DNA from: an uncultured bacterium
GTDB taxonomy: Bacteria > Patescibacteriota > Gracilibacteria > Absconditabacterales > Absconditicoccaceae
NCBI GenBank assembly: GCA_947168815.1
Contig: CAMVNG010000001.1
Coordinates: 124,001 to 188,000, forward strand
Direction of reading: 5' to 3'
Length of the DNA stretch: 64,000 nucleotides
The notes under the pieces were generated by a model. That model was not told the origin of the DNA. It searched no databases and saw nothing but the letters and a program-made list of their open reading frames with translations. The translations under genes and the position numbers were made by a program. Below, one piece after another: positions 1-64,000 of this stretch (the first letter of the stretch is position 1; each line of letters opens with the position of its first letter).

Positions 1-220
1 ATTGTTCAATTTTCTTACCAATTTTTTCTTTAAACTCTTCTTCAAAAGATTTTCTAATAACAAAAATTACCTTATCAAATCATGCTCTTTTTGCATCATA
101 AACAGAATATTCCATTAAAGCATGGTGTCATGATCAAAAAGTATCAAGTTGTTTTAGCCCTCAGTAACGGCTTCACATTCAAGCAGCAAGAACTACAAGA
201 TTTAATGACATATTACTCAT
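1..220 (-). CDS. Sugar-phosphate nucleotidyltransferase, N-terminal fragment
   Basis: Only the first 73 residues lie in the window; the gene runs off the left edge. The protein begins MSNMSLNLVVLAAG and continues with MGSRYGGLKQLD, the Gly-rich nucleotide-binding loop of NTP_transferase proteins (the fold of glucose-1-phosphate uridylyl/thymidylyltransferases). Several of the loop glycines are TGA. Family knowledge suggests transfer of a nucleotidyl group to a sugar phosphate for envelope polysaccharide or nucleotide-sugar synthesis. The substrate cannot be told from this fragment. The start is the first ATG and sits just before the loop, as usual in the family. A terminator and about 100 bp of AT-rich sequence separate it from the TPR gene. 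Confidence 0.75.
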
Positions 221-317
221 AATTTAATAAATAAAAAATCCTTATTAGATATTCGTAGATTAACATTATAAACAAAATTTTCAAGAGCTAGAGAAAACAC
301 ATAATAATATTCAAAGA

Positions 318-350
318 CAAAAAAATGCTGGTAGATTGCCAGCATTCTTT
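318..350 (-). terminator. Rho-independent terminator after the TPR gene
   Basis: The stem ATGCTGG/CCAGCAT is followed on the minus strand by a run of seven T. It closes the asnS-ftsH-ricT-TPR operon. Confidence 0.8.
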
Positions 351-366
351 TTATAAGAAATTATGA

Positions 367-1332
367 TTAATCTCTTGAAGCTTCTCTAGTAAATTCTCTA
401 ATCTTACTTTTTGCCTTCTCATTATTCTGTTCATATTCTAGAACAGTAAAATAGTATTTCTTAGCATTATCAATATCTCAAATCTGTTCATATAATTCAG
501 CAGTTGCCAACAAATATTTTGGATTAGTTGGTCTTAATTTAATAATTTTCTCCATATAAGCTAAAGCCTCATCATATCTTTCAGTATTGTAATAGATTTC
601 AACCATAGTTAGATAATATTTTGGATTATCATTTTTTAAATCAATAGCCTTCTCAATTAAAAGCTCAGCAGTTTGTGTATCACCAGCCACAAAATATATT
701 TCAGCAATTTGCCAAATTACTTTATGATCTGTTGGATCTTGTTCTGAAACTTTTTTCAAAAGAGATAATGCCTTCTTATAATTTCAAAGTGTAAAATAAA
801 GATCTGATAATGGTTTTAAAACTTTCAAAGATTCTCCATCAATAGCCATTGCTTCAATAAGCTTCTTTTCATACTGTTCAAATTTTCATTCATTCTTCAA
901 CAAATCAGCTTCTAACAACAATGCATCAAATTTTTTCCTCTCCTTTTCCTGTTCTAACTCTTTCTTTTCAACATCTTCAATTATCTCATTAAGTTTTTCA
1001 TCATGTTGTTCTTCTACCTTAAGAACAGACTCCACAGCTTCTTTAGTAGTATTTTCAATTTCCTCTTCCTTAAGATTTACATCTTCTGAAGTCGTATTTT
1101 CTTGAGGTATAAAAGTTCAATATTCATTTCTTGCAATAAGTTCATCTTTTTGATCTTCCAAATCAGACTTAATATGCTTAAGTTCTTTATTCTCCTTTAT
1201 AATTTGAGCTTTCTCATCAATAAACTTTGAAGATTTTTTCCAAGCAACATATAGCAAATAAATACAAGGAATAACAACAATTGAAATTGTTAAACCTATC
1301 CAAAAATAAACTAATAATTTTCATCGAGGCAT
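367..1332 (-). CDS. Membrane-anchored TPR-repeat protein
   Basis: 321 aa, read with TGA as Gly. An N-terminal membrane helix (about residues 8-30, LLVYFWIGLTISIVVIP) is followed by a long Lys/Glu-rich, probably coiled-coil stretch (35-160). The C-terminal half consists of about four tetratricopeptide units, recognisable by the spacing in YYLTMVEIYYNTERYDEALAY. TPR arrays bind proteins, so this is probably a scaffold or assembly factor; the partner is unknown. It is the last gene of the minus-strand operon, 22 bp after the RicT-like gene and just before a terminator. The ORF track shows only its C-terminal third, because a TGA glycine interrupts the standard-code reading. Confidence 0.75.
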
Positions 1333-1354
1333 GATAATAACAAAAACAATAAAA

Positions 1355-2203
1355 TTAATTATCTGATTTTTCGGTTTTATTTTTTCTAGCTTGCTTCAAA
1401 AGAGATAATGGAACTCTAAGAACTCATCACTCCTCTGTCTTAATCACTACTTCTTTTGTAATAATATTATAAGAGCTTACAATACCTTTTTGATCACTTC
1501 ATGGACATTGAACATTACTTCATCTTTCAGGGAACTCCTTACTTTCATTAAGATATATTTCAAGTTCATAAAGCAAACTACACTTCAATTTTCAACATCT
1601 ACCCTTTAATCTTTCAATATCCCTTCAATCTAATCACTGCATAGCAATATTTTCAACTTCAACACTTGGAAGTGGTCAATATCATTGACATGCAATCAAC
1701 ATTCAACAATCAGATCAAACCACATAATCCTTAGTATTTGGATCTATTCTCATCATGTCTCTTGCTCACACTTGGAAAAGAAAAATATTCTTTCAAAATG
1801 CATCTCTTAATTCCTTAACAAAATCTCAAAAGACATATCTCTCTTCAGAGAAGAAATAAAAATAAAGCTGATCAGTTGCAGGATTATATCTCGCAGTAAC
1901 AGGTTTAGATCACTGAAATCTAGATTTAAATTTTTTCTTAAAAACTGGGAAAAGCTTTAATGCAAAATCCTGTTGTTTTGCAAATTCTTCACACTCTTCA
2001 TTATTTAATCTCTTCAAAAAATTGGCAGTTCTATCAACTTCCAAAGGATAACCAACAACAATTCAAATTGATTCCTTATTAGCTCACTTTTCCTCAACTA
2101 AATAAGATATCTTATCTCAATGATTAAGTTCAATATCATCAGGAATATCAACAACCTTAAGATTTTTATTCATGAAATAATCTAAGACAGCAATAGTTTT
2201 CAT
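1355..2203 (-). CDS. PSP1/RicT-like protein
   Basis: 282 aa with many TGA-encoded glycines. The diagnostic stretch is GRCGKLKCSLLYE near residues 190-202, which matches the conserved Cys-rich motif of PSP1-domain proteins (Bacillus YaaT/RicT). Two further cysteines (VGSDCGMLIAC) precede it. In Bacillus, RicT works with RicA and RicF in a complex that binds Fe-S clusters and affects RNase Y and phosphorelay activity. I infer only the family here, not the role. The gene lies between ftsH (21 bp upstream) and the TPR gene. The start ATG is the first in frame, and the Lys-rich tail ends NKTEKSDN before TAA. Confidence 0.82.
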
Positions 2204-2224
2204 AATTCATTAGAAAAGTATAAA

Positions 2225-4246
2225 TTAGATTTTCTTTCCTTCTTTCATCATTTCTAGGAATTCTTCACTTGAAAGATATTCTTTCTCAAGAAGAATATTT
2301 GCCATTTTATTTATTAATTCTTCATTAGCCTTTAGAATAGCCTTTGCTTTTTTATATGAAGATTGAAGATAATCCTTTATTTTTTTATCAACTTCTTGTG
2401 CTATATTTTCGCTATATGGATTAGTCCATCATTGTTCTTCTCACTCTTTCAAATAATTAATTGGACCAAAATCATCATCCATACCATATTTTAAAATCAT
2501 AGACTTCACAATTTCAGTAGCTCTTTCCAAATCATTTGATGCTCAAGTGGTAATTTCTTCTTTACCAAAGAAAACCTCCTCAGCTGCTCTACCTCAAAGA
2601 AGTGAAACTATTTCATCAAGGAATTTAGCCTTAGAATACAAGTTTTTATCTTCTTCAGGTGTTGTCCATGTAACACCTAATGCATGTCATCTACGAACTA
2701 TAGATATTTTTTCAATAGGATCAGTATTATCCAATAAATGTCATGTCACAGCATGTCATAATTCATGATAAGCTACAATCTTCTTTTCATTCTCTTTCAT
2801 AGACTTAACTTTCTTTTCTGGTCACATAATCACTTTTTCTAGAGCATACTCAAAATCATGGTTTTCAAGTTCTTCTCTATTAGTTTTTGCAACCTGAAGT
2901 GCTGCTTCATTAACAATATTCTCTATATCAGCTCACACTAATCAACTAGTCCTCTTTGCTAAAGACTGAATATTAACTTCTTTATTAACTTTCTTCTTTT
3001 TTAAATAATATTCAAAAATCTGAATTCTTTCCTCAAAAGTTGGAACAGAAACAAACACCTTTCTATCAAATCTTCATGCCCTAAGTAAAGCAGGATCAAG
3101 AGTATCTGGTCTATTTGTTGCCGCCATCACAATAATATTTGTATTCTTATCAAATCAATCCATCTCGGTTAAGATTTGATTAAGAGTTTGTTCTTGTTCT
3201 TGATGACCTCAAGTGTATCAAACTCCTCTTTTCTTTCAGATAGCATCAATTTCATCAATAAAAATAATAGCTTTACCCGCAACCTTAGCCTGTTCAAAAA
3301 GTTTTCTTACTCTTGCAGCTCACATTCAAACCAACATTTCCATAAATTCAGATCATGATGCAGAGAAAAAAGCAACTCATGCTTCACCAGCAACTGCTCT
3401 AGCAAGAAGTGTTTTTCAAGATCATGGTGCTCAATATAAAAGCACTCACTTTGGAGGTCTAGCTCAAATTTTTTGATATTTCTCTGGTTCTTTCAAATAA
3501 TCAATAATTTCAATTAATTCATTTTTAACCTCATCCATTCAAGCAATATCTGAGAACTTTGTTTTAGATTCATTCTTTTTATTCTCTTTTCAAACCTTCA
3601 TACCAAACATTCAATTTGCTCAAGCCTTAGGAAGAATAAATCTAACTCAAATAGCCAAAGCTAATAACAAAAGAACAATTCATCACATTTGCTCTGCTAA
3701 TTTTTCCCAAATACTTTGATCTTTATGAACTAAAGAAACCTCAGTATCTCAAGTTAATGCAATTCAAAGATCAAGAATACTTAAAGTATCAGACTTCTCA
3801 GTTTTAAAACGCTTATATTTTTCTGTAGAGATTTTTCCTTGAAAATAAGTCTCAGTTTCACCAGAAGATAAAAATTTATATCATTCTAATTCCTGATCAT
3901 TTATTACAACAACGTTTTTAAAATCACCTGAACGATAATAATCTAACCATTGGTTAAGAGTTATTTCTTCAGTTTCATCAATTGAAACCATCGTTCATGT
4001 ATTAGCAGCAAGATTTGTTGGTGTTGCAGAATCTAATGACCTCAATCCCCAAGTAATACAAATCACAAAAAGGAATCAATAAATTCGCCACATAGAAAAA
4101 CCATTAGGAGACTTATTCAACATCTTTTTATTTGAAATTTTTTTCTCCTTTTTTTTATCTTGCTTAGACTTTTCAATATTCTTAGATTCACTTTTCAATT
4201 CTTTCTTATTTTCAGATTCAAGAGTATCAAGCAATTTCTTAGCCAT
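2225..4246 (-). CDS. ftsH: ATP-dependent zinc metalloprotease FtsH
   Basis: 673 aa, normal for FtsH. Order: Lys/Glu-rich cytoplasmic N-terminus (1-50), first membrane helix (about 55-70), extracytoplasmic domain, second helix (about 180-200), AAA+ domain with Walker A GAPGSGKT and a second region of homology, then the zinc-protease domain with HELGH. Three of the four Walker A/loop glycines are TGA, which directly supports UGA=Gly. FtsH extracts and degrades misfolded membrane proteins and unstable regulators. It sits 37 bp downstream of asnS in the same minus-strand operon. Only out-of-frame ORFs appear here in the track, and these are shadows. Confidence 0.96.
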
Positions 4247-4283
4247 AGTTTTTAATTTATTTAAAAGGAAGTACTAATATTTA

Positions 4284-5675
4284 CTAGAATTCACATGTCT
4301 TTGGAGTTCTTGGGAAAGGAATAACATCACGAATATTCTCCATTCAAGAAACATACATAACCAATCTTTCAAAACCAACTCAGAATCAAGAATGAGGTAC
4401 AGTACCATATTTTCTAAGATCCAAGAACCATGAATAAGCTTCAGGATCCATTCATAATTCTATCATTCTATTTCTTAACTTATCATAATCATCTTCTCTT
4501 TGAGAACCTCAAATTAATTCACCAACACCAGGAACTAAAAGATCAACAGCTCTTACAGTTTTACCATCTTCATTCATTTTCATATAGAAAGCCTTAATTT
4601 CTTTTGGATAATCAGTTACAAAAACTGGTCCATTAAATATTTTTTCAGATAAACATCTTTCATGTTCAGTTTGCATATCAATTCACCATTCAGGTGCATA
4701 CTCAAATTTTTGTCCAGATTTCTTCAATAATTCAATAGCCTCTGTGTAAGTAACCTTAGCAAATTTAGCATTAACCAACTTTTCAAGTCTCTCTTTTACT
4801 CAAGGCATAATAAACTTATCAAAGAACTCCATTTCTGCTTGTGCGTTCTCTAACACATAACCAAAAGCATATTTTAATAAACCTTCAGCAACATCCATAT
4901 TATCTTCCAAATCAGCAAAAGCTATTTCAGGTTCAATCATCCAAAACTCTGATAAATGTCTTGTTGTATTAGAATTTTCTGCACGGAAAGTAGGTCCAAA
5001 AGTATAAATCTTACCAAATGCAGTTGCAAAAGTTTCCCCTTCTAATTGTCAACTTACAGTCAAAGAAGCTTTTTTTCAGAAAAAGTCCTTAGTATAATCA
5101 ACTGTTCAATCTTCATTCCTAGGAAGATTCATAAAATCTAATGTAGACACCTGAAACATTTCTCATGCTCATTCTGCATCACTTGCTGTAATCAAAGGAG
5201 TATGAGCCCAAATAAATCAATTTTTATTAAAATAATCATGGATAGCAAAAGCTAACAAACTTCTAATTCTAAATACAGCAGAAAAAGTATTTGTTCTTCA
5301 TCTAAGATGAGCAATTGTTCTTAAATATTCAAATGAATGTCTCTTTTTCTGAAGAGGATAAGTCTCATCAGCTCATCAAATAAGTATTACTTCTGTTGCC
5401 TTAAGTTCAAATGCTTGTTTAGCTCATTCAGATTTTACAAGTTCTCAATGAACTTCAATACTACTACCAGTAGTAAATTTACATATTTCAGCGAAATTAT
5501 TTAAATTATCATTAAAAACAACCTGTAAATTTTTTAAATAAGATCCATCATTAACCTCAATAAATCAAAAAGTTTTAGAATCTCTTAAACTCCTTATCCA
5601 ACCCTTAATAACTAGGTTTTCTCCTATCATTTCTTCATAATTCTGAAAGATAGTCTTAATACTGGTTGCTTTCAT
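4284..5675 (-). CDS. asnS: Asparagine-tRNA ligase
   Basis: 463 aa, full length for bacterial AsnRS. The N-terminal OB-fold anticodon-binding domain ([20 protein letters not shown]) is followed by the class II catalytic core, with typical [21 protein letters not shown] motif 2 sequence and a C-terminus ending [10 protein letters not shown]. It charges tRNA(Asn) with asparagine. It is the first gene of the minus-strand operon asnS-ftsH-ricT-like-TPR. The AT-rich region upstream must carry the operon promoter. Glycines are a mix of TGA and GGN. Confidence 0.96.
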
Positions 5676-5797
5676 AATAATAAACAATTTATAATATGTA
5701 AAATCTAAAAATTTATAGTTTTTTCCCCTCCATATGCAAAGATAAATCGCACCTGAAATATTGACATTTTTAAAAATATACTAATTTAAAATATTAC

Positions 5798-5826
5798 TTG
5801 ATTTTCTAATAAATAATTTTTATAAT
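5798..5826 (+). promoter_or_regulatory. Sigma70-type promoter of the 5859 gene
   Basis: TTGATT, a 17-bp spacer and a perfect TATAAT precede a short leader containing AAAAAACAAATAAATG. The rest of the 5676-5858 gap is AT-rich and shows no other gene. Confidence 0.75.
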
Positions 5827-5858
5827 AAAAATCCAAACAAAAAACAAATAAATGCTTT

Positions 5859-6455
5859 ATGGATCTTTACTACATCATTGCGACTCTGTTCGCTATCGTG
5901 TCCCTTTGCATTGTATACAATGGCTTAAGGACAAAGGAAAATCCTGAAGTTATAGGAGGAATTGGCTGTCTTTCACTAGCTGCCACTCTTGCTATACTCA
6001 GGTTCTTTGAGTGTTATATAGTTATTGCTGTTGCATTCATTCCAATAGGTCTGATTGCAACCACTCTCGCAACCGCATGGTGGTCATTTGAAAAGGATCA
6101 AGAGAAAAAGGACTATCTCTCCCCTATCTTCTGCCTAATTGGAGGACTAGTATGCTACTGGGGATTTGCACAAGCATTTTATCTTGGGAACCACCATTTC
6201 CTGTTCCTTGCAAGCACCATCATCCTCACTCTAATCCATTTTGGATCTACATTCTATGGATTCTTCCATAACATGAGGTACACTTCTGCAGTATCAACCA
6301 TATTCTTAATCTGGATTATACTCTATTATTGGAAGGCTGTATCTTTCATTAATATAGATATATTCTTCGTATGGATACTGTTCGCTATTGCAATGGCAAC
6401 TCTGTTAATGGTCGTTTGGAGACTCGGATGGGGAGAAGAGAAAAAAAGCACTTAA
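5859..6455 (+). CDS. Polytopic membrane protein, unknown family, TGA-free
   Basis: 198 aa and almost entirely hydrophobic: about seven predicted membrane helices with short loops and a charged C-terminus (GWGEEKKST). I do not recognise the family. All 13 glycines are GGN and none is TGA, whereas the next gene (dtd) writes 11 of 12 glycines as TGA. The gene also uses more C/G-ending codons than its neighbours. It is a stand-alone unit with its own promoter, an AAACAAATA-like leader and a terminator at 6476. It belongs to the orphan class described in the findings and is probably either a transferred gene or one under different codon selection. Confidence 0.8.
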   Translation: MDLYYIIATLFAIVSLCIVYNGLRTKENPEVIGGIGCLSLAATLAILRFFECYIVIAVAFIPIGLIATTLATAWWSFEKDQEKKDYLSPIFCLIGGLVCYWGFAQAFYLGNHHFLFLASTIILTLIHFGSTFYGFFHNMRYTSAVSTIFLIWIILYYWKAVSFINIDIFFVWILFAIAMATLLMVVWRLGWGEEKKST

Positions 6456-6475
6456 CAAAGATCTTCTACAAAATC

Positions 6476-6515
6476 AAAAGGAGTACTTGAATCAGGTACT
6501 CCTTTTCTTGCTTTT
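6476..6515 (+). terminator. Terminator after the 5859 membrane protein
   Basis: The stem AAAAGGAGTAC/GTACTCCTTTT is followed by CTTGCTTTTT. Confidence 0.85.
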
Positions 6516-6562
6516 TAAAAACAATGGAATATAAAAAGGTAATTTTATAAATAAAAAACATC

Positions 6563-7012
6563 ATGAGATTACTAATTCAACAAGTAGCATCAGCAACATT
6601 AGATATCGAATCAGAAAACATACACAGAGAAATATGAAAATGACTTATAATATATTTCTGAGTTCATGACGAAGATTATAAAAACTATAAAGAAAAAATT
6701 GCAAGAATTATAAAAAAAATACCATTACTTAAATGCCTTAGCTGAGAAGATTGAGCAATAAACACCTCATTAAATGACATAAACTGAGAAATCTTATTCA
6801 TTTCAAATTTCACACTCTATTGAAGGAGTTTAAAAGGAACTAAACTCGATTTTGTCCATTCAGCTCCATTTAAAGAAGCCAAAGAAATATATGATTACTT
6901 CATCGTAGAAGCAAAAAAAGCATGACGAAAAATACAAACTTGAGAATTCTGAGCAGATATGACTGTAAGAAGTTGTAATTTATGACCACTAAATTTCATT
7001 CTCGATTATTAA
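6563..7012 (+). CDS. dtd: D-aminoacyl-tRNA deacylase
   Basis: 149 aa, normal length for DTD. The conserved SNFTLYGRSLKGTKLDF segment (near residues 77-93) and the C-terminal motif GEFGADMTVRSCNLGPLNF (G-cis-P-type region) are clear. It hydrolyses D-amino acids, and glycine misattached to tRNA(Ala), from tRNAs. This is one of the clearest recoded genes here: 11 of 12 glycines are TGA and one is GGA. It shares its downstream terminator region with the convergent 7063 gene. Start is the first ATG, giving the canonical MRLLIQQV beginning. Confidence 0.95.
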
Positions 7013-7042
7013 AAAAAGGTAGGACGTTATTCACATCCCACC
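7011..7042 (-). terminator. Terminator between dtd and the 7063 gene
   Basis: The stem GGTAGGACGT/ACATCCCACC (written on +) has a seven-T run on the minus strand. It ends the minus-strand 7063 gene. Confidence 0.8.
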
Positions 7043-7062
7043 AAATAAATACTTGAGTTCCG

Positions 7063-7794
7063 TTACTTCAAGAGATTTTCAAAGTCCGCATCAACAAAGA
7101 CCTCCTTTTCCACATCAAGACTCTCAATATATGGAGTCTGATTTTTGATAAGAAGAGACCAAAGTCTCAAGGCTGGTATCCTATCAAGGAAAGCTTTTGC
7201 CTCCTTCATGTCAGATACCGTAATTCCTCTGTTAAAAGAGACATGAAGTTCGCCAATAACATAATTGTTTGTCTTTGCCCACAGTTCAGTTATCTTCGAA
7301 TAATGAGCAAGAAGAACGAACATAACAAGTCCTGAGTTAACAATGAGCGGAATGCCAAGAAGTTCCGTCGGAGTATTGATACTAATCTCAAGCGAAGGAT
7401 GACGAGTTAGAGGCTCATGACTTAAAAAGTCTTCTGTTTCCTGACTCTCGATACAGCCAAACTGACGGAAGATAAACTCAGTAGGATCATCCTTCTTCAT
7501 CAAAGAAAATCCAAACTGATTATCACCCAACATCAACTGCTCAACCAGGTGAGAAATAGAATTCAAGGGGACACCATCCTTTGCAATTCTCAACTCAGAG
7601 TCAGAAAGTTCTCCGAACCATTCCTTCATGAAATCAAACTGATCCAACAAAACACCCTTGTGATTACCAATAAATGGCAAAGCCCTAAACGTCTTATCAG
7701 ACCACACTTCAAACTGGAAAGATAGCGTACGAGTTTTGTTCTCTTCTTGACCGCCATCAATCACTTCCTTAAATAATTCACATAACTGTTTCAT
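7063..7794 (-). CDS. Hypothetical soluble protein, TGA-free
   Basis: 243 aa, no membrane segment, no family recognised. The sequence looks like a well-folded cytoplasmic protein, rich in Leu, Phe and acidic residues, with a central STPTELLGIPLIVNSG-like region. Its 13 glycines are all GGN. The codon choice (GTC, CTC, GAC, AAG) is less A/T-ending than in the housekeeping genes. The leader on the minus strand reads CAAAAAAAACAAAAACAAATG, matching the leader type shared by the orphan class. It lies directly downstream of the candidate structured RNA (7845-8125), so it may be expressed by read-through from that promoter. It has a strong terminator of its own. Confidence 0.8.
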   Translation of the reverse strand: MKQLCELFKEVIDGGQEENKTRTLSFQFEVWSDKTFRALPFIGNHKGVLLDQFDFMKEWFGELSDSELRIAKDGVPLNSISHLVEQLMLGDNQFGFSLMKKDDPTEFIFRQFGCIESQETEDFLSHEPLTRHPSLEISINTPTELLGIPLIVNSGLVMFVLLAHYSKITELWAKTNNYVIGELHVSFNRGITVSDMKEAKAFLDRIPALRLWSLLIKNQTPYIESLDVEKEVFVDADFENLLK

Positions 7795-7844
7795 TTGTTT
7801 TTGTTTTTTTTGGGGTTATTTTATGTTTTATTATCTTAATAAGG

Positions 7845-8125
7845 AAGAGGACAGATGAATCACCTGCCCTCTTTGAGTCTAAATTAGAGTAGAATAAGGA
7901 GGGAATCTTCGGTCTACCTCAAATGCTCATTTTATTCTTCATAACAAGCAAATTTTGTTCCTACAACAAAGCTCATAACGGAAAAGCAATAATACATTAA
8001 TTAAAGCTACACATAACCGCTTGCCTCAAAGAGGTACTCTACTCAAAGAATAGAAAGTCCACCAGAAAAAGACTCAATTTACTGATGGCAACAGAGTGAA
8101 GGACTCCTAATCACTTCTTTCTGTA
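7845..8125 (-). ncRNA. Candidate structured RNA or long structured leader
   Basis: The 373-bp gap between the giant gene and the 7063 gene has no sensible reading frame, but its base composition differs from ordinary spacers. On the minus strand it follows a TTGACA-type promoter. CTTTGAGT.AGAGTA (8048-8035) can pair with TACTCT...ACTCAAAG (7891-7871), enclosing a roughly 140-nt domain. A local hairpin AGTGA..AGG/CCT..TCACT lies near the 5' end. A strong final hairpin AAGAGGrCAGrTG/CAyCTGyCCTCTT (7845-7873) could act as a terminator. I could not match it to RNase P RNA, tmRNA, SRP RNA or 6S RNA. It could be an orphan small RNA or the 5' leader of the 7063 gene. Confidence 0.45.
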
Positions 8126-8130
8126 TGATA

Positions 8131-8161
8131 ATTATATAATCAAATAACCAATAATTGTCAA
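8131..8161 (-). promoter_or_regulatory. Strong sigma70-type promoter of the candidate RNA
   Basis: TTGACA (8161-8156) is followed by a 17-bp spacer to TATATA, or a 19-bp spacer to TATAAT. It lies immediately after the giant gene's stop codon and points away from it, implying an independent transcript. Confidence 0.65.
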
Positions 8162-8167
8162 GATGTA

Positions 8168-11100
8168 TTAATCTTTTATTTCATAATCTTCATAGGCTCT
8201 TCTCAACATCAACCAAGCCCATTTCCTTATTTCAACAACATTGATAGGATGCTCAATTTTTGTCATTATTCATTTTCTCTTTAATGCCTTTAGATGTAAG
8301 TCATAATAAGAAGCACCAGTTAAATTGTACTTATCTCACCACAATACTCTAGATAAAACAGTTCCAAATTGAGCTCTCGTTACTACAGCATTAGGATTAA
8401 ATGTCTCTACATTAATTCACATCAATCATAATGCACAAGCCCTCTTAGAATATTGTTTAATCTCTTCTGATTTCCAATCAATTTCATTATCAATAAAACT
8501 ACAACGATCAGGTATTACTTTTGGCTCCTTTCTTCATAATACATTAACCACATAATTAACCATAATCTTTGCCATATGTCATCTAAGAAGTACTCAATCA
8601 GGATTTGATTCATCCTCACGTTTTGTTGTAATTCAATATTTATAAGCCCATTGATATAATGTTAAACTTAAATCATTATCTTTATCAGTTTCTTTTGGCT
8701 GTACAACCTCTTGTAATCAACTTTCTTGAGCAGCTCAATGCTCCTCTTCTTCTGGAATTATCACTTTATCTTCTCTAGGTACTATTCTTCCTCATCATCC
8801 TCATGCCTGTCATGATGACTGACCTTGATCATCAGGATTTACTTTCCATACCACTCAAATTTCTATATCTCTATCAGGCATCAATCCATTCTCAGGATAA
8901 TTTGTCCATTCAACAAACAAATATCATTTCTTTGTTGGTGTATCCAAACTAATAATATCTCAAGAAGAATATAATTTAGTCTGTAATACAGATCAATCTG
9001 TATCAATTACCTTTAATGTATGTTTAGCTGTATCACTCCATTGTGCAATTAATAATACTATTCAATTATCTTCACCAGTTAAGTTGATAACCTCCTGACC
9101 ATCTGAATACATATTATTATCTTCATCTAACCATCACTTAAAATATGATCAAGTCTTTACAAAAGTATTTACAGCTAAAGCTCATGTTTCATCATAAGTG
9201 AAAGTTTGATCTGCCATAGGTGTTCATACTCATCAATTCTTAAGATATCTAACCTTATACATATTTGGATTAGCATTCATCTTTACTATTGAATCATAAG
9301 CAGGAACATTGAATGTATGAGTTAATACTACATCTCAATCATCAAAATGATATCATGACTTTGCATATCATGTAAATGTTACTTCTGCTTCATATAAGTA
9401 CATTCATGAACCATCAATATGGTCAACTCAAGTTTCAGCTAATGTAGAAACCTTATAACTATTTCTCACATAACTTGCTGTATAAACCTGATCTTGTACA
9501 ACTGGCAATAACTCAGGTTGCCAAACTAATGTATGTCATATTCTACTTCGATTTGGAATTTGTAAATCTCAAGTAGCTGTCATATATAGATATGTATTTG
9601 AAGACTCCTCATCTCAATCTTTAAAAGTAATTGTATAAAGTCTATCTTCCTTATCATATTGAGCTACATATGTTGTATCTCAAGTTATTCATTCCAGACT
9701 AGGAGACCAAGTATTATTGAATGTATAAATATAGCGCTCATCTTGAGGTCTTACCGGAGTTGATCAACCATAAGTTGGCACAGTTCAATATGGAATATTA
9801 TTTACTTCAAATAGCTTTTCTCAATCATAATTATTAAATATTGCTGTATATAGATTAGTTTCTTGAGTATACGTCGCCATATAAGTTGCATTTCATACTA
9901 CTTGAGAAACTGCAGGAGACCATGTATCAAAATGATATGAATATTGTGCATCTCAATCTTTTTGAGGTGTCTCTCAATTATAAACAGGAGTTGTTCAATA
10001 TGCTACAGCTGCATCTGTTTCTAATACTGTTCCATCTTCATTCTTCCATATAATTTTATAAGTATTTGTTGTTGTAGTATAAGTTGCTGTATAAACTGCA
10101 TCACCAGAAACTGTTGCTCAATCAGATAATTCAGGATCCCATCATGCAAATGTATACGTATATTGAGCTGTTCAAGTTTTTGTTGCAACCGGTGGAACAA
10201 TTCATAAACCATAATTCAATGTTTGACTTTCTATTTCACTTCCATCATCATTTTTAAAGATTATCGTATATTGCCTCAAAGTACTATCATAAGTTGCTGT
10301 ATATGTTGCATCTGAAGTTACTTCATCTACTGCAGGACTCCATCATGCAAATGTATACGTATATTGTGCTGTTGCTGACTTTGTTGGATCTGCTGGTTTT
10401 ACAATACTTGCAGCTGGTGTTCCATATGCATATTCAGCACTTGATATTTCTGTTCAATCTTCATCCTCAAATGTAATAGTATATTCATTTACTGTTGAAC
10501 TATATGTTGCAGTATATGTCGCATCTGATGTTACTTCAACTACTGCAGGACTCCATCATGCAAATGCATAGGTATACTGTGCTGTCGCTGACTTTGTTGG
10601 ATCTGCTGGTTTTACAATACTTGCAGCTGGTGTTCCATATGCATATTCAGCACTTGATATTTCTGTTCAATCTTCATCCTCAAATGTAATAGTATATTCA
10701 TTTACTGTTGAACTATATGTTGCAGTATATGTCGCATCTGATGTTACTTCAACTACTGCAGGACTCCATCATGCAAATGCATAGGTATACTGTGCTGTCG
10801 CTGACTTTGTTGGATCTGCTGGTTTTACTATATCTTCAGCTGATGTTCCATATGCATATTTTGTACTTGATATTTCTGTTCAATTTTCATCCTCAAATGT
10901 AATGGTATACTCATTTACCGTTGAATTATATGTTGCAGTATAAACACTATCTTCTGTTATAGCACTAGGAACAGGATCCCATCACTTAAAACTATAAGTA
11001 TAGTGTTGATCTGCAGACTTACTTGGTTCTGCTCAAACGTATTGTGGAATAGTATTATAATCAGCATAATATTCATATAACTTAGCTCCATTTTCATTCA

Positions 11101-14100
11101 TGAAACTTGCCTTATATTTATTAATTGACCAATTTGCTACATATGATCTATCCCCTGTACTTCATGCTGGAATTACTAATGTTAAAGATAATTCCTGCAA
11201 ATCAGTTCAAGTCCATCATATAAAAGTATATCAATCCTTAACAGGATTCTTAATTTCAATACTTCAACTTTCAATTGAATATTCTAACGGATTTGTATCT
11301 CATTGTTGTAATGAACCACCATCTAAATTATATGAAATACTGTACATAATAGGTGTTCGCCTTGCTACATAGCTTCTATTACCAGTAGAACCTTGAGGTA
11401 TTACAACAGTTTCTGTTTTCTCAGAAAGTTCTGTTCATTCCCATCATGCAAAAGTATAATACTCTCTTACCGGATTATTTAATGTAATTTCTGTATCTGT
11501 TATTGAATAAGATTCTGGATTTGTCTTTCATGGTTCTAGGCTTCATCATGCTAAATTATATGTTATTTCATAAGTATCTTTTGACCATACAGCATATAAA
11601 ATAATCTCTCAATTATCTATATCTGTCAATCTATTTACTGATGCTCAATTATTATAAGTTGGCTCAGTAGCTCATTGATTTTTACTCCATCATAAGAAAT
11701 GATATCAATTTCTAGTGAAAGAATTATTTGTTAATAACCTATCCTCAGTATATCCTACCCCACTAATATCATCCATATCTCATATTCCTCAATTTGCATT
11801 AAACTTAATGACATAATGATTCTCATTCCATTGAGCTGTTGATGAACTATTGGAAGCAGGCATTTCACTAAATTGTGGATTCCATGAATCAAAAGTAAAT
11901 CATGTGTTAATTAAACTAAGACCAGCTGGAAATTCAACCTGTCTACCATAGTTAAAATCAATTCATGTTGAAGTCGAACCATCAGAGAACACAGCTCCAA
12001 CTCAAGCATTAAATGTAAATGTATAAGAACTTCTATGATAATAATACTTTATTACCAAAGAATTATTTGATAATACAATTCAAGTCTTTTCTGACGGTGT
12101 ATCAAATCATAGAATTCAAATTCTTGCTCATGTAACTACAGAATGAGTATTTGCAGAATAATCTAATCATGAATAGAATTGATAATTCTCCTCATCTCAT
12201 CACTCAATAGGCTCTATATAATGTTCTACTCTATATGAACCAGTAGAATTTTCTTCCCATTGTGCAAATAAAGTTATTTCTCAATTATCATCAGATGTTC
12301 AATTAGTAATTGTATCCAAAATTATTGATTCACCAGCCCTAGACCATCATATAAAATGATATCCAAGCTTTTCAAATTTATTTCATTCTTCTGTATTACT
12401 AGGAAGCTGAATAGTATCTGAATAATATCCTGTTATATCATCAACACTTCCCTCGGTTGCTCAGCTTCCATCAAAATGTATTGTATATGTATGTTCTCTT
12501 ATTATTGGAGTTGCTACAATATTTGATGTTCAAACTTGATAATTCAATACTGAACCATTATAAGTTACATTATTAATAGTAAATCATGAGAATGAATATC
12601 CTCCATCAACCAATCAAGTGAAGATAATATTTTGACCATAATAATACTGACTTAATAAAGGAGATCTCTGTATACTAGCATGTGGTACATTAGTTTCATT
12701 ATAATTATATGATTTTCTAGTATAGAAAAGCTTTATTACAAGATTTCATTCTGGATCAATTGCTGCTGTATCTTGATATTCTGAAATATCTGTTAAATCT
12801 ATTTCATCTACAACATCTCCATTAATTCTTGCTTTTGAATAAGAATATCATGGAATATCACCATCAGCTTTAGCAAGACTTGAAAGAGTTAAAATACTAT
12901 CTGTTTGTCAACTTAATCCTGTATCCGTTCCACTGAGATGATATTTATTACTTATTGCATTATTTTCTAGCATCTGAAAATAATGTTGCACTATATATGA
13001 TGTTTGTTCATTTGGAGATGCTGTTCATGTTAGAGTAATATTTGTACTTAATACAATTGAAGTTCAAGGATTATATGACTGAGTTCAATCATTCCATACT
13101 GGAGTATTATATCACTGCCTAGCCGTCAAATCAGGAAGTGTAATTGCATTTTCTGCTGGACAAACATTTGATTGTACAACTCAGTTGTATGTTGATGGAA
13201 CCATGCATGAATCAGAACCTGTTCAAATTGGATTAACTCTACTATCTGTTGCATAAGTTACCGTATATGTTTTTTCATCAGATTTAGTTTGTGCATAAAG
13301 ATGTAACTCAGAATCAAGAGTTCAAGTTAATAATATTTGTCATGGAACCGCATATAATACTACTCCATCTGAAGGATATGTTTCACCTGTAGTCCATCAC
13401 AAAACATGAGGAGTTGCTACTGGTGCTCAGATTTCAGGTAATGTAAATACAAAACTACATTCAGTACTTTCAGGTTCTAGATTGTAAATGTCTTTAAATT
13501 GACATCAACTAAATGACCAATTATGATTATATGTTTCACCATTATAAACAAATCATGTATTACCATTAAGATGAATAGTTATATCTTTTCGACTTCAAAT
13601 CTTTTTATAAACAGCATAGAATGTCTTATTACCATCAATTAAATAAGAATCAACTACTCAAGTCTGGTTTGCTGAAGTTGCCCATCAAACAAATTCATAT
13701 CATTCTCTTTCAGCCTGTTCAGCTCCTTCTCATGTAAGTTGAAGTGTTCAATAATCTACATTCCTTGTAACTGTTTCATCTGTTCATTTATTTGTTCACC
13801 TATCATATGTTACAATATATTTATTTAATATAGCTCTATATCTAGCATATACATTTCTATCTCTAACAACATTACTCAAATCATCAACTTCTCATCATAC
13901 ATTCGATGTATACCATCCAGAGAATTCATAGGTATATTGATCTGTTGCTTGTTTACTTGGCGTTTCTCCTTGATATGTAGCATTAGCTCAATAGTCTACA
14001 GTCTTTGTACCTAATAATGTTGTACCATTCTCATCATAGAATGTCACTGTATATTGATTAACTGTTCAACTATAGGTAGCAAAATAAGTGGCATCTTCTG

Positions 14101-17100
14101 TTACTCACGTTAATTCAGGACTCCATCATGCAAATGTATACGTATATTGATCTGTTGCTGCCTTTGTAGGATCTGCTGCTGGTTTTACAATACTTGCAGC
14201 TGGTGTTCAATAATCATACTGTGTTGCCTCTTTTAATATTGTTGTTCCATTTTCATCTACAAAAGTTACCGTATATTTATTCAATGTTCAACTATAAGTT
14301 GCCGTATATATCACATCTGATGTTACCTCCGCTAATTCAGGACTCCATCATGCAAATGTATACGTATATTGATCTGTTGCTGCCTTTGTAGGATCTGCTG
14401 CTGGTTTTACAATACTTGCAGCTGGTGTTCAATAATCATACTCTGTTGCTGCCTTTAATACAGTTGTTCCATTTTCATCTACAAAAGTTACCGTATATCT
14501 CCTTGGATAACTATCAAATGTTGCTGTATATACAGCATCTTCAGTAGCTTCTACTATTGTAGGGGTCCATCATACAAAATGATAATTAGATTGTGCATCT
14601 GAAGGCTTTTGAGGAGTAGATCAATTATAAACAGGCAACACATTATACTCTACTTCACTTGATTGTAACTCATTTCAATCATAATTAACAAATTTAATTG
14701 TATATGAAGATTTCTTTAAATCCAAACAAGTATCATTGTGTGATCAACTTAATTGTGCTATACGATTTTCTACAGTAGCTGACGAAGTAAGAATTCACAC
14801 GATAGATCATGTATTTGTTCAATTACTAGTACAAAATGCTTTATTTCAAAGAGTTTCCAAAGAATCTGGTAATCTAACTCAAGTTACAGTTGATCAATTA
14901 AATGCATAATCTCATATTTCTCTCAAGCTATTTCATAATATAGTTATTGAACTTAATCTATTATTTTGGAATGCTCATCAACTTATCACTTCTACAGATG
15001 ATGGAATAGTAATATGATCAAGTCATCCACTATAAAATGCTCATCAACCTATTACTTTTAAGGTATTAGGTAAATTAATTTCTTTCAATCTCGTATCATA
15101 TGCAAAAGGTGCATCTCAAATTGATACTAATCACTCACTAATATTTACTGATGTGATATAAGAATTACTATGTAATGCTCCATTTCAAATAACTTCCAAA
15201 GAAGTAGGCAATGTAATTGCTCATGATAGACCTTTATGATTAAAAGAACCTCATCATAACTTCTTAATTGTATATAATCTTCAATTTCTCGTAATAGTAT
15301 TTGGCATTGTTAAATTCTCTGTCGTACAGCTATTACCTCAAGAATAATCAATAATTTCTGCATAAAATTGATTATCTGAAGTTCCTGTATAAGTTTCATA
15401 TTTATAACATCAATTCCATCCCGTTAAATGCTCATATTTTGGACTTTCCCAATTTGCATAAACCTCCAAATCTCAAGTCATAGTTAATGGGAAGCTAATA
15501 TCATAATCTCAAGTTATAGCTTTCCATCACAAGAAATCATAATCTGTTTTTATAGGATCTGCTAAAGGATTAGTTGAAACTACTTCATTAAAATCATAAA
15601 GAATTCATGATAAAAGATCAGTTTTATTCTTATCAGAATAGAATGATAACTGATATTTAACAGGAATATAAACTCCAGTTAATACTAAATCTGAGACAAT
15701 TGGTGTTGTAAATACAAACTTAGTATCACCAGAATACCATCAATCAAAAGCAAATCATTCCTTTACATAATCAGCTGGTCTTTCTACAATTTCATTATGA
15801 GCAACCTGCTTAACAATATCACCAGTAAATGGATTTTTAAAGGTAACACTATGAAGTTCTACAACCGTTCATGTAACAACTAAATTCTGTGTTACTACAG
15901 AATTTTCTGATAATTCTGTACTCCATCTTACAATATGTCATGCACCAGAATTAATCAAAGAATCAACACTTGTAAAAGTACTAATATCACCTATTCAATT
16001 ATAATAATCTAATGGTATTAATTTCGTTGTATTAGATTCTAATATTTCTGGATAATATCATGTTCATAAAACAGTTCCAGTTTCATCTACAAAAGTATAA
16101 GTATAGAGTTGATATACAGGAGAAATATATGCTCATGTATAATCTAGTGTTGAATTTTTTGTAGTCACATATCAAGTAACATAGACATTTTCTCATTTTC
16201 ACTGATTAAAAGCACCACCAGATAAACTAACCATAGAATCTGGAATATAAACACTTTTTATATTATTTCATGCAAAAGCATCACTCCATATAAATCTAAC
16301 ATTTTCTCACAATGATATTCATGTTAATTGATGATTTCTAAAAGCATTAAATTCAATTCACGTCAACGTTGATGGTAATTGAACATTTTTAATTTTAAAC
16401 TTAGATTCAGGACAATCAGTTTTATCATAAAATGCATTTTCTCAAATAAGTGATATTCACGACTCTACAATCACACTTTCAAATTCATTACATCTAAAAG
16501 CACCATTTAACCTTCATCAATTTAATCTTCATGGCACAGTTAGTGTTCATGATAAATTATTACCCTTAAATACAGCAGTTCAAAGTGTTGTTAATGACTC
16601 AGGAAATATAAACTCTCATTCTATTTTTTGAAAGTAAAATGCAGAATCTCATATTGATTCAAGTGTTTCTGGTAATTTCAACTTTTTTAAGGTTTGCTTT
16701 GTCTTACAATCACTTGTATTAAACGCATGATTATCAATTTTCGTAGTTCACTCTCAAATTTCTAATTCCTCAATAAGATTACATTCAAATGCTGTAGTTA
16801 CTTCTCAAACACTTCATGGTATTCTTAACTTTCATGATATATTATTATCAAAAAACGCTTCAGCTCCTATTCGTGTTAATGATTCAGGAAGTTCAAGGCT
16901 TCAAGATATATTGTTCCCTCTAAATGCTTTTTCCGCAATACTTGTTAATGATTCAGGTAAAATTAACTTTCCTGAAATATTTTGGTGTTTAAATGCATGT
17001 CCAGCAATAGATTCTAATGTTGTTGGGAATATAACTGATTTTAAGGATTTTTTGCTTGTACATCAATCTGTATTATATGCATTTGGATTAACCTTCGTAA

Positions 17101-20100
17101 TTCCCTCTGATATTATTAAGTTTTCAATTAAATTACATCTAAAAGCAGTTCCCATAATCTTACTCAATATAGTTCACGGAAATTTTAATGTTCATGATAT
17201 TTCATTACCATAAAAAGCTTCCTCTTCAAGATAAGTAAGATTTTTAGGGAATCTAAAACTTCACGATATATCATTGTTCTTAAAAGCATATTTATCTATC
17301 TTCAAAATAGAGTCAGGAAGATTTATCTCTCAAGTAATTATTTGTTTATCACTCGACCAAATAAAAGCATTGGAAGCAATCTCAACAACAGCCTCTCAAT
17401 TTATTTCACTTGGAACTACAAAATGAGTTAAACAGTCATCACTTTGCTCTCAATCAAATCATGTAATTTTTAATCATCATAATGTTGAAGTACCAGTTGT
17501 AAATGAACAATATAATTGCCTAAATTTTGGATATAATGTTACATTATCAACAATTCTAGTTTCAAAATCAAACTCTGTATTAAAACCAGAATCTTCATAC
17601 CAAGAAATAAATTGATAATTACCTTGTTTACCTGGATTAGCTGGCTCTTTTATAACTCATCAAGAAATCACTAAACCTGAATAATAACTAACACCATTTA
17701 TATCCAGAAAATTATACGTAAATACATCATCAATTTCTCACTGTAATACCAAATCACCTGTTGCTATTCAATCACTAGGTAACTCAGGAGACCATATTCT
17801 TCATTTTCACGACTCTACAACTCCAAGAGTTATCAAATCTTCATAAATAAAAGTGTCATTTGAACTACTATAATAACTCAAAGGAATGAGTTTTGTCATG
17901 TCAGATACCGCTCAAGATTCATAATATCAAGTTCATAATATATTTCATTCAGTATCTTCAAATGTATAAATAGATAATTTAAGGAAAATAGCATACAAAA
18001 TGGTACTTCCCGTAAATGCTTGTTCTCCAATTAATCACCTCCTTGCATCCTTATCTTCGCTCCATCATACAAAATAATATCAAGGTTTTTCAGCAGTATA
18101 ATTGGATAAATCAAGAGTAAACTCATATTCATCATCTAAATATTGAGCATCTCAAGATATTCATCAATTTGTTCAAGCATCAAATGTAATTACAGATCAA
18201 GTGTAATCTAAACAATTTAGTCACTGTTTTATTTGCCCTTGTGAACAATTAGCATAATCTTGGAAACAACGAACTGGAAAATAACGATTAGCATCATTGC
18301 TTGACACCGTTCAAAGTTGACCACTCTCAAATCTAAAATAAGAACGAGTACTTACTGATTGGATTTTCGATTGCTGATATTTTCATTGACATCTACCCCC
18401 ATCTTCACAATCTTTTGCAGTTCCTAATGTACTACCATTATTATATCACCATCATACTCATGGCATCCATAATTGTTCCAAAAGGCCAGATCGAGAAGTT
18501 CATCACAAAGCTTTTATTAAATTTGTAGCCTCTGAATCAGAAGGTACATGATAACCTTCATCACAAGGTCAACGCCTTGCCTGCCAATCATTATCTTTCG
18601 AAAAATATCACCATATATTTAAATATCAAGTTCAATTATTTGTAACATAAGGAAATTTATTTATATCAGTTAAATTACCAGAATAAGTACTTGGTATAAC
18701 GTTTCACACATCAACAGAACTATTCAAAAATGTAGTTGATTGTCCCTTATATAGTCAATTATTATTTCAATATTGAAAATATTTTCATCTAGAAGCAGCA
18801 GTATAAACATTATATGCTCATGTTTCTGTTGCCCCAACATTCCTATCTTGTATAGTATATCTCATCTTAGTACCATTTACATTTCACCACACAGTAATAG
18901 TTTGTGATTCACTATCATAGACCAATCATGTAGCAGGAGCATCAGCCAATAGAACACACACATTATCTATATCCACATAACCATAATCACAAGTATATTT
19001 CGCCTTATAAGTATGACCAGCAACTGTTCATGTTGAAAGAATAGGATTCTTTGTCAATACATCCAATCAAGTATCTGTTCAAGATCCAATCCATCATAAG
19101 AAAAACGCATGTTGCCTTGTTACACCAGGGAATTCAATATTTTCATACACTGAAGAAATATCTCAAGTACAAATATTAGTTTCATTATCACATTCCAAAT
19201 TAACAATATTAGTATCATCATCTAACATTCAGCCATTTCAATCCAATGTAATAATATCACTATTATTCTCTACTAAAGTAAGCACATAAATAGAAAAACT
19301 TTCTCAATCAGCAACAATCAATCATGTTCCAGCACTTTCTTCCTCATTAGTAACATCAACTACAGTAGTTTTTACTTCTTCAACAGTTTCTCACTGTTCA
19401 GAATCAACATCTTCCTCTACTGTTTCTTTAGTCTCTTCCAAATGGAATACTTTTACTTCTTGATTCTCATCAGTTTCAGCATTTAAGAAATCATCATTTA
19501 ATTTATAATCAAATAATACTTTAACAGTTTTACCTTCTACTGGTTGAACTTCAATTTCACCTGTTCAAACTTTATACATAAAAGAAATATCAAAGGCTAC
19601 CATCTTAGATTCCTTGCTCACATTATCCTGAGAACCAGCAATTTCATCTTTTACATCATCTAATCAATCATCTTCAGTAATTACTTTAATTCTAGGTTCA
19701 GTTCCTTCATAAAAAGAACCAACAGGAGCAATTACCTTAACAGCTACTCCATCATGCTCTAACTCTCAAACAATTTCTTCTTTATTCAAATTATTCTCTA
19801 CTACTTTTTCTTTAACTTTTGTATCTAAGAAACATCTTACATTATGCCATGATGTTCTATCTTTCTCATCATCATAAATCCCTTTACCAAAATACTTATC
19901 AATACTAAAGATTTCAGATTGTGTTGTTACATTCTCACTAGGAGTAACAGTCCAATAACTTCATACTCCATCTCTATATTCACCATTTGCAGAATAACTT
20001 CATGCTTTTGGCAATTTTAAATCACTCATAAACAATGATTCTAAACCAGAAATTTCATTTTCTGCAATACACTTTCATTCAACTTCAACATCTCATTCAT

Positions 20101-21214
20101 TACATTTCTCAAGTGAAGTTAATAAGATTGATCCTTTAGTACTTCTTGTCTTTCTTATAACAGTTGATACACCCTCATCATCAACATTTTCTCTAACATC
20201 TTGAGTATGAATTTTTCTCCAAACATTAACTAAATCATTCCACTCATTTTGTGTTGGAATATGATATCATGTTGGACATGGACCTTGAATTTCTTCATCA
20301 TCTCCATTCCAATCTCCAGTACTATTTACTTCTTCATTCTCAATAAAATCAGCAATTTTATCACCACTAATTCAATTATTACTTCACCATTGGTAATAAT
20401 TTCCATAAGATTTCTCATCTTCTTCACTAGTACTTTCAGCTCATAAGTTCTTATCCATAATTGTCATTGAATCTCCATTTTCTGGATCTATCAATACAAT
20501 AATTCCTTCATCACCACTAGTTGAATATTTGATAAATGAATCACTATCTCTAGTAAAGAAATATCTCAATCCTCAGATAATTTCTTTAGCAATATCACTT
20601 AAACTATCAATAAAGCTGAAATCTGTATCTTCAACAACTACTGCTGAAGAACTTTCTTCTTCCTTATTTTCTTCAACAGTTTCTTCATTTTCTCATAGAT
20701 CAGAACCTGTATCTTCACTTAAAACACATTCATTTTCTTCAAGATTATATCAATCCTCACATTTTTCTTGGAATACACATTCCTCATCATAAATACCATG
20801 AAGAATAGCATCTTCACATTGAATAGTATCAGTTCATTGTTCATCTTCAGTTGCTGTAACTGAATTAGTCTCTGTTTGTTCTTGAGTATCTGATTCTTCA
20901 GTTTCTGTCTGTTCTTGATTATCTTTTTCATCAGTTTCAGTCGGTTCTACTGTTCCATCATTTTCTTCTCATTCAGAAGAAAGAGATCCTTGTTCTCAAG
21001 TATCTTCATCAGTATCATCAGAAAAATTATTATCTCAACTTACATTATTTTGATCTCATGCTACATTATCATTTTCAGGAATATCAGAAATATTGGAATC
21101 TACACTTTGGTAAACTTCTTCATTTAAAACTAAATCATTAGCATAAGTAATTGGTGTTAATACCTCAGTACCTACAACTATTATCAATGATAAGATACCC
21201 AAAAATCTCTTCAT
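8168..21214 (-). CDS. Giant cell-surface adhesin-like protein (FISUMP, BspA LRR, InlB-type repeats, SLH)
   Basis: About 4348 aa in one frame when TGA is Gly; I checked the frame at both ends and several internal points. Order: signal peptide (MKRFLGILSLIIVVG), acidic Thr/Glu/Gln-rich stalk (25-190), a FISUMP-like region (DKNLGAESTSEE, YGNYYQWG, ending NVRCF at about 456), a second one (about 770-1000, ending FPVRCF), a BspA-type leucine-rich block (about 1255-1690), a second such block (about 1960-2155), a long series of roughly 70-aa InlB/Listeria-Bacteroides (Flg_new) repeats (about 2190-4085, YTYTFAGW type), a Gly/Glu linker (IVPREDKVIIPEEEE), and a C-terminal SLH-like region (about 4190-4340, RACALGLMGINVETFNP). 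The SLH-like end suggests wall or S-layer attachment; the repeats suggest a long fibre with exposed binding domains, plausibly for host-cell contact. The small ORFs listed inside are shadows. Confidence 0.88.
10281..10919 (-). repeat. Three near-identical 213-bp tandem repeats
   Basis: The period is exactly 213 bp (71 codons), seen from the repeated GTTGAACTATATGTTGCAGT at 10494 and 10707. Copies 2 and 3 are almost identical over most of their length, including silent sites, which implies recent duplication or gene conversion within the InlB-type repeat region. Confidence 0.9.
14050..14493 (-). repeat. Two near-identical 222-bp repeats
   Basis: GACTCCATCATGCAAATGTA recurs at 14119 and 14341, a 222-bp (74-codon) period. 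The units belong to the same InlB-type repeat family as the 213-bp units. Confidence 0.85.
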
Positions 21215-21250
21215 CAATTTTTACAATAATGTATTAAAACCGACATATCA

Positions 21251-21281
21251 ATTATACATCAAACAATCAAAAAGTGATAAT
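21251..21281 (-). promoter_or_regulatory. Possible promoter of the giant gene
   Basis: On the minus strand TATAAT (21256-21251) lies about 37 bp upstream of the start, with TTATCA as a weak -35 at 18 bp spacing. The rest of 21215-21367 is AT-rich without a visible gene. Confidence 0.5.
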
Positions 21282-21367
21282 TAAACATACGTTTAATAAA
21301 GATAAAAGAGTGACAAATTGTAAAATTGTGACATAATATAAAAAGACATTTTTTTCTTAATTTATAC

Positions 21368-21396
21368 TTGAATATAAAGAACCGTTTTAGTATATT
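21368..21396 (+). promoter_or_regulatory. Sigma70-type promoter of the 54-aa basic protein gene
   Basis: TTGAAT, a 17-bp spacer, then TATATT, followed by the leader TTAAAAAAACAAATAAAAAA. Confidence 0.65.
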
Positions 21397-21438
21397 TCAA
21401 CTACCCTATTAAAAAAACAAATAAAAAAAGTTAAACGT

Positions 21439-21603
21439 ATGAGAAAAAAGAACATTTATGAAAAAGCTCGGAGAAGTGCCGAGCGCAGACGATTCAAACT
21501 AGAAAGAACAAAACGTGAGCAAAAACGCCGCAGGTTACTTGGCATCTCAGCCAACACAAGCACATCAAGCATCAATGCAATTCTGAACAAGATACGAAAA
21601 TAG
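21439..21603 (+). CDS. Small Arg/Lys-rich protein, 54 aa, TGA-free
   Basis: Too short for the ORF track. The protein starts MRKKNIYEKARRSAERRR and is nearly half basic in its first 35 residues, then becomes Ser/Thr-rich. Such composition suggests RNA, DNA or ribosome binding, but I recognise no family. The single glycine is GGC, and codons such as CGC, CGG and CTT are unusual beside the AT-rich neighbours. The evidence that it is real is its package: TTGAAT-17-TATATT promoter, AAACAAATA leader and a strong terminator 20 bp after the TAG. It is divergent from the giant adhesin gene. Confidence 0.65.
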   Translation: MRKKNIYEKARRSAERRRFKLERTKREQKRRRLLGISANTSTSSINAILNKIRK

Positions 21604-21623
21604 TAAGCTCACCAACAATGTCA

Positions 21624-21664
21624 AAAAATCCTATGTGTAAACCACACTTAGGATTTTTATTTTA
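21624..21664 (+). terminator. Terminator after the 54-aa gene
   Basis: The stem AAAATCCTAtGTG/CACactTAGGATTTT is followed by TTATTTT. Confidence 0.8.
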
Positions 21665-21666
21665 TC

Positions 21667-21695
21667 TTGAAAAGAACAATCAATTTAAATAAAGT
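21667..21695 (+). promoter_or_regulatory. Promoter of the 21722 gene
   Basis: TTGAAA, 17 bp, TAAAGT. The same -10 hexamer at the same spacing occurs before the 54049 gene. Confidence 0.5.
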
Positions 21696-21721
21696 CAATA
21701 GTAACAAAAAAACAAAATGCT

Positions 21722-22108
21722 ATGAAGTGTATAGAAAAGAAAGTTTACAAACGTGATTCTCGACTACGTGCAATTCTCTTTTCAATAAAAGAATCTGCCG
21801 AAAAGAATCGAAAAGATCCTGATATGCAGGAGGATAACTCCTACATTGATGAGTTTTACAGAAATGCATATATCCCATATGCAAACGAACTTGATTTACT
21901 AGTTTCTTCTATCTCATTTTACACCCTCTTCTGCAGAAAAATCACCACAAATGAAAAGAACGTAAAAAAAGTTTTCACGATATGTGATATACTTGAAAAA
22001 TACGGACATTTCAATATCTGCACTGCTAAAAGGTTAAAGAACATTGAAGAAGAATTGCTAAGTGAATTTGAGGATTTCAAAGAACTAACTATCCTCAAAA
22101 ACAAGTAA
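21722..22108 (+). CDS. Hypothetical protein, 128 aa, TGA-free
   Basis: A soluble, charged, mostly helical protein with scattered cysteines (MKC, FCRK, TICD, NICT). No family recognised. The only glycine is GGA. The leader AACAAAAAAACAAAATGCT just before the ATG is of the orphan-class type. The gene has its own weak promoter and a hairpin terminator at 22121, and lies between two other small orphan genes. The start is the ATG nearest the promoter. Confidence 0.7.
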   Translation: MKCIEKKVYKRDSRLRAILFSIKESAEKNRKDPDMQEDNSYIDEFYRNAYIPYANELDLLVSSISFYTLFCRKITTNEKNVKKVFTICDILEKYGHFNICTAKRLKNIEEELLSEFEDFKELTILKNK

Positions 22109-22120
22109 CCCCATACAAAT

Positions 22121-22156
22121 ACTAGTAGTCGTTTCCGATTACTAGTTTTGTTTAAA
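22121..22156 (+). terminator. Terminator after the 21722 gene
   Basis: The stem ACTAGTAgTCG/CGAttACTAGT is followed by TTTGTTT. Confidence 0.8.
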
Positions 22157-22192
22157 AAAAAACAAAAAGCGAATTGAATATTCTCAACTCGC
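22151..22192 (-). terminator. Terminator after the 22208 gene
   Basis: On the minus strand the stem GCGAgTTGA/TCAAtTCGC is followed by TTTTTGTTTTTTTT. Confidence 0.85.
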
Positions 22193-22207
22193 AATTTATA
22201 ACAAAGA

Positions 22208-22603
22208 TTAAGCTAATTTTCTAAGATTCTCGCACAATGATTGAGCTACATAAATACTCCTATCATTTTCAGTTTCACACTCGAACAAAACACCATAAAT
22301 CGGTGACTTATCCATAACGGCATCTGACTGATTACCCCTGACAATCACACTCATACTACCATGAGAAGAAGTATCAATAACTCTCAATACCTGATAAAAA
22401 TCATCATAAAAGCTTACCCACTGAGCATGAACCTTCGAAAAAGAATCACAAAGATGTTCACAAGAACACACATTGGCATTCCAAGCGGCCAAGATCATTT
22501 CATCAACCTTTAAATCGCTTTTACAATCAGCGATTGAAGAAAAAAGTAATGAAATCACCCTATAAAAGGGAATCTGAGATTGAAAAACATGTTTTATTTC
22601 CAT
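22208..22603 (-). CDS. Hypothetical protein, 131 aa, TGA-free
   Basis: A soluble protein with several cysteines (ADCKSD, NVCSCEHLC, LFECE, SLCEN). No family recognised; no membrane segment. The three glycines are GGN. Its leader on the minus strand is AAAACAATTAAGGTAAAAAGATAA, a looser match to the class leader. It is a monocistronic unit with a strong terminator, convergent with the 21722 gene. The TTGATA-17-TAAAAA sequence upstream is a possible but weak promoter. Confidence 0.7.
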   Translation of the reverse strand: MEIKHVFQSQIPFYRVISLLFSSIADCKSDLKVDEMILAAWNANVCSCEHLCDSFSKVHAQWVSFYDDFYQVLRVIDTSSHGSMSVIVRGNQSDAVMDKSPIYGVLFECETENDRSIYVAQSLCENLRKLA

Positions 22604-22789
22604 TTATCTTTTTACCTTAATTGTTTTTATTTTATCAACACCTTTTTTACAAAAAAAGAAGTTCTATATCAAGATATTTTTAGAAATTTATAACTCAAAA
22701 TCATACCTATCACAAACCATGTTAGTCTTGAAAACACAATTAATTTCCGTATTTTTCAATCATCATATTTAAATTATAAAAAAACAGTT

Positions 22790-23359
22790 ATGAGAGTACC
22801 TATTTGAGTATCAAACAGACACATTCATCTAACTCAAGCTGATGCTAATACACTTTTTGGATCTAATCATGAATTAGTAAAAATTAAAGATCTTTCTCAA
22901 CCATGACAATTTGCAGCTGAAGAATGTGTTATAATTAAAGGACCTAAATCAGAAATAGCAAAAGTTAGAGTTCTTGGACCTTATAGAAAACAAACTCAAG
23001 TAGAAGTAATGCAATGAGATACTGTAAAATTAGGAACACCAGCACCTATTAGAGAATCTGGAGATTTAAAAGATTCTGCTCCTATTACTGTAATTGGTCC
23101 TAATGGGACAATAGAACTAAAAGAAGGTATGATTGTTGCAAAAAGACATATTCATATGACTGTTGCTGATGCACAAAATTTCTGAGTTGAAAACGGACAA
23201 ATTGTAAAAGTCAGAACAAACGGAGAAAGAGGTTTAGTATTTGATAATGTTGTAATCAGAGTAAGCGATAACTTTGCATTAGATATGCATATTGATATTG
23301 AAGAAGCAAATGCTGCTTATTTGAAACAATGAGATCGATGAGAACTTATTCTCGAATAA
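22790..23359 (+). CDS. pduL: PduL-type phosphate acyltransferase
   Basis: 189 aa. Starts [14 protein letters not shown], the classic PduL opening, and has the second His motif KRHIHMT (about 122-128); these histidines bind the catalytic metals. It interconverts acetyl-CoA (or propanoyl-CoA) and acyl phosphate. No encapsulation signal peptide precedes the catalytic domain, so this is probably a cytosolic housekeeping phosphotransacetylase that makes acetyl phosphate from the acetyl-CoA produced by PFL (gene at 55574). Several glycines are TGA. It is followed by a terminator, so glyA is probably transcribed separately or by read-through. Confidence 0.92.
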
Positions 23360-23369
23360 TTATTTTTAT

Positions 23370-23398
23370 AAAGGTCAGCAAATGACCTTTTTTATTTG
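23370..23398 (+). terminator. Terminator after pduL
   Basis: The stem AAAGGTCA/TGACCTTT with loop GCAAA is followed by TTTATTT. Confidence 0.85.
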
Positions 23399-23413
23399 CT
23401 ACTCCTAAAACAC

Positions 23414-24679
23414 ATGCAAATAAACGACAATGAAGTTGCAAGATTAATTGCCTGAGAAGAGACAAGACAAAATGAAGGAATAGAACTTATAGCAAGTGAG
23501 AATTATCAATCTCATGATGTTTTAGCTGTACAAGCATCTGTTTTTGCAAACAAATATGCTGAATGATATCCATGAAAAAGATATTATGGATGACAAGAAT
23601 TCACAGATCAATTAGAAAGCTTAGCTATCGAAAGAGCAAAGAATATCTTCCATGCAGACCACGCAAATGTTCAAGCACTCTCTTGAGCTGCTGCTAACCT
23701 GTGTTTCTATACTGCATGTATGAAACCTTGAGACAATATATTAGGACTAGATATGTGACATTGAGGTCATCTAACTCACTGAGCACCTATAACATTCATA
23801 TCTAAAGTGTTTAATTTTTTCTGATATGGAACAGATAAAGATTGAAAAATAGATTTTAATCAAGTTCGCACTCTAGCACACGAGCATAAACCTAAAGTTA
23901 TTTTAGCTGGATTCAGCGCATATCCAAGAGAATTAGAATATGAAAAATTTGTAGAAATTTCTAAAGAAGTATGAGCAATTGCTTATGCTGATGTTTCACA
24001 TATAGGATGATTTATTGCAGCAGGACTCCTAAAAAACCCATTAGATTGTGGTTTCCATGCAATGATGACAACAACTCATAAATCATTTCGTTGACCAAGA
24101 GGTGCAATCATCCTAAGTAAATGAACTGTTTCTAATCCTCTTAAAGCACCAGAAGAAACAATTGAAAATCTCCCTACAAGAATTGATCGTGCTGTATTCC
24201 CTGGAATGCAATGAGGTCCACATATGAACACCATTGCTTGAACCACTGTTGCACTAAAAGAAGCCGAAACAGAAAGCTATAAGAATTATGCAAAACAAGC
24301 GCTCCTAAACGCTCAAATACTAGCAGAAGAATTCCTATCTTTAGGATACTCTCTTGTCACTTGAGGAACAGATAATCATATGATTGTTCTTGATTTTTCT
24401 GAAAATGACTTTGATGGTAACGATGTAGAAAAAGTACTAGATAAAATCGGAATATCAGTTTCTAAATCATTAATTCCTAATGATAAACGTCCTGCATTTA
24501 AACCATCTTGAGTAAGAATATGAACACCTGCAATGACAACAAGAGGTTGTAAAGAAGAAGAAATGAAAAAGATTGTTCATTTCATAGACCAAGGAATTAA
24601 GAATAGAAATAATGAAAATGAATTACTAAAATTAAGAGAAGAAGTTAGAAATTTTTGATTAAACTATAAAATTAGTTAG
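23414..24679 (+). CDS. glyA: Serine hydroxymethyltransferase
   Basis: 421 aa, full length. PLP-enzyme landmarks: IELIASENY near the N-terminus, [14 protein letters not shown], the [14 protein letters not shown] segment, DVSHIGG and the PLP lysine in [12 protein letters not shown]. It interconverts serine and glycine with tetrahydrofolate, supplying glycine and one-carbon units. Most glycines, including those of the active site, are TGA, making this one of the best proofs of recoding. It is convergent with the VirB6-like gene, the two stop codons overlapping by four bases. Confidence 0.96.
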
Positions 24680-26598
24680 ATACGAATTTCTCAATACTCC
24701 GGTTTAATCAATTGATCATAATTTTCAGGAATATGACTTTCAGATCATCATAATAAATCAACATAGAATGTTTTTCTTGTATCTGGACGTAAAATTTTAT
24801 TATATGCACTCTTAACTTTATTTATATCAGAGGCATCATAATTCATAAATTCATTTCTAATATCTGTCCAATATTTTCAGAATAAAGTATTGGTTTCATT
24901 ATTTTTAACATACGTTGCAAAATTATCCCTAATATCCATAAATTTAATTCATCTATTTGAAGTCCTAATACTACTAAACATTAATTTTAATTTATCACCT
25001 CCCTTATCCTCTCATTTTTTAGTAACAAGCTGTTCTAAATCTCTTTTCTGAGTCGGAGTCATTTCTTTAATATTCTTAGCAACTCAGAAGAAATCATTAA
25101 TTCTATCTTTTGCTGCCTGTGTTCTGTTAACTCACTCATTATTTTTTAAAGACATCCATTCATCAGGCAATCTTTTCAACTGAGCAAATCAGATATTTCA
25201 CTGTGTCGTTGGAATAAATCACGTATTCAACGCCATATTCTTTGCTGCTTTAAGTGTATCATTAACAAATCAGAATCATGGAACTTTGACAGACTTAACA
25301 CTGCTCTGAAGAGCCATTTTTACCAAAAGCCACATAAATACCAGTACAACTAAAGAAACAAAAATATCTCAAATAGATTTTTTAACTTTAATAGTTTGAA
25401 TCTTTACTGTATTTCAAATACTTACCTCAGAATCTGATGTACGTTCTATAATTCAGACACCTCAATTTGCTAATTGTAATGAACCTTTATGAAAGAATCA
25501 TTGAGAAACAATTATAACAACAAACATTAAACTAATATACAATCAAAAAATTACAGGCTGAAAAACCAAATATAATACATTCTTTATTGAAAAGAAATCA
25601 GTTGCATCCTTTCATATATCAATTCACTTCACCATATATAAAAGGATTACAACAGGACTTAAAGCAATAAAAATCCAAAGATAGAATATCCTAACAATAA
25701 GAATTATAATTAAAATCAACAAGGCAAACGAATACAAAGCACTTGCTCAAACCTCGGTTATCAAATATATCATATTTTTCACAAACAAATCAGAACAAGT
25801 TGTCGCATGATATTTAGGTGTAATAAAATTTTGCGTTTTCAAAGCTGAAAATCATAAATATACAAGTGGACCTCATAAATTATTAGCAGTAGGAACAAGC
25901 TTATCTATCATAGCCTCAGTAGTAATTGGTCATCATTCACGATCTACACTTGTATCAATAAAAGATTCACTATCCGAGTTTAAATAATCATCTGAAAAAG
26001 CATTTAATGTAACAATTTTTGAAGTATTATAATGCTTTAAAACATTATTTTCCCTTAAAGAAGTTATCATTTCATTCTTAATAGATTCACTTGATGATAT
26101 AACTTGTGATGGTAATGAACTAACAGTAGCTAATCCAATAGTCGAAAGATCAACTAATGCCATCATTAAGAACCAACTCGCTTGAATTAATACAGAAGCT
26201 CACAATATCTGCGTAATAATTGTTTTCACAGATTTAGAATCTCAAGTAGGAGATAATATATATTTAAATATGTTATATAAAAATATAACAGCAAGTGCAT
26301 AATTACAAAAACTTCTAGACAATTGCCAAATTTTCCATAATGAAACATCAAGTCACATAAACTCTCAATAAACCATAGTATTCGTCATTAATACTCCCGC
26401 AATATTTCAAAGGAAAATCCAAATCCATGAAACTATTTTTCAAAAGAAAACTAATCCATTAGTTATCTTCCACAAAGTTGAATCATCCTTAGCACAACTA
26501 GAAATATCATTAGCAAAAGTTGGATGTACAAAGAAAACAACGACTAATATAATAATCAATCACATTTTCAAATACCTATATTTATTTTCCAACTTCAT
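24676..26598 (-). CDS. VirB6/TrbL-like polytopic membrane protein, copy 1
   Basis: 640 aa. N-terminal signal-like helix (about 10-28), then several membrane helices, a conserved block SVLIQASWFLMMALVDLSTIGLA, an extracytoplasmic segment, and further helices in the C-terminal half. This pattern resembles VirB6/TrbL-type inner-membrane channel components of type IV secretion systems, which CPR genomes often carry, but the assignment rests on topology and the paralog, not on a hard motif. The upstream gene (26637-29018) contains the same ALVDLSTI block, so the two arose by duplication. They are 38 bp apart in one operon. The C-terminus ends IKPEYGEIRI. Confidence 0.55.
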
Positions 26599-26636
26599 AT
26601 AATACTCAATAAAACCAATATAAAATATTATTTATT

Positions 26637-29018
26637 TTATTTTGCCTTATCACTTACATCCAAAGATGATCAATTCCATTTATAATGCTTTGTTTCCGTA
26701 TCAAACTCTAAATCACTTCAAGACTTACCATTCATATATTTAGACATATAACTTTCATTAATTTCTTTCAAAATTTTATCTTTTACTCATTCTCATCACT
26801 CATGAGATATAACACTTTCATACATCGACATAACCTGTGAAGGATTAGATGAAGTATTATAACCAAAGGTCTCCATAAAGCTTCCATTACCAGCTATAAA
26901 TTTAGTAATACGCTCATCATTTCATGCATCTCATGTATCAGCTTTTCATTTCTTTTCTGGAGGTATAGTTCATAATAATTTCTTTAATGACTCATCACTC
27001 TTACTTGTCAATTCTCTCGTTATACTATTTGAAATCTCTGTTGGTGCATCAACCAAAGATTTATATGTCAAAGCTCCTCATCATGGTAATGGAATCAATG
27101 GCATATTTTTTAAAGTATCTTTTCAGAATCATTCTAACCTTCAACCAATTTTAGCTCAATATTCTCAACAACTCTTAATAGCCCAAAAAAGTAGGAACCA
27201 TGTTACTCATAATCAGAAAACCATCATCAATATCCAAGATAAATCTTGAAGAGCCGTATCCATTTTAATCTTAATAAATCACAGAATACTGTATCCTCAT
27301 TTCTCTTCAGTAATTCATGTCAAATTTTGCAAATTCAATTTTGCTTCCGCATCATATCTTCAAACTGCATTTTTTAATGTAGACATAAACACTAAAGAAA
27401 GACTTACAGCAAAAGAAATTAAAACTGGGGCCAATAAAACTCTAATAAGATCACTAGTCTTTATGCTAAAAGACAACTTAATATCAAAAGTTTGAGAAAA
27501 TACTTTTAATATTACAAAGAATGGAGATAAAGCAATCAATAACCATAATATTCAAATTCTAGCAAAAAGGACTAAAACTAAAGCAACTAATGGCAACAAT
27601 AATAAAACTGCAAATACAATATTAATCGCCATAACTATAAATTTTTGCCAAAGTCACAATCAACTTGGAACACTATCAAAAGAAGAAAATAATGATAAAT
27701 TTGAATATAAAGCTGAAAAAGGACCTGTCATAGAACCAGCTTTTTCAATTATAGAGCTCAATGTAGGAATATATGTTCCTTCTTTATAAATACAAATAAA
27801 ATCCTTTTCAGTATCTTCTCAAGTTTTTGTAGCAATAACTTCTCACACAACATCTCATTCTCATTCAGCTCATCCAGATCATTTACATCACAAAACTTTT
27901 CATACATATGGTTCTTTCGTTCATTCAAAAGTAACAGAGGCACCTTCATCTATCTTTCATGAAAGACGTTCAAAGTTTCAATCAGTCGCAGGAATTACAA
28001 TTCATCAACCAATAAGAGTTTTTATTTGGTCATCTTTTGCATTAGACATATTAGTTATAAACTGCTGTAACAATTCTTGATATTTAGTGTCATCCGAATT
28101 TCATCCATAAAAATCATTATAAGAAATTAATCTTCACAAATAAACACAATAACCAGGTCTCATATGCATTAATGTCTTATTATCAGTTCATGTTAATTCA
28201 ACAAATCTTCTTCACAAAATAAAAGTTTGAGACATATTTCATTGAGTTAATGCAACAGTCCTACAAGGAGCAATTGCTTCACTTCATGTCAAAGACCAAT
28301 AATTAATAATTGCATCAGTCTGATTAGATAAATCAGACAATTTCTCTGCTTTTATATCTCACAAATTTATCTTAATATTCTCTTGGAGAACTTTCATATC
28401 TGATCAGGAATTTATTTGTGTTAATACTGTAGTAGGTAATCCTCAAACACTATAAGTCAAAATAGTTGAAAGATCAACTAGCGCCATCATTAAAAACCAA
28501 CTAGCCTGAATCAAAACACTCGCAACTAATGTATTTTTTATTAATTCTCAAATAGTCTTTACTCATTTAATTCATACCTTTCAAGTAGGAGAAAGATTAT
28601 ACATCAAAATTCAAACCAAAAACATTACTCATAATGTATAATTAGCAAAGGTTCTTGCAACCTGCCATATTTTCCAAAGTGGAACATCTAATCACATAAA
28701 AGATCAATAAACCAACGAATTATCCATTGCCAATCAAGCCAAAGCTATAAGAGGCCAAAGGAATAAATAACTAACTTTTGAAAATGTTTCCATGAAATTG
28801 GTCATGGAAATTATAGACTCTCTTCTAAGCTGAGACTCCGATTTTCAAGCAGAAGTATTCTGGTTATCTGTAGGTGCAGTTTGTGCTACAACTTCCCCAA
28901 CAAAAACTCCTTGAGGTAATAATATTCAAGAAAGTAATAAAACCATTAATGATTTTACTACCACTTTTTTATTTTGTTTAAACATTTTTGTTAACAAGGT
29001 TTTAACCTTCGATATCAT
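26637..29018 (-). CDS. VirB6/TrbL-like polytopic membrane protein, copy 2
   Basis: 793 aa from the upstream ATG; a second in-frame ATG at 28985 would give 782 aa and an immediate signal-peptide-like start (MFKQNKKVVVKSLMVLLL). It has a hydrophobic N-terminus, multiple membrane helices, the ASWFLMMALVDLSTILTY block shared with copy 1, and a larger Cys/Trp-rich extracytoplasmic insert (about 27700-28400). Probably the first gene of a two-gene unit. The function is inferred as a membrane channel or secretion-apparatus component. It could instead be an uncharacterised CPR-specific envelope protein. Confidence 0.55.
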
Positions 29019-29078
29019 CCTTTTTTTCTGTTATTAAAAGATATATGGTTTATATAATAATTATAGATAAAAAGAAAA

Positions 29079-29114
29079 ATAAGTAGAAATAACAAAGAAT
29101 CTACTTATCTTTTT
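29079..29114. terminator. Bidirectional terminator hairpin
   Basis: The stem ATAAGTAGA/TCTACTTAT is flanked by T-rich tracts on both strands. It ends the minus-strand operon 33615-29152 and separates it from the VirB6-like pair. Confidence 0.7.
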
Positions 29115-29151
29115 AGCTTGACAATATGAATAAAACATTAAAAAATATATA

Positions 29152-29787
29152 CTAATATTCTACTGCAATAGCATAATTATATAATAGCTTGGTTGCACCT
29201 ATTCACCACTCTCTTAAAATATATTTATATGGCACTTTTATAGTACCTTTCATAAGATACTGCTCTGTATCCCTCCTCGTATTTGAATCATACACAAAAA
29301 ACATTTTTTCTCTATCATGATATCACCAAAGAGTAATATAATGCCAATGAAATAATGCTCTTCTAAGTGAAAACCAATTTCTTCTAGTTTGACCATTAGC
29401 AACAAGAAGAATAATAGGTCATCTCTTAAGTTTTTCTTTTAATAGCATTAATTTATCAACTTCACCCATTCTTTTTGCCTTTATGACCTCATATTCCAAA
29501 TTATGTTTTTTTAAAACTTTACCAATTCACCAAGGTGTCATTAAATAAGTCAATCTAGACCACCAATTAGAAGAATATGCTTTCATTGGTTTTGAAATTC
29601 CTTGTTTACCCTCAATAACCGCTTTCAATGAATGATGTGCACAACTTCAAAAACGCCTATTTCTCAAAGGAAATCCATCTGGAGGTGTTTGTAAAATCAA
29701 AACAATATCTTCATTACTTCCTAACTCTGCTCAAGCATGAGAAGGAGCACCTATTAATGTTTCAAATAAAGAATCCTGTGTTATCAT
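29152..29787 (-). CDS. C39-like papain-fold peptidase
   Basis: 211 aa. A candidate catalytic Cys lies in FGSCAHHSLKAV (about 47-58), the His in WHYITLWGY (about 160-168), and an Asp/Asn partner in FFVYDSN (about 175-181). This Cys...His...Asp spacing with the preceding LLVANG matches the Peptidase_C39_2-like family. Such enzymes process peptides or act as bacteriocin-type or cell-wall proteases. No signal peptide is visible, so it is probably cytoplasmic. It is the last gene of the five-gene operon, 29 bp after the RNase H gene. Confidence 0.65.
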
Positions 29788-29816
29788 AATTATCAATTAA
29801 TAATATTCGTATAAAG

Positions 29817-30434
29817 TTATTTTCTTCAAAAATCGGCAGGTATTTCTCACCAATTTTCTGTATTCCACTTTAACAAAGGAGTAGAATAATTATTTACCGT
29901 AAGCCATTTCTCAGCTTTCTTAATAATATCCATAAGTTTTTGATTTTTAGGAGCATAACTACTATTACACCTCTTTTTCTTCACCCAAGAAATAGCAGTC
30001 ATTGAATCAGAATAAAGAGAATAATTAGTTAATCATTTCTCTTTAATCCATGCAAGTCAATGAACGATAGCTAAGAACTCTCAAATATTATTAGTACCCT
30101 CTTCAAACTTAAATGAGAATACTTTTTTCTGCTGAACCAAGTCTATTCCCTGGTATTCCATAATACCTCAAGATCATGAACATGCAGCATCAACAGCAAT
30201 ACTCTCTTTCACAAAAGGAAGATCCTTCTCATTCCATTTTTTTTCAGGCTGATAATACTCCTCAAATCACTTATCTAACGCAATCTTAGCTTCATCATAG
30301 CTAGCAAATCATTTATATTTAGCTCAAGCAAAACCAATAACAAGAGGCTTTACTTCATCTCGAGTCTCAAAAATTCAACACTTCACTCAGTTCCGAACAA
30401 CATACCACTTTTTCTCCTTTTTTTCAGACATCAT
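29817..30434 (-). CDS. rnhA: Ribonuclease H with N-terminal viroplasmin-like domain
   Basis: 205 aa. The N-terminal 50 residues (KKWYVVRNGVKCGIFETRDE, then FAGAKYKGFASYDEA) form the caulimovirus-VI/RNase H1 hybrid-binding domain; TGA supplies its key glycines. The RNase H core follows: VDAACSGSGG carries the first catalytic Asp, FEEGTNNIGEFLAIVHGL the Glu, and LYSDSMTAISWV the second Asp. It degrades RNA in RNA-DNA hybrids, such as Okazaki primers and R-loops. Two consecutive ATGs start the frame; I use the first. It sits inside a tight operon. Confidence 0.88.
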
Positions 30435-30454
30435 TAAAAGATCAATACTAAAGA

Positions 30455-30895
30455 CTACCTCTTCGCTCTATAATCACTACTATTATGAGTTTTTGCACCA
30501 AGTCCATCCTTTATCTCAATTCCTAATTCCTTACATACCAATACTTCTGGAATATTTCAAGAGAACCTATCTCCTCCCTTTCAAAAATAAATAACAGTAT
30601 CATCTCAATACTTATCCTTAATCTTTTTTGTGATAGCTCTAATTGATTCACAAACTGATCAATCTAAATCAACAGACAAAAAGACTTCATCTACAACTCT
30701 AAGTGATGAGACTACTCTTAATCTAAACTGTTCATCTTGAAATACTTCTTCCTTACCCGTCTTCAATCTTGCTTGTACATCATTATTAACAATAACCCAC
30801 AATTCATCTCCAAGATCTTTGCATAACTCAAGACATTCAATATGTCATGGATGAATAGGATTAAAATATCAAGAAGTAATAACAACTGTTTTCAT
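30455..30895 (-). CDS. Cytidylyl/adenylyltransferase-like nucleotidyltransferase
   Basis: 146 aa. Begins MKTVVITSGYFNPIHPGHIE, with the HxGH signature of the cytidylyltransferase-like superfamily, and has a typical second half (VDEVFLSVDLDGS, YFGKGGDRFSGNIPE). Members activate small substrates such as glycerol 3-phosphate, heptose phosphate, FMN or phosphopantetheine; the substrate is undetermined. The length fits the TagD/RfaE-C group. It is the third gene of the minus-strand operon, between the 732-aa unknown and RNase H. Confidence 0.8.
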
Positions 30896-30922
30896 AATAT
30901 CGACTAATAAACATAAAACATA

Positions 30923-33121
30923 TTATCAAGGAATTACGAACCTTTTATTATAATAAGTAATATTCTTTAAAAGCCCTCTAAACCACACAATATCATCTAT
31001 AGATAAATCTTTATAAAGGGTATCTACTCTTTTTTTGCTAATATATGATTTCCAATTTTTCACAAAAAGTTCAAAGAATTGAACATTATCATCTAATCAA
31101 CACCATAATTCCAAAAGAGGTTGCAACTCCATTACTGTCTGATAAAGTGCATCGTATACCTGTTCTCAAACTCAAAAAATATCTGAGAGTAATATATCCT
31201 TTGCATACAAAAGAATAAGCATAGGTGCTTTATCACGTATAATTTTTTTCTCCTCCTTATTAAGGTAAGTATAAAGAAGAACAAATCAAAACAAGGTTTC
31301 TCTAATAGTTCCATAAAGTGAAAGAATAAGAGAATCATCAATTGTATTCTTCAAATTCAAATCCTTAATCTTATTCATAAAGCTTTCTGCAACCCAATAA
31401 TCAAGCTTATACAATGAATCTCTCAAAGTAACTAAATCAGTATCTGTCATACTTGATTGAACAACCTTAATAAGTTTACTTCAATTTTTTAAGCATCACA
31501 TTCAAGTTGCATAAAAATCAACAAGAAACTTCTTATTATCTCACTTAAGTATTTCTTGAACTTGTTTTCAAAAAAGAGCCTTAAACTTATTAATAATTTG
31601 AGTATTTTTAACTGTTAATTTCGTATCCTTAGGATTAAGATCTTGAAAATATGATGCAATCATTCATTCTAAATAAAGATTCACAATCATTACATTCAAT
31701 GATACATCAACAAAAGATGATTTAGCAGGCATCTGGAACCTTGTTTTTCAAGTCCTTATATGATGATCTATATAAACATAATAATACAAAACATTAGAAT
31801 ACAAACAAAGAATATCTTCATAATACTCTTTGTATATTGGCTTTGATAAAAGCTCTTGAATTGATGTTTCCTTCTTAAAATATTCTAATATCTCAGGTTT
31901 AAAACATCTAAGATAAAAACTATCTCATCTTGCCGTTGTAAATCCTCAAAGTAAGGTAATATAATAATTTAATAACCTTTCAGTTACCTTTGACTCCTTT
32001 TTAATTCTTTCAGGGATATCAAAATTAGAAATATCATCTCAATTATCAATTGCTGAAAGCATTTCATCTAAATCCTCTAAGATATCCTCTTTTCATGATT
32101 GTCTCAAAAGCCTAATCATATAATTCTGAAGTCAGGCAAAAAAACCATACTTATATTTCTTATATCAAAGAAGATTCTGCATAACACGAGATAATTCTTT
32201 ATCTGATTTCAAAAATGATTCAACTATTGGATTCCACTCATTTTTATCAAATATCTTTTCAATAATCGTATCAACAGCTAATATAGGATCAGAATCTCAA
32301 AATACATATTTAATCAAAATATCAACAGGCCATACTCTATTCAATATTTTTTGTTCAAGTGGTGAAGAATGAGGAAGATATTTAGTAGTTTCATAGTTTG
32401 ATTTAAAAGCACTTAATGCTGTATCTCAAACCTGAGTCTTTCCGAATAACCAATCTAAATAATCTTTATCATTAGCCTCTTTTTTAAATAGACCATTTAA
32501 TCTCTTATAAAAATGGAAAAGAAGGAAACAAAAAGCGGTTTCTTGTAAAATCTCTTTCTTAACAGCTAAGAATTCCTCATCTGAAATCTTTGTTTGTAAT
32601 TGTTCAAAAGTATTCTTAAAAAAATCAAAAAACACATCCACAAACCAATTATAGTTTTCCTGATCATTCTCAGAAGGAAAAACCTTAACTCTAGAAGCAA
32701 AAGTAAAAGTAAGTAAATAAACAGTATAGATCAACTGATTAAAATAATAATGAGGAAAATCTACCATTGCTTCCTTAAAATAAACAGAAGCAAGAAGAGA
32801 CATTGCATTACCTAAATTTGCAGGAGAAAAAAATAAGTTACCATTTAAATTAGCTGCAACACAATAAGCAAAATAGGTATCTAAATCCTTTTGATCAGAT
32901 TGAGACTTCTCTTCTCAAAATCACATTTTAAATTCAACAGGATCAAGATTTACATCAAAAAGATTTAACCTATAATTTTCAATAATTTTTCTATTAATAA
33001 TTGAAAAAAACTCTTTTGCTGAAATAAACCCGATAAACATACTTGCAGGATTCACAATATTATGAATCGTTGAATTTGGAAATTTCGTCAATAAGAGTCT
33101 TTTAAAAAGATGCATTGTCAT
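30923..33121 (-). CDS. Large unknown, mostly helical protein
   Basis: 732 aa, read through several TGA codons (for example EFKMG, TQVGD). No signal peptide. The composition is rich in Leu, Phe, Tyr, Lys and Asp with long predicted helices and occasional aromatic-rich segments (FWFVLLYTYLN). I recognise no motif. The ORF-track pieces 32921-33121 and 32426-32803 are in this frame; 31132-31341 is a shadow. It starts 17 bp after the lipoprotein stop and ends 27 bp before the nucleotidyltransferase, so it is cotranscribed with them. A structure-based search would be the way to place it. Confidence 0.75.
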
Positions 33122-33138
33122 ATATCTTATAAAATATT

Positions 33139-33615
33139 TTATTTAATAGATTCAACAGTAAATGTCCAAATATAAGGATCTATTGTTTCTATAGGATTTG
33201 CATCAAGTTCTACTTGTTCAATACCATCCTCACTTAAAACTCTAGTAACAATTGCTGTCTTATCTGAAAGTTGTACAATTGCTCCTTTTTCTGCAGGAAC
33301 ACCCATTTCATTAAGAACAAGAGTTGTTTGCTTATATGTCAAATCAGGATCATGTTCATTAAATGGATCCATAAATACATCAGTTCTAACTTCTCAAGCT
33401 TTAGCTCCTTCTAAAAGTTGGAAAAGTGATGTTCAAGTATAAGTAAAATCAACACCTTCCTTTACTCAAGATGCAATAATCTCCTGAGTCATAGGATCAG
33501 TAATTTCGTATGATAATGTCGCTATAGCTCATTGTTCAATTGTTGATTTAGAACAAGCAGCTAAAAATACAACAGCAAAAATAGATACTCATAATCAAAG
33601 TTTAGAAATTTTCAT
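33139..33615 (-). CDS. Lipoprotein, FKBP/SlyD-type peptidyl-prolyl isomerase
   Basis: 158 aa. N-terminal lipoprotein signal with lipobox LAAC (Cys about 21). The mature part begins GAIATLSYEITDPMTQEII and contains the EGAKAGEVRTDVF and EHDPDLTY patterns, then VPAEKGAIVQLSD, close to the FKBP-type SlyD fold with its inserted flap. It probably catalyses proline isomerisation or chaperones exported proteins on the outer face of the membrane. It is the first gene of the five-gene operon and divergent from the pseudouridine synthase. Confidence 0.7.
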
Positions 33616-33727
33616 TTTTTGTTATATATGAAGGTAAAATCATCCTTTATAACATATAAAAGAAAAGTGGATTTTCAAGTAGAAATTATTAAAAATAAAG
33701 GTGATTTACATAAAAAAATTCCCCTTC

Positions 33728-34708
33728 ATGGAAATAATAATTCAAAAAGACCAAGCGAACCAAAGGTGTGATAGATTTCTAAGAAAATTTTGTAAAGCAT
33801 ATCCTCAAGTTAAACTTTCAGACATCTATTCATGGATTCGTAAATGAACAATTAGAGTAAATGGGAAAAGAGTTAAAGAAGAATACAGAGTCCTTGAAGG
33901 TGATGAAATTCAAATACCTGAAGAATGTCTCTGAAAAAAAGATAAACAGGCAATTCTTACACAAAAAGAAAAAAAATTCCAAAAATTAAATCCAGAAATA
34001 GTTAATTCATGGATTATTTATGAAGATGAGAATTGGATTGTTTTTAATAAACCAGCTTGAATTGTAATACATCCATCAAATAAACACCGAAATGATTTAT
34101 GTATGAATGATTATCTAGAACGATACTGTGAAAAACAAGGAATAAACTGAGGTTCTACATTTAAACCATCTTTTTGATATAGATTAGATAAAGATACTTC
34201 ATGAGTTCTCATAGCAGCAAAAAATTATGAAGCACTTCAATACATTAATAAAATAATTAGAGATAGAGCTATTTCAAAAGAATACATCACAATAGTTGCT
34301 TGAAAATTTCCAAAGCATCTTATCATTAATAAAGCAATCGAAAAAACCTACAATTCAAAATTTGATAGAGCTCAAATGCAACTCAATGAAACTGATTGAA
34401 TGGATTCAAAAACAGAATGCCGACTAGAAAAAACACTAAAACACCAACAATTATGAGATATTTCATTATTAAGAGTTAAACTTTATAGTTGAAGAATGCA
34501 TCAAATAAGGATTCACCTTAGTAGTGAATGATATCCTGTACTATGAGATCTTATTTATTGAAAACCTGCATTAAACAGAATCATTTACAAAAGCTTGCAT
34601 ATTCAAAGACAATTATTACACTGTTGGAAATATCAGTTTAAGAATATTGATGGGAAAACTATTTCCTTTCAAGCTGAGATTCCCCAAGAATTTAAACTGT
34701 TTATCTAG
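33728..34708 (+). CDS. RluA-family pseudouridine synthase
   Basis: 326 aa. An N-terminal S4 RNA-binding domain (DRFLRKF...YSWIRKGTIRVNGKRV) is followed by the catalytic domain: IVFNKPAGIVIHPS, then YRLDKDTSGVLI, which contains the catalytic Asp, and RMHQIRIHLSSEGYPVLGDLIYG. It isomerises specific uridines of 23S rRNA (RluC/RluD type) or tRNA. Catalytic-loop glycines are TGA. The next gene starts 26 bp downstream, so they are probably cotranscribed. The divergent lipoprotein operon starts 112 bp upstream. Confidence 0.92.
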
Positions 34709-34734
34709 CCTTTTATCTTTTACACTTTTATATC

Positions 34735-35220
34735 ATGAAAATTTTTAAGACTATTTTATGGACATCTTTTTTCTGGATTTTAGTTATTGTTTGATTACGA
34801 GTTGCTAGTCTTTTCTTCCCAAGCGAAGCAAGTACAGTAATTCCTAGTAAAGTTAAGAGCATCATTATTAAAAATGCTGCAATAGAATTAAGTACTGATA
34901 ATTGTATACAAGAACCTGTTATGGATGTTGAAGAAACTATCGTTCCTGAAGAACCAGAAACACAAGAAATTATAGTTGAAGAAGAACCAACATATGAAGA
35001 AATAAATGCAGAAGATAACACATCCTTTTCTCTTCTTAACACAAATCAACAAGAAGTAACAAACAATGAAGTTGATATTCAAGCTCTTCAAGATAGAGTT
35101 GCAGCACTTGAAGATCAATACGTTACATTAGTTTCTGAATTACAATGAATATTTTCAACTCCTGCAATAGCACAACTTCTTATGCAACCAGAAACTAGTA
35201 ATGAAGTAATAGCAGAATAA
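34735..35220 (+). CDS. Single-pass membrane protein with acidic and coiled-coil segments
   Basis: 161 aa. Membrane helix about 8-28 (LWTSFFWILVIVGLRVASLFF), then a Glu/Pro-rich stretch (EEPETQEIIVEEEPTYEE) and a short heptad region (DIQALQDRVAALEDQYVTLVSELQ). One TGA glycine in the helix and one after the coiled coil. No family recognised. It resembles small membrane-anchored scaffold proteins. The ORF-track entry starting at 34921 is its C-terminal part. It is followed by a terminator. Confidence 0.7.
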
Positions 35221-35235
35221 TAATACTTTCTTAAG

Positions 35236-35278
35236 AAATGGGCCAAAGTTTAAAAAACGCAAGCCCATTTTTTATTTA
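35236..35278 (+). terminator. Terminator after the 34735 gene
   Basis: The stem AAATGGGC/GCCCATTT has a long A-rich loop and is followed by TTTATTT. Confidence 0.7.
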
Positions 35279-35347
35279 TCAACAAAATATTTCATATTTT
35301 TCTTTTTTTCTTACATTCCTCTTGTAATTATAAAAAAAAACACTAAA

Positions 35348-35376
35348 TTGACATAAAGTATATTACTTTATTTTAT
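35348..35376 (+). promoter_or_regulatory. Likely promoter of the SSB-like gene
   Basis: A perfect TTGACA is followed at 17 bp by a weaker -10 (TTTTAT). Confidence 0.45.
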
Positions 35377-35394
35377 TCATTACAACTTGTCGTT

Positions 35395-35700
35395 ATGCAG
35401 TATCAAGGATTTGTTAAATTTATTGGACCTAAAGAAACTTTCGGTGAAGGAATTGAAAAACAAACAATTGTTCTAGAGGAAAACACTGATAGAGAATTCA
35501 AAGGATCTATCGCCGTAGATTTCTTTAGAGATAAAATCAACCTTTTAGCTGATGTTAATACTGGTGATTTAATCACTGTTCATCTAAATTCTAGAGCAAA
35601 TGAATCAAAAAATCAACCAGGAAGATGGTTCAACAGCATTACTTGCTGGAGAATTGAAAAAGCAGCAGCTAGCACATCTAATGATGAATTACCATTCTAA
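35395..35700 (+). CDS. DUF3127-like single-strand DNA-binding protein
   Basis: 101 aa. The sequence MQYQGFVKFIGPKETFGEGIEKQ, FKGSIAVDFFRDKINLL, NTGDLITVHLNSRA, GRWFNSITCWRIEK and the acidic tail SNDELPF reproduce the DUF3127 OB-fold layout, including the SSB-like C-terminal tip that recruits partner proteins. It probably coats single-stranded DNA. All seven glycines are GGN, probably because it is highly expressed. It has its own promoter and terminator, but not the AAACAAATA leader. Confidence 0.8.
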   Translation: MQYQGFVKFIGPKETFGEGIEKQTIVLEENTDREFKGSIAVDFFRDKINLLADVNTGDLITVHLNSRANESKNQPGRWFNSITCWRIEKAAASTSNDELPF

Positions 35701-35718
35701 CTAACAATAATTTTTATA

Positions 35719-35750
35719 AAAAAACTAATGAATGTATCATTAGTTTTTTT
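35719..35750. terminator. Bidirectional terminator
   Basis: The stem AAAACTAATGA/TCATTAGTTTT has T runs on both sides. It ends the SSB-like gene (+) and miaB (-). Confidence 0.85.
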
Positions 35751-35763
35751 AATTTATAATTTT

Positions 35764-37218
35764 TTAAATCAAATCCCCATCTAATTTAAAGACAACTCAT
35801 TTTGTTATCTTTACATCAACAAGAGAACCTAACTCTATATCTTTCTCTGTATGAATAATAACTTGTTTCATATTCTCTGTCACTCAATAATATTCTTCTC
35901 CTTTTCACTTTTCATTAATCATTACTTTCCTAATATTTCATACTTCATTCTTATTATTTTCCTCTGAAATATGATAAAGTAAATCATTTAATCTTTTCCA
36001 TCTCTCATGCTTAACTTTATAAGGAATATCATCAGGATATTTTTTATCAGCAAAAGTTCATGGACGATTAGAATAAATACCCATATAAATCATATCAAAC
36101 CTTCCATATTCAACCAATTTTAAAGTCTTCTCAAAATCTTCATCAGTTTCTCATGGAAATCATAATATAATATCCGTAGTTATTGAAATATCTCTTTTCA
36201 ATCCCCTAATTTTATCAATAAATTCATAACATTGTTCTTCTGAATATCAACGAAACATTTTCTTTAAAACAGCATCAGATCATGATTGAAAAGGAATATG
36301 AATATGAGGACATAATCTTTGTTCTTTTTCATGTAATTCTAATAACTCATCAGAATAATAGGTTGGATAAGGTGATGTATATCTTAGCCATTCTAACCCA
36401 TCAAGCTTAAGAAGTTCCTTTAATATAGTTACAAAATCTGGATGTTTATTAACAATTTGTCCCAAAAGAGTTATTTCTTTAACCCCATGTTCTAAATGAA
36501 TTTTAGCTTCATTAACAATTTGTTCTACAGGAAACCATTTTTCTAGTCAACGAGCAAATGGGACAATACAATATGCACAAAATTGGTTACATCAGCTAGA
36601 AATAGGAACATAAGCAGACTTTCAATGAAGATTCATGCTTGAATTTATTCATTCTGGAATGATTGTTGAATATTCATTAGTTAATTCTTTATCATAAGAT
36701 ATTTTATATCATAATCTCTTCAACATTAATGGTAAGAATCACGTATCATCAATACGGAAAAAAAGCTCAATATTAGGCCATTTTTTTGATAACGTATGAA
36801 AAAGTGGATTAAAAGCATGATTTATTCAAACAACTTCTTGATGCTCATTTTTTAAATTATTAATCTCTTCTGAAGTTAATCAAAGAACTTTAGGTTCTTT
36901 ACTCATAACATTTCCTGCAAAATTTCATACTTTCAACTGTTCTGGTAATCATTTTTTTTCTGTAATTTTTTGATTTCTCATAGTATGCTGAATCATACAA
37001 CCAGTTATCCATACTTTTTTTCAAATAGGAATTTCTTTAAGTTTTCATGTTACTTTATCTTCAGATTTTTGACGAACAGAACAAGTATCAAAAATTACAA
37101 TATCAGAATCCTCTACTGTTTCAGCAACTTCAAATCAACAATTCTTTAAAACAGATGTTATTCTGGCAGAATCAGAATAATTCATCTGACATCATAAAGT
37201 AATAATATGAAACTTCAT
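35764..37218 (-). CDS. miaB: MiaB-type tRNA methylthiotransferase
   Basis: 484 aa. The N-terminal UPF0004 domain opens MKFHIITLGCQMNYSDSAR with the first cluster cysteines, then DTCSVRQKSED and ITGCMIQH. The radical-SAM motif follows as CNQFCAYCIVPFARG, and the C-terminus is a TRAM domain. It methylthiolates i6A37 of tRNAs decoding UNN codons, or t6A37 if it is MtaB-like; the GCQMN/CSVR pattern favours MiaB. Numerous TGA glycines. It converges on the SSB-like gene with a shared terminator. Confidence 0.9.
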
Positions 37219-37295
37219 CAGGCACCTAAAGGTTATAAAACGATAAGAATCTTAGCTATTTACCACCTAAATGCAAAGCAATAAATAAACTCTTA

Positions 37296-37324
37296 AATAA
37301 AAAAGCGTGTATAAAAATACACGC
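37296..37324 (-). terminator. Terminator after the 37330 gene
   Basis: The stem GCGTGTAT/ATACACGC is followed on the minus strand by TTTTTTATTT. Confidence 0.85.
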
Positions 37325-37329
37325 TAATC

Positions 37330-37692
37330 TTACTCTCACAGGAATTTCCCATGATAACTCACCATAAAGTCTGAAAGCTTTTTTCTAAATTTCGGACCTT
37401 TACTAACACTATTTCTTAAAGTTTCAAACTTTGAGCCTAGACTAAGACCCCCAGTCTCTAATTCAAAACCAAATAGCTTAGCAAATTCACTCCGAATTGA
37501 TTTCAGATCTTTCAAAAGAGTGTCACTACAGTCTTCATTTGTAATCCCCTTTGAAACGAAGAACTCATTATCTTTTAAAATTTCATCAGAGATACGAACA
37601 AACAGACTAAAACTAGAAATAACACCCCCATTTAAATTTGGATTAGTAGAAACCTTATCCAAAATTTCTAATTTTTTCTGAATGTAACTCAT
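37330..37692 (-). CDS. Hypothetical protein, about 120 aa, TGA-free inside
   Basis: A soluble charged protein (MSYIQKKLEILDKVS...). No family recognised. The ORF track starts it at 37716, but a TTGAAT-17-TATATT promoter sits directly against that ATG, so the usable start is probably ATG 37692. Nine internal glycines are GGN. The frame ends TGA GAG TAA just before the terminator: under code 25 the stop is TAA (37330), under the standard code the TGA at 37336. It belongs to the orphan class by codon use and monocistronic layout but lacks the AAACAAATA leader. Confidence 0.65.
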
Positions 37693-37714
37693 ATTCTCAA
37701 GATTTAATGATAAC

Positions 37715-37743
37715 ATAATATAATATTTTCAATAATCTAATTC
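37715..37743 (-). promoter_or_regulatory. Promoter of the 37330 gene
   Basis: On the minus strand TTGAAT, a 17-bp spacer and TATATT end immediately before ATG 37716. This makes the downstream ATG (37692) the likely start. Confidence 0.65.
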
Positions 37744-37753
37744 AAGTTTTATT

Positions 37754-37785
37754 ATAAAAAAAGATATCTCATAAGAGATATCTTT
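37754..37785 (-). terminator. Terminator after the VPATG surface protein
   Basis: The perfect stem AAAGATATCTC/GAGATATCTTT is followed by TTTTAT on the minus strand. Confidence 0.9.
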
Positions 37786-37806
37786 ATATATTAATATTTA
37801 TTTATA

Positions 37807-38799
37807 TTAGTCAGCTTTCCTTACAAATACTCTATAACCTACATAAAGAGCTAAAGTGATTGCAACCATAACAAAGAAATCTTCAACTGGACCTGTTGCA
37901 GGAACGTTTTTAATTGTTGGTGTTACATCAGCTTCGTGTCTTACGTTTACATCATATCTATATTCTTTACCTTTCGAATCTCTAGGGATAAAAGCGAAAA
38001 GAAGTTCTTGATCTGAATCTTTATATGTGTATTGGAATTTTTCTTGAGACATTGGAACAGTTCCAAGAGTCTTATAATCAGCAGTAGCTGTATCAAAAAT
38101 TCTAATTTCAACATTTTCAGAATAAGGAACAGCTGTCCATGTTAATGTAACAGTACCTCCTTGAATATAATGTGAAATATCAGCCATAGACATATCAGCA
38201 CCATCAGCTGCACCATGTTCATCTTCCTCTTCTAGAAGACCTTTATCTTCTTTTTTTGAAGCATCTACAGTTGCTTCAACTTTCTTTTCTTCGAAATTAG
38301 CACAAGCATTTCCTTCTGCATATTTCTTAGTTTTGAAATTGAAACAGAATTCATTTGAATAAGAACCTGGTTGAACATTATCATCCAAAGGAACAACAAC
38401 ACCATAATATGTTGTACCTGAATTAACCTTAGCTTGTTCAATAACAAGATCATAAGTTCCATTTAAATCCATTGTTTCATAAGCTGGAAGTTCAATAAGT
38501 TCATCTCTGACTGTTGAATCAGCAGCAGTATAATTACTCATTGGCTTTTCAGCTAACAAAATATAATATTCACCTACTACTTCATCCTTAGCATCCTTAA
38601 GAATAGGTGTTGTAACTAAAAACTCTGGGGTGTCTGAGTTTTCTTTTGTTTGGAATCATTCAACAGTGATGTTTTGGTTTTCTGAATAACCAAATTCACG
38701 TTGTCCATCAAATACTAGATTAAGATCGAGTGTTGCTGCAGAAGCAACAGCTGCACTTCCTAATGCAAGCATTGTAAGTAAAGAAAGCTGTTTTTTCAT
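37807..38799 (-). CDS. Secreted surface protein with C-terminal VPATG sorting-type signal
   Basis: 330 aa. Signal peptide MKKQLSLLTMLALGSAAVASA, an extracellular part with two possible Ig-like or beta-rich domains (one around QGGTVTLTWTAVPYSENVEIRIFD, fibronectin-like), an acidic linker (LLEEEDEHGAADGADM), then NVPATGPVEDF, a hydrophobic helix and the basic tail RVFVRKAD. This tripartite end looks like an LPXTG-type sortase signal, and a sortase is encoded at 47825. Only one of roughly 20 glycines is TGA, suggesting high expression. It has its own promoter and terminator. The role is unknown; it is probably displayed on the cell surface. Confidence 0.75.
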
Positions 38800-38836
38800 C
38801 GTTCTACACTAAAAATCAAAATAAAATGTTAACCCT

Positions 38837-38864
38837 ATTGTAATCTTAAAGGATTAAAATGCAA
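38837..38864 (-). promoter_or_regulatory. Promoter of the VPATG surface protein gene
   Basis: TTGCAT, a 16-bp spacer and TACAAT on the minus strand, about 40 bp upstream of the start codon. Confidence 0.55.
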
Positions 38865-39015
38865 ATTCTGAAAATAAATTCGCTTGACAAATTTTGAGTT
38901 TCATATATTTATTACTACGATATAAAAAACCATAAAGACAAATTATCTTTTATTTCCTGTTGTTTTTTAATCCAAATCCTATAAAAAACTAGTATTTATT
39001 TTCTTCGATATCTGA

Positions 39016-40155
39016 ATGGATTATTTTGAAAAATCCTTAATACTACACAAAAAATATCATGGGAAATTATGTACAAAGGAGAAAGTATCATTAGAAAATT
39101 CAGAAGACCTTTCAACATACTACTCTCCATGAGTTGCAGCACCATGCTTAGAAATCCAAAAAGATGAAAAAAAAGCATATGACTATACACGAAAATGAAA
39201 TAACATCGCAATAATCAGTGATTGAAGTGCTGTTTTATGACTCTGAAATATATGATGATTGGCAGGACTACCTGTAATGGAAGGGAAAGCTATTCTTTTT
39301 AAAAAATTTTGAAATATTGACGCAATCCCAATTGTTTTATCAACACAAGATCCAGATGAAGTAATACATATCATTGAAGGAATTGCTCCAAGTTTCTGAT
39401 GAATTAATTTAGAAGACATATCAGCACCAAATTGTTTTTACATAGAAAAAAAATTAAAAGAAAAATTAAATATACCAGTATTTCATGATGACCAACACGG
39501 AACCGCTATTGTAGTACTTGCATGAATAATTAATGCATTGAAACTTAAATGAGAGGAACTTAGCAATCAAAAAATAATAATCTCTTGAGCCTGAGCTGCT
39601 GCAATAGCAATATGACATTTGTTGCGGAAAGCTTGAGCTAAAAACATTATTTTCAGTGATTCAAAGTGACTCCTTTCTACTTCTCGCAAAGACTTAAACC
39701 CATACAAGCAAGAAGTTCTAAAATATAACACAAACAATGTATCTTGAACTATACATGACGGATTAAAAGATAGCGATATTTTCATTTGAGTTAGCAAATG
39801 AAATATCCTTAACTCAGACGATATTAAAACGATGAATAAAGATCCAATTATCTTTGCCTTAGCTAATCCAATACCTGAAATTACTCCTGAAGAAGCTAAA
39901 AAATGATGAGCTTATATCATAGCAACATGAAGAAGTGACTACCCTAACCAAGTAAATAATGTACTAGCTTTCCCTTGAATATTCAGAGGTGCTCTAGATT
40001 GAGAAATAAAGCAAATAACTGATGAACATAAATTAGCAGCAGCCTACGCTCTAGCAAATTCAGTAAAAGAACCAGAAATAGAAAAAATACTCCCTACTGC
40101 TTTCGAAAAAGAAGTTGTTGAGAATATAGCAACAGCTGTAAAAAATATCGCCTAA
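39016..40155 (+). CDS. NAD(P)-dependent malic enzyme
   Basis: 379 aa, the short bacterial type. Conserved segments: [67 protein letters not shown] (metal and substrate site), IIISGAGAAAIAIG (nucleotide-binding loop) and [15 protein letters not shown]. It decarboxylates malate oxidatively to pyruvate and CO2. Many of these glycines are TGA. It probably feeds pyruvate to PFL. A TTGACA sequence at 38884 is a possible promoter element. The start ATG gives a usual N-terminus. Confidence 0.94.
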
Positions 40156-40156
40156 C

Positions 40157-40999
40157 TTATTTCATATATAATTCATCAATATGGAAAACTAAATAAGTTA
40201 GCGCAATAAAAGCAAAAACTGCCAAACAAACAACTATTAAAGGAGAATTATACACTAAAGAAAGATTATAAACGATATGAATTGAGAAACCTAAAAGTAA
40301 TGCAACAAAATATCTCAATAATAAACCTCATTTTTTCATTTTCATCAAAACAAGAGCTATTGTTCAAGTTGCAACACAATGAATTAAAGATGCAATTAAT
40401 CACCTTCAAAATAACATGCTAACAGATAATTCTCAACCTTGAAATAATTGAGTAATAAATGCCAGTAAATTTTCAGAAATACTAAAGGAAAGTCCCATCA
40501 AAAGAGATAGCAACAACAAAGTTGAAACCTCTTTTTTTTCTAAGCTTTCCACTTTATTATTGGATACACTAAACTTAAAAGACTCTTCTGTAAAAACAGC
40601 TAAAAGATAATAACATACTATAGCCGATAATCATCAAAATTCTCAACCTAATGCAAGTAACAATAAAGAAAATATCATTATACCACACTGTAAAAGAATA
40701 TTCTTATTCTTTCAATTATGAAAAACCAACATGATTCATAAAAGAATCAACACTCCATAAAATATGAATAAAGAAGCTGATCAAAAAGAAAAATTCTCAC
40801 GAATATAATACAAAGACTTATCAATTCAAAAAAAACTAAAAGCCCATTCATAAAGGAAAAGAGAAAGAACTAATAAAGCTCACCATAAAAACAATTGCCA
40901 TTTCTTAACATTTTGAATATGAGAAAAAACCTGATTAAGAATCCATGTCCAAAACCGAATAAGAATAATTAATGTAATAATTATTCACAAATAAGACAC
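40157..40999 (-). CDS. PrsW-like intramembrane protease
   Basis: About 280 aa with about eight membrane helices. The candidate catalytic signature is VFTEESFKF (EExxK type, about 165-173), then GLSFSISENLLAF (E in a membrane helix) and a later His in IASLIHCVAT, matching the PrsW/glutamic intramembrane protease layout. PrsW cleaves anti-sigma factors in Bacillus; the substrate here is unknown. There is no good ATG: I start at GTG 40999, 25 bp after the glutathione peroxidase stop, which fits an operon. A start further inside is possible. Confidence 0.6.
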
Positions 41000-41024
41000 A
41001 ATAATAATACAAAAACTAAATTAA

Positions 41025-41567
41025 TTATTTTAATAGACTCACAATTTCGTCTTCCATATCGTCCGGTTTAAATGTTGGATCAAATCTTTTAACAACATTC
41101 CCCTCTCTATCAACCAAAAATTTAGTAAAATTCCAAACAATATCACCATCTTTTTTACAAGTTTTGCTAACAGCCTTAATCGCCGCCATAGCAGCCTTAT
41201 TTTTCAATCATTTAACCTCTTCGGTTGGCTGTTGACCTTTAAGGAATGTAAATAATGGATGCTCATTCTCTCAATTCACTTCAATTTTAGAGAATTGATC
41301 AAACGTAGTTTTATATTTTGCAACACAAAATTGATGAATCTCTTCATCATCTCATGGAGCTTGATGTCAAAATTGATCACATGGGAAGTCTAATATTTCA
41401 AGTCATTTTTCATGATACTTTTTATAGAGATTTTCTAATCATTCATATTGAGGAGTAAATCAGCATCATGTTGCTGTATTAACAATAACAAGAACTTTAT
41501 TTTCCAATAAACTTAAAGGAAACATTGAATTATCTCTTTTTTTTACATCAAAATCATAAATAGACAT
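41025..41567 (-). CDS. Glutathione peroxidase-family thiol peroxidase
   Basis: 180 aa. The active-site region VNTATGCGFTPQYEGLE carries Cys in place of selenocysteine; [19 protein letters not shown] holds the second conserved segment, and [21 protein letters not shown] the catalytic Trp/Asn region. It reduces peroxides, most likely using thioredoxin-like donors as Cys-type bacterial enzymes do. The first glycines around the catalytic Cys are TGA. It is the first gene of a pair with the PrsW-like protease and divergent from the thermonuclease. Confidence 0.92.
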
Positions 41568-41708
41568 AACTTTCTACAGAAAATAAAAAGGCAACAATAA
41601 CAAGATAAATATTTTTCAGTACATATCAATAAAAAATAAAAGATTATATCCTTGTAAAATATTTTAAGAATAATATACACTATTAAAGTTTTTACTCTAT
41701 CAATATAG

Positions 41709-42281
41709 ATGAAAAAGTGTAAGGCAATCTTTTTACTCTTTTTGTTTATCATATTTTCAGCATTAATAATAAGCCATACAATAAATGGCATTATTTCTAA
41801 TATCTCAATAACATGAACATGAGACGTATCAAATGAAACAGAAAACTACTCTCTTCTTGAAATCATTGATTGAGATACTGTAAAAATTAAGGATATTAAA
41901 AACGAAAAATCATACTCTGTACGCATGATTTGACTTGATGCTCCAGAAAAAACAACTACAAGATATTGATATATTGAATGTTTTTGAAATGAAGCAACTG
42001 AACACTTAAAAACCTTATTATCATGAACCAATGAAATCTGATTAGAATTAGATAATTCACAAGGTTTAACTGACAAATACTGAAGAATATTAGGATACAT
42101 TTACTACTCATGAGAAAATCTTAATCAAAAAATGATAGAAGATGGTTATGGCTTTGAATATACCTATAACCTTCCATATAAATACCAAAGATCCTTTAAA
42201 AAAGCTGAGGAAAATGCAAGAATTAATCAACGCTGATTATGGAGTAAAGACACATGTGACTGAAAAAGAGAAAATATCTAA
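41709..42281 (+). CDS. Secreted thermonuclease (SNase family)
   Basis: 190 aa. An N-terminal hydrophobic signal or anchor (FLLFLFIIFSALIISHTI) is followed by the SNase fold: IIDGDTVKI, VRMIGLDAPEKTT (catalytic Arg/Asp region), DKYGRILGYIYY (catalytic Arg), GYGFEYTYN and the C-terminal KKAEENARINQRGLW. It cleaves DNA and RNA with Ca2+. Being exported, it probably degrades external nucleic acid and supplies nucleotides, consistent with the salvage enzyme at 49109. It overlaps the convergent FkbM gene by four bases at the stops. Confidence 0.9.
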
Positions 42282-42934
42282 TTATAAGCCCAGACCAAAA
42301 AAATATTTTCTGAATATCAAGATGGTTTAATTTCAACAAATGAAAAATTATCCTTAAGTTTCTGATTAATTAAGTTCCAACGACTCTTCAATTCCTCATT
42401 AAGTAAATGAATTTCTATAATCATTGAATGAATAATACTCCATTCATTTTTGAATGAATCTAAAACTTCGAATTCCATTCCTTCAATATCCATTTTTAAT
42501 ACATCAATAGAAGTAATCTTTTGCTTTTCAATATACTCAGAAAGAGAAAGAAAATTCACACTCCTACTAGCTCCTCACGAATTCAAAAATGAAATAAATT
42601 TACTTGATTGCATGGTTTTTTCATCATTAAAAAATAACTCTCAATCCCCTGTTTTTCATGCAATTCAAAGATTATTTAAGACAATATCAACATCTCATCA
42701 AATATTCTCCTTTGCTTCTAAATAAAGCTCATCAAAAGGCTCAAAATAATAAATCTTTGCATAACTATTCAATGATCTAGCCCGTTTAGAAAAATACCCC
42801 ACATGTCCTCAAATATCAAAAATACAATTTGCCTGTTTTATCTTCTCCTTAGCAAATCAATATTCTTCTTTTACAAAAATTTCATACTCTAAAGCTTTCT
42901 GATATTTTAAACGCTTAGATTCACTATCCCCCAT
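42278..42934 (-). CDS. FkbM-family methyltransferase
   Basis: 218 aa, reading through the TGA at 42317 to TAG 42278. The SAM-binding region FDIGGHVGYFSKRA (about 45-58), YYFEPFDELY, and the family signature SIDVLKMDIEGMEFEVLDSF are clear, ending PSGYSENIFLVWAYN. FkbM enzymes methylate sugars or other small hydroxyls. The N-terminus is Lys/Glu-rich. The ORF track shows only the last third. Possible target: a surface polysaccharide, but nothing nearby settles this. Confidence 0.85.
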
Positions 42935-43089
42935 ATTAAAGCGACAAAAGAACAAATAAACTTAATCAAAAGTTAAAGATTCACTCCCTTTTTGCAAGAA
43001 TGGTTTTAGCATAACAAAACAACTAAAGATTGAAATCTATAATAATTTAATTATGCTCCTAGTTAGGATTTAAATAAAAACCACCCCTC

Positions 43090-46000
43090 ATGAAAAAAAA
43101 GACAGAACCAATTTCTATTCCTCAACAAGATTCTGAAATTATTCTCCAAGGTATAAAAACTAACAATCTAAAAGACATAGATCTTGTTCTTCCAAAAAAC
43201 AAATTAATAACCATCACATGAGTAAGTTGATCATGAAAATCATCACTTGCTTTTGAAACAATTTATAAAGAAGGACAATATAGATACATTGAATCACTTT
43301 CAAGTTTTTTAAGACAATTCTTTAATCTTTGAGATAGACCAGAAATTGATTACTGTTCATGACTTTCTCCTGCTATTGCAATTGAACAAAATAAAAGAAC
43401 ATGAAATTCAAGATCTACTGTAGGAACCGTTACTGAAATTGATGATTACATAAGACTTCTTTTTGCAAAAACATGAGACACTTATTGCCGGAATTGTTGA
43501 AGAAAAATCGAACCAAAAACTGTTGATCAAATTCTTCAAACAATGAAAGACGATTATTGAGAAGAAAAGGTATATTTGCTTAAAGAAAGCTGAAATTTTT
43601 CGAATAAAGCAGAACTATCTAAATTTGTAAAAAATAATAAAGCAAAAGTAGATAAATGAGGTGGCTTCACAAGATATCTACTTATTTCTCAAAATCCAGA
43701 ATATCAAGATCCTATTGAATATTTTTATCTTGAAGATCCAAATATTCCTGAAAAATATTTTCCACTTAATAGCTACTGAATTTTTGATCGTATAACACTA
43801 GAAGAACAAAGATACTGAAGACTTAAGGAAGATATTATTAAAATTTTAGCAGAAACAAAAAAATTCTGAGTATATAGGGCTTGAACCGACATAGAAAACA
43901 CAGCCACTTCAAAAAATGTTGATGCATGATTCTGATGAAATATCGAAATTGAAAAAACAACGACTAAAGGGAAAAAAGCTAAAAAAGAATCAAAATCTGC
44001 AAAAAAAGAAGTTCCAACAATTCAATGGTTCACAGATAAAATGTATTGTCCAAACTGTAATATAACCTATCCTGAATTTACGACACAACATTTCTCTCCT
44101 AACAGACAAGAATGAGCATGTACACACTGTTTATGACTTTGAGAAATTCTCCAAGTAGAATTTGATAAAATCATCGATCCAAATTCTCCTTTATTTGAAG
44201 CTATTCTACCTCGAAGAGAAAGCAACTTATGACAATCCGTCCTAAAAAAACTTTGTGAAAAATACAGTATGGACTGAAATAAAAGATGGGCAGATCAACC
44301 AGAACGATTCTTAAATGTTATCATAGAATGAGATGATGAATTATTAAGAATTAACTCATGATGAAAATGGACTTCACTAAAATATCACTGAATAGAAGAA
44401 ATTATTAAAGATCAATATACAAAATGATTACTTACTGTAGATTTTCAAGCAATGTTAAGCATGAAAACATGTCCTCATTGTTATGGTTCTAGATTAAAAA
44501 AAGAAAGTTTACATTGTTTCCTCTGCTTAGATACTTCAAAAATTGATAAAAAAACACAATCTGAAATACCAGTATCTGAACTTTTTGTAAATTCAGATGA
44601 ATTACCATTTGCAAAACCAGAAGACGAACATCTTCTTAAATTCAACATCTATGATTTACAAAAAATGGAACTTGATCACTTAATTCAATTCCTCGAACTA
44701 TTAAAAAAGACAAGTACAAAACCAGTAAATCTATTAGAAAGAATTCTTACTCCTCTCTTAGATAGAGCAAAAACGATACAAGACCTAGGACTCTGATATC
44801 TCATGTTAAAAAGAGCTGTAGATACCATTTCATGAGGAGAAATTCAAAGATTAAGACTAGCAAAACAGCTTTGAAATAAACTAACAGGAATCATATATGT
44901 TCTCGATGAACCAACTATAGGATTAGATACATGAGAAATACAAAAAACAATTGCTTCAATCCAAAAACTTAAAGCAATGTGAAATACCATTGTTGTCGTT
45001 GAACATAATGAAGAATTCATTAAAGCATCAGACCGAATTGTTGAAATATGACCTTGAGCATGAGATTTTTGATGAGAACTTGTATTTAACGGACCATATG
45101 AAGAATTTTTAAAAGCAAAAACGTTAACTTCAGACTATATAACCGGAAAGAAAAAAGTTGAAGTAGAATTCGAACATAAACCAAGTCATAATCGAGTAAA
45201 AATCAAACATGCTCATAAATATAACTTAAAAAATGTCGACGTAAATCTAAACTTATGAAGTTTTACAGTTATTACATGACCATCAGGAGCTTGAAAAACG
45301 ACCTTGATGTATACAACACTCTTCAGATTTCTAAATGACAGACAAAAATTTGTTCAAAGTTATATAAGATTACAGCTCCTTAAAAAAGGTTTAAAATGGG
45401 AAGATATTCTAGCAGCTCCAGTAATGATGGCTGAAGAATACACTCATTATGAAAATCTTGCATTACAAGAATTTTATCAAGACATTGCTGTTAGTGATAT
45501 CCAATGAGCAGAACAAATAAAAAACACTATCTATGTTGATCAATCAAGTATTTGAAAGACACCAAGATCATGTCCTGCAACATTCGTAAATGTTTTCGAT
45601 AAAATAAGAGCGTTATATGCTTGAACAACTGAGAGTAAATATTTAGGTTTTAATGCTTCTCATTTTAGTTTTAATTCAGATAAGTGAGCCTGTCCAGCAT
45701 GTAATGGATACTGATACAAAAAAATTGAATTACAATTCCTTCCAGATACTTACGTTCCATGTGAACTCTGTCATGGAAGTAGATATAAACCAGAAATATT
45801 ATGAATCACTCGAAGATGAAAAACTATTAGTGAAGTTTTAGACATGTATATCTATGAAGCACTAGATTTTTTCCATGAACTGGATCACATAAAAGAAGAA
45901 CTAGAATTAATGGTTGAAATAGGACTTTGATATCTAAAAATGGGACAACCAGCACACACACTCTCATGATGAGAATCACAAAGATTAAAACTCGTTAAAC

Positions 46001-46212
46001 ACCTTTTAAAAGAATATAGAGGGAATACGGTATATTTCCTAGATGAACCAACAGTGTGATTACACCCAGCTGATATTGAAAGATTATTAAAGGTATTAAA
46101 AAGATTTCTTGATAAAGGAGATACAATTTTGATGATTGAACACGACCAAGATATCTTACAATTTGCTGACCATGTTATAAAATTAGACAATGGTAAGGTT
46201 ATAGAACAATAA
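43090..46212 (+). CDS. uvrA: UvrA excinuclease ABC subunit A
   Basis: 1040 aa, somewhat longer than E. coli UvrA (940). First half: Walker [17 protein letters not shown], a UvrB-binding and zinc module with CRNCG and later [11 protein letters not shown]...CTHCLG, signature [13 protein letters not shown], Walker [14 protein letters not shown]. Second half: GPSGAGKTTL, a zinc module CPACNGYGYKK...CELCHGSRY, signature HTLSGGESQRLKL, and [15 protein letters not shown]. It recognises DNA lesions and loads UvrB. The insert around 43900-44040 is Lys-rich and poorly conserved. Most loop glycines are TGA. Confidence 0.95.
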
Positions 46213-46381
46213 TTAAATAATCAAGAAAAAGCTAAGTATAAAGTATATTTCCATCACATATAAACTATAAAACAGTATGAAGAAGTAAAAATATTAATAT
46301 AAAATCAAAATTTTTACTTGATTTATGCATAATAACAAATATACATTATAAAAATCTTTTATTTTATTCTATATAAAAAAG

Positions 46382-47152
46382 ATGAAAAAACTCTTTACAC
46401 TTAGTCTACTTTGAGTAGCAGGATTATTCTCTTTCGCTGCTCTACCTACTTTTGCTCAAGAAGCAGAAGAAATCGATGCAGACACTGATGTAGCTATTTT
46501 AGATGAAGCTACAGATGATGCTATCGTACCTGAAGAAGAAATCCCAGTTGAAGCTGAACCTTCAATTGAGGATGCAATCACAAGTGATCCTGAAATGGTT
46601 TCTGAATTAAATGGTATTGCAGATGAAATGCTTAACGCATTCGACGATCAAGAACTTACAGACTCATTTAATGCTCAATTCGAAACAGATGAAGAAAGAG
46701 CTCTAGCTACAGCTGGACTTGCTTTCCTATTCGCTGGAGCATGACTAATGTATCTTATTGTTGGTCTTATTTGGCTTATCATCGTAGTAATTGCTTTATG
46801 GTGTATATTTAAAAAAGCTTGAAGATCTGGATGGCTAGCATTAATTCCTATCTATAATCTATTCGTATTATGGAATGTTGCAGGATTGAAAAAATATCTT
46901 TGGACTATCTGGTTATGAGTTTTAATCTCTATATGTGCTGCTGCATTAAAAGAAGGAATGGAAGGAACAGGAGGAGAAATCGCTGAATATATCGATAAAT
47001 TCTATTGGTTAGTTCTTTCAGTATGGATGAACGTATGCTTAGCTAGAAAGTTTGGATGGAAGACATTCGGACAAGTTATGTGTGCTATTTTCTCACAAAT
47101 TTGTTACTTAATCCTTGGATTCTGAAGTGCTGAATATAATAAAGACGCATAA
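46382..47152 (+). CDS. DUF5684-like membrane protein with signal peptide
   Basis: 256 aa. Signal peptide (FTLSLLGVAGLFSFAALPTFA), an acidic extracellular segment (about 25-105), then a C-terminal domain of about four helices containing FKKAGRSGWLALIPIYNLFVLW, the hallmark of the DUF5684/signal-peptidase-I-associated family, plus ARKFGWKTFGQVMCAIF. The function is unknown; homologs are common in CPR bacteria. Glycines are mixed, TGA in the signal and GGA mostly elsewhere. Its own terminator follows. Confidence 0.75.
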
Positions 47153-47176
47153 TTAAAACAGTATTCAAATAAAAAG

Positions 47177-47208
47177 AAGATTCTCTGAAAACGAGAATCT
47201 TTTTTTAT
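47177..47208 (+). terminator. Terminator after the DUF5684 gene
   Basis: The stem AAGATTCTC/GAGAATCTT is followed by TTTTTTATT. Confidence 0.88.
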
Positions 47209-47211
47209 TAT

Positions 47212-47243
47212 AAAAAAGCTGAGAAGATAAAATATCTCCTCAG
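47212..47243 (-). terminator. Terminator after the 47265 gene
   Basis: On the minus strand the stem CTGAGgAGATA/TATCTtCTCAG is followed by CTTTTTTA. It starts 22 bp after the TGA of the 47265 gene and before the next in-frame TAA (47208-47210). Confidence 0.85.
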
Positions 47244-47264
47244 TTTCCCAGTGTTGTATCTCTT

Positions 47265-47564
47265 TCAACCAAAAACTTCATGAAGAACAGCATTAACTGA
47301 TCTATTCTTCCTCTCAAAGTTTTTAGTCAGAGGTGCTGCACCATCCTTCTCAACAATGGTTATCGTTACCCAAAGTGGAGTAACCTCAAAATGGACACCA
47401 CGAATTCGTTCAACAGGACAGCCACTACACCACTCCTTCATAAGGATACCTCCTTTGACCTTTGGAAGATTCTCCCCCTGAAAAGAATAATACACACTAC
47501 GGCCATAATCTACATATGTGTAGTTCAAGGCCTCATTCCAATTGTTAAATACTTTTTTAAACAT
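47265..47564 (-). CDS. Hypothetical protein, 99 aa, apparently ending at TGA
   Basis: A small protein with a CSGCPVERIRG motif (about 48-58) and a beta-rich C-terminal half (HFEVTPLWVTITIVEKDG). No family recognised. Its eight glycines are GGN. The frame closes at TGA (47265-47267). If TGA were glycine here, translation would continue through the terminator stem and T run to TAA 47208, which an ordinary terminated mRNA cannot encode. So TGA is probably the functional stop, or the gene came from a standard-code source. Canonical promoter at 47600-47627 and leader AAAAACAAATACAATT. Confidence 0.65.
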   Translation of the reverse strand: MFKKVFNNWNEALNYTYVDYGRSVYYSFQGENLPKVKGGILMKEWCSGCPVERIRGVHFEVTPLWVTITIVEKDGAAPLTKNFERKNRSVNAVLHEVFG

Positions 47565-47599
47565 AATTGTATTTGTTTTTCTTTTTTATTTTCAAGCAT

Positions 47600-47627
47600 T
47601 TTATATCCTTATTGAAGCCAATGTCAA
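47600..47627 (-). promoter_or_regulatory. Sigma70-type promoter of the 47265 gene
   Basis: A perfect TTGACA, a 16-bp spacer and TATAAA on the minus strand. The remainder of the 47565-47824 gap is AT-rich and divergent to the sortase gene; no other gene is seen. Confidence 0.75.
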
Positions 47628-47824
47628 GATAAAAAATTATAGACAAATCAATGGTTTAAAAAACAAATCATATAATCAATTATGAAATTGTAAATAGATA
47701 TAAATACAGACAGAAAAAACACAAGAATAATCATACATTAAACAATGAGACAATTATATAAAATTCACATTCATAATTATAATTAAATCGTACGAAAAAC
47801 GCTTTAAATAAATTCAATATAATT

Positions 47825-49030
47825 ATGAATCTTGATGCATTAGAAGCTCTATACGGATGTAAAAAAGAAGATAAAAATGAATCATTATCTAACAAAGAAA
47901 TTTTTGCTGAAGAGCCACTAAATTACGAAGAAGAAATTACAATAACAGAAACCAAAGAATACGTTCCTGAAGTTTTTCCATACGAAGACACAATTCAAAA
48001 CCTCAACGAAAATTATACAATTGAAAATAATATTTCACAAAGCAATATAACAGTAACCACAGAACCAGAAGCTGGTGTTTGTACAGTTGCAATTACACCT
48101 ACTCCTACTGTACAAAACAATTTAGGACAAATAATTGAGGATATAAAACTTCCTACTCTACCAAAACTTAGTTTTCCAAAGTTTAATTTTCCAAAATTTC
48201 AAACTCCAAAATTTAATTTCAAAAGACTCTCTTTTTGAAAAATAAAGATTATATCAGAATTAAAAATATTAATAATTCTCTTCTTTACTGTTTTTTCAGC
48301 TTTTTTCTTCTTCACAAATGCAAAATTAGTTCTAATAACAGTAAATGACGTTATTGGAACAAATGAAGAAACAGATTCAACAAACATTATTGAGGATTTT
48401 GAAGAACATTCTACAGCTGAAATTACTATGGATAAACAAGAAAAATTAATGGCATTGGAAGAGAACTTTGAAAATCTAAAAAAGAATCAGAGAGAAAAAC
48501 AAGAGATGACATTAAATATGCAAGAATTTCTTGATCAAAAACAGGAAACACATGAACTAAACTTCAATATTTTACCACCTACAAACAGATTAATAATTCC
48601 AGACTTAAACGTTAATATTCCACTTATCGATATTCCTGTTATCTGAGAAGCTGATTTCGAAAATGAAAATTTTGAAGAAGAACTTACCCAAGGTGCTGTA
48701 AAATATCCAACTACAGCTACTCCATGAGAACAAGGTAATTCTCTTATCTTCGGACATTCTTCTACAGAATGGTGGAAACATAACGAATATTGATTTGTTT
48801 TTAGAAATCTACCAAGACTTCAAGCATGACAAAAAATTCAAGTAATCTGGAACGGACAATTATATACCTATGAAATGATTGAAAGAAAAGTAGTTTTACC
48901 AAAAGAAGTAGAAAGTTATTATAATGAATTTCAAAAAGATGGAGAAAGTTACTTAACATTAATGGGTTGCTACCCTATAGGTTCAAATGCAAAAAGAATG
49001 ATGGTTGTAGCAAAAAAAATTAATAACTAA
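47825..49030 (+). CDS. Sortase with long cytoplasmic N-terminal extension
   Basis: 401 aa through TGA codons at 48236 and later. Residues 1-137 form an acidic, then Phe/Pro/Lys-rich cytoplasmic region with FPKFNFPKFQTPKFNF repeats; a membrane helix follows (about 145-170, ILIILFFTVFSAFFFF), then a coiled-coil linker (LMALEENFENLKKNQREKQ) and the sortase domain. The catalytic His lies in LIFGHSSTEWW, the Cys in LTLMGCYPIGS, and the Arg in AKRMMVVAKK. It cleaves a C-terminal sorting signal and anchors surface proteins. The VPATG protein at 37807 is a candidate substrate. The N-terminal extension is unusual for sortases. Confidence 0.85.
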
Positions 49031-49108
49031 AACCCCTCATTTTTTGACAAAACATACATAATAACTATACTTAATCATAGATTTTTAATTCTTATACAAA
49101 AATAAAAA

Positions 49109-50677
49109 ATGTGACGATTTGCGAATAAAGTCGATAAACGAAGAAAGAACTATCACCCATTTAAAGAAGATCCAGAATCTTACTACACTGCAAGAGTTTT
49201 TATCAGTGATCTTCAAGATGGAGAAAGAATGATTGCAATCTTAAACCCTAAGCAAGCCATGGCATATGGTATTACTTTAAACAGTAAAGTAACAATTATT
49301 AAACTAAATTGAGAAGAAATTGTAACAGATGTCTCATTTTCTGAAAGAGTAAATATTGGAACAATTGCTATTTCTGACGAAGTTGCCAAAAAATATAAAT
49401 TCAAAAATCTAGAAATGGTCGGAGTTTCTCTCACAGAAAGCAAATCAAAAACAGCTGAAACCATCAGAAAAAAGATTAGAGGTGAACACGTAAGTTATGA
49501 CGAAATATATTCAGTTATTAAAGATATTTCTGAAAATAAACTCGACGAAATTATGATGACATACTATGTTGCTTCAAGTTTTGCTCATCCGACTACAGAT
49601 GAAGAAACATACTTAACAGCAAAAGCAATGGCAGAATGTGGTGTAACATTCAAATACCCTAAAGGAGAAATTATTGCAGACAAACACTGCATTTGATGAG
49701 TTCCAGGAAATGAAACCACAATGGCTCTCATTCCACTTATTGCGAGTCTTTGAATCAAAATTCCTAAAAACTTTTCAAAATCAATTACATCCCCTGCAGC
49801 AACATGAGAATGTGTAAATGTTTTGATGAATATCAACTTTGATAAAAAAGGAATTGAAGAATTAATTGAGAAAGTTAATTGCTGCCTAGTTTGGTGAGGT
49901 GGTCTAGATTTAGCACCAGCTGACGACAAACTTATTAAAGTTCAATATCCTCTTTCTATGCAATCAAAAGCTAAAGTTGTAAGTTCAATTATGGCTAAAA
50001 AATATGCTATGGGTGTTACTCACTCACTAATCGATATTCCTGTAGGTCCAACAGCAAAAGTAACAACCATTCAAGAAGCAAAAGATTGGAAAAAAAGATT
50101 TGAAACTGTCGGAAGAAAACTATGAATGAAAATGTCAGTACAAATAACAGAAGCAAAAGAAGTCATTGGTAACGGTGTTTGAGCAGTATTACAAGTTCGT
50201 GAAGTATTAAGAATCTTGCAACAACATCCTGATAGACCTAGAGACCTTGAAAATAAAATAATTTTCCTAGCAGGTAAACTTATTGATAACATAGGACTAG
50301 TCAAAGGAAAAGGAGCAATGAACCTCGCTAAGAACCAACTACAAACTTGAGCTGCTTGGAAAAAAATGAAAGAAATTATTGAAGCACAATGAGGTAATCC
50401 AAACATTGATTCAGAAAGTCTTGAACTAGGTAAATTAACATATGACATTATAGCTACAAAAGCAGGAAAATTGAAAATCATGGATTTACATGATATAAAT
50501 GCTATTTGTAGAAAACTAGGTTGTCCTATTGTCAATGAAGCTGGTATGTATATCTACAAAAAATTAGGAAGTAATATCAAAAAAGGAGATGTTATAGCAA
50601 CTCTTTATGCAAATGATGAAACAAGTCTGAAAGCTGGTATTGCTAGATATAAGGAAAGAAGTCCTTTTGCATTTTAA
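49109..50677 (+). CDS. AMP phosphorylase (thymidine phosphorylase family)
   Basis: 522 aa. An N-terminal domain of about 85 residues precedes the catalytic part, as in archaeal/CPR AMP phosphorylase and unlike short thymidine phosphorylases. Landmarks: [33 protein letters not shown] (phosphate-binding loop), [35 protein letters not shown] and [10 protein letters not shown]. It phosphorolyses AMP to adenine and ribose-1,5-bisphosphate, the first step of the AMP-RuBisCO route; the other enzymes are not in this window. It starts 78 bp after the sortase, MGRFANKV, the second codon being TGA. A strong terminator follows. Confidence 0.9.
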
Positions 50678-50700
50678 TAATATTAATAATTAAATAAATA

Positions 50701-50730
50701 AACTAGTGAATAATCACTAGTTTTTTTAAC
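50701..50730 (+). terminator. Terminator after AMP phosphorylase
   Basis: The stem AACTAGTGA/TCACTAGTT with loop ATAA is followed by TTTTTT. The 50731-50880 gap beyond it holds only AT-rich sequence with possible weak promoter elements. Confidence 0.88.
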
Positions 50731-50880
50731 AAAATAAAGTATCAACACTAATAAAATAAATTATATAAATATAAACTGCTTATATCTTAAAGCACTTTTT
50801 GTGATATTTAAAATTGAATCTCAGGACCATTTTCATATGATATACACAAATGAAAGCTTTTACACATTTTCATAACAAAC

Positions 50881-51393
50881 ATGCCTGAAACAGCTCTTGT
50901 TATCATAAATATGCAAAATGCATGGATTGAAAAAACTTCAGAATACTATCTTTGAAATCTAGATACCATGATTGAAAAGATGAATTATCTTATTGCCTAT
51001 GCAAGAGAGATGGGATATAAAATAATATTTATTAATCATCACGAACCAGAAGGAGCTTTTGCACTAGACAATCCTCTATCTGATTTCATACCAGAACTAA
51101 ATATTGATAAAGACGACATAATAATAAATAAATTTAAAGTAAGTAGCTTTTACAATACAAAACTCGAATCAGAACTCGCTTGAATCAGAAACATCGTTGT
51201 ATGCTGAGCATTAACAAATCTCTGTGTAAGAATGTTTGTTGAAGAAGCTTACGATAGAGAATATAGAATTGCTCTTATCGATGACTTAACTGTAGCATAT
51301 TCAGATGATTTACACGATATGACATTACAAGACCTTTCTGATACAAGGACAGATTTAAGCATATTACCACTAGAACAATTCGTTGGAGAATAA
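50881..51393 (+). CDS. Isochorismatase-family cysteine hydrolase
   Basis: 170 aa. Begins MPETALVIINMQNAWIE, the usual first strand and loop with the active-site position, then KFKVSSFYNTKLESEL, and IRNIVVCGALTNLCVRMFVEEAYDREYRIALIDD, which contains the nucleophile region (ALTNLCV with Cys). Family members hydrolyse nicotinamide, isochorismate or other amides and ethers; the substrate is unknown. It is the first gene of a plus-strand unit with the methyltransferase and dnaA (26- and 25-bp gaps). Confidence 0.85.
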
Positions 51394-51419
51394 TTTTACA
51401 TAATGATGATAAGGAAAAA

Positions 51420-51947
51420 ATGGAAGGTGCAAGACTCGTTAGTGAACTAATTGAAAAATATCACCCAAAGAACATCTTAGATTTAGGGGCTTGAAAAGGA
51501 TATTTTAGCATTTTAGCAGCAAGTTATTGAGCTCAAGTTGATGCTGTAGAAGATACAAGTATTAGAAATCAATATCCTGATTATTTAAAAGCTCATCCAA
51601 GTGTTTCTTTTCATGAAAGTAAAATTGATGAATATCAAATAACAAAGAATTATGATCTAGTAATCGCTAAACATATCGTAATGTATATGGATAAAGAATA
51701 TGTGTTATGAAGCTTCTTAAATTCAATTTATCAACATCTGAATAGATGATGACTCCTCTTCCTAACATATCATCATTCTGATTCAGAACTACTTAACGAA
51801 AAAGAAGGTATAGTACGTTATTCACTAAACGATTTTAAATCATTTAGATGAAACTTCTCAGTTAAAGACTTCTGAGACTACACAAATCCAGCACCATGAA
51901 TTAATAAAGAGTACAAGATTTGATACGTCATATTACAAAAAAACTAA
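51420..51947 (+). CDS. SAM-dependent class I methyltransferase
   Basis: 175 aa. The SAM-binding motif ILDLGAGKGYFSILAASYGAQVDAVED (about 20-46) and later YDLVIAKHIVMYMDKEYV and RGGLLFLTYHH fit the small Methyltransf_11/25 group. Substrate unknown. The start is supported by AAGGAAAAAATGG just upstream, one of the few Shine-Dalgarno-like sites in the window. Several motif glycines are TGA. It lies between the isochorismatase-like gene and dnaA. Confidence 0.82.
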
Positions 51948-51972
51948 ATTTTAAAGAATAGCAAATTAATAT

Positions 51973-53481
51973 ATGCCAACAAATGTGCTTATAGATACAA
52001 CAAAAGAATACGATGAAAATAGAATAAAATATCTTCTCGACCTTTGGGAGAAGATTATTTTATCAATATCTAACCAAGTTGACCACAATAAAATTTTAAT
52101 CTTTTTACAAAAAGTTTGAGTTATTGATATTAATGAAGAGAAAAAAGAAGTTGTAATATGAGCAGCAAATGACTTTCTATTATCTCAAATAAAAAAGAAT
52201 CTTTCAAAACCACTCAAAGAAGCTATACAACAATGCTATAATTCACAATTCTGAGTTAAATTTGTTGTATTTACACCGTTTGCAGACTGAGAGCATCCTC
52301 TTCTTACAGACTTAAAAAAGCTTCTAAATATTACAGACAGTACAAGCAATAAAAATAAGCAAAACAATGTTCTAGAAACATCTTTAAAAGAAGAACTATC
52401 AAGATATTTTTGAAATTTATTTGATCCTAAATTCCGCTTTGATACTTTCATTGCAGGATCAAATAATCAATTTGCATTCTCTGCTGCAAAAGCAGTAGCT
52501 CAAGCACCAGGGACACAAAACAATCCTCTCTTCTTATACTGAAATGTAGGATTAGGTAAGACACATCTAATGCAAGCAATTTGAAATGACATTATGGAAA
52601 ATTTTCCAGACAAAGTAGTTATCTATTTGCCTGCAACAAAACTCATAGATGAATTAATACAAGCACTAAGAGCAAATAAACTCCCAACCCTCCAAAAAAA
52701 ATTTGATCAAGTTGACGTGCTTTTAGTAGATGACATACAATTTCTAGCAGATAAAGAAAGAACACAAGAAGTATTTCACGATCTTTTCAATGATTTTTAC
52801 ACAAAGAAAAAACAAGTTATACTTTCTTCAGACCGTCCACCTAGAGAATTAACTCGTATCGCTCCTAGACTACAAAGTAGATTTGCAACTTGATTAGTTG
52901 CTGATATACAAGCGCCAGATTTTGAAACAAGAATAGCAATTCTTGAATCGAAAATACAATCAAAAGACGTAAATATTGATTTTGAATGCCTTTCGTTAAT
53001 TGCACAATACATAAAAAGTAATGTAAGAGAACTTGAAGGAGCTCTCAATATTTTAATTTCAAGACAACAAATAACAAACAGTGAAATCACTGAAAACGAT
53101 GTATATAGTTGCTTAAAAACACTAGGATATTATGTTGAACAAACACCCTGAATAACAAACCCTAACGATACAATACGCAAAGGTTCAAAAACAAGTACAA
53201 AGAATTTTGAGACTCTAATCGAAATGCTAGCTTCATATTATGATCTAGCAGTCGCTGATATTAAATCAGAAAGTAGAAAAAAACCTATTGCTCAAGCAAG
53301 ACAAATGCTAATGTACTTAGCAAGAGAATACTTCTGATGGACATACGAACAAATATGAGATTACTTCAAAATGAATCATGCAACAGCAATGTATGCAACC
53401 GATAAAATAGAGAAAGCGTTAAAAAACGACTCTAGATTACAACACGATTACAGAGTTTTCTCTGATTGGATACAACAATAA
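51973..53481 (+). CDS. dnaA: Chromosomal replication initiator DnaA
   Basis: 502 aa with all four domains. Domain I (residues 1-90), a linker, then the AAA+ core with FDTFIAGSNNQFA, Walker A FLYGNVGLGKTHLMQAIG (several Gly as TGA), Walker B VLLVDDIQFLADKERTQE, and the C-terminal helix-turn-helix domain with QARQMLMYLAREY and KMNHATAMYATDKIE. It binds DnaA boxes and opens the origin. I saw no convincing cluster of TTATCCACA boxes beside it. It is third in a plus-strand unit and is followed directly by the 53496 gene. Confidence 0.95.
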
Positions 53482-53495
53482 TAAAAAACAAATAT

Positions 53496-53966
53496 ATGGG
53501 AAAAAAAATTTTTATTATTGGTCTTAATGGAAATATTCCATCAAGCCAAGAACAAGTAAGACTCTCGCTTCAAGCTGCTATTGATTTAACTCTAGCTAAA
53601 TCGATTTGTCTTGTCGCTCCTAAACCAACAAAACAAGAATTAATCGAATCAGGTTCTAAAAAAGTGCAAGCTATACTTTTGGATGAAAAAATTGAAATAA
53701 ACAAAATTCAAGAAATTGCTGAAGTCCTTGCAGAAGAATACGGAATCATTCCGAACTGTGAAGATCTAAAAAAGGAAATCGAAGAAACAACAAGAACATT
53801 TCATCTAAAAGAGAAAGAACAAATCAACATCGAAATGATTAAAGCACAAATCAATCAAAGACCTTGGTATGAGCGATTCAATAGCAACAAAACGAGAAAA
53901 AAACAGCTGTGGGAGAATCCTCCTATTAAGAAAAAGTATCTAAAAAAAGGGACTAGGAAGAAATAA
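53496..53966 (+). CDS. Hypothetical protein, 156 aa, TGA-free
   Basis: Begins MGKKIFIIGLNGNIPSSQEQVRLSLQ and looks like a small alpha/beta protein with a predicted nucleotide- or sugar-binding strand at the start and a Lys/Arg-rich C-terminus (RKKQLWENPPIKKKYLKKG). No family recognised. The ORF-track start (53466) overlaps dnaA; I prefer ATG 53496, right after the leader AAAAAACAAATAT, as in the other orphan-class genes. All six glycines are GGN. It ends at a strong terminator. Confidence 0.7.
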   Translation: MGKKIFIIGLNGNIPSSQEQVRLSLQAAIDLTLAKSICLVAPKPTKQELIESGSKKVQAILLDEKIEINKIQEIAEVLAEEYGIIPNCEDLKKEIEETTRTFHLKEKEQINIEMIKAQINQRPWYERFNSNKTRKKQLWENPPIKKKYLKKGTRKK

Positions 53967-53982
53967 ATTCCTAGTCTTTTTT
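53951..53982 (+). terminator. Terminator after the 53496 gene
   Basis: The stem GACTAGGAA/TTCCTAGTC is followed by TTTTTT. Confidence 0.9.
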
Positions 53983-53983
53983 C

Positions 53984-54012
53984 TTGCATTTAAACTAAAA
54001 CATCAATAAAGT
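53984..54012 (+). promoter_or_regulatory. Promoter of the 54049 gene
   Basis: TTGCAT, 17 bp, TAAAGT, directly after the previous terminator. The -10 matches that of the 21722 gene. Confidence 0.6.
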
Positions 54013-54048
54013 AAACAGCGTCTAAAAAACAAATACAAAATAAAATAA

Positions 54049-54432
54049 ATGCGTATGAATAATTATCACGTTGTCGTAGAACTCGACGAAAAAGGAAAAC
54101 GCAATGTCGGAAAAATCATCGACATTATGGAAAAAAGAAAGTTTGCTTTCAAAGAAAAAAAAGATCGAATTCTTGAGCCGGGGCTAAGAAGAGAGACTAT
54201 CGAACTTGAATCAAAAACCAGAAGCCAACGGTTCCTTGACCCTCTCAAAACAAAGTATGCAAAGAATAAACTCGAGAAAATGCTACAACACTTTATCTAC
54301 AACCACACAGATCTCATATTCGAAACAGATCGCCCAATTGTGGATGTTGAAGGTGTAAAAGCATTCATCTATCTCAACGTTTATCCAAGCAACAAGAAGC
54401 CTCCAATTATTTGTGTCTATAAAGAAGATTAA
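54049..54432 (+). CDS. Hypothetical protein, 127 aa, TGA-free
   Basis: A basic soluble protein (MRMNNYHVVVELDEKGKRNVGKIID..., C-terminal strand FIYLNVYPSNKKPPIICVYKED). No family recognised. Its four glycines are GGN and codons such as GTC, CGC, CTC and GGG are commoner than in the neighbours. The leader CTAAAAAACAAATACAAAA and private promoter and terminator place it in the orphan class. Confidence 0.7.
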   Translation: MRMNNYHVVVELDEKGKRNVGKIIDIMEKRKFAFKEKKDRILEPGLRRETIELESKTRSQRFLDPLKTKYAKNKLEKMLQHFIYNHTDLIFETDRPIVDVEGVKAFIYLNVYPSNKKPPIICVYKED

Positions 54433-54455
54433 AGTAAACTCACTTCTAAATTATC

Positions 54456-54494
54456 AAAAGTCATTTCTAGCATCCCTAGATTTGACTTTTTTTC
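54456..54494 (+). terminator. Terminator after the 54049 gene
   Basis: The stem AAAAGTCA..TCTAG/CTAGA..TGACTTTT is followed by TTT. Its 3' arm contains the TTGACT -35 element of the next promoter. Confidence 0.82.
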
Positions 54495-54510
54495 TTATTT
54501 GTATTATAAT
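54482..54510 (+). promoter_or_regulatory. Promoter of the PrgI-like gene
   Basis: TTGACT, 17 bp, perfect TATAAT. The -35 overlaps the upstream terminator stem. Confidence 0.75.
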
Positions 54511-54540
54511 TAGACAAGGAAATTTTAACTTTAGTACAAA

Positions 54541-54978
54541 ATGAAAGCAGTATTCCCAAAAAATATTAAAAAAGGATTGTTATCAGGATTGACCTTCTCA
54601 ATAGGTCCATTCACAATTTCTATTATTCAATTATTTATCCTTGCAATTGGGATTGCATTAGCACTAGTTACTTTTACAAAATTCCAAGAATCATCGAAAG
54701 CTGTTGGAACTATTTTTGCCATTATCATAGCTGGTATCTTTATAACAATAGCATTTTTTAATGTTTCTGAATTAAATATTCTCGCTTTTTTCGCAAAATT
54801 GATACAAAATCGTTTCTTCGACACTACAGAAAAATTTCAAACAATGAACGAAAAACCTAGCAAATCAGAACTTGCTATTAGGAAACATAAAATTGATGAT
54901 AAAAAACAAAAAATTGATTACAAAACTAATATTGAATTAGATAATGTAAACGAATTAGATACATCAGGACTTATATAA
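54541..54978 (+). CDS. PrgI-like small membrane protein
   Basis: 145 aa. Starts MKAVFPKNIKKGLLSGLTFSIGPFTISIIQLF: a short polar N-terminus running into two membrane helices (about 24-45 and 57-75), then a cytoplasmic Lys-rich tail. This layout resembles PrgI-family proteins that accompany VirB4-type ATPases in CPR and Gram-positive conjugation systems, but no VirB4 gene lies within the window, so the call is tentative. The eight glycines are GGN. It has its own strong promoter and converges on the DUF177 gene. Confidence 0.45.
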   Translation: MKAVFPKNIKKGLLSGLTFSIGPFTISIIQLFILAIGIALALVTFTKFQESSKAVGTIFAIIIAGIFITIAFFNVSELNILAFFAKLIQNRFFDTTEKFQTMNEKPSKSELAIRKHKIDDKKQKIDYKTNIELDNVNELDTSGLI

Positions 54979-54985
54979 AAATTTT

Positions 54986-55435
54986 CTAATATTGATCATA
55001 ATCATCATCCTCTACCGGCTTAGCCGCACATTTTTCACATTTTTTAACAAAAGGCTCTTCTAATTGAATAGCATGATATATTAACTCCTCAATATCAATT
55101 ATTCAATTCTTAATATCTATAAAAAGAATATCATCCTCATCATCTCTAACTCATTCTTCCATTTCAGTAACATATTTAGCTGTATATCATTCTATTTTAA
55201 CCTTACGTTGATAAGTCTCAGAACATACATCACAAGTTTCATCCAAAACACACTCTACATCAAGAGTTACAAAAAGAGAATCTTCATCAAGAGATTGAAT
55301 TGTAATTTCTCAAGAAACACCATCTTTTGATAAAGTTGGTAATTCAGGAATCATTTTGTTTTCGAAACTCAAAGTATCAGTAACTTTTGAATTTAGAATA
55401 TCTGAAACTTTAATTTCAAATCATGTATGTTTCAT
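54986..55435 (-). CDS. DUF177/YceD-like protein
   Basis: 149 aa. Four cysteines in two pairs (DETCDVC and KKCEKC) and the central LDVECVLDETCDVCSETYQR plus EELIYHAIQLEEPFV pattern are those of the DUF177 (YceD) family, which is linked to 23S rRNA accumulation and is often encoded next to rpmF. No rpmF is seen here. The short acidic tail ends DDDYDQY. Three to four TGA glycines. It lies downstream of pflB but beyond that gene's terminator. Confidence 0.72.
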
Positions 55436-55519
55436 CTCGCTCAAGGATAATAAATAAACAACTATTCATATAATCCCCTACAATATTACAATCCAAAATA
55501 AAAAATCAAGACATAAAAA

Positions 55520-55552
55520 AAAGATCTAATTCAATAATGAATTAGATCTCAT
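55520..55552 (-). terminator. Terminator after pflB
   Basis: The stem AGATCTAATTC/GAATTAGATCT is followed by TTTTTT on the minus strand. Confidence 0.9.
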
Positions 55553-55573
55553 TATAATAATAAATGATATTAA

Positions 55574-57772
55574 TTACATGCTTTCATGGAATGTTCTCTT
55601 AATAACTTCTAATTGATGAGCTTTAGATAGTCTTACGAAGTTAACTGCATATCCTGAAACTCTAATTGTAAGAGAAGGATAATTCTCAGGATGTTCATAT
55701 GCATCCATAAGCGTTTCTCTATTTAATACATTAACATTAAGATGATGAGCACCTTTCTTAAAATAACCAGTTAACATAGTAACAAGATTTTTATTTTGCT
55801 CTTCCTTATTTGCACCCAATGATGAAGGTACAATTGAGAAAGTATTTGAAATACCATCTTGAGAGAAGTCATAATCAAGTTTAGCAACAGAATTCAATGA
55901 AGCAATAGCTCATGAATGATCTCTTCCATGCATAGGATTAGCTCCTGGAGCAAATGGTTCACCTGCTTTTCTTCCATCAGGAGTAGCTCATGTTGCTTTA
56001 CCATACATTACATTAGAAGTAATAGTAAGAAGAGATAGTGTTGGTGTAGCATCTTTATATGCTCTATGCTTTGATAACTCTTCCATAAGATAATGTTGTA
56101 TTTCTTTACCCATTAAATCTACTCTATCATCATCATTTCCAAACATTGGATAATCACCTTCAACTTCAAAGTCTTTTGCAATACCATTTTCATCTCTAAT
56201 AGCTTTTACTTTAGCAAATTTAATTGCTGACAATGAATCTAATACTACAGACATTCAAGCTGCTCCGTATGCAATATCTATTCCACATCCAGAATTGATA
56301 AATGCCATTTGAGCTTTTTCATAATAATATTTATCATGCATAAAGTGGATAATATACATAGCTTTAGCATATACTCTAGCAATGTTAGCAATAGCTTTTC
56401 TAAAATTAGCATATACACGTTCATAATTCAATGTTCAATCCTCGTTATCACAATCTTCAAATAAAGATTCATCCATAACTTGAACACCATCAATTTCTTC
56501 TTTACCCTTATTAATAGCAATAAGAAGTGTCTTAGCTAAATTACATCTAGCACCAAAATGTTGAATTCTTTTACCAATCTCTTGATATGATACACAACAT
56601 GCTATTCAATAATCATCTGATCATCTAGAAGGTCTCATCAAATCATCATTTTCATATTGAATTGATGAAGTATCAATTGAAACCTGTGCACAGAATTTTT
56701 TAAATCCTTCAGGCAATGCATCTGACCAAAGAACTGTCAAATTTGGCTCTGGAGAAGGTCCAAGATTATATAATGTTTGTAAGAATCTAAATGAAGTTTT
56801 AGTTACCTTTACTTTACCATCATCAAATACTCATCCTACTGATTCAGTAACCCAAGTAGGATCACCACCAAATACTTCATCATATGATCCTGGTCTTAAA
56901 TGTCTTACTAATCTAAGTTTCATAACAAAATGATCTATCATTTCTTGTGCCTCACTTTCAGTGATTTTTCCTTCTTTCAAATCCTTTTCAATAAAAATAT
57001 CCAAAAATGATGAAACGTTACCTAAAGACATAGCAGCTCCATCTTGTTCTTTAACACCAGAAAGATATGCAAAATATACCCATTGAATAGCTTCTTGAGC
57101 ACTTTCTGCAGGTCTAGTTACATCAAATCCATAAGCCTTAGCCATTTCAGCAATATCATTTAATGCAGCAATTTGCATAGAAATTTCTTCTCTCAACCTA
57201 ACTTTTTCATCACTCATCTCACCATCAATAGCAACAAAATCAGCCTTTTTTTCTTCAATAAGTCTAGCAGTTCCATAAAGAGCTAATCTTCTGTAATCAC
57301 CGATAATTCTACCTCTAGCATAGTTATCAGGCAATCCTGTCAAAACGTGCTTAGATCTATATGTTCTTACTTCACTATCATATGCTGAAAATACGGCATC
57401 ATTATGATTCTTTGCATACTTAAATATCTCTTTAACCTTTGGATCTAATTCAATTCCTCTTTCATTTAAAGCTTTCTCTACAACTCTAACACCTCAAAAA
57501 GGTTTAATTGCTCTTTTCAAAGGTTCATCAGTTTGAAGACCAACAATTGTCTCCAACTCCTTTTTAATATACCCTGGTTTATGAGCAGTAATTGTAGAAA
57601 TAGTTGAAGGATCAACAGATCTCAATCAATTGTTATCTCTTTCTTCCTTTAAAAATTTTTTTACTTCTTCCATCAATTCATTTGTTCTCTCTGTTGGACC
57701 AGCTAGAAAAGAAGCATCTCCATCATAAGGAGTAATGTTCTCATAAACAAATTTTCTTACATCAATTGCCAT
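55574..57772 (-). CDS. pflB: Pyruvate formate-lyase
   Basis: 732 aa, near full length for PFL. The active-site pair is in GIACCVSYQ, and the glycyl-radical site is in [12 protein letters not shown] near the C-terminus; that radical glycine is encoded as GGA, not TGA. It splits pyruvate with CoA into acetyl-CoA and formate and needs an activating enzyme, which is not in this window. Few glycines are TGA, so the ORF track shows long pieces of it. The product acetyl-CoA could pass to PduL. Confidence 0.95.
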
Positions 57773-57947
57773 CTCTTATATTTAACCTAAATAAAAACCC
57801 ATTTTGAACTGTAAATTAAGATTGTTATAACTAATCGTACCAAGGTGCAAATGTAACTATTTAACAATTATTATCAATTAGATATAACACCACAGAACCA
57901 AAATGATAACCATTTTTTATAATTGTATTCATAATCAAAGAAAAAAG

Positions 57948-57982
57948 CAAAAAAGCCGGATAATAATAACATTATCAAGATC
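57948..57982 (-). terminator. Possible terminator after the PlsC-ACP-ligase gene
   Basis: On the minus strand a short GATAAT/ATTATC stem is followed by CGGCTTTTTT. The surrounding 57773-58003 gap shows no gene; it must contain the pflB promoter. Confidence 0.4.
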
Positions 57983-58003
57983 ATACACATATCATTTCAT
58001 TGT

Positions 58004-60643
58004 TTAAACCAAATTCTTAAGTACTTTATAATCAATTTTTCCAGTTCATAACAAAGGAATCTTATCTATTTTTTCAATTCTATTAATCTGAATCAAATTA
58101 CTAACTCCCTTTGATTTCAAATAATCATTAACATCCTTAACCTTAAGATTAAGATCAACGACAAATAATACCATTTCAATTCATCATTCAATTTCTTTTC
58201 CTTCAATAGCAAGATTAACTTCATCTGTACTTCAATATTTTTCCTGTAATAATTCTTCTACAAATGGAAGAGAAATCATTTCTCATCATAACTTAAGGAA
58301 TCTCTTCATTCTTCAAGTAATAAAAAGATATCAATCTTTATCAAGATAACCCAAATCACCCGTTTTATACCAAACCTTTTTACCCTTTTTCATAAAAGGA
58401 GATTCAAGAGATTTATCCTCATATCATCTAAACACATTATTTCCTGAATAATAAATCATTCATTCCTCTCAAACATCAAGTTCTTCATCATTAGATATAT
58501 CACAAATCTTTATCTCTCAACCCTTAATAGCTATTCAAACAGACTGCTTTTTTTGTTTTTCAATAGTATTAATAGAAATAATAGGAGCTGTTTCTGTAAT
58601 TCAATATCCCTCTAAAATTGTACAATGAGGAGCCAACTCTCTTGTCTTTTCAAAAACAATTTCTGAACACTTCTCACCTCAAGTAATAACATAACGAAGT
58701 GGTTTTAATTGTTCAGATGTTGCAATAGTAAGTAAGTTTTTCAAAAATGTTGGAGTTGTTGCAAGAATTGTTGGCTTTGTATGGGCAATAAGTTTGGCAG
58801 CTGTAACAGAATCATTAGGATCAGGAGTGTTAACAGACCTCAATCCAGCAATAATTGGGAAAATTGTATTTACCGTAAATCAGAAGCTATGAAATGGAGG
58901 AAGATAACAGAAAAGAATCTCATCATTATAAACGCTCAATATTCATGCTGTTCCATTCCACTCGGAAATAAGATTTTTATGTGTTAATGGTACAGCTTTA
59001 GGCAAAGATTCACTTCATGAAGTATATAATACAACAGCAGTTTCATCTAACTTCTTAGGCAATGGAAAATATAAACTCTTAACTACAGCTTTTAATTTAT
59101 AAGAAAGAGGTATATCCTTTAACAAATCCTCCAAGAAAACAAATTCATATTTATCTAACCAATCAATATTAATAGTCTTATAAAAAGTTTTTGAAGTTAA
59201 AATCTTTTTTGTTTGTGAGAATTTAACACAATGATCAAAAGCAGATTCTGGATGCGTCCAATTCATCATAACAGGTATTTTTTCTGCTAGATATGTTGCC
59301 AAAACTATCATAGTTGTACTAGAAAGTGCAGGGAACATAACACCAATATGCTTTCATGGAATTTTTTTAAGATATTCACTAATTAAAAAGGCCTTTAAAA
59401 CAATATCTTTCCTCTTTTGAAGTCAAAACATTCAATCATAAATTTGAGTAGCATTTTTATCTTTCTTCCAATATTCCTTAAAAATCTCCAAAACATTTTT
59501 ATCTTCATCAAGTTTCCAATATTGATTTTTCTTTTCTTCCTCAGATATATTCCATTCACATGGTTTTAACTCGACTTCTTCATTTCATGCTAATCAAAGT
59601 GCCATAGCAACTAAATCAGCAACTGTCTTTAAATCTTTTAATGAAGTATTTGAAGCTTTAGAATAACTTGCCAAAATTAAATTCTTAATTTCAGCCATAT
59701 CCAAAGAATCAAAATAAAGATCTAAAATAAGATTTGAAGAAAGTTCAATTTTTTCACTTTTATCCATACCCTTAACCTCTCTAACTTTATTCTCAACATC
59801 CTTAATAGTCTCTTCTGGAAACTTTGATTGATCATACTGATTAACCGTTTGAAAACTCTCTATAGAATTACGAATATGTTTAGGTAAAGTCCTATTTTTT
59901 ACATTATTATAATAAAAATAGTTCTTAACATACGATACTTGCTCTTCTCAATTTTTATTATAAAAATCTTCAAGTGTAGCATTAAAAAACTCTAATCACT
60001 TCTTTGAAGCAGACTTTAATTTTTTAGTTTGCTCTTCTACTTCTATTACAACCTTTCTCTTTGGAACAAAAAAGAAAAGATTAGCAATTAAATACCATAT
60101 AGTTCTTAAAAGATTTCAAAAAAATGCAGGTACTCCTCCGTTCCAAGCATTAGACCACCTACTTCACCAAAGACCAGTTGTTCTCACTGTTAAAACCTTT
60201 GTAGTTTTTGGTAATGATTGGACAGTTAAATATGCAGACTTTTTACCTCCAATATATTCTTTTCCCTGTCACATAAGTCTTCAAGATGGATACAATAAGA
60301 CAGAATCTCCATCTTTTAAAGCAAGGATTAAATCATGTAAAGATTGCTCAATCATTTTATTCTGATCACCTTCTTTTCCCTTCTCAAATTCCTGAATAGT
60401 TATTGTATCCATTAGCTTAAAAATCCATCATAAGAATGGATTTTTCGTAAAATCAGAAGTTGCAATAGGTCTAATTCTAATATAAGGACGGAAAATACAC
60501 CAAACAAGAACAGGATCAACAAATGCTATATGATTTGGAAGCACCAAATAGTTTTCTCAATCTTTAAACTCTGGAAAATTCTTCAATTCCACATCATAAC
60601 GAATTTTCATAATCCAATAAAAAATTCTTGCTATAATTTTCAT
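58004..60643 (-). CDS. Fused PlsC acyltransferase, acyl carrier and AMP-ligase protein
   Basis: 879 aa with three modules. Residues about 1-230: a 1-acylglycerol-phosphate acyltransferase domain with the catalytic motif NHIAFVDP and LYPSGRLM. About 300-370: an acyl-carrier-like segment with DLYFDSLDMAEI, where DSL would carry phosphopantetheine. About 400-879: an AMP-binding (acyl-CoA/acyl-ACP synthetase) domain with LYTSGSESLPKAVPLTHKN and YKTGDLGYLDKD. It probably activates a fatty acid and transfers it to a lysolipid, like Aas, with its own built-in carrier. It ends the minus-strand operon. Confidence 0.85.
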
Positions 60644-60716
60644 TTTTTTGTTTTTTTATATAAAAACTTCTTCCTTATAACTATACTGAAAACGTAGTTA
60701 TTTAGCAAAAAAATCT

Positions 60717-61262
60717 CTATTTTTGTATCTTTGAAAATTCTTTTATGATTATCGCTGTAACCTCTTCAGGAGTTTTATCTCAAGTATCTATCATTAAATC
60801 ATAATGGGACTGATCTAAAAGATCTATTCAATATAAATCCTGATACCTTTTTCTATCACTTTCATTTCTTTCTTTTGTAGCTTTTAGAGTTGCTTCCAAA
60901 TCTGAATAACTATCTGTTGTTCTATTATCTCAAAGAATTCTCTGAGCTGCAACCTCATCAGAAACATCTAAGAATACCTTAAATGCATGTGGTTGGCATA
61001 AGAAACCAAGCCTTGATTCTAATAAGACCTTACTATCTAAAGCTAAACTTTTTTGATATTCTTCAAATTTCAAATCAAATTCTTGTTGATTTTCTGGTTT
61101 TTCTCATAAACGATTAAACTCTAAGATACTAATTCACATTTCTTCAGCCAACTTTCTTTTTAAAGTTCAAATAGAAATAATCTCATATCATAACTGCTCT
61201 GCAAGAAGCTTAGAAACAGTACCTTTTCAACTTCACGCTTTTCATCATAAAGTAATAATCAT
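60717..61262 (-). CDS. Cytidylate kinase-like P-loop kinase
   Basis: 181 aa. The P-loop reads GGKAGSGKGTVSKLLAEQLGYEIISIG, with five glycines as TGA; VFLDVSDEVAAQRILGDNR and RNESDRKRYQDLYG supply the lid and acceptor side. This is the short (archaeal-type) cytidylate kinase family. It phosphorylates CMP/dCMP or a related nucleotide. It lies between the acidic membrane protein and the PlsC fusion. Confidence 0.82.
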
Positions 61263-61321
61263 CGCTATAGTAATAGAATAAAAACAAATAATACAAAATC
61301 AGAATTATTACATCTTCTCAT

Positions 61322-61753
61322 TTATATAGAATCCTTTCATTCTGTATCACTTTCACCAAAAGAAGTCAAAGCTTCCAATAAGATTTTTTCTGATTCTAAC
61401 AACTCTTCATCCTCCTCTGCATATTCAAATGAATCATCATCTCAAAAATCTTCTTCAATAATTCAATATTTTGGATAATCTTGTTCATAATCAACAGAAG
61501 ATACCTCTGTAATTTGAGAATCCCCTGAATCATCCATTAAAGTCTCAGGAACTTGAAAATTCTCTCAATCAAGAGACAATTCATCTCAAGATAGCTCTTC
61601 TCAAGATAATTCTTCATAGTAAAAAACCTCTGGTGCAACAGCACCTAAATTATTATTCTCATTATATTCTACCTCAACCTTCTTCTCAAAAAAGAAAAAA
61701 ACGAAAAGAAGTATTAATAGAACACATCCCAGAATCATCACCTCTTTTCTCAT
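61322..61753 (-). CDS. Acidic single-pass membrane protein
   Basis: 143 aa. An N-terminal membrane helix (about 6-22, MILGCVLLILLFVFFFF) and a very acidic extracytoplasmic or cytoplasmic tail (ELSGEELSGDELSLDGENFQ). No family recognised. Its 5' end overlaps the end of the PLD-like gene by 40 bp in another frame, suggesting translational coupling. Confidence 0.65.
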
Positions 61754-62892
61754 TTTTTCGTTTTATTTAGAAAATCTAAAGAAGCCCCTTCATCACATCA
61801 TCCATAAGGACAATAGTATCTATCCATAGACCTCCAATCTTCATTAAATCATGAAAGGAAACGTTCAATAACAGTAGGATCATCAATTAACAATCAAATT
61901 TCTCTATTAGTATCCAAACTTTCATGATTAAAGTTCATAGATCAAATCAATAACCATTTATGATCTATAACCATCATTTTCGTATGACTATTTGGCTTTT
62001 TTAATAGTCTAACATTTCATGTTCAGAACACATCAGCAATCAATTTATTATCCTTCGAATTAGGAAAAATTGCCTTAAATTCGAAATCTCAAGTTACAAT
62101 TCTTCAATAATCATTTTCCTTATAAACAATCTCACTTGGTTTCTCAGATAAAAGTGCATAAATACTTGGATCTGATATATCTTCCATCTGCAAAACGATA
62201 GACTCCTTTGCATTTGTAATTAGATCAGTAATAATAGCACGGCAATTCAAATTACAAACAACAAGATTAGGCTCTATACGATCAGCATCTATTTCATCAC
62301 CAATCCAATCTCTTTCAAAAATATACCTCAAAGAAGTCATTATTTGTGGATTATCAGAAAAGAGAAAATAATCACGATTTTTCGTTAATCAATCTGTTGA
62401 AAGATCTGCTGTTTGAATCCAGAACCCTGAAGAAGTAATAATAAAATTATCATGAAGATATTGTGTTGAAAGATGTTCATCACTTCTAATTTGAGCCGTA
62501 GTCCCTTGAAAATAAGTTTTCAATTCTTTAAACGCATTTATCCATTGATATGGTCTACTACTCTCAGTTAGTATTCTTAAATTTGTACCACTATCAACTG
62601 CATCCTTAAATGTCTTTAATATACCTGAATCTGAAACTTCATATGATTGAAGAAGTAAGACATGAGAATTTAACAAAGAATCCTTATAACCAGTTAGAAA
62701 ATCCTCATCAATATTTGAATAAAGGAATCAAGAAAAAGATAACAATCATTCCTTCCAATTATCAGACAAGTTGTAAAGATAATCATTAATAACATTAGCT
62801 CCTCTCTTTTCAAAAAAACGAAGTCATCCTGACCATGGAGACGCAAAATAAGCAAAAATCACTAGTAGAATTAAAAAGAATATTTTCTTCAT
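61714..62892 (-). CDS. Phospholipase D-like protein
   Basis: 392 aa if TGA codons near the end are read as Gly, ending at TAA 61714. Hydrophobic N-terminus (MKKIFFLILLVIFAYF), then two PLD half-domains. The second has the intact HKD motif HTKMMVIDHKWLLIGSMNFN. The first is QYLHDNFIITSSG, where the Lys is replaced by Asn, so it may be degenerate. It may be a secreted or membrane-bound phosphodiesterase or nuclease. If the first TGA were a stop, it would be about 15 residues shorter and the 40-bp overlap would vanish. Confidence 0.8.
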
Positions 62893-62907
62893 TAAACACA
62901 GATAGCA

Positions 62908-63465
62908 TTAAAGAGATAGTCATTCAATCATTTCATCTATTTTTTTGTAAAGAGTAGATGAATCTGAATTATTATCAAGAGTATAATCAGCTAATTTCTG
63001 GCACGCAAGAATATTTCACTTATTTATATCTTCATTTGATGCTTCCAAAGCCTCCTGCTTTTTAAAAGTATCAAAATCTATATGATCTTTTGCTGAATTC
63101 CTCTGTAAAGCCCTTTCATACCTAACCTTTTGGTCAGCATCCACAGATAATAATATAAAATTTGATTGCTTTTTCAATAGCTCAACTTCTCAAACAGTAC
63201 GGATTGATTCAATAATAGCATTTTCTCAAACAACGCTTGCTTTCTTATATAACTCTCAAACAATATAACTTGAACCATGCTCTGCCCTTAAACTATCAGC
63301 CAAATATCTCATGGTATCTCTATTCACCTCTTTTCATTCATTTTCTAAAATCTCAGTCAAATATCAACTAACAGAATAATGGAGAAATCAGCACTTATTT
63401 ACTAAATAATCAACAACTGTTCATTTACCCGCAGCAGCAGGACCTGTAATTCAAATAATCTTCAT
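62908..63465 (-). CDS. P-loop kinase, dephospho-CoA kinase/UPF0200-like
   Basis: 185 aa. The P-loop ITGPAAAGKGTVVDYLVNKCG is followed by HYSVSGYLTEILENEG and MRYLADSLRAEHGSSYIVGELYK, a pattern of the AAA_18/UPF0200 kinases; FILLSVDADQKVRYERALQRNSAKDHI forms the lid. Substrate uncertain (nucleotide or dephospho-CoA). It lies just after the sigma factor gene in the same operon. Confidence 0.75.
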
Positions 63466-63486
63466 ACTATAATATGTAAGATAAAA

Positions 63487-64000
63487 CTAAGGATTTAAGA
63501 GTTCCTTTAATTTTTTCAAAGCTCTTGAGATTCTCTGTCTAATTGTATCCTGAGAAATTAATAATTGTTCTTCAATCTCTGAATAACTTCTATCTTCAAT
63601 ATATCTTAAGAAAATAATTTCTCTACTCAAAGAATCTAACGACTGCATTGCTTCCATAATCTGATCAAGTTCAAAATCCTGTTGTAAAAAATCCTCAAAT
63701 TCAGTTTCATCAACCAAACTATCTTCAAAATGTTCAGATTCATCATCATCTGAATCTAAATCAGAAAAAGGAAGATCCTTATGTTTTTTAAAGAAATCTT
63801 TGACAGTATTTTTAAAAATAGTTCGAACATATGCGGAAAAAGACTGAGATATATCATATTTCTTTACAGCTGTCCAAAATTTTACATAAAAATCTGCAAT
63901 AATATCTTCTGCATCCTCCTGAGAAAGAAAAAAATTACTCTTTAAATAACGAAAAAAAATATCCACAGTTTTAAGATAAAAAGTATTATATGCTCAAGAA
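63487..64000 (-). CDS. ECF-type RNA polymerase sigma factor, 5' end outside window
   Basis: At least 170 aa in the window; the frame is open to the right edge. Region 2 is recognisable in FRYLKSNFFLSQEDAEDIIADFYVKFW, and region 4 in LDSLSREIIFLRYIEDRSYSEIEEQLLISQDTIRQRISRALKKLKEL. The linker is unusually acidic (DLDSDDDESEHFEDSLVDETEFEDF). It directs RNA polymerase to a specific promoter set. No anti-sigma gene is visible nearby, although the window contains a PrsW-like protease. The ORF-track start at 63966 is a GTG and probably not the true start. Confidence 0.82.

Follow-up and report, generated by a model that had tools for sequence, protein, structure and literature searches.

The genome described here carries genes in two genetic codes. 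Its ordinary genes follow the resident code, in which UGA is read as glycine and CGA and CGG as tryptophan, and a further set of about 105 genes, termed class B, is shown by codon alignments among three species to use these three codons with their standard meaning. One member of this set is a 99-aa gene, for which a preliminary description had reported a TGA that seems to act as a stop. The gene lies in the window, that is, the whole 64-kb stretch of DNA that was analyzed, and it belongs to a genome of 1.29 Mb (G000). Two congeners, G001 and G002, were used for comparison; both are fragmented partial MAGs, of which 762 kb and 394 kb, respectively, were covered. Genes were called by an in-house script.

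The Resident Code and Its Decoding Apparatus

The in-frame use of TGA is widespread in G000, where 14,981 of the 25,633 glycine codons (58%) are TGA. The genome has a single class-I release factor, which is RF1-like (PDT motif), scores below the prfB cut-off, and is encoded by a gene that itself contains 9 TGA codons. G001 and G002 likewise have one RF1-like class-I release factor apiece, and neither RF2 nor a second class-I release factor was found in the three genomes. The UCA-anticodon tRNA of G000 has the acceptor GCG...CGC-U, in agreement with the glycine criteria of PMC8629427. Judging by this gene inventory, a cognate tRNA is available for UGA in the resident cell, and there is no known release factor for it. 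Both tmRNA and SmpB are present in G000.

For Absconditabacteria, a reassignment of CGA and CGG to tryptophan has also been predicted (PMC8629427). The TCG and CCG tRNAs of G000 have a Trp-type look, with the ends ...CUG or ...UUG as in tRNA-Trp; despite these Trp-like acceptor ends, they are labelled as arginine tRNAs by ARAGORN and by code 25. In all three species, the ordinary genes carry a T-rich tract at −14 to −23, which may serve as a start signal for resident ribosomes, and Shine–Dalgarno sequences are almost absent. A giant code-25 ORF at 8168–21217 (−) of the window, 4349 aa long and with 259 TGA codons, probably encodes a surface protein. The described members of the lineage (PMC8080830, PMC13059738) suggest that the source bacterium is an epibiont or a predator.

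The 99-Residue Gene and the Other Class-B Genes of the Window

As had been claimed, the 99-aa gene ends at a TGA just before an intrinsic terminator (Table 1). Reading this TGA as glycine takes the frame through the hairpin and the T-run and adds 19 residues before the TAA is reached, which also agrees with the earlier account. The hairpin has a predicted stability of −16.3 kcal/mol (z −4.9), and none of 200 shuffled sequences was equally stable. The TAA does lie past the expected end of the mRNA, with one nuance: a second, weaker hairpin, AGATTCTCGTTTTCAGAGAATCT, with the broken T-run TCTTTTT is located further downstream, at approximately 47178–47203 (−), so some transcripts of the gene could extend past 47208. 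This hairpin is located inside the terminator of the convergent gene and could catch transcripts that escape the first terminator.

Relatives of the 99-aa gene were found in G001, G002, G042, and G039. They are 99–104 aa long, all four are TGA-free, and they stop with TAG, TAA, TAA, and TAA at the aligned position, with a similar terminator hairpin after each, which argues that the TGA marks the real C-terminus of the family. Standard-code homologs ending at the same residue had been proposed as a check; the four relatives do end there and are members of the same genus or family, and the 99-aa family has no match in viral_contigs, phages, plasmids, or 380 genomes of the phylum. The AlphaFold model of the protein (mean pLDDT 85.5) is folded to the last residues, and a fold search with it against PDB and BFVD gave no hit at E ≤ 0.001. 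The second class-B gene ends in TGA GAG TAA, exactly as described before, 10 nt ahead of a terminator. This gene has CGG at codon 75, and its orthologue in G001 ends in TGA TAG.

Table 1. Class-B genes of the window and the signals around them (positions in the window).
Feature	Position	Strand	Remarks
99-aa gene P0001, class B	47265..47564	−	8 Gly, all GGN; zero internal TGA
Terminal TGA of the 99-aa gene	47265..47267	−	aligned with the TAA/TAG stops of four relatives
Intrinsic terminator hairpin CTGAGGAGATATTTTATCTTCTCAG	47219..47243	−	stem begins 21 nt past the TGA
Terminator T-run CTTTTTT	47212..47218	−	directly after hairpin CTGAGGAGATATTTTATCTTCTCAG
TAA ending the code-25 reading	47208..47210	−	8 nt past the stem, beyond the T-run
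A-rich leader AAAAACAAATACAATT	47565..47580	−	abuts the ATG of the 99-aa gene; class-B style
Sigma70-like promoter of the 99-aa gene	TTGACA 47622–47627, TATAAA 47600–47605	−	
Second class-B gene	37330..37716	−	TGA at 37336–37338, then GAG TAA; 9 GGN, no internal TGA
Terminator hairpin AGCGTGTATTTTTATACACGCT	37304..37325	−	3′ of the second class-B gene; a T-run comes after it
Class-B ORF	7063..7794	−	TGA-free, TAA end; 243 aa, 13 GGN
Class-B ORF	22208..22603	−	TGA-free, TAA end; 131 aa
Class-B ORF	54055..54432	+	TGA-free, TAA end; 125 aa

Stops and Terminators of Class B

TGA-free ORFs were assigned to class B if their leader was A-rich or their codon usage foreign. Class-B genes have GGN-only glycine, no internal TGA, foreign codon usage, and usually a terminator of their own. 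The approximately 105 class-B genes of G000 end in TAA (60), TAG (26), or TGA (19, a few of which are ordinary genes, e.g., C1:432057 and C8:375), and the congeners contribute 48 (G001) and 40 (G002) genes from the sequence covered. No gene with class-B signals was found to carry an internal TGA, the apparent ones being terminal TGA cases or ordinary genes, and no intermediates between class B and ordinary genes were seen. HU-like and ribosomal TGA-free genes were put with the ordinary genes because of their T-rich leaders, and the near-terminal TGA codons of EF-P, uL5, uS13, and LemA-like ORFs are real glycine codons and not stops. Contamination was rejected, as the class-B genes share their contigs, among them one of 470 kb, with code-25 genes that lie on either side of them.

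In G000, a terminator follows within 60 nt in 11 of 16 TGA-ended TGA-free ORFs, compared with 24 of the 13,005 TGA codons inside ordinary genes (Fisher p = 4 × 10⁻²⁶), so the pairing of TGA and terminator is not due to chance. Over the three species, the corresponding counts are 30/39 for class-B TGA and 47/2,875 for internal TGA of ordinary genes (p = 1 × 10⁻⁴²), and in class B, terminators are about as frequent after TAG (34/45) and TAA (76/109) as after TGA. The arrangement was found in at least 15 genes of G000 and about 20 of the two congeners. Stops are swapped within families: TGA/TAG/TAA in the 99-aa family, TAA/TAA/TGA in a 105-aa family, and TGA/TGA/TAG in a TldD-like family. As far as alignments can tell, TGA is shown to be one of three interchangeable stops of class B.

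Leaders, Promoters, and Codon Usage

Class-B genes are preceded by an A-rich leader, AAACAAATAC-ATG, in which A enrichment peaks at −12/−13 in all three species. The motif ACAAAWA occurs in 40 of 87 class-B upstream regions versus 25 of 474 for ordinary genes (p = 2 × 10⁻²⁰), and the leader was found in none of 41 ribosomal genes. Expectation maximization (EM) yielded the promoter consensus TTGAAT-N17-TATAAT for class B, and the Bacteroidetes promoter motif TAnnTTTG is not enriched upstream of these genes. GC3 is 0.31 in class B versus 0.17 in ordinary genes. The codon usage of TGA-ended class-B genes matches that of the rest of class B, unlike that of ordinary and ribosomal genes; the distance between class-B and ribosomal codon usage is 0.89, and the rare codons GGC, CGA, and CTG are used in class B.

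An Independent Test of the Code at CGA and CGG

The meaning of CGA and CGG provides an independent test of the code. In ordinary orthologues of the three species, these codons are aligned with tryptophan (TGG) 604 times and with unambiguous arginine codons 14 times, whereas in class-B orthologues they are aligned with tryptophan 0 times and with arginine 30 times (p = 3 × 10⁻³⁰ and 1 × 10⁻¹¹). The test is not circular, since neither tryptophan nor the aligned residue was used in the definition of class B. CGA or CGG is present in 51 of the 105 class-B genes of G000. Arginine at CGA and CGG, taken together with the terminal TGA, means that three codons have their standard meaning in class B.

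Conservation and Mobility

Class-B families are common to the three species at 30–60% identity. Between 77 and 82% of the synonymous glycine differences of ordinary orthologues involve TGA, compared with 0/72, 0/69, and 0/68 in class-B orthologues (three pairwise comparisons that are not independent of one another). In syntenic G001–G002 class-B pairs, 0 of 16 synonymous glycine differences lead to TGA (P = 7 × 10⁻¹¹), and in some class-B families that occupy the same locus in two species, synonymous change is saturated and TGA is absent. At the level of codon comparison, class-B orthologues are thus shown to keep the standard code while diverging in three species. No family was found to have a class-B member in one species and a TGA-rich one elsewhere, except for ribosomal-type genes and one weak match at 41%.

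G001 and G002 have the 99-aa family at one shared locus, within a block of class-B genes flanked by ordinary genes, and its 105-aa neighbor in this locus ends with TAA in G001 and with TGA plus a terminator in G002. The class-B set also moves, since most class-B orthologues of G000 are found at different loci in the congeners. In the TldD-like family, five relatives at 38–47% identity are without TGA as well, and the stops of all six members are TGA, TGA, TGA, TAG, TAG, and TAA. When 84,980 species were scanned, close relatives of this family were found only in the same lineage, and the next one, at 33%, in DPANN archaea. Among 49 genomes of the bacterial family, those of this genus were the only ones in which a 252-aa class-B family was detected.

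Gene Content and Search for Mobile Elements

Class B includes thymidylate synthase, NDK, PhoH, a TldD-like protease, and many small unknown proteins. Scanning the genome turned up further genes whose frame crosses a terminator solely through the reading of a terminal TGA as glycine. Among them are the TldD/PmbA-like protein (557 aa, 28 GGN, TGA only at the end), two proteins with 15 GGN apiece (226 and 252 aa), and the thymidylate synthase (G000:C2:229878-230783 (+), 20 GGN), which is the sole thyA match found. The C-terminus of thymidylate synthase closes the active site, and for this reason, read-through should matter for this enzyme. Locus L125 (G002:C38, 1732–4179 (+)) contains a class-B gene of 815 aa with 60 GGN, no internal TGA, and a tandem TGA TGA end.

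This content resembles phage accessory genes, which would fit a mobile pool and delivery to a host or prey alike. A PHROG scan of 80 class-B proteins gave 13 families, all metabolic or unknown, and no virion family; capsid, portal, terminase, and integrase were missing, which does not agree with a prophage or phage region. An array of about eight consecutive small TGA-free genes (80–127 aa) lies between code-25 genes at 7220–10427 of locus L043 (G000 contig C13); most have their own leader and terminator, and some are mutually similar. No attC-like repeats were found in the array, only short leader- or terminator-like similarities, so integron-like cassettes were not recognized. The TldD-like, PhoH, and ThyA proteins have no match in viral_contigs by single-protein scans, which use exact peptides and are insensitive. 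No standard-code carrier of class-B families was found in viral_contigs, phages, plasmids, the 380 genomes of the phylum, or the 84,980-species scan.

Possible Explanations

Class B is probably a resident gene set that is kept readable for standard-code cells, either as a shuttling pool or as genes delivered to a host or prey. As the resident cell lacks RF2, its tRNA-Gly(UCA) would read a class-B UGA as glycine. The ribosome would then run into the terminator or off the end of the transcript and be cleared by tmRNA/SmpB. Non-stop translation, one of the readings offered in the preliminary description, should therefore occur in the 99-aa gene if the resident cell translates it, with tmRNA and SmpB available for rescue. 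Class-B CGA and CGG codons would insert tryptophan. As resident decoding would give glycine at UGA and tryptophan at CGA, class B does not appear to be shaped by translation in the resident cell; resident selection would have purged such codons, which points to selection, or a continuing supply, in standard-code cells. The set may take one of two forms, namely a mobile pool that shuttles between standard-code bacteria and the epibiont or a group of genes passed on by the epibiont to its host or prey. A more specific version, which is put forward tentatively and seems rather doubtful, is that a predatory or epibiotic recoded bacterium keeps a gene set in the standard code of its host for transfer to, and expression in, the host or prey. 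Recoding would then separate the genes read by the bacterium itself from those read by its victim.

The main rival is repeated one-way acquisition from an unsampled standard-code source such as prey, phages, or plasmids, which is conceivable though on the unlikely side. The genes would be mostly non-functional or tolerated and lost before adapting, and the TGA would be a leftover stop read as glycine. The foreign codon usage, with its higher GC3, and phage-like enzymes such as ThyA, PhoH, and NDK fit this process; the differing loci of G000 and its congeners fit turnover, and 126 HGT genes as well as competence genes have been described in Vampirococcus (PMC8080830). However, the same families recur in three species, the syntenic G001–G002 pairs combine saturated GGN change with zero TGA, and intermediates are not seen. 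The closest TldD-like relatives in the scan are in the same lineage, with the next at 33%, and the 252-aa family was detected in this genus alone among the 49 genomes, both of which speak against one-way arrival. The earlier suggestion of a recently acquired standard-code gene thus stands in its first half, as the standard code is supported by about 105 genes, the two congeners, and the CGA/CGG test. "Recently acquired" fits poorly, because the families occur in three species, some of them share loci with saturated change, and the nearest relatives belong to the same code-25 lineage.

It is highly improbable that the 99-aa gene has simply lost its stop, with an ancestral TAA or TAG turned into TGA and the protein extended or left non-stop. 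One transition would be enough, and TAA or TAG is found in four of four relatives, but the same layout of TGA and terminator recurs across G000 and its congeners, and the use of CGA and CGG as arginine and the leader are left unexplained. As the pattern is genome-wide, stop-loss of a single gene was rejected as a general account. Context-dependent decoding, also proposed before, in which UGA ahead of a terminator or in class-B mRNAs acts as a stop in the resident cell, has a similarly slim chance. TGA does occupy TAA/TAG positions and swaps with both; nevertheless, no RF2 or second class-I release factor was found in the three species, UGA has a cognate UCA tRNA-Gly, and class-B genes also violate the tryptophan reading of CGA and CGG, whose resident tRNAs look Trp-type, so a stop-only mechanism is insufficient. 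That class B merely comprises highly expressed resident genes avoiding TGA can hardly be true: ribosomal proteins are indeed TGA-poor (133 TGA, 349 GGN), but their codon usage is distant, class B uses rare codons, its leader is missing from ribosomal genes, and it ends in TGA and reads CGA as arginine, so high expression was rejected as the cause on codon usage and CGA meaning.

Significance and Comparison with Known Systems

No precedent was found for one bacterial chromosome with two gene populations in two codes, both kept across species, and none of the literature searched describes a recoded chromosome with a resident set of standard-code genes. It becomes testable whether recoding hinders gene flow or serves to partition the genes between the cells that read them. 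The producing cell could be recognized by two markers, arginine or tryptophan at CGA and the C-terminus at UGA. Annotation with code 25 gives a wrong end and a wrong translation to about one gene in ten in such genomes.

Code-11-compatible phages have been predicted for Gracilibacteria and Absconditabacteria via CRISPR spacer matches; they fit both codes and mostly avoid TGA as a stop, and the prophages of these bacteria use code 25, with a high density of in-frame TGA (Liu et al. 2023, PMC10746230). Code 25 is also used by an Absconditicoccaceae phage described in 2026 (PMC13059738). Like the compatible phages, class B lacks in-frame TGA in a UGA=Gly host and has clustered end stops (TGA GAG TAA, TGA TAG). 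In contrast to these free phages, it is scattered in the chromosome, ends in TGA without a backup stop, lacks virion genes in the PHROG scan, and differs at CGA and CGG as well.

In Vampirococcus, UGA recoding has been suggested to protect from imported DNA via read-through (PMC8080830). As with HGT genes in such recoded bacteria, the UGA stop of class-B genes would be read through. However, class B is a large set that persists in three species as orthologous families, shares leader and terminator signals, and shows no shift toward the resident code. The starts of class B resemble those of the Bacteroidetes type (Baez et al. 2019, PMC6847099) in lacking a Shine–Dalgarno sequence and being A-enriched at −12/−13 and −6, but the class-B promoter is not TAnnTTTG, and for this reason, the resemblance does not identify a host. 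The recoding of UGA together with CGA and CGG as tryptophan (Shulgina and Eddy 2021, PMC8629427) is followed by the ordinary genes and by the UCA, UCG, and CCG tRNAs, whereas class B keeps the standard meaning of these three codons.
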